A DNA stretch of 44,782 nt, from contig LCIE01000001.1 of NCBI GenBank assembly GCA_001000865.1, positions 1 to 44,782 on the forward strand, written 5' to 3'. Origin of the DNA: Candidatus Collierbacteria bacterium GW2011_GWC2_44_18. Lineage in GTDB: Bacteria > Patescibacteriota > Microgenomatia > UBA1400 > MFAQ01. Shown here piece after piece: positions 1 through 44,782 of this stretch. The stretch's first letter is position 1. Every line of letters starts with the position of its first letter. The notes under the pieces are model-generated. The model saw only the letters and a list, made by a program, of their open reading frames with translations, was not told where the DNA came from and made no database searches. The position numbers and the translations under genes are program-made.

Positions 1-39
1 TATTCTTTTTTTCATATATTTTATTCGAACTATCTAATG

Positions 40-111
40 TAGCAGGGACGGGGGTCGGACCCGTGACCTCGGCCTTATGAAGACCTTGCTCTACCACTGA
101 GCTACCCTGCC
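40..111 (-). tRNA. tRNA-Met (anticodon CAU)
   Basis: On the minus strand this folds as a 72-nt cloverleaf: acceptor GGCAGGG/CCCTGCT (one G-U at 1:72), D-arm GCTC/GAGC, a seven-base anticodon loop TTCATAA giving CAU, and a T-stem ACGGG/CCCGT. No CCA is encoded after the discriminator A. The T-loop reads TCCGACC, with C at position 55 where T is nearly universal, and the top anticodon-stem pair (27:43) is A-G. CAU could mean elongator Met or lysidine-modified Ile2. A tRNA-Ile(UAU) lies 2 kb away, so Met is the better call. Confidence 0.88.
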
Positions 112-197
112 ATGATCAGCCGTGGCTGCCCGAAAGGTGATCCAAGCTCTATTTTACCATCTGGAAGGCATCACAGCGGCCAAATTACGCTCATCCG

Positions 198-206
198 TGC
201 TATAAT
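198..206 (+). promoter_or_regulatory. extended -10 promoter TGcTATAAT
   Basis: A perfect extended -10 (TG, one base, TATAAT) with no good -35 at 17 bp. Transcription would begin near 212-213, at the 5' edge of the structured element that follows. The nearest downstream gene lies on the opposite strand, so this promoter most simply serves a stable RNA. Confidence 0.6.
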
Positions 207-212
207 ATGGAT

Positions 213-297
213 GTTCGCCCTTTGCGGGTGGAAGGTAAGTATCTTGCAGGGCTCATAATCCTGCTTAATTAGGGGGCGGAACCCTAGACCCGCAACA
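213..297 (+). ncRNA. structured RNA resembling an aberrant initiator tRNA
   Basis: Positions 222-229 and 288-295 form a perfect 8-bp closing stem. Inside are a hairpin 246-250/260-264 whose nine-base loop contains CTCATAA, the initiator-tRNA anticodon loop with CAU at 254-256, and a hairpin 270-274/282-286 in the T-arm position. The 3' end CCCGCAACA also looks tRNA-fMet-like. However, the T-like loop is GGCGGAA rather than TTCRANN, an extra G precedes the acceptor strand, and the D-arm lacks the usual GG. The leader 213-220 can also pair with 274-282 (one bulged G), which would make a pseudoknot. It could be a degenerate initiator tRNA, a tRNA-like regulator, or an unrelated structured RNA. 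Confidence 0.45.
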
Positions 298-321
298 TAA
301 ATCGTACCCGTCCCGGTAGAG

Positions 322-690
322 CTACATTGATAACAAATTCCACCATTTCCTCCAATTCGGTACGAATTTGACCAGCCTTACCTCCTCCTGGGCAAATGCC
401 TTGTCAGGCATCACCACTAACACCTCCCCCTCCTTCTGCATGTTAAGTTTCTCTCTAATGATTTTTTCCTTATAGTCGTCAGTCATCACCATCCCTAGTT
501 TCTCTTTTAGAGCTTCATTTTTCGTTTTTTCGGCTTCCAGCCTCCGATTTGCCTCTTCTATTCGACCGAAACCGATCCTGATCTGCCAAACATCTCTCGA
601 AAGTGAGATTATGAGTAACCAAACAACCACCAGAATAAATATTCGATACCAACCCTTTTCATGCCTGCTCCCCGTGTTTTTATTTACCAC
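322..690 (-). CDS. FtsB/DivIC-like septum formation protein
   Basis: A 122-residue protein with a short basic cytoplasmic N-terminus, one membrane segment at about residues 15-32 (IFILVVVWLLIISL) and then a coiled coil at about 38-66 rich in E, K, A and L. This is the bitopic layout of FtsB/DivIC, which bridges FtsL and FtsQ in the divisome. A short C-terminal region follows the coil (residues 70-122). There is no unique catalytic motif, so the call rests on architecture and size. It is divergent from the recombinase gene at 748, with 57 bp between. Confidence 0.65.
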   Translation of the reverse strand: MVNKNTGSRHEKGWYRIFILVVVWLLIISLSRDVWQIRIGFGRIEEANRRLEAEKTKNEALKEKLGMVMTDDYKEKIIREKLNMQKEGEVLVVMPDKAFAQEEVRLVKFVPNWRKWWNLLSM

Positions 691-713
691 TTGCTTTTTC
701 GTAACCTAGAGTG

Positions 714-743
714 TTACAATTAGAGTCATAATATATTTATAAC
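714..743 (+). promoter_or_regulatory. promoter of the recombinase gene, leaderless type
   Basis: TTACAA (714-719), an 18-bp spacer and TATAAC (738-743). The ATG at 748 begins only 4 nt after the -10 box, so the mRNA would have essentially no 5' leader, and no Shine-Dalgarno is visible. An alternative -10 TAATAT at 729-734 would give a short leader. Confidence 0.42.
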
Positions 744-747
744 CAAA

Positions 748-1623
748 ATGGACCAAAACGAACTCAATATCAAGTTGGCTGTTTCTACCTTTAAAAGTCA
801 CCTCTTCCAACAAGGTAGAGCTTCTGCTACCATCTTAGCCTATTCAAAAGACATCGAGCAACTGGCAGATTTCTTGGCCAAATCGAACGTTATAAACCTC
901 AAAGAGGTTACCAAAGACAACATTGATGCCTTTAAGTCTCACTTGGCGGAAAATAGCTACACCACCAAATCTATCTCGAGAAAAATCAATTCCATTAAGT
1001 CTTTCTTTTCTTATGTTCAGGCCAACGGCCTCATTTCTGATAATCCGTCTGTTGGCGTGTCCCACCCCAAATACGACATCAAACCACCTCGAATTCTGAA
1101 CAAAATTGAATATCGAGCCCTCAGAGATGCCTGCCGCGAAGACCTTAGAATGGCTGCCATTGTAGAGATCCTCCTTCAAACTGGTATGCGTATCTCCGAA
1201 CTTGCAAATCTCAAGATTTCTGATATTGATAAAAGCACCAACCAAGTCACCATTAGAGCCTACGAATCCCATCCTGAACGAGTCACCCCCATCAACCAAC
1301 CAGCCAGAGAAGCTCTTGATCGATACTTGACTGTTAGGCCAAAAAGTGCCAACAACAGTGTTTTTATAACCAAAACAGGAAACGCCTTCCTAATTAGAAA
1401 TATTCGATCCAATTTAGACCGCTATTTCCACATTGCAGGCATCGAAAATGCAAAAGTTAACGACCTCAGACATACATTTATTGCTCAGCAGTTGACTTCT
1501 GGAAGTCCCTTGGTCTACATTAGTAAGCTTGTTGGCCACAAAAGACTCTCTACAACCGAGAAATATCTGGAATTTATCTCAGAAAAACCCGCAAAAGACA
1601 AACCAAAGATAATCGACCTTTAA
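748..1623 (+). CDS. tyrosine recombinase, XerC/XerD-like
   Basis: A 291-residue protein of typical Xer length. Residues 8-95 match the SAM-like core-binding domain and about 110-280 the catalytic domain. Visible catalytic residues are R148 (TGMRISEL), R241 (NDLRHTF), H264 (LVGHKRLST) and nucleophile Y273 (TEKYL). Two positions depart from XerC/D: the first His of the HxxR box is N238, and the beta-hairpin Lys is not evident (AYESHPERV around 171-179). It may be the chromosome-dimer resolvase of a CPR lineage or a relative with altered chemistry. No paired att sites were found. Its 3' end overlaps the opposing gene by 4 nt. Confidence 0.85.
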   Translation: MDQNELNIKLAVSTFKSHLFQQGRASATILAYSKDIEQLADFLAKSNVINLKEVTKDNIDAFKSHLAENSYTTKSISRKINSIKSFFSYVQANGLISDNPSVGVSHPKYDIKPPRILNKIEYRALRDACREDLRMAAIVEILLQTGMRISELANLKISDIDKSTNQVTIRAYESHPERVTPINQPAREALDRYLTVRPKSANNSVFITKTGNAFLIRNIRSNLDRYFHIAGIENAKVNDLRHTFIAQQLTSGSPLVYISKLVGHKRLSTTEKYLEFISEKPAKDKPKIIDL

Positions 1624-1982
1624 TCTCTCTTGGTTAATTTTTTAATGGTTTCCAGCGTAGTCTGAGATAAAAACCCCAAAACATCTCCCATCTTTTCCAA
1701 AGACCCTATGGCTATAGCTAGCCACCCCGAGGTTGTTCTTCTTGTGTCCTCAAGAATCAAGAAGGCATTCTTCACTCCCGACACTTCAAGTTGTTCGCCA
1801 GTAACTTCATCCTCTAGATAAATGGTCACGGGATTCCCGTTCTTTCCCAAGTCTAAATTTCCACTTATCAGCATTTCTTGTGGCCAATTGTTCTCTACAA
1901 AATCACCCGGGTCGTTTTTGATCTGAGACACTCTCAAAAGACGATCCTGTTTGATTTTTAATTTTGGATTTTTGGTCTTCAT
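1620..1982 (-). CDS. conserved-looking hypothetical protein
   Basis: A 120-residue soluble protein with no motif I recognise: basic N-terminus, a middle resembling a beta-rich domain (MLISGNLDLG... VTIYLEDEVTGEQLEV), and a helical C-terminus ending KKLTKRD. The ATG lies only 6 nt after the encoded CCA of tRNA-Ile and no Shine-Dalgarno fits between, so its mRNA probably arises by 3' processing of the tRNA precursor, leaving an almost leaderless message. It converges on the recombinase with a 4-nt overlap. Confidence 0.6.
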   Translation of the reverse strand: MKTKNPKLKIKQDRLLRVSQIKNDPGDFVENNWPQEMLISGNLDLGKNGNPVTIYLEDEVTGEQLEVSGVKNAFLILEDTRRTTSGWLAIAIGSLEKMGDVLGFLSQTTLETIKKLTKRD

Positions 1983-1988
1983 CTTTAT

Positions 1989-2064
1989 TGGTGGGCGACT
2001 CAGGACTCGAACCTGAAACCAGTTAGGTATAAGCTAACCGCTCTACCAATTGAGCTAGTCGCCC
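1989..2064 (-). tRNA. tRNA-Ile (anticodon UAU)
   Basis: A clean 76-nt cloverleaf on the minus strand: acceptor GGGCGAC/GTCGCCC, D-arm GCTC/GAGC with loop AATTGGTA, anticodon stem GTTAG/CTAAC, loop CTTATAC, T-arm TCAGG/CCTGA with TTCGAGT, discriminator A and an encoded CCA. Positions 34-36 read UAU, which decodes AUA. Most bacteria read AUA with a CAU tRNA modified to lysidine by TilS, so a direct UAU isoacceptor is uncommon. Confidence 0.93.
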
Positions 2065-2091
2065 CAATTACCAGATATTTTACCATTCAAA

Positions 2092-4413
2092 CTACAAATT
2101 CGATCTTCTTTCAATTTCTTCCGAAACTTCAGCAACATCTCTACCAAATTTCAGCCTAGACAGTTCCTTGACCATTCTAGCTATCTCAGGACTGCCTTGC
2201 GCCCTCTCCGCTTTCAAATCTCTCCCAACATTCATTGAGAACGGAGGCACCGGTGTCCCGCTGACGATCGTTTTAACATAAATATTTTGGGCGGGGATGT
2301 TAGATAAATCTGTTTCGTTGAACACTCCCTCAAACTCCTTAGACAGAATCGCCGCATCTTGCACACCAACGCGGTAGGTCATCAGAGTTCCACAGTTGCC
2401 AAAGATTGCATCTCTTACTTGTTCGTCTATCTGACTGACAAATTGATTAGCCAAAACCAAACCGATTCCATATTTGCGGACTTCAGAAAGCATCTGGGCA
2501 AAATCAGGAGTTGCAAAATTTTGAAACTCATCGACATAAAGATAGAATGGGCGTCTCTGTTCCTTGGGTATTTCCTGTCGTGAAAGTGCGGCTGCCAATA
2601 GTTTTGGTACCAGGACATTACCCAAAAAGTTCGAATCTTCCTCTCCCAGGAGCCCTTTAGCCAATTTAAGAAACACTATCTTGCCTTCGTCCATGGCAGT
2701 TCTAAAGTTCAAAGCACTCTTGGATTGACCAATAATATTCCGAATCATCTCATTGGTCACAAACCGGCCAAATTTTGAGGCAATATAGTCAAGAGTTTCT
2801 GATTTATGGAAGTCGCTAGTTTGGGCAATCTGGTCAGTCCAATAACGTTTTACAATTGGATCTTTGACCAATGGTAATATTTCTTGCACGTATTTCTGGT
2901 CAGTCAGAGCTCGGTTAACTTCTACAAAGGTCGCTCCTGGTACCATAGCGACGGTAAGCATGGCATTTCTGATGGCATGTTCGAATCGCGGACCCACCAT
3001 TCCTGTGCGATGCGGGTCATACAATTTATACATTAGGTTGATTATTGAAGAGGCTACAATATGCATTTCGTCATAGTTAGCTACTTCCAACAAATTAAGC
3101 CCCACCGGTCTATCTTTGTCCGATGGATCAAACAGAATCACGTCTTCAGCTCTTTCCGGGGGCACCAATTCCAACAGCTCCTCTATTCCATCTCCATGTG
3201 GTTCCATAAAACAAAGCCCTTTTCCAGCCCTCATGTCTTGGATAATCATTGATTTCAGCAACTCTGTTTTCCCAGTACCGGTTCTTCCAATGATATACAA
3301 ATGTTTCATCCTGTCTGTCTCCCCCATAAAGATATTTCTCTCTTGCCCTCGATACACGGATCGGCCCAACCACAGACCACTTTCCGGAAATTCCCCAGAC
3401 GCAGGAGCTGTTTTTGCTGTCAACCAAAAAATATGTGGTGTTTCAATGGTTTTATTTGGTAGATGCCACACTGTTGCCAGTTCGTCAATTGACAAAATAG
3501 AGTTCAACCCCCACAAATTTTGATACCGGTAAATAAAGTCGAGCATAAAAGATTGTTTAAATCGGATTTTATTTCCGGAAAATGAATTTTGATTGCCGGC
3601 AAATTGGGAGAATGTACCCTTTAGGTTACTCAAATTAGCTTTTGCTTGCTCCAAAGTGGGCGACACGCTAATAATTCTGATACTAGTCAGGAAACCCACC
3701 TTGGAACACTTATTGGTAATTGCCTCTATATCCTGAGGATTCATTTTAAACTTGGCCTTTTCTGGATCTGCCTCTTCTTTTTTCAATTTTGAAACGTATC
3801 CAAATCCAAATTTACTCCAACTTGACTCGGCTGGAGAAATTATTATTTGAATAGCTGCAGCCTCATTATCGTTAAATTTGGCCATTGCCGAGGTAATCGA
3901 AGACAAAGAATCCACGGGCAATTCCTTAAAATTCTTGATCGGTTTAAAGCTCTCATTTTTTAGAGTCAGTTCGGCGAAATCAATTTTGGCGTTCTTATAG
4001 AATATATTGTATTCGTCAACCTGCTTGACATGAGTTCCTGGATAAGTTCCGGAAACCAGCTTCTCGACCAATTCCATGTTTTTTTTGTGACAGGAAATAT
4101 AGAACCTTATATCTTCTTTTTTTCCCACAATCTCCAGAGACAAGTGCTGCTGGGACGCAAATTTTTGCCAAATACCTCCTTTTTTAATCGAAAAAAGCGA
4201 AGCAAACATTTGCTCCACCGCATCGACTTTGACCTCATTGTCTCGTGGAACCGCAATTTCCAAAATAACAAAGTTCAAACTCACTTCTTCCCTGTTCCTG
4301 TTTCTTACCCATATCACAAATAGCATCCAGACAACAATCATCGTTGCAGCCAAAAAGGCAACTCCTAGGAAAACCGCAAAAATATACTGAATCCAAAAGT
4401 TTAAATCTATCAT
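2092..4413 (-). CDS. TraG/VirD4-like membrane-anchored ATPase
   Basis: A 773-residue protein. An N-terminal membrane segment (about 9-36) is followed by an alpha/beta region (45-330) and a RecA-like motor: Walker A at 376-383 (GRTGTGKT) and Walker B near residue 620 (YLYVDEFQNF), followed by LVLANQFVSQ typical of the conjugative coupling/TraM-like ATPases. Such proteins pump DNA or protein through type IV-like systems, but CPR genomes carry stand-alone chromosomal copies with unclear cargo. No relaxase, VirB4 or pilin genes are visible here. Its start overlaps the upstream small gene as ATGA, so the two are translationally coupled. Confidence 0.85.
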   Translation of the reverse strand: MIDLNFWIQYIFAVFLGVAFLAATMIVVWMLFVIWVRNRNREEVSLNFVILEIAVPRDNEVKVDAVEQMFASLFSIKKGGIWQKFASQQHLSLEIVGKKEDIRFYISCHKKNMELVEKLVSGTYPGTHVKQVDEYNIFYKNAKIDFAELTLKNESFKPIKNFKELPVDSLSSITSAMAKFNDNEAAAIQIIISPAESSWSKFGFGYVSKLKKEEADPEKAKFKMNPQDIEAITNKCSKVGFLTSIRIISVSPTLEQAKANLSNLKGTFSQFAGNQNSFSGNKIRFKQSFMLDFIYRYQNLWGLNSILSIDELATVWHLPNKTIETPHIFWLTAKTAPASGEFPESGLWLGRSVYRGQERNIFMGETDRMKHLYIIGRTGTGKTELLKSMIIQDMRAGKGLCFMEPHGDGIEELLELVPPERAEDVILFDPSDKDRPVGLNLLEVANYDEMHIVASSIINLMYKLYDPHRTGMVGPRFEHAIRNAMLTVAMVPGATFVEVNRALTDQKYVQEILPLVKDPIVKRYWTDQIAQTSDFHKSETLDYIASKFGRFVTNEMIRNIIGQSKSALNFRTAMDEGKIVFLKLAKGLLGEEDSNFLGNVLVPKLLAAALSRQEIPKEQRRPFYLYVDEFQNFATPDFAQMLSEVRKYGIGLVLANQFVSQIDEQVRDAIFGNCGTLMTYRVGVQDAAILSKEFEGVFNETDLSNIPAQNIYVKTIVSGTPVPPFSMNVGRDLKAERAQGSPEIARMVKELSRLKFGRDVAEVSEEIERRSNL

Positions 4414-4775
4414 TTATTAGTATTTTGAGGCATATAAAAGACTCTTCCTGGGTATTTTTTTATCATCATTACACACCACTCAGACAACCACCGTACACCT
4501 TCTAAAATGTTTTGCTTTAGTCCACTCTCCAGCTCTTTCTGATCTATGGGAAGCATTATTTTTTTGGCTCCCACCACGGGAACGGTACCCACCATTCCCT
4601 TATGGTCCACGGCTTGATTAGCCTGTGCCGCAGAAACTGTCTGCTGTGGCTGATTTATCTGTGGTTGTTGAGTTTCAGCTTGATGTTCTACTCTATCGAT
4701 ATAACCCTGAATTTCCTTCAAGGCCATTTCATCCGGAGTTAATTGACGTTCTATTTCCTTACCCAAAGCAGGCAT
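4410..4775 (-). CDS. small partner of the TraG-like ATPase, unknown function
   Basis: A 121-residue soluble protein. Residues 10-40 are helical and acidic, 40-60 form a Gln-rich linker (QTQQPQINQPQQT), and 75-121 hold a more conserved-looking domain (LPIDQKELESGLKQN... GVRWLSEWCVMMIKKYPGRV). The 4-nt ATGA overlap with the ATPase gene indicates co-expression and perhaps an adaptor or substrate-binding role, which is inference. No signal peptide or membrane segment is seen. Confidence 0.7.
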   Translation of the reverse strand: MPALGKEIERQLTPDEMALKEIQGYIDRVEHQAETQQPQINQPQQTVSAAQANQAVDHKGMVGTVPVVGAKKIMLPIDQKELESGLKQNILEGVRWLSEWCVMMIKKYPGRVFYMPQNTNK

Positions 4776-4780
4776 ATCTA

Positions 4781-4789
4781 ACTATACCA
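4781..4789 (-). promoter_or_regulatory. extended -10 (TGgTATAGT) of the ATPase operon
   Basis: On the minus strand TATAGT at 4786-4781 is preceded by TGG and lies 5 nt before the ATG at 4775. No Shine-Dalgarno lies between, so a leaderless transcript is predicted. A TTGACC occurs upstream but at the wrong spacing for a -35. Confidence 0.45.
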
Positions 4790-5165
4790 ATTATTTAGGT
4801 CAAATTCCTAAATCAATAACGAAGTTTTTTCACCATCAGCTCCTCTTTGTCATAAAACGACCACTTAACGAAGTGGATATAGGAAAACTATAAAGTTACT
4901 TCATTGTCACCGGATATCTGGGCAATCGTCTTTCCAAAGCTACCTAAAAAAACAAAAAAGGCACGATCTCATGGTAAAAGTCCGCGCAAACCCACAGTTA
5001 GCAATATCAACAAAAGACTGATAGTAATCAAAATTACCTTCTACTATCTAATATCATTTTTCTGCTCTTGTCAAATCCCCCTTAGACCATCTCAAATCAC
5101 ATCAGAACTATACGAATGATATCACAATCCTACTTGAGTTCTCGAGTTCTTGATTCCTTGAGTTC
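4790..5165. other. intergenic stretch without a convincing gene
   Basis: About 375 bp between the ATPase-operon promoter and the nrdJ stop. It holds a perfect 6-bp hairpin with AACG loop at 4861-4876 (CCACTTAACGAAGTGG), followed on the minus strand by TCGTTTTATG, which could be a weak nrd terminator. There is also a run of three near-direct GAGTTCT repeats at 5136-5166. Open frames here have no recognisable domain and no initiation signal. Confidence 0.4.
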
Positions 5166-7445
5166 TTATATTTTCCCCTCCGTCGGGTCAATATCACAGC
5201 CAGCCACACAGGCTAGTTCTTGTGCCGCTTTAGTATAATCTTCTTCCTCGAAACGGAAGAGTTTACTAAAATCGATCGGGGGGAAAACTAACTTCAATTT
5301 TTCGTACTCCTCTTTTTCTATCTCCTGATATGGCATCTGAGAATAGGCGGCGTCAAAGGCGGGGAGAAACGACATACCACCTATTAGATTCCGATGTTCC
5401 CAAACCCACTTTATGAGATCAATTACCTCATCCGGGTGATACGTGATTGTTACACTCGGATTGTGTTCGGTCCAGTTGATCTTATTTTGCAACCAATATT
5501 CACACTGGGCTACTGCCGAAAAACTTTTTCTAGTTACCGCCCCATCCGGGGACTTAACCGGGAAATGAATAACCCATGTATTTGCTGACTCCAAAGCTTG
5601 ACCATTTTCCGGATCCATGGGAACTCCTTCTGATTTTAATACTTTATGTATTGAAGAATGGGTACTCACTCTGATATTTCTAATGTAATATGGAGCCCAC
5701 CTGGCATGTATCCCGGATGAACAATTAAAAAGTTGTGAAGAATTACCCGAAGGCTTGACACAGGTCACAGCCGCGGCCTGATTTATTCCTAGTTTCTCAG
5801 CCATCACTCTATTTGTTTCAATTGCAACCTGCCTCAATCGGTTCTGGACTGCGGAATCTTGAGCCACTGGGCTATCCATCTGACCGTTAATATCCACCCC
5901 CAACAATCTTTCCTCTTCGCAGTTTTTCTTCCATGCTGGCCGAAGTCCGGGAAAGTTCGTTGCCATGGCTTGTATTGTGCCAATAATCGCCGCCACTTCT
6001 ACTTTTTCCTTTAATGATTCGTATGTATCCTCTCGCCTCGCAACCGCAATCGAAAGATTACAAAATTCAAAAGGTCTGAGGATTATTTCCCCACAGGGAT
6101 TAGTTCCAAAATCTGCCGGATTCCTCCTCGCCGGTCTCATCTCCAAAGCTGATTGACGATTAAAAATACCTGGTTCTCCTCGGCCAGACTTTACTATTTC
6201 CAACATTTGTTTAGTCACCTCAAGCTGTGTCAAACCAGACAATGGCCAAACCGCGCTGTTGTTAGCATTCCATCTCTGACTATTGTCCCTTTCAAAGTCA
6301 CCGGATTTGCTGTCCCACATTTCCTTATCGTCAAAGTCAAAAAGTGATATCATCGCCGTCCGTCTCATTCCACCAGAAACAGCGGCATTCCCCACCTCAC
6401 ACATCATATCGTGCGCATCTATCGCTCTCAGGAAACTGCCTTGACGGGCTATAATTCGCTCCCTCACAAATTCCATCATTCTCCTAAGCGGTTCAGGACC
6501 GGAAGACCTACCGCCTTTTGTTCGCAGTATCGCCCCCGCAGGGCGAAGAGCCGAATAATCAAATTTTATATCTCCGCCATCAAACCAAGTCTGGAGACCT
6601 GTCCTCAAAGCCTCCGCCCACCCTTCTGTTGAATCTTCGATAAGCATTTGTTTTGTTTCCAAACCATCCTGTCTCTTTACTCGAGGCAGATTTTCTACGT
6701 ATCGATTTTCCACCGAAAAACCCACTCCGCAGCCATTCATTGAAATAATTAACGCCTCCACAAATGAATCAACACTATCTACTGGTTGGTAAGAACAGTT
6801 ATATATACTAATGTTGTTTCTTCTAGCCGCCGGACCGGCCATAGCCAAAAGCCTCATTGACGGCGTGGCTTTCATTTCTAATATTGAATTTCTGATTCTC
6901 TTATAAACTCCAGGCTCAAGTTTTCCTCCGGATAGTTCATGCAAAAAGTCCACCGATCTATTCACGGTTTCTTTCCATGTCTCTCTCCTACCCAAGTCGT
7001 AATTAAATCTTGAATATTTATCAAAAAACTGGAATTTCTGAATCTGATTTTCAAAATATACATCGCTTTCAGAAAAGGCCTTCGCAACTTCTTTTGGAAT
7101 CGGACGTGAATCTCGTAATTTGGCGTGCTCAACTCTATAAATAATATAGTTCTTTGCAGCCTCAAACTCACCGGCTGCCTGTAATACCAGTTCAACTGTA
7201 TCTTGAACCTGTTCCACCGTCGGTTTGCCGTATTTTGCTCCAATTATATTTACCACCCGTTGTGCCAGCTCACCAACCGGAGTCGAGGGGTCACTACCAA
7301 GATCATCGAAGCACAAAGTTATCGCCTTTTCAATTTTCTGAACCTCAAAAGGAACTACTCGTCCGTCTCTCTTAACGATTGTCTTTGGTAACTCTATTTT
7401 AATTTTCTCGACTATCTTGTCCTTATTTTTTTGGCCAGTTTTCAT
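5166..7445 (-). CDS. nrdJ: class II (adenosylcobalamin-dependent) ribonucleotide reductase
   Basis: A 759-residue enzyme reducing ribonucleotides to deoxyribonucleotides. Residues 20-110 form an ATP-cone allosteric domain. The barrel shows C217 (NCSYQ), the NPCGEI finger-loop motif with C451 and E453, and C462 eleven residues after C451, the spacing seen in the Lactobacillus B12-dependent triphosphate reductase. The tail ends with a redox pair C746/C750 (CVAGC). No small radical subunit gene lies nearby, which fits a B12 enzyme. Whether the substrate is a di- or triphosphate cannot be settled by eye. The start overlaps nrdR as ATGA, giving an nrdR-nrdJ operon. Confidence 0.93.
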   Translation of the reverse strand: MKTGQKNKDKIVEKIKIELPKTIVKRDGRVVPFEVQKIEKAITLCFDDLGSDPSTPVGELAQRVVNIIGAKYGKPTVEQVQDTVELVLQAAGEFEAAKNYIIYRVEHAKLRDSRPIPKEVAKAFSESDVYFENQIQKFQFFDKYSRFNYDLGRRETWKETVNRSVDFLHELSGGKLEPGVYKRIRNSILEMKATPSMRLLAMAGPAARRNNISIYNCSYQPVDSVDSFVEALIISMNGCGVGFSVENRYVENLPRVKRQDGLETKQMLIEDSTEGWAEALRTGLQTWFDGGDIKFDYSALRPAGAILRTKGGRSSGPEPLRRMMEFVRERIIARQGSFLRAIDAHDMMCEVGNAAVSGGMRRTAMISLFDFDDKEMWDSKSGDFERDNSQRWNANNSAVWPLSGLTQLEVTKQMLEIVKSGRGEPGIFNRQSALEMRPARRNPADFGTNPCGEIILRPFEFCNLSIAVARREDTYESLKEKVEVAAIIGTIQAMATNFPGLRPAWKKNCEEERLLGVDINGQMDSPVAQDSAVQNRLRQVAIETNRVMAEKLGINQAAAVTCVKPSGNSSQLFNCSSGIHARWAPYYIRNIRVSTHSSIHKVLKSEGVPMDPENGQALESANTWVIHFPVKSPDGAVTRKSFSAVAQCEYWLQNKINWTEHNPSVTITYHPDEVIDLIKWVWEHRNLIGGMSFLPAFDAAYSQMPYQEIEKEEYEKLKLVFPPIDFSKLFRFEEEDYTKAAQELACVAGCDIDPTEGKI

Positions 7446-7915
7446 ATATTGTTAACTTGGTTAGTAATTCTCATAGGTGCCAAAATAAACTGCTTATAGT
7501 CCTCGGCGTTATTAAAATCCATATACACACTGGCAAATCTCAAGTAAGCCAACTCGTCCAATCGCCTTAACCGATTCAGAGCTAGTTTCCCAATATCACT
7601 CGATTTAATTTCCACTGTTTTTCTATTCAGCAGTTTACATTCAATATCGTCCACCAAGTTTTCAATATCTTCTTTTGCTACCTTTCTTTTGTAACATGCT
7701 TTACCTACCCCTTTTAGTAACTTTTCTCGATCATACTGCTCAACTTTTCCATTTTTTTTAATTACCTTTAGATCTATGTTGACAACTTTCTCATGAGTCG
7801 TAAATCTCTTCTTACATCTCTTACATTGTCTTCGTCGACGAACCGCCTCAGATCCAGGAAGACCCCTACTCTCCAGGACGTTCGTCTCTTCATTATTGCA
7901 GTATGGGCAGTTCAT
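7442..7915 (-). CDS. nrdR: transcriptional repressor NrdR
   Basis: A 158-residue nucleotide-sensing repressor of ribonucleotide reductase genes. An N-terminal zinc ribbon uses C3, C6, C31 and C34 (MNCPYC... QCKRCKKRF) and an ATP-cone follows at about 45-135. The frame stays open upstream to 7981, but that extension would run through the promoter; the family begins exactly at MNCPYC, so the ATG at 7915 is chosen. No Shine-Dalgarno is visible before it. It is the first gene of the nrdR-nrdJ operon and probably self-regulates. Confidence 0.93.
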   Translation of the reverse strand: MNCPYCNNEETNVLESRGLPGSEAVRRRRQCKRCKKRFTTHEKVVNIDLKVIKKNGKVEQYDREKLLKGVGKACYKRKVAKEDIENLVDDIECKLLNRKTVEIKSSDIGKLALNRLRRLDELAYLRFASVYMDFNNAEDYKQFILAPMRITNQVNNI

Positions 7916-7943
7916 AGTGGCGCGATATTTAGCGTTATCAATC

Positions 7944-7972
7944 ATCATCAAACACCACCGGTGGTATGTCAA
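7944..7972 (-). promoter_or_regulatory. nrd operon promoter with palindromic operator
   Basis: On the minus strand: TTGACA (7972-7967), a 17-bp spacer and GATGAT (7949-7944). The spacer contains a perfect 12-bp palindrome, ACCACCGGTGGT (7954-7965), well placed for a repressor to block polymerase. It does not resemble the AT-rich NrdR box known from other bacteria, so the binding protein is unknown. Confidence 0.55.
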
Positions 7973-7980
7973 CTGGAACA

Positions 7981-8013
7981 CAAAATATCAGATTGGCTCA
8001 TCGAAGCCAATCT
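7981..8013 (-). terminator. hairpin terminator after the CPBP-like gene
   Basis: A perfect 9-bp stem AGATTGGCT/AGCCAATCT with a 6-nt loop (7990-8013), followed on the minus strand by GATATTTTG. It sits between the end of the 8046-8627 gene and the nrd promoter, so it separates the two units. The T-tract is short, so efficiency is uncertain. Confidence 0.5.
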
Positions 8014-8045
8014 CCGCAAAAACTTCTTCAATTATCGCTTTCTTG

Positions 8046-8627
8046 CTATCCCAACACCGCTAAATTCATTCCCACTCTTGCTAGGATCGATCCAGTTACA
8101 TTTCCTGTTTCTAACCTGATCCATGCGTTTATCACCCCACTGGCTCCTGAAAATAAAAACACTCCCAGTAATTCGACAACTCCCAATTTATATACAAACA
8201 ACAATATCGGAATCCTTATCATCACTACCATCAATCCCACAATCAACAGATTTACCCATTTCCCTCTTTGAATCTTCTCTAAGTATCCAGTCACGAAACC
8301 ACTAAATGTCAGTTCCTCGGTTATAGCTGTTGCCAGTGCTACACCCATCAAGTTTGCATGCCAAGTCATTCCCGACAAATTAAACCGCTTGATCAGCACA
8401 AAATAAACAATCCCAAAAACTACCCCCACTAGAGCTGATGCCAGCCAATGCTTGTCAAAAAGGGTTACCTTAGATCCTTTCATCGATAATTGCCACCAAA
8501 AAAGAGGCACCAACCAAATCATAGGTTTAAACCAAAGCTCTTCAATTACACCAGGCAGCCGAATAAAATAACGGAAACTTCCCCATAAGAATAATAAATA
8601 TAAATAGTAGTACCACAGACGCTTCAC
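8046..8627 (-). CDS. CPBP-like (Abi) integral membrane protein
   Basis: A 193-residue protein with about five or six membrane segments. The segment at about 96-112 carries AITEELTFSGF, matching motif 1 of CPBP intramembrane proteases (EExxxR), but the Arg is Ser. The C-terminal ARVGMNL resembles the HxxxN motif with the His replaced. If the assignment is right, two of the expected catalytic or metal residues are absent, so it may be a non-proteolytic member. It is divergent from the PBP gene at 8706. Confidence 0.6.
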   Translation of the reverse strand: MKRLWYYYLYLLFLWGSFRYFIRLPGVIEELWFKPMIWLVPLFWWQLSMKGSKVTLFDKHWLASALVGVVFGIVYFVLIKRFNLSGMTWHANLMGVALATAITEELTFSGFVTGYLEKIQRGKWVNLLIVGLMVVMIRIPILLFVYKLGVVELLGVFLFSGASGVINAWIRLETGNVTGSILARVGMNLAVLG

Positions 8628-8670
8628 AACTAAATAGTACCATACGGGCTTGCCTCGTCAATTGGGCGGG

Positions 8671-8690
8671 CCTGCCTGCCGGCAGGCAGG
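8671..8690. repeat. 20-bp GC-rich palindrome (dispersed repeat family)
   Basis: A perfect palindrome built from CCTGCCTGCC and its reverse complement, ending flush against the TATAAT box at 8691. A related GC-rich core occurs at 25716-25733. The sequence class (reading PAGRQ in one frame) recurs in CPR genomes; whether it is a REP-like element or a protein-binding site is open. Confidence 0.75.
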
Positions 8691-8696
8691 TATAAT
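8691..8696 (+). promoter_or_regulatory. -10 box of the first PBP gene
   Basis: A perfect TATAAT whose spacer region is wholly occupied by the GC-rich palindrome; no recognisable -35. The ATG at 8706 lies 9 nt downstream, so the mRNA would have a leader of only 2-3 nt and no Shine-Dalgarno. Confidence 0.5.
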
Positions 8697-8705
8697 GTAA
8701 CCATC

Positions 8706-11075
8706 ATGTCGGTTAGTCGAAAAAAAATTCTCCGATCCATCAAAAAAAGATACCTTAATATTATTGGATACCGTCGTTTCACTTTAACCCAAGTTTTCTT
8801 AATTATTGGAGGGTTGTTTATAATCTCTCTTTTCTTCCTTCTAAAAGATGTCCCCAGCCCGGCAAAGCTAGTAAAAACCCCTGCTCCTGCAAGTACCAAA
8901 ATTCTAGATCGAAATGGAAAGCTTCTCTATGAAGTCTACTCAGAATATCGAAGAACCCCTATCGCCTCCAAAGATATCCCCAACTATATCAAACAAGCCA
9001 CTGTTGCTATTGAAGACAAAAACTTCTATTTTCATCACGGTATTGATCTCACTGGCATTATCAGAGCCGCCTTCAACACTCTCACTAAAGGCAAACGTCT
9101 CGCGGGTGGCTCAACTATCACCCAGCAACTCGTAAAAAACTCTCTCCTTTCCGATTCTCAACGCACAATCACCCGCAAGCTCAAAGAGGGCATCTTGGCT
9201 ATCGCTACCGAGTTCACTTACTCCAAAGATCAAATCCTCGAACTTTATCTAAACTATACCCCCTATGGTGGTACTGCCTACGGCATTGAATCTGCATCAA
9301 AAACGTACTTCGACAAGAACGCCAGAGATCTAGATCTGGCACAATCCGCCCTTCTCGCCGGATTACCACAATCACCAACCCGCTACTCTCCTTTTGGAGC
9401 CAATCCTGAGCTCGCTCTTAACCGTCAAGCCGAAGTTTTGCGTCGTATGCAAGAAGACGGCTATATCACCAAAGAACAGTTTGATGCGGCTAAAAACGAA
9501 AAACTAATTTTCGCCAAGAAAAACATTTCCATCAATGCTCCCCACTTTGCGCTCATGGTTCGCGATGACCTGGTTCAAAAATATGGCGAAGATAAGGTCA
9601 ATTTAGGAGGTCTAATTGTCACCACCACTCTCGATCTCGATCTTCAAAACTATGTTCAAGCCTCCTTGTCTGCCGAAATGAAAAAAATTGCCAAATTAAA
9701 AATCAGTAACGGTGCAACTATCGTCACTCACCCAAATACGGGAGAGATCGTCACTCTTGTTGGTTCAAAAGATTATTACGACGACACCATTGATGGTCAA
9801 GTGAATGTTGTTACTTCTTCGCGTCAACCCGGCTCCTCAATCAAACCCATCAACTACGCCACTGGCTTACTAAAAGGCTGGCCGACAAGTACAACATTTT
9901 TAGATGTTCCCACCTGTTTCAACGTCTCCGGTCAAAAGCAATACTGCCCAAAAAATTATGATGGAACCTTTAGAGGCCCTGTTTCAATTAGGCAATCACT
10001 CGCTAATTCTTTAAATATTCCAGCCGTCAAAATGCTAGCCCTGAACGGACTAGATTCTTTTATTGCCACTGCCTCTGCTATGGGCATTTCCTCCTGGACG
10101 GATCCAAGCCGTTACGGGTTATCTCTCACGCTCGGCGGAGGAGAAGTAACTATGTATGACATGGCTAAAGCTTTTGGAACATTTGCCAATCGAGGGGTGA
10201 CCGTCCCCTTGGTATCCGTCCTTAAAGTAGAGACCTACGATGGCCAAACACTGGAAGAATTTCAGCCGGAAAAAATGGCCAATCTAGTTTCCGTCATGCC
10301 ATTAAAGTGGACGGATTTTTGGACATCTCAAAATCAAAATGCAAACCATTCATCTGTAGATCCCAAGGTTACTCTACCTCTGGAAGTAACTTTCATCATC
10401 TCAGATATCTTGGCCGATAACGGCGCCCGCTCTGCAGCGTTTGGTGCCAATAGCAAATTGGTTGTTCCTGGGCACACTGTCTCGGTCAAAACCGGCACCA
10501 CAAATGATCTCAAAGACAACTGGACAATAGGGTACACTCCTGATTTTTTGGCCGCGACCTGGGTCGGAAATAACGACAATACTTCGATGAGTTATGTAGC
10601 TTCAGGTGTCACCGGAGCTTCCCCTATATGGAATACCATCATGAAAAAAGTTTTGTTAGATGTCAAAGACAAACCTTTGTCCAAGCCAGAGGGTATCACC
10701 AATTATCAAGTTTGTAACCTCACGGGTTTTCTGGCACAACAAGAAAATCAATGTGAGTCACATTCTGAATATTTTATTAATGGTATCTTACCGCTGAGCC
10801 AAAATAGTTATCCAACTCGAAAACAGGTCTGGGTTCGACGGTCGGATAAATACCCCATCTTTCCGGGAGACGAAACGATTGATCGCGACTTGGAGGAGCA
10901 TACCGTAGTGTCGGATCCTTTTACTCCAGATTTCTGTTTAGATTGTGCCTATCCAATTGATGACAAAGCGCACATTCAATGGCCTCTCACCACAATTGAT
11001 TATTCAAAATTCCAGTACCGGACCATTACTCCGTACAATTACATGCCGGCACCTTCACCGACCAATGCTCCGTAA
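8706..11075 (+). CDS. class A penicillin-binding protein (glycosyltransferase/transpeptidase)
   Basis: A 789-residue bifunctional peptidoglycan synthase. A membrane anchor lies at about 32-48. The GT51 domain (about 65-260) has EDKNFYFHHGID, GGSTITQQLVKN and RKLKEG. The transpeptidase domain has the SxxK serine near residue 376 (PGSSIKP), SLN near 435-440 and KTGT near 595. A Cys-containing tail extends beyond the transpeptidase domain to residue 789. The adjacent downstream gene starts within its last codons. A paralogue follows at 12356. Beta-lactams would be expected to target it. Confidence 0.95.
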   Translation: MSVSRKKILRSIKKRYLNIIGYRRFTLTQVFLIIGGLFIISLFFLLKDVPSPAKLVKTPAPASTKILDRNGKLLYEVYSEYRRTPIASKDIPNYIKQATVAIEDKNFYFHHGIDLTGIIRAAFNTLTKGKRLAGGSTITQQLVKNSLLSDSQRTITRKLKEGILAIATEFTYSKDQILELYLNYTPYGGTAYGIESASKTYFDKNARDLDLAQSALLAGLPQSPTRYSPFGANPELALNRQAEVLRRMQEDGYITKEQFDAAKNEKLIFAKKNISINAPHFALMVRDDLVQKYGEDKVNLGGLIVTTTLDLDLQNYVQASLSAEMKKIAKLKISNGATIVTHPNTGEIVTLVGSKDYYDDTIDGQVNVVTSSRQPGSSIKPINYATGLLKGWPTSTTFLDVPTCFNVSGQKQYCPKNYDGTFRGPVSIRQSLANSLNIPAVKMLALNGLDSFIATASAMGISSWTDPSRYGLSLTLGGGEVTMYDMAKAFGTFANRGVTVPLVSVLKVETYDGQTLEEFQPEKMANLVSVMPLKWTDFWTSQNQNANHSSVDPKVTLPLEVTFIISDILADNGARSAAFGANSKLVVPGHTVSVKTGTTNDLKDNWTIGYTPDFLAATWVGNNDNTSMSYVASGVTGASPIWNTIMKKVLLDVKDKPLSKPEGITNYQVCNLTGFLAQQENQCESHSEYFINGILPLSQNSYPTRKQVWVRRSDKYPIFPGDETIDRDLEEHTVVSDPFTPDFCLDCAYPIDDKAHIQWPLTTIDYSKFQYRTITPYNYMPAPSPTNAP

Positions 11076-12282
11076 AATAAGGAAATTCTTTTTACTTCTT
11101 GGACTCATTTTTAGTAGCATTACTGCTTTCGCTGTTTGGCAAAATGCACTCCCTCTTGTTAGCCCGGTAGCCTTGATTGAAGTAATGACCGGCAACGCTC
11201 CTTCCGCAAAATCCAATAAAGTAGTTTATGGTTTTTTCCCTTACTGGAACCTTAAAGTGGTTGATAATTTAAATATCGGTTTCCTTACCCATTTTGCCTA
11301 TTTTGCCGTTGATCTCAACCCTGACGGCTCCATTAACAAAATGAATTCCAAAAAGGAACAAGAGCCTGGCTGGAACAAGCTGCACTCCAATTCTTTTAAT
11401 AAACTTCTTTATCAAACCAAACTGCTAGGCCAAAAAAGTGTTCTCACGGTGACCGCCATGAAGCCAGAATTAATAGATTCGCTTGTTACCGATCAGAGCG
11501 CATTTTCAACTGCCATCAAATCTATCGTAGAAATATATCGGGACAAGAAGTTCGACGATATCAATGTGGATTTTGAATATGTCGGAACACCTGACCATAC
11601 CACCAGAGACAGCTTCACTTCGTTTGTCATAAATCTCAAAAATTCCTGCATCATCATCAATCAAAAATGTCAGATTGATGTCGACATTTTTGCCGACTCA
11701 GCCGAAAAATATCGTCTCTGGGATCTATCGTCTCTCAATCCGCACGTCAATCATTTCATAGTTATGGCATACGATTACTTTCGCAAAAGTTCAACTCAAG
11801 CAGGGCCCGTTGCCCCAATTACAGGAAAATGTAATCCAGCAACGCCATCTGGATCTCCATGTCTGGAACAAGATATTATCACTCATATTTCACAAATCAC
11901 CAAAGTGTTGCCACCTGAAAAGATTCTTCTCGGTATTCCTTTTTATGGCTATGAATGGCAAACTGCCGGCACAGAATATCTCGCAAACACTTATCCAAAA
12001 ACCGGTGCCCTAGCTAGCTACCAAAGAATACAATCCCTCTTTTTTGATCCAGAAATTTCTTCCCTGTCGGCTCAATGGTCAAGCGTTTCTCTTAGTCCCT
12101 ATATTACTTATACCAAAAATGACAAAGTCTACCAAATTCAATTTGAAAATCCTCAGTCCCTTGAACAAAAAATCAAGTTCGTCAAATCAGCTAATCTAGG
12201 CGGTATTGCCATTTGGGCTCTTGGCTATGAAACACCTTACAACGACCTTTGGCTTCCCATAAAGGCTCTCTCTACCCCCTAG
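11065..12282 (+). CDS. secreted glycoside hydrolase family 18 (YaaH-like) protein
   Basis: A 405-residue protein. A signal or anchor segment (about 8-24) precedes a TIM-barrel with VVYGFFPYWN and FDDINVDFEY, the GH18 DxxDxE catalytic motif with the Glu acid, and near the C-terminus GGIAIWALGYE. Members of this branch hydrolyse N-acetylglucosamine polymers such as peptidoglycan or chitin. Lying between two PBP genes, peptidoglycan remodelling is the likely role. The ATG at 11065 overlaps the PBP stop by 11 nt; a longer frame from 10945 would run far into the PBP gene and lacks a signal peptide at its start. Confidence 0.85.
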   Translation: MLRKIRKFFLLLGLIFSSITAFAVWQNALPLVSPVALIEVMTGNAPSAKSNKVVYGFFPYWNLKVVDNLNIGFLTHFAYFAVDLNPDGSINKMNSKKEQEPGWNKLHSNSFNKLLYQTKLLGQKSVLTVTAMKPELIDSLVTDQSAFSTAIKSIVEIYRDKKFDDINVDFEYVGTPDHTTRDSFTSFVINLKNSCIIINQKCQIDVDIFADSAEKYRLWDLSSLNPHVNHFIVMAYDYFRKSSTQAGPVAPITGKCNPATPSGSPCLEQDIITHISQITKVLPPEKILLGIPFYGYEWQTAGTEYLANTYPKTGALASYQRIQSLFFDPEISSLSAQWSSVSLSPYITYTKNDKVYQIQFENPQSLEQKIKFVKSANLGGIAIWALGYETPYNDLWLPIKALSTP

Positions 12283-12355
12283 TCTTTTTCATTTACCGGA
12301 TCTACAATTGAGTTAACTCCGCTTGCACTCTTTTCCACAAAATTATCCTCGATTC

Positions 12356-14659
12356 ATGATAAAAAAGAAAGAAGCTAAACCAAATAACTTTCTCACGATT
12401 CTGGGTCATCCTGTCTTCAATTTCCTAATATTCCTCATCTCTCTCATTGGTTTCGTTCTGAAATTTTTAGAGAAGTTATCTCATCCAAAATTTCCTCGAC
12501 TTCGGTTTCCAAGCACCTGCTTTCATCTACCAAGAATCATTTTTAATTTCCCAAAAACAGAAATTCGTTTTCATCTACCCACACAGTGGCAAATTCCCCC
12601 GACGCGATATCTTCTTTTTTTGTTTTCCTCAATTGGACTAGCCTTTTTCTTGTACACAGAAATATTCAAAGGATTACCCGATCCTCATCAGCTTTCACAG
12701 TTTCCTTCAAAACTAACCACTCAAATTATGGACCGAAATGGAGTCGTTCTATATAAAATCTACAAAGATGAAAATCGAACCCTAGTCTCTTTAAGTTCCC
12801 TTCCACCACATATCAAAAATGCTTTTCTTTCCGCAGAAGACAAAGATTTCTATACTCATAATGGTTATTCACTTCCCGGTCTTTTAAGAGCCATATACAA
12901 AAATACTTTCGATGATCGCATGGAGGGAGGATCAACCATAACACAACAGTTGATAAAAAACACCATTCTTTCCTCAGAAAAAACTATCACCAGAAAGATA
13001 AAGGAGATCATTCTAGCCGTAAAAACTGAGCACATATTCCCCAAAGATAAGATTTTCGAAATGTATTTAAATCAGGTAGGTTTCGGTGGTCCCGCATACG
13101 GGATTCAAGAAGCGGCACGACAATACTTTGATATTGACGCGAAAGACTTGGATTTAGCACAGGCAGCTTATCTTGCCGGTCTTACCAGAGCACCCAGCAA
13201 ATATTCCCCATTTGGAGATCAGCCGGAAATGGCGATTGAAAGACAACAGTTGGTTTTAGGGCAGATGTTTAAAAATGGTCAAATATCCCAGACTGATTTC
13301 GATAAAGCCAAAAAACATAAATTGGACTTTCGTTCTGCCAAAATTGAAATTAAGGCACCCCACTTTGTAATGTTGGTGAAAAGTCTCCTTATCGATCAAT
13401 TAGGAGAAAATATGGTAACTCAAGGAGGATTAAAGGTTTACACCACTCTTGACTCAACCATTCAAGATCAAGCCCAAAAAATAGTAACGGAAGAAGTTGG
13501 GAAATTAAAAACACTGCATGTTGGCAACGGCTCAGCCCTAGTCACCAATCCAAAGAATGGTGATGTGTTGGCTATGGTCGGCTCAACGGATTATTTTAAC
13601 CTAAAACAAAATGGCCAAGTCAACCTTACGACATCTCTTAGACAACCAGGAAGCTCTATTAAACCGCTCAATTACGCCTTGTCTTTTGAAAACGGCAATG
13701 GACCAGCAACCACGATCGAAGATCGACCGATTACCTTTCATCTATCAGGTCAAGAGTCTTGGACACCCAAAAACTATGACGGAAAATTTCACGGCACTAT
13801 CACATTGAGACAAGCCTTAGCCAGTTCGTATAATATCCCCTCAGTTTTACTTTTAGCCAAAAATGGCACAGCCAACTTTGCAGCTTTTGCCCAAAAGCTT
13901 GGCATCACTAGCTGGACAGATTCTTCCCGTTTTGGACTTTCCATGGCACTTGGTAGTCTGGAAGTTAAAATGGTCGATTTGGCCACGGCCTACTCTGCTT
14001 TTGCCAATCAAGGTATCAGCACCCCCCTTAACACTATCCTAAAGATTGAAAAGTCAGACGGTAAAAGCCTCGGTCTTTCCGGTTGCCCATCCTATATCAA
14101 AAGTGTTTCCGAAAGTCCCACGGCCAACGCGAAAGACGGCAGTTGTAATCCAAAGAAATCCATCTCCGTCGCTACTGCTTATCTTATATCCGACGTCCTT
14201 AGTGATAACTCAGCTAGAAGTCCTGCGTTCGGTACCAATTCCATTTTAAATATAAAAAATGCCAAAGTGGCTGTTAAAACCGGCACCAGTAATGATTTGA
14301 AAGATAACTGGACCATTGGTTACACCCCTAACTTTCTTGTCGCCACATGGGTTGGTAACAATGACAATTCTCCTATGTCCCAAGTTGCCTCCGGAGTCAC
14401 GGGGGCGTCACCCATTTGGGCCAAGATTTTCAATCATCTCCTCAAAATCAATCACGAAACAACAACTTTTTCACCACCCGAAGACCTTATCAAGATACCT
14501 ATCTGCACTCTTACCGGAACCCTTACTTGCACCGGCTGCCCTACACGAATTGACTATTTTATTAAAGGAACCGAACCAAAAACCGCCTGTGATCCGGCCG
14601 ATATCGAGCGACGTCTCCACCCCACCCAATCCATTTCACCCTCCCCAGGGATTCTATAA
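12356..14659 (+). CDS. second class A penicillin-binding protein
   Basis: A 767-residue paralogue of the PBP at 8706. It has an unusually long Phe/Pro-rich N-terminus with two hydrophobic stretches (about 15-35 and 90-105) before the GT51 domain (SAEDKDFYTHNGY, GGSTITQQLIKN). The SxxK serine is near residue 433 and KTGT near 641. The TP domain lacks the long loop seen in the first PBP around SGQKQYC. The tail has two or three Cys (TCTGCPT). The ATG at 12356 (MIKKKE) is preferred to an upstream TTG at 12323. No Shine-Dalgarno is seen. Confidence 0.93.
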   Translation: MIKKKEAKPNNFLTILGHPVFNFLIFLISLIGFVLKFLEKLSHPKFPRLRFPSTCFHLPRIIFNFPKTEIRFHLPTQWQIPPTRYLLFLFSSIGLAFFLYTEIFKGLPDPHQLSQFPSKLTTQIMDRNGVVLYKIYKDENRTLVSLSSLPPHIKNAFLSAEDKDFYTHNGYSLPGLLRAIYKNTFDDRMEGGSTITQQLIKNTILSSEKTITRKIKEIILAVKTEHIFPKDKIFEMYLNQVGFGGPAYGIQEAARQYFDIDAKDLDLAQAAYLAGLTRAPSKYSPFGDQPEMAIERQQLVLGQMFKNGQISQTDFDKAKKHKLDFRSAKIEIKAPHFVMLVKSLLIDQLGENMVTQGGLKVYTTLDSTIQDQAQKIVTEEVGKLKTLHVGNGSALVTNPKNGDVLAMVGSTDYFNLKQNGQVNLTTSLRQPGSSIKPLNYALSFENGNGPATTIEDRPITFHLSGQESWTPKNYDGKFHGTITLRQALASSYNIPSVLLLAKNGTANFAAFAQKLGITSWTDSSRFGLSMALGSLEVKMVDLATAYSAFANQGISTPLNTILKIEKSDGKSLGLSGCPSYIKSVSESPTANAKDGSCNPKKSISVATAYLISDVLSDNSARSPAFGTNSILNIKNAKVAVKTGTSNDLKDNWTIGYTPNFLVATWVGNNDNSPMSQVASGVTGASPIWAKIFNHLLKINHETTTFSPPEDLIKIPICTLTGTLTCTGCPTRIDYFIKGTEPKTACDPADIERRLHPTQSISPSPGIL

Positions 14660-14671
14660 CAATCCAACTAT

Positions 14672-14965
14672 CTAAAGCTTGTACTCAATGTAATTTTTCC
14701 ATTCTGATTTAGGTATTACCACCTTTGGCTCACCTACCCTAAGTGCCGGCAGGTCAAATTTATAGTTTTTGATTTTGGGCCACAGCCAGAAAACCAAAGT
14801 CATACCCATAACAAACAACAATGTCCACATCACCACTTTTCTGTCGGTCGATCTTTCTTCCTTTGTTTTTCTGTGCTTCGTTCGTTTTCCTGGATGGTCA
14901 CCCATATTGTCATCTTCATCGGAGGGAACCTCTAAGAGTCTTTCTTCGTCATTCATATCAATCAA
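14672..14965 (-). CDS. small single-span membrane protein
   Basis: A 97-residue protein: acidic then highly basic N-terminus (residues 1-42), one membrane span at about 44-62 (VVMWTLLFVMGMTLVFWLW), and a short external tail. No family recognised. It overlaps the upstream dehydrogenase gene by 8 nt, so it is probably the last gene of that operon. Confidence 0.65.
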   Translation of the reverse strand: MIDMNDEERLLEVPSDEDDNMGDHPGKRTKHRKTKEERSTDRKVVMWTLLFVMGMTLVFWLWPKIKNYKFDLPALRVGEPKVVIPKSEWKNYIEYKL

Positions 14966-15962
14966 TTTTTTGCTGCCAAACGTCCGGGTTTACAAGACAC
15001 GATGGTTGTTTATTTTCAATTGCATCATCAATATTATCCACCACAATCCTAGCCATTGCCATACGAGCCTCTATCGTCGCCGACGCCGTATGAGGTGTCA
15101 AAATTGTATTTGACAATGACCGAAGTTCCACCGGAATACACATCTCATCTTCAAAAACATCCAGCCCGGCTCCAGCAATCCATTTTTCTTTGAGAGCCAT
15201 AATTAGACAACTCTGATCCACAATCGGACCTCTGGCTGTATTGATTAGCAGAGCTGTCGGTTTCATCAGCTTTAGCTCTTTTTCTCCAATCATATGTCTT
15301 GTTTCGTTAGTTAAGGGCACCGACAAGCTGACCACGTCAGATTTTTCCAAAAGCTGGTCAAACGTGTGATAGGTCACATCATATTCCTCCTCAAACTCTT
15401 CGTCTCTGTGACGGTTAAAATAAATCACCTTCATCCCTAGCGCACTTGCCATTCTGGCTGTCCAACGTCCGATTCTACCGAGCCCCACAATTCCCATTAT
15501 TTTATCTTTAATCCCCGTTCCCAAAAGTAAATCAGGTTCCCAACCCTTATATTTCCCAGATCTAATGAGTCTGTCTCCTTCTACAATTCTTCTAAATAGC
15601 GACAGTGTCAGGGTGAGCACTTCCTCTGCCACCGACTCCGTCAGAACTCCGGGTGTATTTGTTACGCAAACCCCTCTTTTGGTTGCCGCCGGCACGTCAA
15701 TGTTATCAAAACCTACTGCATAATTGCTTATCACCTTCAGCTGTGTGCCTGCCGACCCCATCACCTCTTCGTCTATCTTTTCGGTTAATAGGGAAATTAT
15801 CCCCGTACTTCCCTTAACTCCTATTAATAATTCCTCTCGACTGATGTCTCTTCTTGGCCAAACAACCACTTCGTACTTCTCCTTTAACCTCTCAACAAAC
15901 TTCCCCAGAAAAACATGAGTCACGAATATTTTGGGCTTTTCCATACCTTCATTTAACCACAT
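14958..15962 (-). CDS. D-isomer-specific 2-hydroxyacid dehydrogenase
   Basis: About 334 residues. It has the NAD-binding GIVGLGRIGRWTA motif and the catalytic triad of the family: Arg in NTARGPIVDQ, Glu in GLDVFEDE and His in LTPHTAS. Closest by eye to glyoxylate/hydroxypyruvate reductases or phosphoglycerate dehydrogenases without the ACT domain; the substrate is not deducible. The ATG at 15962 overlaps the kinase stop as TAATG and has GGAGG 10 nt upstream; a GTG at 15971 and an ATG at 15944 are alternatives, the last giving the family-like start MEKPKIFVT. Confidence 0.88.
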   Translation of the reverse strand: MWLNEGMEKPKIFVTHVFLGKFVERLKEKYEVVVWPRRDISREELLIGVKGSTGIISLLTEKIDEEVMGSAGTQLKVISNYAVGFDNIDVPAATKRGVCVTNTPGVLTESVAEEVLTLTLSLFRRIVEGDRLIRSGKYKGWEPDLLLGTGIKDKIMGIVGLGRIGRWTARMASALGMKVIYFNRHRDEEFEEEYDVTYHTFDQLLEKSDVVSLSVPLTNETRHMIGEKELKLMKPTALLINTARGPIVDQSCLIMALKEKWIAGAGLDVFEDEMCIPVELRSLSNTILTPHTASATIEARMAMARIVVDNIDDAIENKQPSCLVNPDVWQQKID

Positions 15963-16945
15963 TAAACCCACTCCTCCACCATCCTTAACTTTTTACTCAT
16001 CCACTTTCCCATTTCATCCTTATATAGCAATCCGTCTTTCGCACCCAGCTTCATCACTTGACTGCCGCCACTTGCCAGCCCCATTTTTAGAAACTCTTCC
16101 GGTTTTCTATTTTGAAGAATACCGGCTACTATTCCACACACAAAAGCATCACCGGCTCCCGTATCGTCTACTGAATCGACTACAAACGCGTCCACCTTCA
16201 ACCAAGTACGATTTGTTATTACGCTTGCCCCACGTTTACCATCGGTTACTGCAATTATTCTGCATCCAAGATCAGCCATCGCTCTCATTATTTCTTTTTC
16301 GTTTTCAAAATCAACACCGGTCATCACGCTAGCCTCCACCCGATTCAGATTAAAGAAATCAAGTTTAGGAATCATTTTTCTCAGCCGTTCTTTTTGATCC
16401 AACTCTTTTTTCCCAGGATTAAAGCCAATTTTTATTCCATTGTTGAAGGCAAATACAATTAAATCCTCAAGAAATTGCATTTCTCCCCCTAATGATGATA
16501 TTTGTATCCAATCTGCTTTTTTAAATTCCCCCCAGTTGATTTCCTTTGAGTCTATCATTCCGCTTTCCCCACGATAGGTGACTATTGATCTACCACCATC
16601 GGCAGACACCAACACTACAGATAGGCCTGTTTTCCCCTCGCCTTTTTGTACCATCGACAAATCAAGTCCCTCCTTCTTTAACTGGTTCATCATGACCTCT
16701 CCCAGATCATCTGTTCCGATTCTTGAGATCATTTTTACCGCTTCACCCATTCGATGAAGCCCCACAGCTACATTGGTACCTCCTCCACCACTGGCCACCA
16801 TACTTTCCTCAGCTTCCAATTTACCCCCTACTACTTCACACATCGCCAAACCTCCTGGTGCTTCATGTCCTTTAATAGTCATTAACGCTTTTGACCTCAA
16901 CAGGATATCTACCACTGCCGCCCCAACAACAATAACTTTCTGCAT
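15962..16945 (-). CDS. PfkB-family carbohydrate/nucleoside kinase
   Basis: A 327-residue ribokinase-fold protein. It begins with VIVVGAAVVDIL, has the Gly-rich ASGGGGTNVAVGLHRMG motif near residue 55, the RIGTDDLG segment, and the C-terminal anion-hole motif VDDTGAGDAF containing the catalytic Asp. It phosphorylates a sugar or nucleoside hydroxyl using ATP; the exact substrate is unknown. Coupled to the downstream dehydrogenase by a 1-nt overlap. A -10 box lies 5 nt before the ATG. Confidence 0.88.
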   Translation of the reverse strand: MQKVIVVGAAVVDILLRSKALMTIKGHEAPGGLAMCEVVGGKLEAEESMVASGGGGTNVAVGLHRMGEAVKMISRIGTDDLGEVMMNQLKKEGLDLSMVQKGEGKTGLSVVLVSADGGRSIVTYRGESGMIDSKEINWGEFKKADWIQISSLGGEMQFLEDLIVFAFNNGIKIGFNPGKKELDQKERLRKMIPKLDFFNLNRVEASVMTGVDFENEKEIMRAMADLGCRIIAVTDGKRGASVITNRTWLKVDAFVVDSVDDTGAGDAFVCGIVAGILQNRKPEEFLKMGLASGGSQVMKLGAKDGLLYKDEMGKWMSKKLRMVEEWV

Positions 16946-16950
16946 AACCC

Positions 16951-16956
16951 ATTCTA
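16951..16956 (-). promoter_or_regulatory. -10 box TAGAAT of the kinase-dehydrogenase operon
   Basis: On the minus strand TAGAAT is followed after 5 nt by the ATG at 16945, again predicting a leaderless mRNA. No strong -35 is seen; the repeat at 16973-17006 lies just upstream. Confidence 0.42.
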
Positions 16957-16972
16957 ACTCAATCGCACTTCG

Positions 16973-17006
16973 TCGTTGCGAGGAACGTATCCGTGACGCA
17001 GCAATC
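16973..17006. repeat. dispersed TTGCGAG...GCAATC repeat, copy 1
   Basis: It begins TCGTTGCGAGGAACG and ends GACGCAGCAATC, matching the ends of the copy at 22846-22884 (CATTGCGAG ... GAAGCAATC). The two ends are imperfectly complementary, as in the CATTGCGAG-type palindromes found in many bacteria. It lies between two divergent promoters. Confidence 0.6.
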
Positions 17007-17015
17007 TATATCACG

Positions 17016-17021
17016 TAAAAT
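17016..17021 (+). promoter_or_regulatory. -10 box TAAAAT
   Basis: TAAAAT placed 6 nt before the ATG at 17028, with no Shine-Dalgarno; leaderless initiation predicted. Confidence 0.4.
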
Positions 17022-17027
17022 ACAATT

Positions 17028-17471
17028 ATGAAACCTTGGCATTTACTGCGCCCAAAAACAGGCAAAGAAATCCCCTTTCTGATTCTCATTAGTTTTCTTA
17101 CGGCTTTTGCCCTTTCACGGTTTGTGACCTCTCTTCCGTTTCCCAATCTTTACCTCAAGGTAAGGGGTATTCATGTGCATCATTTTACCTATGGTATCTT
17201 TATTTTAGGCATAGTCGGTTTCCTCAGTTTGGTTCTGGAAAGAACCAACAAGCTGAAACTCCAACTCGCCGTTTTATACGGACTTGGCTTAGGATTGGCT
17301 TTCGACGAATTCGCCATGTGGATACAGCTCGAAGATGTCTACCGAGATCGATCTACCTACGACGCTATCGTTATCATCGCCCTACTTCTCTTGAACATAG
17401 TATATTTTTCTGATTTTTGGAAGAAGTGGGGCCATCGACTCGGCCTCCTCCTCAAACGCCTCTTCACCTAA
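17028..17471 (+). CDS. integral membrane protein with HHFTYG motif
   Basis: A 147-residue protein with about four membrane segments. Between the first two lies RGIHVHHFTYGIFIL with three His, and between the third and fourth FDEFAMWIQLEDVYRDR with several acidic residues. Clustered His and Asp/Glu at the membrane edge could bind metal, but I do not recognise a characterised family. Encoded alone, convergent with the aldolase gene, 17 nt away. Confidence 0.65.
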   Translation: MKPWHLLRPKTGKEIPFLILISFLTAFALSRFVTSLPFPNLYLKVRGIHVHHFTYGIFILGIVGFLSLVLERTNKLKLQLAVLYGLGLGLAFDEFAMWIQLEDVYRDRSTYDAIVIIALLLLNIVYFSDFWKKWGHRLGLLLKRLFT

Positions 17472-17488
17472 AACAAGCTCCTCCTACC

Positions 17489-18253
17489 TTATTTGAATAC
17501 CAACTCCGATAACTTTTTGGAAATATCGTCTGGGTTTTCATCTTGCCAAACGTTTCGTCCAATGGCAATACCTTTAGCTCCAGCCTTCATGGCGCCTTCA
17601 ATCTCCAAGTCCAGATTTTCCCAATCTACCTTCTTTCCTCCCTGTGCCAGCACACCTGTTTTCCCAGCCGCTCTCACTACCCACTCAAAGCTTTCCGAAT
17701 CCCCTGTGTAAGGGACCTTGACGAAGTCAGCATTCAGCTCCATCCCAATTCTTGCCCCGTAAGCGACCACGTCGCGATCTGCTTCCCTTCCGGCGACCTT
17801 CCTCCCTCTTGGATACATCCAGGCAATCACAATCATACCTCTAGCATGTGCCTCATCTTCTATTTTTGAAAATTCCACGAGCATCCGTTCTTCATTCTCA
17901 CTTCCTACGTAGATCGTGTACCCCACCCCAATTGCCCCCAAAGAAGCTGCTTTCTCAACAGTGCAAAGTTGTAGTGACAAAGGTTCTTCTCCTTGAAACG
18001 AAGTTTTCCCATTTAATTTCACGATTAGTGGAGGTACATTTTGGACTTGTCCTAAGCTAGCCGAAGGATAGTATTTGGCCGCCACCCCCTCTTGAAAAAC
18101 TATTCCCGTAAAATACCCGTTCTTCGCAATCTCCGTGATATAGGCCGGGTCGACAGTTTTTTCATTAAAGTCGACCGGTCCATGTTCAAAACCCTGATCG
18201 TATGCCAAAAGCATTACCTTGCCGTTTTTTTCTATCCTTGTAGTATCGATCAT
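17489..18253 (-). CDS. DhnA/archaeal-type class I fructose-bisphosphate aldolase
   Basis: A 254-residue TIM-barrel aldolase. It has LAYDQGFEHGP (the LDHGxEHG signature of the archaeal/DhnA group), the Schiff-base Lys at 179 (ADFVKVPYTGD) and GIAIGRNVWQ for phosphate binding. It would interconvert fructose-1,6-bisphosphate with triose phosphates; related members act on other ketose phosphates. The ATG at 18253 is 7 nt after the LOG-like gene; the frame extends upstream to 18286 inside that gene. Part of a sugar-phosphate gene group. Confidence 0.85.
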   Translation of the reverse strand: MIDTTRIEKNGKVMLLAYDQGFEHGPVDFNEKTVDPAYITEIAKNGYFTGIVFQEGVAAKYYPSASLGQVQNVPPLIVKLNGKTSFQGEEPLSLQLCTVEKAASLGAIGVGYTIYVGSENEERMLVEFSKIEDEAHARGMIVIAWMYPRGRKVAGREADRDVVAYGARIGMELNADFVKVPYTGDSESFEWVVRAAGKTGVLAQGGKKVDWENLDLEIEGAMKAGAKGIAIGRNVWQDENPDDISKKLSELVFK

Positions 18254-18260
18254 AAGATCA

Positions 18261-18884
18261 TTATTCCATAAAAGCCTTCTCACCACTCAAATCGTCCTTG
18301 ATCTCTTGATGAGGTGGCATTTCCAAATCAAATTCTTTGAGATATCCAATCACTTGTTCCGGTGTCGTTGCTATCTTATAAACTCTCAAAGCTCCCGGCC
18401 TGGCACCTATTTTCATGTTTTTGACCAGCTCTTCTACAATCGGATACCAAAATCCACCGTACAAAATTAGCGGTTTATGATGACCAAAATAAAGGTAAGC
18501 GAGTCCCCATGCCATACCTAGTTCGGATAACGTTCCTGTTCCCCCATTAAAAATTATATATGCATCCCCCAACTCCAGAAGTTTCATCGTCCTATCTACA
18601 TAGTTATTCATAATAATCTCCTTATCCGCCTTATTCTGAGGATCTTTACCTTCGAAATTCTCAATAAATTTTGGATAGAACGTGGCTACAGAAGCTACCC
18701 CTCCTCCCTCATGAGCTCCTTCTGTAGCCGCCCTCATCACTCCAGGCCCACCGCCGTTAACAACTTCCAATCCATTCTGAGCAATGAGTCGCGTCACGTC
18801 CACCGTCTCTTTATACAAAGGATCTGAAGGGGGACAGTCCGCGAAACCAAAAATAGTAACCGCTTTTAAGTTTTTGAATGCCAT
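18261..18884 (-). CDS. LOG-family nucleotide-binding hydrolase
   Basis: A 207-residue Rossmann-like protein. GGGPGVMRAATEGA and NGGTGTLSELGMAW correspond to the LOG-family nucleotide motifs (PGGxGTxxE), with Asn in place of the Pro and the Glu retained. LOG proteins release the base from nucleoside 5'-monophosphates (cytokinin activation in plants); in bacteria nucleotide salvage or turnover is likely. It is followed by the aldolase gene after 7 nt and preceded by its own -10 box. Confidence 0.82.
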   Translation of the reverse strand: MAFKNLKAVTIFGFADCPPSDPLYKETVDVTRLIAQNGLEVVNGGGPGVMRAATEGAHEGGGVASVATFYPKFIENFEGKDPQNKADKEIIMNNYVDRTMKLLELGDAYIIFNGGTGTLSELGMAWGLAYLYFGHHKPLILYGGFWYPIVEELVKNMKIGARPGALRVYKIATTPEQVIGYLKEFDLEMPPHQEIKDDLSGEKAFME

Positions 18885-18890
18885 ACACCT

Positions 18891-18896
18891 ACTATA
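18891..18896 (-). promoter_or_regulatory. -10 box TATAGT of the LOG-aldolase pair
   Basis: TATAGT on the minus strand ends 6 nt before the ATG at 18884. A TTGGCG lies 19 bp upstream of it. Leaderless transcript predicted. Confidence 0.42.
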
Positions 18897-18907
18897 CTGT
18901 AAAAATT

Positions 18908-19591
18908 CTATACTGCGCCAAGACTCTCCAATCTCTTTAGTTCTTCCTCTACGTTCTCTGCCCCTAGAAGATCGGATCCCACCGCAAACTCCATTCCCAA
19001 GAAACTCTTATTAAACTCATCTTCGGCAATTTCTTGTGCCCACTCGGCTACCAGACATTTTTTGATATTTTCTACATTTAGACCTCCATCCACTACGATC
19101 TTCACAAACTCACTCATTCCTCTCACTTTCTTTATTTTTGACAGAACTCGTTCGTCGAACTTTTGCACCCCCTGACTTCCTGCTTTCACACTCATCAGTA
19201 ACACACCATCGAGGCTATTAATCATTTCCTCCAACCCATCCAGTGGGGTATCGATGTCAAAAGCCAAACCGGCTTTCATACCAGCCGCCTCCGTGTCTGC
19301 TATAAATTTAGCCCTATCTTCCATTTTTTCGACGTGTCCATATAGCGCTGTCATCCCTGCTGCCGCACATCTGTCCACCCACTCCTCCGGTTTGTCCACC
19401 ATCAGCTGTCCTTCAAAATCTACGATCGTATCTATATTCAAAAGAATCTCCGGCATGACTGTTTCTGTCGGCGCAAATTTGCCATCAATAATATCCATTT
19501 GCACCCGCTTAGTTATCCCCCAAACCTTCTTAAGCTTTTCCTCAAATGAAGAAATGTCCTTTTCTAATATAGCCGGAACAATAGTAACCAT
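18908..19591 (-). CDS. ribulose-phosphate 3-epimerase-like protein
   Basis: A 227-residue TIM-barrel aligned along its length with Rpe: MDIIDGKFAPT near the start, LMVDKPEEW, LLMSVKAG and VVDGGLN. In canonical Rpe the catalytic metal is held by two His and two Asp. Here the Asps are present (D33 and D168), but both His positions are Gln (Q31 in VQMD, Q62 in GQLMV), and the PGFGGQ phosphate loop is AGSQGV. It therefore may use a different metal geometry or substrate. The start overlaps the rpiB stop by 1 nt (TAATG), so the two are co-translated. Confidence 0.75.
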   Translation of the reverse strand: MVTIVPAILEKDISSFEEKLKKVWGITKRVQMDIIDGKFAPTETVMPEILLNIDTIVDFEGQLMVDKPEEWVDRCAAAGMTALYGHVEKMEDRAKFIADTEAAGMKAGLAFDIDTPLDGLEEMINSLDGVLLMSVKAGSQGVQKFDERVLSKIKKVRGMSEFVKIVVDGGLNVENIKKCLVAEWAQEIAEDEFNKSFLGMEFAVGSDLLGAENVEEELKRLESLGAV

Positions 19592-20028
19592 TAAATTAAG
19601 TTATCTAATTTCATAATTCTTCTTTGATATTTTTCATCACGAGACATCTCCTCGGTCAGAAAAACCCTGACCATTCTCATCGCAGACACTTCATCGACAT
19701 AGTCCGACGGAATAGAAAGAGCGTTGATATCATCATCGGTTCTTCCCTTCCTGACCGCTTCGACGTCAAAAGCCAAACCACATCGCACTCCAGCAAATCT
19801 ATTGGCCGTCATCACCATCCCAAAACCGTTTCTGCAAAACAAAAGCACTCGATCTCCCGACGAAGTTACCGCCTTTACTGCTTGTTTTGCGAAGTAAACA
19901 TAGTCATCTTCAGCCACCAAACTATCGGCACCTACGTCATCGACTGTGTATCCTTCTGTAGCTAGCCATTTCTTAATTGACTCTTTCATCTCAAACCCTC
20001 CATGATCCGCCCCCAATATTACTTTCAT
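19591..20028 (-). CDS. rpiB: RpiB/LacAB-family sugar-phosphate isomerase
   Basis: A 145-residue protein with the RpiB start (ILGADHGGFEMK; D8, H9) and catalytic C65 in FCRNGFGMVMTANRFAGVR. Two positions depart from E. coli RpiB: the oxyanion-loop CGTG reads CRNG, and ring-opening H98 is Asp. Expected reaction: ribose-5-phosphate to ribulose-5-phosphate, feeding the epimerase-like gene next door; the altered pocket leaves other aldose/ketose phosphates possible. Confidence 0.85.
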   Translation of the reverse strand: MKVILGADHGGFEMKESIKKWLATEGYTVDDVGADSLVAEDDYVYFAKQAVKAVTSSGDRVLLFCRNGFGMVMTANRFAGVRCGLAFDVEAVRKGRTDDDINALSIPSDYVDEVSAMRMVRVFLTEEMSRDEKYQRRIMKLDNLI

Positions 20029-20034
20029 ATCTTT

Positions 20035-20040
20035 AATATA
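20035..20040 (-). promoter_or_regulatory. -10 box TATATT of rpiB
   Basis: TATATT on the minus strand is 6 nt before the ATG at 20028; no Shine-Dalgarno. Leaderless initiation predicted. Confidence 0.42.
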
Positions 20041-20049
20041 CCAAACGAA

Positions 20050-20355
20050 TCAATCTAATCCCAACTCCGCCCTTAGTTCCTCCGACATGGCTTCTTTGCT
20101 CCAAGGCGGATCCCACACCAGTTCAACCGTAACTCGCTTTACCTCTGGAACTTTACCCATCGCCTCTCTCACTTTTTTGTCAATCACAGGTGCGAGAGGG
20201 CAGCCTGGGCTGGTCAGGGTCATTTCTATTTCGGCCTCACCCCTTTCATACCGCACGTCGTAAATAAGTCCCAAGTCCACGATACTTACTCCCAATTCAG
20301 GATCAATCACTTTTTTCAAAGCTTCACGTATCTTGTCTTCAACACTAGAATCCAT
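20050..20355 (-). CDS. DUF59/MIP18-family Fe-S assembly factor (SufT/PaaD-like)
   Basis: A 101-residue protein with IDPELGVSIVDLGLIYDV and LTSPGCPLAP, the conserved Cys motif of the DUF59/MIP18 family that helps mature Fe-S proteins. The frame runs open to 20451, but the ATG at 20355 has a perfect AAAGGAGG eight bases upstream and matches the family start. The suf operon lies 2.5 kb away on the same strand, consistent with a role in Fe-S delivery. Confidence 0.87.
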   Translation of the reverse strand: MDSSVEDKIREALKKVIDPELGVSIVDLGLIYDVRYERGEAEIEMTLTSPGCPLAPVIDKKVREAMGKVPEVKRVTVELVWDPPWSKEAMSEELRAELGLD

Positions 20356-20517
20356 CTCTAAACCTCCTTTCGTCACGAAAACTTGTAGTTTCGAGCGAAA
20401 AGTCTGAAGTGGGACGAAGATATAATGGAAAACAATTACATCTAGGAACACTGAAGGCTTTGCAGCCGAAAATACAGGTTTGCAGTAGATAGCAGGTTTG
20501 GAGATGGGTTCTATACA
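20356..20517 (-). other. leader region of the DUF59 gene
   Basis: It contains two CAGGTTTG direct repeats 18 bp apart (20475-20482 and 20493-20500) and an AT-rich stretch that could hold a -10. The 18-bp period could be a tandem protein-binding site. No gene is seen. Confidence 0.3.
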
Positions 20518-20709
20518 TCACCTTATTTTAAACTGTGCCTCGATCAAAACAAAGACCCCCCAAATAGCTAGTGTCAGGCCCACCAACATCCATTGTGTGC
20601 TAGCTAACCACAGATCAGTCCCAAATGACCCCATAAACGCTAACAGCACAGAACCAATCGAAGCGTAGATAAGCACCTTCCCCACCATCAGTTTATCCTT
20701 ATTCCTCAT
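20518..20709 (-). CDS. small two-span membrane protein
   Basis: 63 residues, mostly two hydrophobic helices (about 9-29 and 38-57) joined by a short loop, with a basic N-terminus and C-terminus. A good AGGAGG lies 8 nt before the chosen ATG, which supports real translation. Function unknown. Confidence 0.6.
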   Translation of the reverse strand: MRNKDKLMVGKVLIYASIGSVLLAFMGSFGTDLWLASTQWMLVGLTLAIWGVFVLIEAQFKIR

Positions 20710-20787
20710 TCATTACACCTCCTCTCATAATATATCTTACAAATTCTTCTATCTAGCTCAAGTATATCAAAATCAAGGAAAAAATAT

Positions 20788-21495
20788 CTAAAAATACTTC
20801 TCGTAAAATATACTAGTTCCCGGCACTCCTTTATCTTTCAAGTTCATTTCCATCTCCACGATCATATCCGGTGCACCACACAGATAAACCAAAGTTTCGG
20901 TCCAATCTTGTTCGAGCTGGTTAACTACGGTATCGACATGTCCGACAAAACCAGGCCAATCTTTTGTCGGTTTCGAAATAACAATATCGTGTTTAAAATT
21001 ATCAAAATCTCGATTAATATTGTCCATTTCTTTTAGCCAGTAGAGCTCTTTTTCATGTCTCATTCCCCAGATCAGTCTTACCTCATTGGTAAAATGTTTC
21101 CGATACAAAAGATCCTCGATCATCGGTTTAAATGGGGCTATCCCAGTTCCAGTGGCCAAAAAAAGAAGATGCTTGGCCGTCAACAACAATAATGGGTCGA
21201 CGGTAAACCTACCCAAGAAGGCCAGAACTTCAACATCATCCCCCACTTTTAGTCCCAGTACGTATTTTGATCCCACTCCCAGGGGAGTCACGTCCACCAA
21301 CAGATCGATCACGTTTTCGTTGGGCAAACTCGCCACCGAATATGATCTTCTGATACCTTCGTCGTTTACTTTCAAACTGGCATACTGGCCAGGTATGAAC
21401 CTCACTTTCTTATCAAAACCGATCCTAACTAGATAATTGTTTCCAGCTAAATTTTCTTTATATTCAACTTTCCCAGTTAATTTTTCCGGTGCCAT
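20788..21495 (-). CDS. ferredoxin-NADP reductase-family oxidoreductase
   Basis: A 235-residue flavoprotein reductase. The FAD-binding barrel has R50-S-Y-S53 (RRSYSVAS) and the nucleotide domain has GTGIAPF (116-122) and CGAPDMI near the C-terminus, which ends in an aromatic residue. It would move electrons between NAD(P)H and a ferredoxin, flavodoxin or similar partner, conceivably for Suf or nucleotide reduction. It stands alone, with its own leaderless-type promoter. Confidence 0.88.
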   Translation of the reverse strand: MAPEKLTGKVEYKENLAGNNYLVRIGFDKKVRFIPGQYASLKVNDEGIRRSYSVASLPNENVIDLLVDVTPLGVGSKYVLGLKVGDDVEVLAFLGRFTVDPLLLLTAKHLLFLATGTGIAPFKPMIEDLLYRKHFTNEVRLIWGMRHEKELYWLKEMDNINRDFDNFKHDIVISKPTKDWPGFVGHVDTVVNQLEQDWTETLVYLCGAPDMIVEMEMNLKDKGVPGTSIFYEKYF

Positions 21496-21501
21496 AAATC
21501 T

Positions 21502-21510
21502 AATTTAGCA
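21502..21510 (-). promoter_or_regulatory. extended -10 (TGcTAAATT) of the reductase gene
   Basis: On the minus strand TGC then TAAATT ends 6 nt before the ATG at 21495, with no Shine-Dalgarno between. Confidence 0.45.
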
Positions 21511-21514
21511 TTAA

Positions 21515-22204
21515 TTATTTGGTTACGATTAACCATCCCACAATTACAAGTGCCACTCCCAAAACAAATCTCATCCATTTTATATTCTTGTGTTCCCACT
21601 CTTTCATATCCACCACCTGTTTTCCTTCCCCCATCGCAATCAAAATCAGAATTAGAGGCAAAATAAAAACTAAGTTGTAATACAGAAACAAACCCAGTAC
21701 CTTAATCATCGGCAATCCCGATCTGGCTATCACCGCCGTAGTTCCAATGTAAAGTGGCATCATGCAAGGTGTCGAAAAGATGGTTGTTAGCACTCCTATT
21801 AGGGCTGCCATTCCAACGCTTGTTTTGGCCATCAACTTATTTATTTTTTCAAAACCTACCTTTGGCATCCGTAAATGAAACGGTAGGTCTTGCCAAAAAA
21901 CATCTTTTATTTGAATCAAACCGGCCACCAAGATTGCCCCTCCGATAATATATTTGAAGATTCCGGCCAACCACCACCTTTGCAGATAATAAACCGCACC
22001 ATAAAAAAACAAGCCCAAGAATAAATAGGTAACAAAAACACTCAAAATATATGTCAGCCCTATTTTGTAAATCCACCATTTATCCTTTCCTTTACCGCCA
22101 AATACCAGTAGATATCCCAAAAAAGTAATCATCATCCCAATTCCACACGGGTTAATTCCATTAGCAAGAGCCGTAACTGTAAGTATGGGAAGATTGATCG
22201 GCAT
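21515..22204 (-). CDS. CcdA/DsbD-type thiol electron carrier
   Basis: A 229-residue membrane protein with six predicted spans. It carries the two family cysteines, C20 in NGINPCGIG and C147 in FSTPCMMP, which shuttle reducing equivalents across the membrane. The frame extends upstream to 22270, inside dsbA, but the ATG at 22204 starts the family and follows the dsbA stop by 1 nt, with GGGAG upstream. The natural partner is the thioredoxin-fold protein encoded just upstream. Confidence 0.87.
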   Translation of the reverse strand: MPINLPILTVTALANGINPCGIGMMITFLGYLLVFGGKGKDKWWIYKIGLTYILSVFVTYLFLGLFFYGAVYYLQRWWLAGIFKYIIGGAILVAGLIQIKDVFWQDLPFHLRMPKVGFEKINKLMAKTSVGMAALIGVLTTIFSTPCMMPLYIGTTAVIARSGLPMIKVLGLFLYYNLVFILPLILILIAMGEGKQVVDMKEWEHKNIKWMRFVLGVALVIVGWLIVTK

Positions 22205-22205
22205 T

Positions 22206-22841
22206 TTATTTCTCTCCCAATAATTGCTTAACTTTATCGACCACAAAAGGTGCCCCCACCTGTTCTCCATTTACAAAGTAAGTCGGAGTACCAGGAAGCT
22301 GCAAAGATGCCGCCAAATTCGCGTCAAGCTGAACGTTCTGGGCAACCTCAACCGAACCCAACTTCTCTCTGAATATTTTTTCGTCTAATCCCAAACTTTT
22401 CGCGTAACCTGCAAAGTTATCTTCAGGTTTATCTACCGCCGACCACTCCTCCTGTTTATCATACAAAACAGCCACCATTTCAAATCCTTTACCCATAATC
22501 CTCGCCGCTTCAGCCGCCTTTGCAGAAATCAAAGCGTAACGATGTAACGAAGCCGGTAATGGAAAAAGTCTCATCACGATCTTAACGCCTGGCTTATCAA
22601 AAAGCTCCTTGGTTTGTATATCCGCCGCCTTACACGATGGGCATTGCATATCGGAAAAATTTACCACTGTTACTTTTATTTCTCCGTTTTCTTTCACAAA
22701 TCTAGCCCCATTCAAAAGCACACTTTCATCCACCTTAAGGGCATTGCCAGGACCGGCCATCTTTGTTAGCCCCCAGATACTTATCATCAGTAATATCACA
22801 CAACCAGTGATAACTTTAAGAATCAATTTCCAATCATTCAT
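22206..22841 (-). CDS. membrane-anchored DsbA-like thioredoxin-fold oxidoreductase
   Basis: A 211-residue protein with an N-terminal membrane anchor (about 6-27), then a DsbA-type thioredoxin domain with the redox motif C67-PS-C70 (DMQCPSCKA), a helical insert and the cis-Pro loop GTPTYFVNG. It acts outside the membrane in disulfide formation or reduction and is paired with the CcdA-like gene immediately downstream. Confidence 0.9.
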   Translation of the reverse strand: MNDWKLILKVITGCVILLMISIWGLTKMAGPGNALKVDESVLLNGARFVKENGEIKVTVVNFSDMQCPSCKAADIQTKELFDKPGVKIVMRLFPLPASLHRYALISAKAAEAARIMGKGFEMVAVLYDKQEEWSAVDKPEDNFAGYAKSLGLDEKIFREKLGSVEVAQNVQLDANLAASLQLPGTPTYFVNGEQVGAPFVVDKVKQLLGEK

Positions 22842-22845
22842 AAAC

Positions 22846-22884
22846 TGTCATTGCGAGTCGCCTTAGGCGACCGAAGCAATCCCC
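22846..22884. repeat. dispersed CATTGCGAG...GAAGCAATC palindromic repeat, copy 2
   Basis: It begins TGTCATTGCGAG, contains a perfect 7-bp inverted repeat GTCGCCT/AGGCGAC (22857-22871) and ends GAAGCAATCCCC. It lies directly upstream of the dsbA ATG on the minus strand, so it occupies that gene's leader or promoter. It shares its ends with the copy at 16973-17006. Confidence 0.7.
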
Positions 22885-22905
22885 GCGATTGGGATTATGT
22901 AATTG

Positions 22906-23304
22906 CTAATTTCCATTATTTTCAAATATTTTGAGCAACCCCCGATAGGCGAGTGTAGCACACTTCATTCTACCTGCATTTACTTCACCACCCAACATCT
23001 CGACAATTCCCGCCTCCCCAAATTCCTCCAGATCCTCTCTATTCATCCCCACAATTTTTTCCGACAACATGCTTGCCGCCGCTGTCGAAATTGCACACCC
23101 CACCCCCCTCCACCTCATCTCCTCAATCACGGTCTTGTCATTCCGGGCTTGACCCGGAATCCATCCGGAAAGTTTAACCTGTATCTGAATCATATCCCCG
23201 CAGGACGCATTCGACTCATCCATACTAATGTCTGCATTATCCAAGGAACCAAAATTTCTTGGATTCTTATAGTGATCAATAATGATATCTTTGTAGTCCG
23301 TCAT
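22906..23304 (-). CDS. sufU: SufU/IscU-type Fe-S scaffold protein
   Basis: A 132-residue scaffold with the three cluster or zinc ligands C35 (NASCGD), C70 (GVGCAIS) and C115 (MKCATLAY). It accepts sulfur from SufS. Residues 47-57 (GWIPGQARNDK) are an insertion relative to the usual strand-loop-strand and are encoded exactly by a palindromic repeat. Its start overlaps the ART-like gene by 4 nt. It is the last gene of the suf operon. Confidence 0.9.
   Translation of the reverse strand: MTDYKDIIIDHYKNPRNFGSLDNADISMDESNASCGDMIQIQVKLSGWIPGQARNDKTVIEEMRWRGVGCAISTAAASMLSEKIVGMNREDLEEFGEAGIVEMLGGEVNAGRMKCATLAYRGLLKIFENNGN
23137..23166. repeat. palindromic repeat translated within sufU
   Basis: The core ATTCCGGG/CCCGGAAT (8-bp arms, 5-nt loop, 23140-23160) within GTCATTCCGGG...GGAATCC is a common type of dispersed bacterial palindrome. 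It is in frame within sufU and is read as GWIPGQARNDK without disrupting the conserved Cys motifs. Confidence 0.75.
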
Positions 23305-23906
23305 TTTTCAATTTTTTCTATTGGATAACTCAAATCAGATTTTTTCACTTTTACGATAATGTCCGGTTTTCTAGGTTCATAGGCCAACCATTCTCCATTC
23401 GCAAAATCTGTTCCCTCCATTGGACTCAAATACACAAACCCTGCATCTGAAACTTTCTCTGGATGCTCTACAGATAATTTCACTTCTGAATATGAAACTT
23501 CACGGGTATCGGTATCATATGACATGTGAATAGAGTTTTGTCTCGCTCCCACAGTTTTTCCACCACCAGCCAAAGAACAAAATTCAGCCAAAATCGGATC
23601 ATTTGTAAAATAAATAGCGACGCGGTTTCCCGATTCCTTTACCTCATCCTGAGACTTTTGTGGAATTAATTCTGTATATCTTCCTGTGGTTCCATGGAAA
23701 ACCCATTTTCTTTCCATCAACACTGATTCCAAATACTTTTGCGGGTTGTCAACTTCCCAAAACTCGAATCCTTGTTCATCGATTACTTTTTTTCCACCAA
23801 ACTCTTTCATTCTATTTTCCAATTCTAATTGTCTCCCACATCTCTTGAATTCGTTATCACTTGATTTAATATTCATTGCGTTTTCTGGAGTAGCATCTTG
23901 ATCCAT
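23301..23906 (-). CDS. putative ADP-ribosyltransferase-fold protein in the suf operon
   Basis: A 201-residue protein of no family I can name. Its middle and C-terminal part show the order of motifs of H-Y-E ADP-ribosyltransferase folds: H71-G-T (WVFHGTTGRY), Y99-F-T followed by LAEFCSLAGGG, a GFVYLSP strand and E172 (NGEWLAYEP). The N-terminal 60 residues are charged and helical. It starts 5 nt after sufS and overlaps sufU by 4 nt, so it is a full member of the operon. NAD-dependent modification of an operon partner is possible but is inference; a non-enzymatic role is equally open. Confidence 0.5.
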   Translation of the reverse strand: MDQDATPENAMNIKSSDNEFKRCGRQLELENRMKEFGGKKVIDEQGFEFWEVDNPQKYLESVLMERKWVFHGTTGRYTELIPQKSQDEVKESGNRVAIYFTNDPILAEFCSLAGGGKTVGARQNSIHMSYDTDTREVSYSEVKLSVEHPEKVSDAGFVYLSPMEGTDFANGEWLAYEPRKPDIIVKVKKSDLSYPIEKIEK

Positions 23907-23911
23907 AAGCT

Positions 23912-25201
23912 TTATACTTCAAACACTTTTGGCACTTCTCTAATTTTATCAACCAAATAGTCAATTTCCTTCTTGGTGTTGTACACGTAGAAAGTGGCTC
24001 TTACCATTGCCGGTACTCCAAAGCTGGTTACCAGTGGCGCCGCACAGTGCTGCCCGGACCGCACTGCAATACCAAAACTATCCAAGATCTGAGCCGCATC
24101 ATGCGGATGCACATTGATTACATTAAAGGCCAACGCTCCACCTCTTTCTTCAATATCTCTCGGTCCGTAGAGCTTTACCAAGCCCTCTTCTTCCAGCTTA
24201 GCCATTTTCTCCAGTGCATATTTGATTAGTTCCTTTTCGTGTTCGCGAACATTGTCCATTCCCAAGTTTTCCAGATAGTCTACCGCCACTCCCAACCCAA
24301 TTATCCCTGCAATATCCGGTGTTCCGGCTTCAAACCTGCTTGGAGTATCTGCCCATGTCGAACCGGTAATTTTTACCTCTCCAATCATGTCGCCCCCATA
24401 CAAAAATGGTCGCATTTTTGAGAGAATCTTTTTCTTACCCCAGAGCACACCTGTACCTGTCGGTCCTAGCATTTTGTGTCCTGAGAAAGCCACAAAGTCT
24501 GCCTCTAGTTTTGTTACGTTGACTTTCATATGAGGCACCATCTGCGAAGCATCTATTAATACTTTAACATCAGGTGACCTCTCTTTAATCATTCTGATCA
24601 TTGTCAGAGTGTCCGGTAAGGTTCCCAACACATTAGACGCACCGGTCACGGAGAACAGTTTTACTTTGGCATCTACCAGCTTATCCAAGCTACCAAGCCT
24701 CACTCTCAGGCCACCCTCCTCGTACAGTTTCTCTTCCCCACCAACTATTTTTAATTTTCCTTCACTATCTACATCAATAATCCTCAGCTCTGCTTTCTTT
24801 TCCCGACAAAGCTCTTGCCAAGGCACCAGGTTTGAGTGATGCTCTAACCTACTCACGAGTATCACATCTCCTTCGTTTATATTATCTTTTCCCCATGAAT
24901 ACATCACTAGGTTCAGACTCTCACTCGCATTTCTGGTAAAAATAATTTCTTCTGTTCTGGCACCAATAAAATCAGCCACTTTTTTTCGTGCCCCATCTAC
25001 CATAAGTGTAGACTCTACCGACATTTCGTACACCCCTCTGTGAATATTTGCATTAGTGTTCCGATAAAAATCATCCATCGCCCTAATGACACTTTCCGGC
25101 TTCTGGCTCGTCGCCCCACTATCCAGATATACCAAATCATATCCATGAACTTTTCTCTGTAATATCGGAAAATCGTTTCTTATTTTATTTACATCAAACA
25201 T
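23912..25201 (-). CDS. sufS: cysteine desulfurase SufS
   Basis: A 429-residue PLP enzyme that takes sulfur from cysteine. PLP-binding K243 is in FSGHKMLGPTG, His in LEHHSN, and the persulfide Cys is C386 in RSGQHCAAPL, the group II (SufS) type. It contains a loop (about 150-180) longer than usual and rich in Gly, Glu and Leu. It is 3 nt after sufD and 5 nt before the ART-like gene. Confidence 0.95.
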   Translation of the reverse strand: MFDVNKIRNDFPILQRKVHGYDLVYLDSGATSQKPESVIRAMDDFYRNTNANIHRGVYEMSVESTLMVDGARKKVADFIGARTEEIIFTRNASESLNLVMYSWGKDNINEGDVILVSRLEHHSNLVPWQELCREKKAELRIIDVDSEGKLKIVGGEEKLYEEGGLRVRLGSLDKLVDAKVKLFSVTGASNVLGTLPDTLTMIRMIKERSPDVKVLIDASQMVPHMKVNVTKLEADFVAFSGHKMLGPTGTGVLWGKKKILSKMRPFLYGGDMIGEVKITGSTWADTPSRFEAGTPDIAGIIGLGVAVDYLENLGMDNVREHEKELIKYALEKMAKLEEEGLVKLYGPRDIEERGGALAFNVINVHPHDAAQILDSFGIAVRSGQHCAAPLVTSFGVPAMVRATFYVYNTKKEIDYLVDKIREVPKVFEV

Positions 25202-25204
25202 AGC

Positions 25205-25687
25205 TTATTTTACCCCCTTCACCTCTTTTAAAAACCCATCAATTATTAACTTCTTCGCTTCTTCTGTTTCAATACCCCTACTACCCAAATAAAATAGCTG
25301 GTCTTCATCAATCTTTCCTACGGTTGCGGCGTGTGACGCCTTGACGTCATTGTTTTCGATTTCCAGTTTTGGTTCCGCCACCGCGCTACTCGTCTTATCC
25401 AAAAGCAACACTCTCATCTCTAAAAAGCTGTCAGTTTTTTTGGCCTCTCTTCCAATCTTCACCATACCATCAATTCTTATGTGTGCACCATTAGCGGCCA
25501 CTCCCTTAATGATCACCCTTCCAAAAGTATTCGTCGCCACATGATCGGCCACCACTTTCACTTTATATTCTCCCGGTTCCATGGCCGATATTACACCCAA
25601 GATTTTCTTTTCATCTCCCGCAGTACTGAAGGAGATTACTAAATCTATTTCGCCCGGCTTATCTAATTTAAATCGTTTAATATTCAT
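25205..25687 (-). CDS. sufD: short SufD-like protein
   Basis: A 160-residue protein corresponding to the C-terminal beta-helix half of SufD, including KASHAATVGKIDEDQLFYLGSRGI with the His that faces the SufB Cys at the cluster-assembly interface. SufD is normally over 400 residues; the N-terminal domain is missing. The frame continues upstream to 25759 only because a palindromic repeat is open in it; the ATG at 25687 gives the natural start MNIKRFKLDK. Confidence 0.82.
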   Translation of the reverse strand: MNIKRFKLDKPGEIDLVISFSTAGDEKKILGVISAMEPGEYKVKVVADHVATNTFGRVIIKGVAANGAHIRIDGMVKIGREAKKTDSFLEMRVLLLDKTSSAVAEPKLEIENNDVKASHAATVGKIDEDQLFYLGSRGIETEEAKKLIIDGFLKEVKGVK

Positions 25688-25700
25688 TTTATTTTTTCTT

Positions 25701-25743
25701 GTGTCACTGTGACACTGCCTGCCCGCCGGCAGGAGGGTGTCAC
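25701..25743. repeat. composite palindromic repeat between sufB and sufD
   Basis: Three copies of GTGTCAC or its complement (25701-25707, 25709-25715, 25737-25743) surround a GC-rich core TGCCTGCCCGCCGGCAGG (25716-25733) related to the palindrome at 8671-8690. It fills most of the 61-bp gap and could modulate the relative expression of sufB and sufD as an RNA hairpin. Confidence 0.7.
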
Positions 25744-25748
25744 TTTCC

Positions 25749-27158
25749 TCAGCCCACACTTCCTACCATCTCCAACCCCACCAATCTATTCATCTCAACC
25801 GCATACTCCAAAGGAATTTCCTTGACCACCGGCTCCATGAATCCATTGACAATCATGGTACTCGCTTCATCCGCATTAATGCCTCTACTTTGTAAATACA
25901 AAAGCTGTTCTTCACTGACTCTACTTACTGTTGCTTCATGCTCCAAAATGACATCGTTCTCCATAATCTTATTCGTGGGATAGGTATCCGATCTACTTAA
26001 CTCATCCAAAATCAGGGCATCACAGACCACCTTAGATCTTGACCCGTATGCTCCGGGGACCATTTGCACCATTCCTCTATACGTCGCCCTCCCCCCTCCC
26101 TTACTCACCGATTTGCTGACAATCAGAGAGGTTGTTTCGGGAGCCAGGTGAATCATCTTTGCTCCGGTATCTTGATGTTGTCCCGCACCAGCCCAAGCTA
26201 TGGAGAGTAGTTCTCCGTGAGCTTTTCTTCCGGCCAATATACAAGACGGATACTTCATGGTTAACTTTGATCCCAAGTTCCCATCGACCCACTTCATTTC
26301 AGCGTTCTCCTCCACCCAAGCTCTTTTGGTCACCAGGTTGTAAACATTCTTAAACCAATTCTGAACTGTCGAGTACCGTACCCTGGCACCCTTCTTCACA
26401 AAGATCTCTACTACCGCCGAATGTAAAGAAGCTGACGAAAACGATGGGGCAGAACAGCCTTCAATATAATGCACCCTACTCCCTTCATCGGCAATTATCA
26501 AAGTCCGCTCAAACTGTCCGGCACTTTCGGTATTAATCCTAAAATATGCCTGCAAGGGGAGTCCTACATCTACGTTTTTAGGTACATAGACAAAGGATCC
26601 ACCGCTCCAAACCGCACTGTTTAACGCGGCCAATTTATTATCTCCAATCGGCACCACTTTCCCAAAATACTCCATGACCAATTCCGGATACTGCTTTAGA
26701 CCTTCATCCATCGACAAAAATACAATCCCTTTTTCAGCCAAGTTTCGTTTCAGCGATCCATAGATTACTTCCGAGTCATACTGCCCTTTGACTCCGGCCA
26801 ACATTTCCCGTTCTGCCTCAGGAACACCAATTTTTTCAAAAGTCTTCTTGATGGCATCCGGCACTTCATCCCAGGACTTCGCTTGATCCATTTTTGGCCT
26901 AGTGTAATAATGAATCTCTTCACCATGAATGGGGGAGAGGTCCCCACCCCATGTCGGCATAGCCATCCCTTCATATATTTGTAACGCTTTCAATCTTCGG
27001 TCCAGCATCCACTCCGGCTCCTTTTTCATAGCCGACATCTTTCTTATCAAATCTTCATCAAGCCCTGTCGGAGATTGATACTCATACTCCACCTCATCCG
27101 TATGTCCCAAACTATAAGGAGTATCCTGTAACTTATTTTGATCAGTCTTTTTACTCAT
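25749..27158 (-). CDS. sufB: Fe-S assembly scaffold subunit SufB
   Basis: A 469-residue protein of standard SufB length: N-terminal helical domain, right-handed beta-helix and C-terminal helices. It carries [18 protein letters not shown] (the conserved Cys thought to take part in cluster assembly) and [15 protein letters not shown]. It acts with SufC and the short SufD. Its start overlaps sufC by 8 nt. Confidence 0.95.
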
Positions 27159-27876
27159 ATATCTTATAGCCTTCTTTTTCTAAGTTATCTACAACTTCCT
27201 TACTTCCCCTGTCCACCACTTCCCCATTCTTCAACACAATTACTTTGTCCGGAACCAAATACTTTAACAACCTTTGATAGTGGGTAATTACCAATACACT
27301 CATTTTTATTTCTTTCACCATCTCAGACACGTTTTCGGCAATTAACGACAAAGCATCTATATCCAGACCAGAGTCTACTTCGTCCAAAACCAACAATTTT
27401 GGTTTCAAGACCCTCATTTGGAGTATTTCCATTTTCTTTTTCTCTCCTCCGCTAAATCCTTCGTTTAGATTACGATTTAAAAGTGTTGGGTCTACTTTCA
27501 GCTTTTCCGCTTCCTCAGCAATTTGTTTTTTCAGATCCAAGGCACTCACCGTCAATCCTTTGGCTCGGAGAACCGCCAACAACATTTCCCTGATCGTTAC
27601 CCCTGGGATGGACGTTGGATACTGAAAAGCCATCATTATCCCCAGACGGGCTCTCTCTTCCGGTTTCATTTCCAATAAGTTATTCCCTTCAAAAAATATC
27701 TCACCTTCAGTTACTTCATATATAGGGTTTCCGATCAAAGTATTCGCTAGTGACGATTTTCCTGACCCATTCGGCCCCATTAGAGCCATCACTTCGCCTT
27801 TTCCTATTTCCAAATTAATCCCCTTCAAAATCTCCTTATTTTCGACTTTTACTAATAAATTCTTTATTTTGAGCAT
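27151..27876 (-). CDS. sufC: ABC-type ATPase SufC
   Basis: A 241-residue cytosolic ATPase. Walker [11 protein letters not shown] (about 33-42), signature [14 protein letters not shown] and Walker [15 protein letters not shown] match SufC. It drives conformational change in the SufBCD complex. It follows the Rrf2 gene by 4 nt and overlaps sufB. Confidence 0.96.
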
Positions 27877-27880
27877 ATTT

Positions 27881-28267
27881 TTATTTAATTAAATCCTCCA
27901 AAGTATACTTTTCCAGTAGTCCCACAATTTCTCCTGTCAATCTCCCCATAAATCCCTGCTGGCCACACCCCCCTATCATTGGGCAAGCCGCACAGCTCAC
28001 CGGTTCCACTTCACCCTCAATGGCCTCCAGAGCCTCTTTTATCTGCACTTCTTTGGGTTCGTAGTTAAGGCTAAATCCCCCACCCTTACCTTCTTTTGAG
28101 TTCAGGATTCCTGCCTCTACTAGGGAATTGGCTATCTTCGCCATGAAGGCTCTCGGCATGCCTAGACTAGCCAGTTCTTTGAGGGAAACACGCCCACTCC
28201 GCCCTCTTTGAGCCAAGATTGAAAGCAAAGCCATGCCGTAATCCGCCTTCTTTGTGAGTGTAAACAT
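27881..28267 (-). CDS. Rrf2-family Fe-S-sensing regulator (IscR/SufR-like)
   Basis: A 128-residue winged-helix regulator beginning MFTLTKKADYGMALL, with the recognition helix near 35-50 and a cysteine cluster C92, C95, C101 (SCAACPMIGGCGQQ) suited to a [2Fe-2S] cluster. It is the first gene of the suf operon and its promoter contains a palindrome overlapping the -10, so autoregulation by cluster status is likely. Confidence 0.92.
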   Translation of the reverse strand: MFTLTKKADYGMALLSILAQRGRSGRVSLKELASLGMPRAFMAKIANSLVEAGILNSKEGKGGGFSLNYEPKEVQIKEALEAIEGEVEPVSCAACPMIGGCGQQGFMGRLTGEIVGLLEKYTLEDLIK

Positions 28268-28308
28268 ATACTTGGACTATTATACTCCAAGTATCCCCTT
28301 AGAGTCAA
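28268..28308 (-). promoter_or_regulatory. suf operon promoter and probable Rrf2 operator
   Basis: On the minus strand: TTGACT (28308-28303), 18-bp spacer, TATAAT (28284-28279), then 11 nt to the ATG, leaving a leader of about 4-5 nt. A perfect inverted repeat ATACTTGGA/TCCAAGTAT (28286-28294 and 28268-28276) brackets the -10 box with a 9-bp spacer, the size and place expected of an Rrf2 dimer site. Confidence 0.78.
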
Positions 28309-28322
28309 TCCAAATTATTGGT

Positions 28323-29003
28323 TTAAAACAACTCCATCTGAGTTTCCACTAGCCTCACCGACTCCTCTTCAACAGGATAAGAAAAATCTACCTCAATCTC
28401 CCGAAGCTCATTCCATCGATCTTTGAACTTCAACTTTTTATTTTTCAAACCATAGTCGTAAACCCCCTTGGTCACTTCCACATCCATCTCACAGTACTTT
28501 TTTAGATTAGCCAGGCTCTCCGGATCCCCTTTGGCCCACCACGTTACCGCATCGGCTCCTCCGGCAATTTTACCTTGTCCCAAAGTTTCCTTCGCCACAC
28601 TATCCAGTTTCACTCTATGTCCAAACGCAAGTCTGATCATATCTAGGACGTCAAAGTGTTTCAGTTTGGTAAAGTCTCCTTTTTCATAAATACCGTTCAT
28701 GGCCGGATTATCAAAACCAAATGAGTTATATCCGATGATTCGATCGGCTTCTTCAAACCAACCCCACATGTCATCAAAAAACGTTTTAGGTCCATCTATT
28801 TTAGGAGCCGCATCAGGAGTCCAAAAACTTTTCATCTCACCCGAAACCTCATTTAGATCTTTGTCCACTTCTCTTCTGTATGCAGACACTACTGAAATAC
28901 CTAAATCTTCTGGACTCCTCAATTCTGCATCGTTAAAGAAGTTTATTGTTTCTACATCATAAATTACCTCAATCCTGTTTCCACCATTTGTCATCAGTAA
29001 CAT
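28323..29003 (-). CDS. DEDD-type 3'-5' exonuclease-like protein
   Basis: About 226 residues with an RNase H-like fold: first acidic motif IYDVET (D16, E18), second around NSFGFDNP, then HFDVLDMIRLAFG and YCEMDVEVTKGVYDYG. These fit DnaQ/YprB-type nucleases acting on DNA or RNA ends. The ATG at 29003 or the one at 28994 is the likely start; the frame opens at a TTG further up. It lies upstream of the suf promoter in the same direction, with a separate unit implied. Confidence 0.72.
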   Translation of the reverse strand: MLLMTNGGNRIEVIYDVETINFFNDAELRSPEDLGISVVSAYRREVDKDLNEVSGEMKSFWTPDAAPKIDGPKTFFDDMWGWFEEADRIIGYNSFGFDNPAMNGIYEKGDFTKLKHFDVLDMIRLAFGHRVKLDSVAKETLGQGKIAGGADAVTWWAKGDPESLANLKKYCEMDVEVTKGVYDYGLKNKKLKFKDRWNELREIEVDFSYPVEEESVRLVETQMELF

Positions 29004-29053
29004 ATTTAACCACAACTTTAATGATCTGGCATCCGAAATCTACGAACTGAGAC

Positions 29054-29569
29054 CTACCTTCGCTTCTTGCCTTCCCAAAAAAGCATCTGCTTTTTCAAGA
29101 ACTTTCCGAAGAAAAAAACCATCAACCCCGTTCCAACAATTGGCAGATAATACTCCCAAACCCCGGTGGCCAGCAACTCAGTCGGTACCGGAGACGCTGT
29201 AGGAGTAGCTGTCGGGGTTGCCGCGGGGGTTGCGTTGAAATTCAGGTTAAAAGTAATCGACTGAAGGCCAGAGGTAATCACGACCGTACTAACACCGGGA
29301 TCTAATACTCCAGGTGTAAAACTCCAATTTCCACTCGGACTGGCTGCCAAGGTCGCATCCGTCGAAGTCTTAATCTTTATATTTACTATTGACGATGGTG
29401 AAGCTGTTCCTTCCATCATCGGAATCGCCCCTGAATAGCTGATGTTGGTATAGTCAACACCGACGGTAGACAACACTCCCACTCGTGTCAAACTTAATTC
29501 TTGGGCAAACACCATCCCCACCGAAAGAAATAATCCTAAGGTCCAGAAAATATAAATAATTTTTTTCAT
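29054..29569 (-). CDS. surface protein with signal peptide, Ig-like domain and C-terminal anchor
   Basis: A 171-residue protein. A signal peptide (1-22, ending VFAQ) precedes a beta-rich domain (25-110, with SIVNIKIKTSTDAT and GNWSFTPG typical of Ig-like folds), an Ala/Thr/Pro linker (about 114-128), an ELLATGVWEYY segment, a membrane helix and a basic tail (KKQMLFWEGKKRR). This is the layout of wall- or membrane-anchored surface proteins; the motif is not a clear LPXTG. The start shares 1 nt with the beta-CASP gene. Confidence 0.65.
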   Translation of the reverse strand: MKKIIYIFWTLGLFLSVGMVFAQELSLTRVGVLSTVGVDYTNISYSGAIPMMEGTASPSSIVNIKIKTSTDATLAASPSGNWSFTPGVLDPGVSTVVITSGLQSITFNLNFNATPAATPTATPTASPVPTELLATGVWEYYLPIVGTGLMVFFFGKFLKKQMLFWEGKKRR

Positions 29570-30915
29570 TAGAGGTTTAAATCTATTTCTTGATTCACTA
29601 CAGGTAATACTACTTTAACATCTTGTAGCTCTAGATGGATTTTTTCTCTGAGTACCAAACGCGGAAGTTCTTCACCGTGAACCAACGCAATTTCTTCTAA
29701 TCCTTCAATTTTTTTCAGCCATGAAATTACCTGACCTTGATCAGCATGGGCACTCATCGTCTTTATTTCCGAAATTTCAGCCTTAATGTTTATCCAGTTT
29801 CCCCAGATATTGACACTATTCTTTCCATCCAAAATCTCTCTGCCCAAAGTTCCCTCCGCCTGGTAACCAACAATCACCAGCTGGGTATTAGGGTCTCCCA
29901 AGTAGTTAATTGCGTGATGAATAATTCTTCCCCCACTCATCATGCCACTACCTGCCACAATCACCTTTACCCCATCATAATTTTTTACCTGTTTACTTTT
30001 TTCAATTGTGTCGCATATTATCAACCCCGGAAAATCAAAGGGGTCGTCGTTCTTAGTTTGTCGTTGCAAGTCCTTACTATATAACTGAGGAAAGTCTCTA
30101 AAAACTTCTGTTGCCTTTATTGCCATTGGACTATCCAAAAAAACGGGAGTTTTGACATCCATCCTGCCTTCTTTTTTTAATTGATCAAATAAATATAAAA
30201 GTTCTTGCGCTCTTTCTATCGAAAAAGATGGAATCAAAACGGTCCCCTTTGTAATTTCTGCCTTCTTGATGATCTTGGTCAAATCCTCCGCTTCTTTCCT
30301 TGGTCCGTGAGTCTCGTCACCATAAGTCGATTCCACTACCGCGATATTTGCTTTATTAACGAAATGAGTTGGTGAAAGCAATGGTTCCGGTGTGTTGCCC
30401 AGATCACCACTGAAAACCACTCTTTTTCCCGTTGACCGTTCTTTCACAATAACACTGGCTGACCCCAAGATGTGGCCTGCATCCACAAAAATGATACCAA
30501 AGTCGCCAACATCGAAGGATTTATCATATTCGACAAGCAAAACTTGTTTAAGTATTACCTCCACATCCTCGTCTGTATATAATATTGACTTCGCTTCGGC
30601 TTCTTTTGCAATCTTAGCTGCATCGTGAAGTACTAGCTCGACCAATGCCTTGGTAGCCTCCGTCATAAATATTGGACCATTGAAGCCATAGTGCGCCAAT
30701 AAAGGCAGTCTACCGCAATGATCCAGATGAGCGTGAGTCAGCAAAACTGCCGACAATTTATTAAAATCAATACTTGGTTTTACCGTGTTCAAACCCACCT
30801 CCTCCGGCTTACCCTGAAACATTCCAAAATCCACCATTAGGCTAGTACTTTCTCCTGTCAATAAAAAGTTAGATCCTGTTACCGTCTTTGCCGCACCTAA
30901 AAATTTCAACTTCAT
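29569..30915 (-). CDS. beta-CASP metallo-beta-lactamase RNA nuclease
   Basis: A 448-residue protein with the metal motif H61-A-H63-L-D65-H66 (LLTHAHLDHCG), further His in AGHILGSAS, FSGDLG, and the beta-CASP region ending AGSGMMSGGRIIHH and MSAHADQGQ. This family, like RNase J or CPSF73-type proteins, cleaves or trims RNA. A weak -10 TAAACT lies 6 nt before its ATG on the minus strand. Divergent from the zinc-ribbon gene. Confidence 0.9.
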   Translation of the reverse strand: MKLKFLGAAKTVTGSNFLLTGESTSLMVDFGMFQGKPEEVGLNTVKPSIDFNKLSAVLLTHAHLDHCGRLPLLAHYGFNGPIFMTEATKALVELVLHDAAKIAKEAEAKSILYTDEDVEVILKQVLLVEYDKSFDVGDFGIIFVDAGHILGSASVIVKERSTGKRVVFSGDLGNTPEPLLSPTHFVNKANIAVVESTYGDETHGPRKEAEDLTKIIKKAEITKGTVLIPSFSIERAQELLYLFDQLKKEGRMDVKTPVFLDSPMAIKATEVFRDFPQLYSKDLQRQTKNDDPFDFPGLIICDTIEKSKQVKNYDGVKVIVAGSGMMSGGRIIHHAINYLGDPNTQLVIVGYQAEGTLGREILDGKNSVNIWGNWINIKAEISEIKTMSAHADQGQVISWLKKIEGLEEIALVHGEELPRLVLREKIHLELQDVKVVLPVVNQEIDLNL

Positions 30916-30971
30916 ATTTCCAGTTTAACAGAATCGCTGAAGATAAAAATGTTTTTTCGACCCTCCTTTGC

Positions 30972-30977
30972 TAGAAT
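30972..30977 (+). promoter_or_regulatory. -10 box TAGAAT (with TGc) of the zinc-ribbon gene
   Basis: TGC then TAGAAT, exactly 6 nt before the ATG at 30984. Transcription would begin at or next to the start codon. Confidence 0.48.
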
Positions 30978-30983
30978 GAATAT

Positions 30984-31739
30984 ATGGACTGCCCGCACTG
31001 TCATCAGCCACTTTCGACCATCGAAATAGAAACTTCCGATGGACACATCCACTTTATTGAAGAATGTCTTAACTGTGGCGGACACTTTATAGACCCATAT
31101 CTGGCCAACTTCCTCACTCTCGAAACCACCAGAAATATCGACTCCATCATCCCTAAAAGTCGTGCCGTCACCGCTACAAATCCTGTCTGTTCAAAATGCG
31201 GACAACCAATGTCTGGTATCAAAGATGATTCTGTTCCTCAAACAGTCACTGTTTTTACCTGTCCTAACAATCATGGGGATTTTTTTCCCAAGAACCAGCT
31301 TTATCTCTTTAAACAAGCTCAGCAATCAAAAATATATTTTCATAAACTTTGGGGAATACCTCTAAAATCTGCTTTTGCAGTTCTCATACCCATATTGGTC
31401 ATCTTTTCTCTTGCCACCTTATTACCTTCAATTCTGGAACAGGCCACCACTACTCAGGAAAACCGCATCAAAGCCTCAGAGATTCTCACTCCTCCGCTCA
31501 TCACCACCATCTCCTCTACTCAGGTTCTTATTTCTTTCTCTACTCAAAAACCAGCTAGAACTTCCGTTCGTTTTACGGAAGGTCTCATCAAAACCTTTAT
31601 TGTTTCGACTATACCTCAAACTAACCATCTCCTCAGCGTCGAAGATCTTCCTCCAGGCACCTTATTCAAATACGTCATCGTTATCGATGCTGGTGAAAAA
31701 CCAGTCAGCACTTCAGAGTACACTTTCTCCACACCATAG
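30984..31739 (+). CDS. double zinc-ribbon membrane protein with extracellular beta domain
   Basis: 251 residues. Two zinc ribbons fill the cytoplasmic N-terminus: C3, C6, C33, C36 (MDCPHCH... LNCGGHF) and a second starting VCSKCGQPM with CPNNHGDFF. A membrane span (about 132-150) follows, then a beta-rich segment (about 170-250) with PARTSVRFTEG and LPPGTLFKYVIVIDA, which resembles a fibronectin III repeat. This joins an intracellular metal module to an outside domain; function unknown. Confidence 0.65.
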   Translation: MDCPHCHQPLSTIEIETSDGHIHFIEECLNCGGHFIDPYLANFLTLETTRNIDSIIPKSRAVTATNPVCSKCGQPMSGIKDDSVPQTVTVFTCPNNHGDFFPKNQLYLFKQAQQSKIYFHKLWGIPLKSAFAVLIPILVIFSLATLLPSILEQATTTQENRIKASEILTPPLITTISSTQVLISFSTQKPARTSVRFTEGLIKTFIVSTIPQTNHLLSVEDLPPGTLFKYVIVIDAGEKPVSTSEYTFSTP

Positions 31740-31776
31740 CTCACAATAAACTATTGACTTCCTTATTTAGCGTTAA

Positions 31777-32520
31777 ATGAACCAAAGAACTCTTACCCCA
31801 TACGAAATAAACCACCTCCAAAAACATGGCTTTTCCAAACCTCTTGATTCCATTGGTGAACAACCGGTCGAATATATTACCGGACATGCGGAATTTTGCG
31901 GACTGGATTTTTTGGTAAACCCCTCAGTATTAATTCCTCGACTTGAATCCGAAAAGATTGTTCATTTTGCCGTCGACTATATTAATAGGCAAAATTTAGC
32001 TCATCCAGCCGTCGCCGATATTGGCACCGGCTCCGGCTGCCTTGGTCTTTCGGTTGCCGCTTATCTTATCAAGCAAAACACTCCCTACACTATCTACTTA
32101 TCGGACATTTCGGCACTGGCAATCAAGCTGGCTAAAGAAAACGCCGGACGGATTTTGAGATCACCAGAGAATCTTTTTTTTCAGGAGTCAAATCTTCTGG
32201 AAAACTATCCACACATCAAGTTTGATATCATTCTGGCGAATCTCCCCTATATACCTTCCAATAATATTGCCACACTCCCAGAATCAGTTAAAGATTTTGA
32301 GCCGGTATCGGCATTGGATGGGGGTCCTGGTGGCACCCAAACAATCAATCGGTTACTAACACAGATTCCTCAATATTTATCCGATAGAGGTATCGTCATT
32401 ATCGAAATAGATGACACTCACGATCTTAATAGTTTTTCATTCCCCCAAAAACTACAAGCTTCAATCGAAAGAGACCTTTTTGATGTTCCTCGCTTTCTCA
32501 TAATCAATCAAAAAGAATAG
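31777..32520 (+). CDS. prmC: PrmC/HemK-family protein glutamine methyltransferase
   Basis: A 247-residue SAM-dependent methyltransferase. It shows EYITGHAEFCGLDFLVNPSVLIPR, the SAM motif ADIGTGSGCLGLS and the ANLPYIPSN catalytic motif (NPPY class). PrmC methylates the GGQ Gln of release factors. The N-terminal domain is shorter than in E. coli. The NLPY variant keeps Asn, Pro and Tyr. No nearby release factor gene to support the assignment. Confidence 0.85.
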   Translation: MNQRTLTPYEINHLQKHGFSKPLDSIGEQPVEYITGHAEFCGLDFLVNPSVLIPRLESEKIVHFAVDYINRQNLAHPAVADIGTGSGCLGLSVAAYLIKQNTPYTIYLSDISALAIKLAKENAGRILRSPENLFFQESNLLENYPHIKFDIILANLPYIPSNNIATLPESVKDFEPVSALDGGPGGTQTINRLLTQIPQYLSDRGIVIIEIDDTHDLNSFSFPQKLQASIERDLFDVPRFLIINQKE

Positions 32521-32527
32521 TATTTGT

Positions 32528-32533
32528 TACAAT
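32528..32533 (+). promoter_or_regulatory. -10 box TACAAT of the L,D-transpeptidase gene
   Basis: TACAAT overlaps the end of the spacer after the prmC stop and lies 6 nt before the ATG at 32540; leaderless mRNA predicted. Confidence 0.45.
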
Positions 32534-32539
32534 TCAAGT

Positions 32540-33196
32540 ATGAACAAATCATCGGTTATTGGCCTCACAGTAATCCTCCTTTCATTTTTCGTTATCCGTA
32601 CCACCGACCAGACCAATCATTATGAAGTTCAGTCCGAACATGACTCTTCGTTATCTGGCGCCATTTTTGACAACACACCTGTCAGTCCTCCCCCATATAT
32701 TGCAGATATTCCAATTCCTCCGAAAGTTTTGGGGGACTCCACTGCCGAAAAAATAATCTACGTCGACTTAACTAACCAAAGGCTGTATGCCTATGAAGGA
32801 AACAATCTGGTTTATAACTTTTTAGTCTCTACCGGTAAGTGGGGTCGAACCCCAACTGGAACTTTCAGGATTGCCAACAAATTCCGGTTCATCAAAATGA
32901 GTGGCGGATCAGCCGCACTTCACACTTATTACTATCTACCCAATGTCCCCTACACCATGTTTTTCGAAAACGGTCAGATTCCCGCCTCTAAAGGATTCTC
33001 CCTTCATGGTACCTACTGGCATAACAATTTTGGACACCCCATGTCTCACGGCTGTGTGAATATGAAGATTTCTGAGGCTGGCATTCTTTACAACTGGGCA
33101 GATCCCAAACTCCCCGAAGGAAAAAATTCCGGGGTTGCCACTAAAGACAACCAGGGTACACAGGTTATAATCTACGGTACTACTCCTAAATCTTGA
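32540..33196 (+). CDS. L,D-transpeptidase (YkuD domain)
   Basis: A 218-residue exported protein. A hydrophobic N-terminal segment (about 6-20) is followed by a linker and the YkuD domain from about residue 72 (EKIIYVDLTNQRLYAYEG) to the catalytic SHGCVNM with H170 and C172. It makes 3-3 peptidoglycan crosslinks or attaches proteins to the wall, outside the membrane. Confidence 0.92.
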   Translation: MNKSSVIGLTVILLSFFVIRTTDQTNHYEVQSEHDSSLSGAIFDNTPVSPPPYIADIPIPPKVLGDSTAEKIIYVDLTNQRLYAYEGNNLVYNFLVSTGKWGRTPTGTFRIANKFRFIKMSGGSAALHTYYYLPNVPYTMFFENGQIPASKGFSLHGTYWHNNFGHPMSHGCVNMKISEAGILYNWADPKLPEGKNSGVATKDNQGTQVIIYGTTPKS

Positions 33197-33215
33197 ACAA
33201 TTGGTGTCCTCTAGC

Positions 33216-33245
33216 TTGCATGAGCAAAAGAAAGCTTGTTATAAT
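33216..33245 (+). promoter_or_regulatory. promoter of the Crp/Fnr-like gene
   Basis: TTGCAT (33216-33221), 18-bp spacer, perfect TATAAT (33240-33245), ATG 5 nt later at 33251. Leaderless mRNA predicted; strongest such promoter on the plus strand here. Confidence 0.62.
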
Positions 33246-33250
33246 ACCGC

Positions 33251-33901
33251 ATGACCAAAGCTGAATATTCACAATTAAAAAAGTTCTTTTCTCAATTCCC
33301 ATCCAAAAAAATTTCTAAAAACGCACTCATCTTCAAGCCAGGAGATAAAATAGCTGACGTCTATTTTATGAAATCTGGTTATGTCCGAGTCTATACCAAA
33401 GCCCCTTTTGGAGAAAACACCCTTAATATCTTTAAACCTTTATTCTTGATCTCCGTCATTCACCATTTTACGAATTTAAGAAATAATCTGTTTTTTCAGG
33501 CCATTACACCCTCAGAAGTTTATATTATTCCCAAACAAGAGTTCAAAAATTTCTTAAACAATAACCCAAAAATGTCGAATATTATCATGGATTATTTCTT
33601 TAGTTCTCTCCTTCTATATATGACCAATCAGGGAGGCATTATCAATGGTAGTGCTATCAACAAAGTGGCCTCTGTTCTTCTTCAAATAGTCCACGATTAC
33701 GGTGACACCAAAAACGGTCAACTAGTGGTCAATTTCCCGGCCACCCACCGCATTGTCGCCAGCTTAATCGGCCTCACCAGAGAAACAACTAGTGTCCAGA
33801 TGAGCAAACTCCAAAAACTCGGAATTATCTCCACCAAGAGGAATCAATTTGTTGTTCGGAATTTGGAAAAACTTAAAGATTTAGCCTCAATTGCCGAATA
33901 A
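33251..33901 (+). CDS. Crp/Fnr-family transcriptional regulator
   Basis: A 216-residue regulator with a cyclic-nucleotide-binding-like beta-roll (about 12-115) and a C-terminal winged helix with recognition region LIGLTRETTSVQMSKLQKLGI. No N-terminal Fe-S cysteines of the FNR kind are present, and the cNMP phosphate-binding Arg motif is not obvious, so the ligand is unknown. It converges on the Nramp-like gene. Confidence 0.85.
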   Translation: MTKAEYSQLKKFFSQFPSKKISKNALIFKPGDKIADVYFMKSGYVRVYTKAPFGENTLNIFKPLFLISVIHHFTNLRNNLFFQAITPSEVYIIPKQEFKNFLNNNPKMSNIIMDYFFSSLLLYMTNQGGIINGSAINKVASVLLQIVHDYGDTKNGQLVVNFPATHRIVASLIGLTRETTSVQMSKLQKLGIISTKRNQFVVRNLEKLKDLASIAE

Positions 33902-33924
33902 TTTAACCAATCAGTATCAAGTAT

Positions 33925-35319
33925 CTAATAAAATACTTGCCATAGCGTTAATAATCCAAACACGGTAAGAAAAACAATTATCACCTTTATCACAACTTTT
34001 CTCCATACCGGCGGTCTGAGTTTTGTCTGAAGCGACGTAGTGTTTAGCCATAAAACTAGTATCGTATATACCACCATCGTCCAGGCATTGAGCACCGCAC
34101 TAATAAGCACTAACTGAAATGGCTCTTTAAATCCCAAAGCCAGGACTAAAAGCATTAGCCCTATTTGTCCCCAAAGAAGTCTGTAAAAATATTTAGGCAG
34201 CTTACTTGATTCAAAATTTTTAATGTTAAGAATAGCCCAATTTTCAGCCAAAATTTTTCCGGTTGTGCCCAAAACTGACAACTGGGTCGCAAAAAGCATT
34301 AATCCCAGTATCACTAAGAATATTTTTCCGGCATATTGGAAGGTATACTGGCCAATAATATCTGCTTCCGCTATTACAAAATCTACCCCTGTCAACCCAC
34401 TTGCTTTGTGATAAATAGTTTCATATGCCAAAAGAGATAATGAAACCATCGCGATTACTCCGGTCATCCAAAAAATCAGCCCCTGTTCCAGATTGGTTAG
34501 TTTCCACCATCTTGAAAATATTTTTAGACTATCACTATTAATTTCAAAATCTTTCCCAGTCAAGCTTATTTCTTCGTGTTTTCCTGTCAACAAACTCGTA
34601 ATCCTGCCAGATCCGTGTCCCATTCCGTAGCCCTTCTCCTTAATGTTTTGAGATTGACCGAGATTAAGATTACCACCAGCACCTGAGAACACAATCGCAC
34701 CCAAAAAAGCCGACGCTTGTAAACCAACAGGGAAAAACCAATAGCCCTCTCCTTTTCCAAACAATCCACCGGCCAAACTCTTCATTCCGCCCTTTGTCGC
34801 CAACCACCAGGAAATCCCTAGAACAAAAGGCAACCCAAATATTAATATAATTTTTTCAAGTTTTTCTTGGGTTCCATAAAGAACCGGTCCAAGACTTAGA
34901 ATCGATCCAATAACGAGCAAAACAACCACACCAACGACTTCCGAATTTCCCCATCCCAGTCCTACCGTAAAAAGCCTTGCACCGGCCAATGTTATTCCCG
35001 GCCACATCCAAGGTATTATCGTAGAAACGATAAACCAAATCGGAATTATTTTTCCCGATTTTCTAGTCAAACCCACAAACACACTTTCTCCGGTTGCTAA
35101 AGTATACCTGCTAATCTCTAAATTAATAAACCACTGCATCGTTATGCCGGCTACCGCTCCCCATATTATTCCTAATCCATAATTAGCCGTTAAATACGGC
35201 CACAAAATTAGTTCCCCGATACCCAACCCCAACCCCAAAAGTATAAAACTCGGCCCAACCATTCTCCAAAACGAAGGAGGTGTTACCAAAACGGATCTTT
35301 TCAAGGAGGTGATTTCCAT
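33925..35319 (-). CDS. Nramp-related transporter lacking the metal-binding motifs
   Basis: A 464-residue protein with about 11 membrane segments and the Nramp-type first helix VGPSFILLGLGLGIGEL. The DPGN of canonical Nramp helix 1 is replaced by GIGELILWP, and the helix 6 MPH by FSGAGGNL. A soluble insert of about 60 residues (about 225-270) interrupts after helix 6. Loss of both ion-site motifs suggests a different substrate from Mn2+/Fe2+; assignment to the superfamily is from overall pattern. Confidence 0.72.
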   Translation of the reverse strand: MEITSLKRSVLVTPPSFWRMVGPSFILLGLGLGIGELILWPYLTANYGLGIIWGAVAGITMQWFINLEISRYTLATGESVFVGLTRKSGKIIPIWFIVSTIIPWMWPGITLAGARLFTVGLGWGNSEVVGVVVLLVIGSILSLGPVLYGTQEKLEKIILIFGLPFVLGISWWLATKGGMKSLAGGLFGKGEGYWFFPVGLQASAFLGAIVFSGAGGNLNLGQSQNIKEKGYGMGHGSGRITSLLTGKHEEISLTGKDFEINSDSLKIFSRWWKLTNLEQGLIFWMTGVIAMVSLSLLAYETIYHKASGLTGVDFVIAEADIIGQYTFQYAGKIFLVILGLMLFATQLSVLGTTGKILAENWAILNIKNFESSKLPKYFYRLLWGQIGLMLLVLALGFKEPFQLVLISAVLNAWTMVVYTILVLWLNTTSLQTKLRPPVWRKVVIKVIIVFLTVFGLLTLWQVFY

Positions 35320-35346
35320 CTATTTCATGTTACACTACGCACCTCG

Positions 35347-35352
35347 TATAAT
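35347..35352 (+). promoter_or_regulatory. -10 box TATAAT of uppP
   Basis: A perfect TATAAT, 9 nt before the ATG at 35362; a TTTCAT at 18 bp could serve as -35. Predicted leader of about 2-3 nt. Confidence 0.5.
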
Positions 35353-35361
35353 AGAAGGCTG

Positions 35362-36132
35362 ATGACCATTTTCCAAGCGATAATTCTTTCAATCGTCGAA
35401 GGCTTAACCGAGTTCTTGCCCATTTCCAGTACTGGACACCTAATTCTTGTTCAGAAGTATCTTATTATTACTACTTCTGAATTTACTAAAACTTTTGACA
35501 TTGTTATACAGTTATCTGCAATTATGGCCGTTGTTTGGTTCTACAGAAAAATACTTTTTTCTCAGGTCATGATTTGGAAACAAAGCCTCATCGCTTTTGT
35601 TCCAACCGGTTTTATCGGTTTTCTTCTTTACAAATTAATTCGCAACACTCTTCTTGGGAACCCACTCGTTACTGTATATGCTCTCTTTTTCGGAGGAATC
35701 ATACTTCTTGTTGTCGACAAATCAAGAAGACTTAATTTTGGCCAAAAAAAACATTCTGATCTTTCTCTCAAACAACTTTTTTCTATTGGTTTTTTTCAAT
35801 CCATCTCAGTCATACCAGGAGTTTCTCGTTCGGCTGCCGCTATCGTTGGTGGCCTCGGTACCGGAATGTCTCGTGCACAGGCCGTCGAGTTTTCATTTTT
35901 TCTGGCCATCCCCACCATGCTTGCCGCCACAGGATACGATCTTCTAAAATCCGGGCTGGTTTTTTCTGGTCAAGAATATTCTCTGCTGCTGATTGGGTGC
36001 TTTTTCTCGTTCTTTTCGGCCATCATCGCCGTCAAATTCTTTATTGAATATGTCCAAAAAAACAACTTCACTCCTTTTGCCATTTATCGTATCGTTCTGG
36101 CCCTAGTCGTATTGCTCACCATGAAAGCATAA
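35362..36132 (+). CDS. uppP: undecaprenyl-diphosphatase UppP (BacA)
   Basis: A 256-residue membrane enzyme recycling the peptidoglycan lipid carrier. Signature motifs EGLTEFLPISSTGHLIL near residue 13 and PGVSRSAAAIVGG near 153 supply the catalytic Glu, His/Ser and Arg. Around eight membrane segments. Stand-alone, ending at a bidirectional hairpin. Confidence 0.95.
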   Translation: MTIFQAIILSIVEGLTEFLPISSTGHLILVQKYLIITTSEFTKTFDIVIQLSAIMAVVWFYRKILFSQVMIWKQSLIAFVPTGFIGFLLYKLIRNTLLGNPLVTVYALFFGGIILLVVDKSRRLNFGQKKHSDLSLKQLFSIGFFQSISVIPGVSRSAAAIVGGLGTGMSRAQAVEFSFFLAIPTMLAATGYDLLKSGLVFSGQEYSLLLIGCFFSFFSAIIAVKFFIEYVQKNNFTPFAIYRIVLALVVLLTMKA

Positions 36133-36150
36133 ACCCTTTTTCCTCTTGTC

Positions 36151-36182
36151 AAAAAAAGATAGGGCTTTGCCAGACCCTATCT
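36151..36182 (-). terminator. intrinsic terminator, possibly bidirectional
   Basis: Stem AGATAGGG/CCCTATCT (8 bp, 36157-36164 and 36175-36182) with a 10-nt loop; on the minus strand followed by seven T, ideal for ending the 36195-36416 gene. On the plus strand a weaker T-rich stretch follows and may end uppP. Confidence 0.82.
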
Positions 36183-36194
36183 CCGTCTTCCTTT

Positions 36195-36416
36195 TTATTT
36201 TCTCAAAAGCTTCTTCTTTGTGGCGACGACTTTCCTTTTGGCTTTAGCTACTTCAGTTTTACCTTTCTTTATAGCTACCCCAACTGTCTTTTGCACTTTT
36301 TCTCGATTCTCTTTCTTGGACATAAACACAGCCGTGGCTCCAGCAGCGACACCAAGGACCGCAGCTCCCACCGCTGCTAACAAACCTCTATTATTTTTTT
36401 TGGCAGGCCTTCTCAT
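36195..36416 (-). CDS. small YtxH-like membrane protein with Lys-rich tail
   Basis: 73 residues from MRRPAKKNNRG: one Ala/Gly-rich membrane span (about 11-30), then a helical, highly basic C-terminus with many Lys and Arg (EKVQKTVGVAIKKGKTEVAKAKRKVV). Resembles YtxH-type envelope proteins. The frame extends to 36452, but the start at 36416 gives the natural N-terminus. A perfect terminator follows. Confidence 0.65.
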   Translation of the reverse strand: MRRPAKKNNRGLLAAVGAAVLGVAAGATAVFMSKKENREKVQKTVGVAIKKGKTEVAKAKRKVVATKKKLLRK

Positions 36417-36508
36417 TTTTTTATTTATTATTAACAATTTCATTCTACACAATCTTTACCCTACTCGCAAATGTAAGGTCAAAGCCACCATTCCGTTAAT
36501 AATTTTAA

Positions 36509-36514
36509 TATAAT
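36509..36514 (+). promoter_or_regulatory. -10 box TATAAT of the VTT gene
   Basis: A perfect TATAAT 10 nt before the ATG at 36525; leader of about 3-4 nt and no Shine-Dalgarno. Confidence 0.48.
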
Positions 36515-36524
36515 GGAATAACCA

Positions 36525-37088
36525 ATGAATAATAAGATATTCAAATCTCTCCGTAACATTATTCTTATCGCCCTTACCTTTGGTCTCCCAATCGCCTTGC
36601 TAATTTATTTTCGGAGAGACTTTAAGACCTTAGAACAGATGATCCCCACCACTGGAATTACAGGGCCACTTTTCTCCGTTTTATTAATGGGAGTTTTGTC
36701 AGCTACGCCAATACCGACAGATCCAATTGTCATCCTAAACGGAGCCGTCTTCGGTCCCTTTGTCGGAGTGTTGGTTTCCTGGATGGGAAACAATCTCGCT
36801 GCCGCCATCGAATATTTCATCGGCAAAGGTATTGGCCACATCGCTGATTTTGACAAACAAAAGAAAACCATGCCCTTTGGTCTCAATAAATTTCCGGCCG
36901 ACTCCATTGCCTTCCTCTTCTTGGGTCGCTTTGTCCCCCAAGTAGGTGGAAAGGTTGTCTCTATTACCGCAGGTGTCTACCACGTTCCCTACTGGCGTTA
37001 CCTCTGGACCGCTATCCTAAGTAACCTCTTTGGTTCTGTCATTCTCGCTCTGGGAGGATACTCCATCCTCCATAATTTTCTCAAGTAA
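36525..37088 (+). CDS. VTT/DedA-type (TVP38/TMEM64-like) membrane protein
   Basis: 187 residues with about five hydrophobic segments. FGPFVGVLVSWMGNNLAAAIEYFIGKGIG and FLGRFVPQVGGKVVSITAGVYHVPYWRY fit the VTT (SNARE-associated) domain with its re-entrant loops. Members are linked to lipid scrambling or undecaprenyl phosphate flipping, which would fit its place near uppP. Ends exactly where the opposing hydrolase gene ends. Confidence 0.85.
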   Translation: MNNKIFKSLRNIILIALTFGLPIALLIYFRRDFKTLEQMIPTTGITGPLFSVLLMGVLSATPIPTDPIVILNGAVFGPFVGVLVSWMGNNLAAAIEYFIGKGIGHIADFDKQKKTMPFGLNKFPADSIAFLFLGRFVPQVGGKVVSITAGVYHVPYWRYLWTAILSNLFGSVILALGGYSILHNFLK

Positions 37089-37709
37089 CTATAAGTACTT
37101 CGTAAACCACAAAGTTGTCAAATCAGACAACTTCTCCATAGCACCATCCTCTTCAAATAGATGCGTCGCCCCAGCCACGATTTCCAACTTTTTTATACAC
37201 CCGAGTTTTTGATATGCCAGTCGGTTATAACTTATCATCCCCTTGTCTTCTCCGCCAACAATCAAAAGGGTTGGAGACTCGATTAGATCCAAAACATCCA
37301 TCGCCAAATCTGGTCGTCCGCCATGGGTGACTACTGCCTTAATTTTAGTTCCCCAAAATGCCGCTGCGGAAAGAGCCGCGGCAGATCCAGTACTAGCTCC
37401 AAAATAACCCAAAGAGCACTCCTTCAGGTTTTCGTTTTCCAAACACCATTTAGTTACTGCAATCAATCTTTCTGTCAGCATTTCTATATTAAACCTATTT
37501 TCTTTTCTCCCACTCTCCTTTTCAGTTAACAGATCAAAATGCAAAGTGCCCATTCCCAATCTCTGCAACTCTTTCGTGACAAGCGAGTTCTTTTCTGACT
37601 TTCTTCCACTCCCACTGTCATGCACAAAAATCACCAAACCAATATTTTGTCTAGGCATTTCCAGCACTCCCTCAAGGTCAGTGTTTTGAATCGATATTTC
37701 AATTTCCAT
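37089..37709 (-). CDS. alpha/beta hydrolase (dienelactone-hydrolase-like)
   Basis: 206 residues: oxyanion segment VIFVHDSGSG, nucleophile elbow GYFGASTGSAAAL (GxSxG), Asp in IVGGEDKGM and His in AGATHLFEE, the complete Ser-Asp-His triad. No signal peptide. Substrate unknown. A TATATT lies 8 nt before the ATG. Confidence 0.85.
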   Translation of the reverse strand: MEIEISIQNTDLEGVLEMPRQNIGLVIFVHDSGSGRKSEKNSLVTKELQRLGMGTLHFDLLTEKESGRKENRFNIEMLTERLIAVTKWCLENENLKECSLGYFGASTGSAAALSAAAFWGTKIKAVVTHGGRPDLAMDVLDLIESPTLLIVGGEDKGMISYNRLAYQKLGCIKKLEIVAGATHLFEEDGAMEKLSDLTTLWFTKYL

Positions 37710-37764
37710 CTACTTAAAATATAACAAATATTACATCTGATACTCAATACCTAGATTATTTTCC

Positions 37765-37795
37765 ATAAAAATAGCCCCGACTTTTACATCGGGGC
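37765..37795 (-). terminator. intrinsic terminator of the vWA/kinase/PP2C cassette
   Basis: Stem GCCCCGA/TCGGGGC (37774-37780 and 37789-37795), 8-nt loop, then on the minus strand TATTTTTATGG. It lies 20 nt after the vWA stop and closes the four-gene unit. Confidence 0.85.
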
Positions 37796-37814
37796 AAGAT
37801 AGGACTAAAGAGAA

Positions 37815-38624
37815 CTACGGTTGTCCAAAACCACCAAGCTGAGTCTGTGAGTAGGCAGCCGCACCCTGTGATCCGCGCGCGGCAGTCTGAGAGAAAGTTC
37901 CCCAGCACAGACGAATATCGTGTTCGGTTGCGGCCGGAGTAAGAATCCACTTATCCTGGATACCCATCCGCTTGAAGATGTCACGGAAGTCGGTACCCAC
38001 GTTATCCTGGATGCCCATGCCGGACACAATGTGTGTTTCGCTCTGAAGCACATCGCGCATGATGTCGACGATTTCTTCAGGACGGCGGATGCGGTGACTG
38101 TGTTCATCGTGACCATCGGTTACGATCATCGTCGCGGAGCGGACGGGCACACCACGGTCCGAAAATTCCTGAGTCTTGGCCAGCACATCACCCAAAGCGA
38201 CCACGGTCATATCGTAAAGCGGAGTCCCGCCATTCGCCCGATAATTATTGCTGTCCAAAAGCGGAACTTGTTCAATAGGGGTGAAAGGAATCACCACTTG
38301 TCCGTTCAGGTAACGCACGCACATCAAAATCGATTTGCGAGCATCGCTCTTGATCAGAGCACTCCGTACCAGGTTTACACCATCGCGGATGAGCTGTTCA
38401 TTTCCGGCACCGGCAATCGAGCCGGAGTCGTCCACGAGCAGGGTACAGACGAAAACCTCAGACGAATGCACGTCCACTGCCGGTACACCCATGGCCGCAT
38501 TGATCTGCGCGGCAATATCGGGGATAGACAGAATTGATTGAGCCGCTGAAGACAGGTTGCCCTCAGCGTTAGCGTTCGAAAACAGTGTCTGAATGTTTGC
38601 CACACCACTCTTAGAATTAGCCAT
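37815..38624 (-). CDS. TerY-like von Willebrand A domain protein
   Basis: A 269-residue cytosolic vWA protein. The MIDAS metal site is complete: D65-S67-S69 (VDDSGSIAG), T134 (NGGTPLYD) and D170 (IVTDGHDEH). An N-terminal helical region (1-50) precedes it and a Gly/Gln/Ala-rich tail (about 245-269) follows. TerY proteins work with a kinase and a PP2C phosphatase in stress or metal-response modules; the same partners are encoded here. AAGGAG lies 8 nt before the ATG. GC content is visibly above that of the surroundings. Confidence 0.87.
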   Translation of the reverse strand: MANSKSGVANIQTLFSNANAEGNLSSAAQSILSIPDIAAQINAAMGVPAVDVHSSEVFVCTLLVDDSGSIAGAGNEQLIRDGVNLVRSALIKSDARKSILMCVRYLNGQVVIPFTPIEQVPLLDSNNYRANGGTPLYDMTVVALGDVLAKTQEFSDRGVPVRSATMIVTDGHDEHSHRIRRPEEIVDIMRDVLQSETHIVSGMGIQDNVGTDFRDIFKRMGIQDKWILTPAATEHDIRLCWGTFSQTAARGSQGAAAYSQTQLGGFGQP

Positions 38625-38660
38625 TTTGTTTTCTCCTTGTTCGAAATTTAAATTTTAGAC

Positions 38661-39689
38661 TTACAGCTTGATCCCGGGCCAAGATTCGATCGGATCAGTC
38701 GACTTCACAATGTTCATGCCGGCCTTTGCAAAGCGAGCAAAAGCAGCGTTGGCATTGTCGGTGTGATCAACCACGCCGGGTACAACCACCGGGCTTGTGC
38801 AATCTTCGACCAAGTAGACCTTCTTTGCTAAAGACGGATCCACAGCCACAATTTCAGTCAGAAAATCGTCAACAGACCAGGAATAGCAATGACTCTTGGC
38901 CTGACCAACAATCGCCAGGTAATCGTAAGCCATCAAAGACTTAACGAATCCCGTACTTTTCTGCGCAATCGCCTGCTTCATGGCAAACAAGACTTCTGGG
39001 CGTAAAGCCGAGTAATTCTCGGACAAGACGTTACCACCCTTAATCTCAGTATGTGCATCCACTTCGCGAGCGAAGCTGTGGAACATCGCGGCCTCATGGA
39101 ATGAGGCAACCAGCGCGTGACCAATACCACCAAGCATAGCGTGGTACGGCCAAATGGTGAGTTTGTAACGACCTGCAGCTTCGAGCTGTGAATTGTAATC
39201 CAACAGATGTCCCTGCAACCAGGCATAATTTGCACCAGGCACACGGGAAACAACTGCCGGATTTACCATCCACTTACCGGACTTGATATCAGCCGTGCTG
39301 ACTTCAGAGTAGGGCGCAGGATGATTCCCCTTAGCATCAACCAACCACATCGCGTGGAAGATCTGTTGAGTAGTGTGGGTATCCATTGTAATTTCAAATC
39401 CTGTGATGGAACCCAAATTGCGATAGATAAACTCCACAAATCGGCGTGAATCATCCACAGCCCCGGTGCCCGAGCGTCCACCAACGAACAATTCAAAGCC
39501 GGGAATACAGAAGGTGTTCTGGTTATCGATCGCCATTACACCAAAGCGCACCTTGTCTTTCGACGCAGGTTTGATTCCGTACCATTTAGCCCATTTCGGA
39601 GCTTCGGCGGCCAACATTTCATAGTTCGGTTCCCAAACTTGGTTAACTTTCTTCGGATCATAATGAGCAGGCATAGGCAAATTGGACAT
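38661..39689 (-). CDS. large nicotinamidase/isochorismatase-like hydrolase
   Basis: 342 residues, against about 200 for PncA. The catalytic triad is visible: D55 (MAIDNQNTF), K217 (EIKGGNVLSENYSAL, matching the KG...YSAF region) and C268 (GQAKSHCYSWSV). A possible metal site is D103-x-H105 (MDTHTTQQ) and WPYHAM (180-185) matches the WPxHC motif. About 45 N-terminal residues and an insert around 115-175 are extra. It probably hydrolyses a nicotinamide-like amide, which would link the module to NAD metabolism. AAAGGAG precedes the ATG at 6 nt. Confidence 0.82.
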   Translation of the reverse strand: MSNLPMPAHYDPKKVNQVWEPNYEMLAAEAPKWAKWYGIKPASKDKVRFGVMAIDNQNTFCIPGFELFVGGRSGTGAVDDSRRFVEFIYRNLGSITGFEITMDTHTTQQIFHAMWLVDAKGNHPAPYSEVSTADIKSGKWMVNPAVVSRVPGANYAWLQGHLLDYNSQLEAAGRYKLTIWPYHAMLGGIGHALVASFHEAAMFHSFAREVDAHTEIKGGNVLSENYSALRPEVLFAMKQAIAQKSTGFVKSLMAYDYLAIVGQAKSHCYSWSVDDFLTEIVAVDPSLAKKVYLVEDCTSPVVVPGVVDHTDNANAAFARFAKAGMNIVKSTDPIESWPGIKL

Positions 39690-39709
39690 TTTATTCTCCT
39701 TTTAATTCG

Positions 39710-41584
39710 TTATCGGATCGAGAGTTTCACGATTTCGTGCTTACGAATTACAAAAACACCACCCGAACTTGAAAGCAAGAAGGAATTCTCGTCTAGATAT
39801 GGCTCTGTATCGGGAAACTCCTTAGTTTGGACAATTCTGCCGGATACAATCTCGGCCCGAACCATCCCCTGGTCTGTTGCACTCAACACGAAATTACTGA
39901 CCGGCAACTTACCCCGGATCTTCCCCAACCATGAACCATCTCCCATTTCGGCCTCCGCACTTGCTTCAATTCCCCCATCGCTATTGATCACCTGCACCCG
40001 GTTCATGATTTTAGACCCAATCTTTTCCGTGGTCATAAACCATGCCTTAGAGCCGGTAAATACACAAGTAGAATCAATTAGCTGACCCTTCACAGGAGAA
40101 ATCTTCACCGTATCATTTATCCCGGATCTATCGGCATCAAACACAAAAGCTCGGGTAAGGCTTCCGGCCCGGTAAAAACCGAAACCGAAATTCTCCCCAA
40201 CCCAGAAGAGCGTTTGACCCTCAAGTACCGAGCCCACAATCTCCGGCCCAATAGCTTCATTTCGATATAAGATTCCCCCGCTGGACCAGTACCAATGTTT
40301 TGAGTTGGCATCGATCAATGGCAGGTTTCCATAGCTATCGACCGGGACATTTTCGATCACCTTTCCGGCTTCAAGTACTACCATCCGACCATTTTTGGCC
40401 AGAACGGTTTTCTTTCCCTGCAACCGGTAGCGCATGTTAGAATCCAAGTCTCCTTCGAGTGCTACACTCCCATCTTCCCGGATAAACTTCCCGTTTTCGT
40501 GATAGATGTACTTAAGCTCTCCATTCTGAACCGAAGCGAAGATAACCAAACCTCGAGTCTGGAAAGCAAAATCAGCGCGAACACTCCCTCGAATCTGGGT
40601 AACTTTATGGGTTACGATGGATGCTGTGGAACAGTTCGGACATGCCGACTTGGCATGTTCCAAACCGCATTTGGGACACTTTCCGAAACGAATCTCCAAG
40701 AATTTAGCCGGAAACTCTCCCCGAAACCCTTTTTCGTAGGTTCGGAAGAAAAAATCCAGCAAATCATCAGGCAACACCTTCAAGGGAGTTGCGGGTTTGG
40801 GGTAAGTGACTTCAGCATTAAAAACGCTTATTCCGCGAAGGGGACGCACATCTTGCTTTACTTTCTTCGCATGGTCCTTTGGATTGTAAATTCCTCCCCA
40901 AGGACGCACAAAAAGCAAGGTCTCAAATAAAATCGTCGTAAAGGCGTACCAGTCCGACAACTTATCGTGAGGCTTCAAAAGAATCGGCGAGGTCATCTTC
41001 GGATCACATAGTCGGGGATCAACATAGTTTGCCGTAAACAGCCGGCTTAAGTACTTGCCGTACTGCATACTGTCGGCATCTACGATTCGAACGAATGATC
41101 CCTGTTTGAGTGCATTTAACGAGTTGAAGTCGGCTATCACCACGTCTGCGTCATGAATTTGTTTCACGGTCGGATGTAGATCGGCAAACGCCTCCAGCAT
41201 CATGTTGCAATCAATTCCACCCATTTCTCGAAAATCACGATCTGTGAATGAAAACAGTGGCTCAACGCCTCTTAAGAACTCCATTGTATATCCAAAAATC
41301 TTACGGCCGTTGACATCCGTCAGCAAACCTGTAGGCACCACTACTCTTGGAGGTAGTTTTGCGAAAGGGAAGTCCTTCAGTTTTGTCTGATGGACAGCAA
41401 TTCTTTCTGCAGCATATTTTTGCTGAATCGGGTCCAACTCAAAGTCTGGATCATCCGGTTCTTTAAAAATTTTTGCCACTTCACCACCACCAATGTCGTA
41501 GATGTATGCTTCTCCTCCTTTACCAACAAGTTTGCTTGGCTCCAAGGAGATCCGCACACCATTTCTGTAAGCAACTCTGTGCAT
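39710..41584 (-). CDS. protein kinase with zinc ribbon and C-terminal beta-rich sensor domain
   Basis: 624 residues. The kinase domain (about 12-290) has a Gly-rich loop (VGKGGEAYIYD), Lys38 (VAKIF), catalytic D152 with N157 (ADFNSLNAL) and D169 as the DFG-type Asp (RIVDADSMQ). A zinc ribbon uses C303, C306, C315 and C318. The rest (about 330-624) is repetitive beta structure such as a propeller (GKFIREDGSVALEG, SKHWYWSSGGILY). The closest parallel is the YegI kinase of E. coli, encoded with PP2C and vWA partners. GGAGG lies 5 nt before the ATG. Confidence 0.83.
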   Translation of the reverse strand: MHRVAYRNGVRISLEPSKLVGKGGEAYIYDIGGGEVAKIFKEPDDPDFELDPIQQKYAAERIAVHQTKLKDFPFAKLPPRVVVPTGLLTDVNGRKIFGYTMEFLRGVEPLFSFTDRDFREMGGIDCNMMLEAFADLHPTVKQIHDADVVIADFNSLNALKQGSFVRIVDADSMQYGKYLSRLFTANYVDPRLCDPKMTSPILLKPHDKLSDWYAFTTILFETLLFVRPWGGIYNPKDHAKKVKQDVRPLRGISVFNAEVTYPKPATPLKVLPDDLLDFFFRTYEKGFRGEFPAKFLEIRFGKCPKCGLEHAKSACPNCSTASIVTHKVTQIRGSVRADFAFQTRGLVIFASVQNGELKYIYHENGKFIREDGSVALEGDLDSNMRYRLQGKKTVLAKNGRMVVLEAGKVIENVPVDSYGNLPLIDANSKHWYWSSGGILYRNEAIGPEIVGSVLEGQTLFWVGENFGFGFYRAGSLTRAFVFDADRSGINDTVKISPVKGQLIDSTCVFTGSKAWFMTTEKIGSKIMNRVQVINSDGGIEASAEAEMGDGSWLGKIRGKLPVSNFVLSATDQGMVRAEIVSGRIVQTKEFPDTEPYLDENSFLLSSSGGVFVIRKHEIVKLSIR

Positions 41585-41597
41585 GATTTCCTCCAGT

Positions 41598-42446
41598 CTA
41601 ATATCTTCTTCCCACTACCAGCGCAAGATCGTCGGTGATAATGGCAGGGTGTACTTCTGCTCGTTTTTCATCCCATTTGATGATTTTTTTCTCGGTTGCC
41701 AACTGGTTCAACCGCCATCCGAGTGAAAACGTGTTATCGAAATAATCCTTCTCGTTCCAGAACTGCTCAGGACCACCAACTTCTGTGTTGGTTCCCGGTA
41801 CACGTTTCTTGGAGTCCGAAAGAATTCCCCCCAACCCGTCCGTTGAAATCATTACTGATTCCACCGATCTTGTCGGCACTACTTTCTTCACACTCAACTT
41901 CAGTTCTTCCGGAGACATTTTTCTTAAAGATGTTTCTACTAGGTTAAAAGCCAGGTATGGCGGCATATTGTCCACCGGGTTTGGCCTCACCTCGTACATC
42001 TCTCCGTTGAGGAAGTAATAACCGTCCCCGAGAGACACAAACAATGTGATATCGGGTGTTACTACCATCCCCACCAGGGTAAAAAGAAAATGACTAATCA
42101 CGACTTGTTTGTAGTTTCCGCCCATTCCTCGGGCTGCATCGTCCATTTTTTCCAAGGAGTGTCTTTGAACATCTCCCCAGAAGCCTGTACTTTGCAAGGT
42201 GCTGTTCCAGCGCCATTTCGATGTAGTTTCCAGTTTAGCCGCGACGTAATTAACAGCAGTTGTAACTCCTTGTCTTGATCCCATCTCCGAATATGGTGAA
42301 TAAATTGCATCACCGCATCCATCAGCCACAAAAGCCACTAAAAATTCCGGCTTTTGAAGCATTTTGAGTGCATCTTGGCAGTTCTTCTTAGTCGCTACAT
42401 GATCCGCTCCAATAACAATTCCAGAGCTAAACATAAATTGACTCAC
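41598..42446 (-). CDS. PP2C-family protein phosphatase
   Basis: About 282 residues. It has the PP2C metal motifs: Asp in KKNCQDALK, FVADGCGDA (DG), SLGDGYYFL, STDGLGGIL and TDDLALVVGRR at the C-terminus. The annotated-looking ATG at 42461 has AAGGAGG just inside it, and this sits 5 nt upstream of a GTG at 42446; the GTG is therefore the more likely start. It should oppose the kinase encoded next to it, 13 nt downstream. Confidence 0.87.
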   Translation of the reverse strand: MSQFMFSSGIVIGADHVATKKNCQDALKMLQKPEFLVAFVADGCGDAIYSPYSEMGSRQGVTTAVNYVAAKLETTSKWRWNSTLQSTGFWGDVQRHSLEKMDDAARGMGGNYKQVVISHFLFTLVGMVVTPDITLFVSLGDGYYFLNGEMYEVRPNPVDNMPPYLAFNLVETSLRKMSPEELKLSVKKVVPTRSVESVMISTDGLGGILSDSKKRVPGTNTEVGGPEQFWNEKDYFDNTFSLGWRLNQLATEKKIIKWDEKRAEVHPAIITDDLALVVGRRY

Positions 42447-42484
42447 GTCTTCCTCCTTCATTTCTTAAACTAACATAGTTCACT

Positions 42485-42580
42485 TGTCAACGTACATCGT
42501 TGATTATAGTACCTAAACGTATCAAACCATGTCTTTATCAACTTCTACTTATTGTATATCATACACCAACTCCTTGTCAA
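42485..42580 (-). promoter_or_regulatory. promoter region of the kinase/phosphatase cassette
   Basis: Minus strand, in order: TTGACA (42580-42575), 18-bp spacer and TACAAT (42556-42551); then TATAAT (42508-42503) overlapping a 6-bp-arm palindrome TCAACG/CGTTGA (42487-42503); then a second TTGACA (42490-42485). The leader from the first promoter would be about 100 nt, unlike the leaderless neighbours. The palindrome could be an operator. Confidence 0.5.
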
Positions 42581-42630
42581 TACTCAATTTAGGCTCATTT
42601 TCATAGGTTTTGTCCAAATTCTTTCGTGAA

Positions 42631-42706
42631 TATAATATAGGACAGTAGCCTAAGTAAATCGGTATCTTTCTTTCAATTTGACATTCATTCTAAACAGCCA
42701 TACCAT
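42631..42706 (+). promoter_or_regulatory. two candidate promoters for the secreted-protein operon
   Basis: Upstream: TATAAT at 42631-42636. Nearer: TTGACA (42678-42683), 17-bp spacer and TACCAT (42701-42706), 6 nt before the ATG at 42713, giving a leaderless transcript. The second has the consensus -35 and optimal spacing. Confidence 0.5.
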
Positions 42707-42712
42707 TACAGT

Positions 42713-43285
42713 ATGAACAAATCAAGTTTCTTGGTAAAAGCTATCTCTGGCTTCTTCCTTTTTCTGATACTCGTTTCACCAGCACTGGCAACGAAACCAG
42801 ACAATATCGGTGTTGGTGCCGGTAACTCAAAAAAACCAACAACCATCGTTACCACCGCCAGAATGAAGTCTTGCCAGGCCAAAGAATCGGCCGTCAAAAT
42901 ACGTATGACCCAATTAACGAAACTCGTTACTACCATGGAAACGGTTTTCGATAAAATCTCCAACCGTGTCATAAAATACTACACCGAAAAGGTTGTTCCT
43001 TCCGGAAAATCACTATCCGATTACACTACCTTAATCAACAATATCTCCACTCAAAAATCATCTGTTCAAACCGCACTCGACAAAGCCAAGGCGGATATCT
43101 CCGCTTTCAATTGTGACTCCGAAAATCCAGGAACTCTCTTGCTCCAGTTTAATACCAATATGAAATTGGTCAAGGGTGCTCTCAAAACATACAGAACGGC
43201 CATCAACAAGCTCATTGTCGCTATCAGGACTATCCCCACCCCATCCCCAACCACCACTTCCACTAATAATATCAACACTAATTAA
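42713..43285 (+). CDS. secreted helical protein, unknown function
   Basis: 190 residues. A signal peptide (1-26, ending SPALA) precedes a helical body with two Cys (C54, C123-region DC) that may pair, rich in Lys, Thr and Ser, and a Pro/Thr/Asn tail (PTPSPTTTSTNN). No family recognised. It may be a surface or pilin-like accessory. The next gene begins directly after its stop (TAAATG). Confidence 0.65.
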   Translation: MNKSSFLVKAISGFFLFLILVSPALATKPDNIGVGAGNSKKPTTIVTTARMKSCQAKESAVKIRMTQLTKLVTTMETVFDKISNRVIKYYTEKVVPSGKSLSDYTTLINNISTQKSSVQTALDKAKADISAFNCDSENPGTLLLQFNTNMKLVKGALKTYRTAINKLIVAIRTIPTPSPTTTSTNNINTN

Positions 43286-43537
43286 ATGTCCAAAAGTAAA
43301 CCATCTATGACCTACGCAACCAAAATAATCATTCTCGCCATTCTCGCCATCATTGTTGGATATCTGGTGTCCTCCGGGAAAACGAGACCAACCTCCTTCA
43401 CTCAAATCAACGCACCAACCGAGAACATACAAGATGAAGGTGGGCTGAACCAAGCTCAGGATGAACTGGATACTATTAACGTTGATAGTCTAGACAGAGG
43501 ACTAAATCAACTGTACTCAGAAGCCAACACTTTCTAG
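43286..43537 (+). CDS. small membrane-anchored protein
   Basis: 83 residues: short N-terminus, one membrane segment (about 13-29, IIILAILAIIVGYLV), then an acidic outside tail with Asn, Gln, Asp and Glu. Abuts the stop codon of the secreted gene, so an operon. No family recognised. Confidence 0.6.
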   Translation: MSKSKPSMTYATKIIILAILAIIVGYLVSSGKTRPTSFTQINAPTENIQDEGGLNQAQDELDTINVDSLDRGLNQLYSEANTF

Positions 43538-43561
43538 TTTAGAGAATATATCCAAATCTTA

Positions 43562-44149
43562 CTATTCTCTGACTTGCATAAACTTTCTGGAACCGACCAC
43601 AAACCAGTAGGCTGAACTTCCGGTACTATCAGGTCTGGTTGTATACGTTACCAGTAAGTCCCCTCCCGCCCACCCCGACACATGATCAATCACATCCATA
43701 TTTTTGGACTGCTTCCAGTACTCCCCCACTTCCAAAAACTTCTTCCCATCGTCAAATAAACCTCCATCTGCTTTAAAGACATAGTAGTCTTTCCCATTCA
43801 GATCGTTCTTTTGTATAAAAAGATATTTATTATCCGATGACCAACTATTAAACGGTATTACAAACGTTTGACCCGGATCTGCAACGGTATCAAAAAGTAA
43901 TAAGCTACTATTTTTCTGACTGTCAAATATTTTGAAGGAATATCTGGCCCTCTCTCCCGTTATGACTCTCTCTCCTACAAGTTTCAAACTTCCGTCGCTA
44001 TTTGTCGCTTCATCTAATCGTGTGGGAGAAACTTCCGTAGCTTCGACTACCACCGAAGGATTGGGTTTCTGATTTATTTTGGCAGAATATAAATAGAATG
44101 CCGTTAACGTTACGACTAAAGCTAACCCTACCACCTTCTTTGATACCAT
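43562..44149 (-). CDS. membrane-anchored protein with beta-propeller-like segment
   Basis: 195 residues with an N-terminal anchor (about 5-22). The body includes WSSDNKYLFIQKND and YYVFKADGG, which resemble TolB/WD40-like (PD40) blades, and DLLVTYTTRPDSTGSSAYWFVV. Only two or three blades fit, so it is a partial or minimal propeller. Function unknown. Confidence 0.6.
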   Translation of the reverse strand: MVSKKVVGLALVVTLTAFYLYSAKINQKPNPSVVVEATEVSPTRLDEATNSDGSLKLVGERVITGERARYSFKIFDSQKNSSLLLFDTVADPGQTFVIPFNSWSSDNKYLFIQKNDLNGKDYYVFKADGGLFDDGKKFLEVGEYWKQSKNMDVIDHVSGWAGGDLLVTYTTRPDSTGSSAYWFVVGSRKFMQVRE

Positions 44150-44155
44150 GTCTAA

Positions 44156-44164
44156 AGTTTAGCA
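44156..44164 (-). promoter_or_regulatory. extended -10 (TGcTAAACT) of the 44149 gene
   Basis: On the minus strand TGC then TAAACT ends 6 nt before the ATG at 44149, the same arrangement as upstream of the FNR-type gene at 21495. Confidence 0.45.
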
Positions 44165-44207
44165 TAACATACATAATTCCTTGTAATTTCTGTTACATTT
44201 TAAGTAC

Positions 44208-44264
44208 ATGACCATCGGAGTAGTGATTGCTATCGAAGCAACAGAGAGCTTTTTGCCAATATAA
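44208..44264 (+). CDS. possible very short ORF, doubtful
   Basis: Eighteen codons from ATG to TAA reading MTIGVVIAIEATESFLPI, resembling the start of nucleoside phosphorylase-type proteins (IGVIxAxE). A TGTTACATT extended -10 lies 8 nt upstream. It could be a remnant of a lost gene or chance. The rest of the 44150-44385 gap shows no feature I can name. Confidence 0.2.
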   Translation: MTIGVVIAIEATESFLPI

Positions 44265-44385
44265 GGCTCGTCCAGAAAGAATTTCCCTAGTGATCAAGTT
44301 ACCAGCTCATGTCGCCACAATTTAATATCATTGTTTTTGTTTAATAAGTTTGTATATAACGCTCAATTTTGGTATCGTTATAGAT

Positions 44386-44649
44386 ATGAAGAAACCTCCA
44401 ATATTATTAATAGCACTGGCTGTCGTAATAATCGGTGCAATCGTTTTTTACTTCACATATTCAAAAAAAACTAATACAAGTTTAAATATCGGATCAAGTG
44501 AGTGTGGTCAATTCTCCAACAAAGATGGATATACTGGCTGTATGAGTATCGTCAGTGGTAAGGAAAAGAAATGTAAGTTTAAGATCGATAACAAAGTAAA
44601 TGAAACTACTCAGCAAATGGAATTCACCTATACCTGCTCACCCAAGTAG
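44386..44649 (+). CDS. small membrane-anchored Cys-containing protein
   Basis: 87 residues from MKKPPILL: one N-terminal membrane segment (about 5-24) then an outside domain with four Cys (CGQFSNKDGYTGC and KKCKF ... TYTCSPK) that could make two disulfides. Consistent with the DsbA/CcdA pair encoded in this window. The frame opens at 44350, but the ATG at 44386 gives the natural anchor. Confidence 0.6.
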   Translation: MKKPPILLIALAVVIIGAIVFYFTYSKKTNTSLNIGSSECGQFSNKDGYTGCMSIVSGKEKKCKFKIDNKVNETTQQMEFTYTCSPK

Positions 44650-44782
44650 TCAAAGCCACAAAAAAATTGAGCCTGACAGTACAACGATTATGAAAGTATC
44701 GGTTATGGTTCACCTCAACTCAAATAGGCCAATAATCGAGGAGAACCTACTTCAAATGTCAAATTATAGGACAATGCTCCCC

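Follow-up and report, generated by a model that had tools for sequence, protein, structure and literature searches.

The window, a 44,782-nucleotide stretch of DNA from Candidatus Collierbacteria bacterium GW2011_GWC2_44_18, encodes a four-gene operon that combines a PP2C-type protein phosphatase, a Ser/Thr kinase, a nicotinamidase-like hydrolase (NIC) and a vWA protein into what is probably a phosphorylation-controlled nicotinamide-salvage module. The strongest evidence for the nicotinamide-salvage reading is the genomic context, as NAD(P)-synthesis genes neighbour the module in both viruses and bacteria, in line with the NAD theme of the original prediction. The four co-directional open reading frames (ORFs) occupy positions 37815–42461 of the minus strand and lie between two conserved border genes:

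37089–37709, minus strand: alpha/beta-hydrolase-like gene, the conserved left border outside the module (identity across the genus)
37774–37795, minus strand: intrinsic terminator-like stem (8 bp, 6 GC) and T-run directly after the vWA gene (pattern match only)
37815–38624, minus strand: TerY/YegL-like vWA protein with an intact MIDAS and a Ser-rich C-terminal tail (conserved residues, HHalign)
38661–39689, minus strand: predicted PncA-type nicotinamidase with an N-terminal extension and inserts (residues, profile, AF2, Foldseek)
39710–41584, minus strand: YegI/TerY-P-type Ser/Thr kinase with a zinc ribbon and a beta-propeller-like C-terminus (HHalign, conserved residues, AF2, Foldseek)
41598–42461, minus strand: PP2C-type protein phosphatase, gene 1 (PF13672, metal-site residues, PphC/YegK homology)
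42551–42580, minus strand: sigma-70-like promoter TTGACA-18-TACAAT, 11/12 consensus (pattern match only)
42713–43285, plus strand: 190-aa ORF, the conserved right border outside the module (syntenic in relatives G001, G002 and G006)

Gaps of 13–36 bp separate the four genes, in agreement with the predicted one-directional unit with a promoter and terminator; these two signals are consensus matches of a kind whose regional totals are only modestly above those of shuffled sequence. Good Shine-Dalgarno sites had been claimed for all four genes and were read directly from the DNA, with GGAGG 5′ of the kinase gene, AAGGAG 5′ of both the NIC and vWA genes, and AAGGAGG for the PP2C gene. This last site falls inside the listed ATG reading frame, and the true PP2C start is therefore probably the GTG at 42446. 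The raised GC content noted at the outset also held, as the operon reaches 0.482 compared to 0.420 for the remaining window and every other stretch of the same length is at or below 0.444. PP2C is the sole member of the four to exceed a Pfam cut-off (PF13672, E = 6e-18); the kinase, NIC and vWA proteins match no Pfam family above cut-off and are thus easily overlooked in routine annotation.

Fold, profile, active-site residues and context make a strong predictive case that NIC is a nicotinamidase. Residues D55, D103xH105, H183, K217 and C268 are invariant among 50 homologues, with D55, K217 and C268 forming the catalytic triad and D103, H105 and H183 belonging to the metal site, so that the intact Asp-Lys-Cys triad read from the single sequence extends across these homologues. 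A profile of the same 50 homologues places solved nicotinamidases first (best 1e-17), and the AF2 model of NIC (pLDDT 96.3) has nicotinamidases as its best Foldseek matches (2wta, E = 1.2e-11, TMt 0.79); the catalytic residues align in both the profile and structure searches, the check that had been proposed for this protein. Compared to the PncA/Pnc1 nicotinamidases (2wt9, 2h0r, 1ilw), NIC agrees in fold, in its D-K-C triad and in the metal-site residues, but at about 340 aa it has an N-terminal extension and inserts, shares about 15–17% identity, and is encoded in an operon with a phosphorylation triad. Fold and context point to nicotinamide rather than other amides as the likely substrate. 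One viral homologue of NIC falls just short of the PF00857 threshold, scoring 26.3 where 27 is required. PDB matches obtained for NIC and vWA from single-sequence searches were spurious and were discarded; profiles were required.

The remaining three proteins form a TerY-P/Yeg-type triad, as originally proposed, with profile homology to E. coli YegI, PphC (YegK) and YegL. The kinase is homologous to YegI (HHalign probability 99.3), and among 40 homologues K38, D152 and D169 are invariant and N157 is conserved in at least 90%. Its architecture comprises a kinase domain (residues about 1–300), a CxxC..CxxC zinc ribbon (about 304–320; CPKCG...CPNC in the window) C-terminal to the kinase domain, and a propeller-like domain (about 329–624). 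In the AF2 model (pLDDT 92.4) the C-terminal half is almost wholly beta strands, and the top Foldseek match is the kinase-WD40 protein LRRK2, with a WD40-looking spliceosome chain also listed; TM-scores are low for both, which makes a beta-propeller the likely, unproven reading of this modelled domain. The ribbon pattern is present in 7 of 8 relatives and all 12 bacterial kinases examined, compared to 6 of 89 viral kinases. PP2C is homologous to PphC (HHalign probability 96.9) and vWA to YegL, tail included (96.1). The metal-site residues of both proteins are invariant or nearly so across 12 sequences, and in vWA the MIDAS (DDSGS...T134...D170) is intact and is invariant together with residues S245, S252 and F266 of the C-terminal tail. 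Active-site residues are thus conserved across homologues of all four proteins, as expected from the complete catalytic motifs recognised in the original prediction.

A co-occurrence survey, set beforehand as a refutation test, found the hydrolase in the locus in the same order in all 8 sampled relatives that carry the triad. These relatives span three genera (six from the same genus, G013 from another genus of the same family, and G075 from another family of the same order) and all retain the order PP2C–kinase–NIC–vWA. NIC of G007 is split into two ORFs by a frameshift, either real or arising in assembly (L058:4238-5109), and G003 encodes a solo, fast-evolving NIC with the triad absent nearby (L059:7079-7909). 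More broadly, a scan of bacterial and archaeal genomes returned 566 NIC matches. Among the best 80 of these 566 loci, all four genes lie within 8 kb in 10, mostly in cyanobacteria and in one Parcubacterium, and NIC stands without the triad within 8 kb in 66, suggesting that in bacteria the phosphorylation switch is an optional layer.

In viruses the complete set is common. IMG/VR yielded 102 NIC loci, or 78 after removal of near-identical hydrolases, and in 66 of these 78 all four genes lie on one strand within 8 kb. The viral gene order is NIC–vWA–PP2C–kinase in 56 loci and PP2C–kinase–NIC–vWA in 8, which identifies two fixed pairs, NIC–vWA and PP2C–kinase, as the lasting feature of the module. 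NIC and vWA remain close and in the same order in relatives, cyanobacteria and viruses despite less than 30% identity in many pairs; chance adjacency would not survive such divergence and is excluded as an explanation. Many viral copies are on contigs of 200–480 kb. A PF03237 terminase was detected in 7 of 20 long virus records checked (204–595 kb), and the other records may have divergent terminases or be misclassified. One set of related viral contigs (L154, L156–L160) instead encodes a stand-alone nicotinamidase with no triad within 8 kb, close to genes resembling tail-sheath and other structural proteins.

NAD genes often neighbour the module across this range. On Parcubacteria contig VMFW01000009.1 (L074:2675-12761), PP2C, kinase, NIC and vWA open a same-strand run that continues with a NadD–NAD kinase fusion, a Nudix hydrolase and NAPRTase and ends with deoxyribosyltransferase-like and PRPP-synthase-like ORFs, these last two read from the sequence rather than typed by a model. 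Viral neighbours, NadM-Nudix among them, were typed through representatives with Pfam and NCBIfam before their clusters were counted; within 8 kb, one or more of NAPRTase (19), NadE (18), NadM (16) and MazG-NadD (8) accompany 38 of the 78 viral loci. A PF04095 protein was found in 14 of 20 long viral records tested, 9 of them strongly, whereas tblastn queried with a single viral NAPRTase gave hits in 13 of 50,697 phage records, a contrast that is indicative only because tblastn is the less sensitive method. Cyanobacterial modules adjoin NrtR in three loci (L064, L067, L086; one representative typed), and six triad-less NIC genes adjoin NAPRTase or stand a few genes away from it. Variovorax sp. 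SRS16 plasmid 2, an 801-kb megaplasmid (L044), encodes NIC and vWA, with genes for Nudix, macro-domain and NAD kinase proteins close by; AlkB, RNase HII and RecX genes are also in the vicinity.

The host genome itself encodes NAPRTase (TIGR01514) and NadE (TIGR00552), both above cut-off, and a candidate NadM/NadR-like adenylyltransferase that scores far below the cut-offs of its models; a search of this genome found no NadD-type adenylyltransferase. NAPRTase and NIC (9 and 10 in total) occur together in 8 of 138 relatives (Fisher p = 1.5e-10, kinship ignored), a co-occurrence that comes mostly from one genus and extends beyond it in one genome. G075 has the module with no NAPRTase detected, and G005 has NAPRTase with the module absent.

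These observations suggest a mechanism in which the module feeds and controls NAD salvage. Nicotinamide is released when ADP-ribosyl transferases, sirtuins, NADases or toxins cleave NAD+. NIC would convert this nicotinamide to nicotinate, which enters the Preiss-Handler route and is processed in turn by NAPRTase, an adenylyltransferase and NadE. As the gene that pairs with NIC in nearly all loci, vWA encodes a likely NIC partner or adaptor, and the kinase and PP2C, themselves paired, would set the phosphorylation state of vWA or NIC and thereby switch or localise salvage. The conserved Ser-rich vWA tail is a prime candidate phosphorylation site, and the propeller-like domain and zinc ribbon of the kinase probably serve in sensing or docking. 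The fold, residues and context of NIC support the enzyme step. For the control step, action of the triad on NIC is inferred from the fixed gene pairs, the intact catalytic sites and the conserved vWA tail; which way the control runs, and to which signal it responds, are likewise matters of inference.

The same gene neighbourhoods can be read as a sign that ADP-ribosylation or sirtuin/NADase chemistry, and not NAD supply, is what the module controls. According to this explanation, kinase- and phosphatase-controlled clearing of nicotinamide, a product inhibitor, would tune NAD-consuming signalling or defence. Six cyanobacterial loci do have an ADP-ribosylglycohydrolase gene separating PP2C from the kinase (one representative typed), and macro-domain and Nudix genes occur close to copies in viruses and Variovorax. 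Synthesis genes (NAPRTase, NadD/M, NadE and NAD kinase) are commoner neighbours, however, and the partners seen in the window's own genome are synthetic, and we therefore regard this explanation as unlikely.

Two further alternatives start from the triad. If it were a metal- or stress-responsive TerY/Yeg-type unit, the hydrolase gene could be a passive operon neighbour, as its homology to YegI/YegK/YegL, a locus with no such gene annotated in between, might suggest; the NIC–vWA proximity and order preserved across relatives, cyanobacteria and viruses make this very improbable. The module could also be a TerY-P-type anti-phage defence system with the triad as sensor and the nicotinamidase as effector, a proposal to which we give little credence. 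In its favour, a link to defence is described for TerY-P triads (PMC11090510), immune systems commonly target NAD, and the module is horizontally displaced within the genus, but a large share of copies is in viral contigs and not in hosts, a nicotinamidase is biosynthetic and without obvious toxicity, and the neighbours are NAD-synthesis rather than defence genes. In addition, none of the four proteins matches a PADLOC 2.0 model at an E threshold of 0.1, and the reading of the locus as a defence island was dropped on this ground. Controlled nicotinamide salvage remains our preferred reading.

Comparison with known systems defines what the module adds. In the E. coli yegI–pphC(yegK)–yegL locus, kinase, PP2C and vWA are all homologous to those of the module, the YegI alignment extends to the CxxC region, and YegL shares the Ser-rich tail, whereas no nicotinamidase and no NAD genes are annotated there. 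We know of no defined substrate for Yeg/TerY triads, and if the salvage reading is correct these triads gain a concrete, testable one. Bacterial NAD salvage is known to be controlled chiefly at the level of transcription, as by NrtR; coupling nicotinamidase to a dedicated kinase–phosphatase–vWA unit would add a new tier to this control. TerY-P triads, including those of CoCoNuT type II/III-A (PMC11090510), similarly consist of vWA, PP2C and a Ser/Thr kinase with a C-terminal zinc ribbon. The module differs from them in its fourth conserved enzyme, its post-ribbon propeller-like domain, its NAD-synthesis context and the scarcity of the ribbon pattern among viral kinases.

Phage NAD+ synthesis systems (NadV/NadM/NadR, PMC9503650; NARP1, PMC12774641) share with the module the phage-encoded rebuilding of NAD+; what sets the module apart is that it enters the Preiss-Handler route by deamidation and includes a kinase/PP2C/vWA triad. 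NadV, NadM and NadR are covered in two reviews of such phage systems, in which term searches returned neither nicotinamidase by name nor a triad of this kind. A gut-phage paper lists nicotinamidase in a table without further context, and we found no description of the four-gene module in the open-licence literature searched. The module is frequent in viral collections, which suggests that huge phages have Preiss-Handler entry under regulation, a strategy that would be relevant to NAD-depletion immunity and goes unnamed in both of the phage NAD reviews searched. More tentatively, the module may be a four-component system that is widespread, passes horizontally between genomes and gates nicotinamide salvage through reversible protein phosphorylation, with reduced-genome bacteria and cyanobacteria using it to hold their NAD pool and many huge phages using it to keep NAD+ up in infection, possibly against NAD-depleting immunity.

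Exchange of the module is evident within the genus, where the left border gene is 62–78% identical and the module drops to 20–35% in most members. Between the window genome and G002/G006, three left flank genes are 66–98% identical and the right flank gene 62–68%, compared to 33–34% for NIC and 26% for the kinase; in G001, NIC and kinase are 68–70% identical to the window copies and the flanking genes 46–76%. The module is inverted at the same site in G002, G006 and G008. A NIC tree with several long branches and bootstrap not fully settled places the window and G001 sequences within a clade (97/90) drawn from cyanobacteria and other bacteria and groups the remaining genus members with viral sequences (97/89). 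A divergent module at the same site among far more similar flanks indicates that, judged by sequence comparison, the module is horizontally displaced in place, which together with the NIC tree upholds the transfer suggested by the original prediction. A search via the left-flank gene found no empty site in G005 or G003.

If the more tentative four-component reading holds, the replacement of one divergent version by another at fixed chromosomal sites, seen for the module and for an unlinked NAPRTase gene, would point to conflict over NAD. NAPRTase is unlinked to the module in G002. A genus-wide match of NAPRTase types to module types was considered and rejected, as it holds for the window and G001 and fails elsewhere; G002 has the module type of G006 and G008 but not their NAPRTase type. 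Across the genus the NAPRTase gene occupies one conserved chromosomal site (L250:6363-7568 on contig C18 of the window's own genome; L252–L259), where it exists as three types mutually 24–33% identical among neighbours that are mostly 62–95% identical, pointing to repeated in-place replacement.
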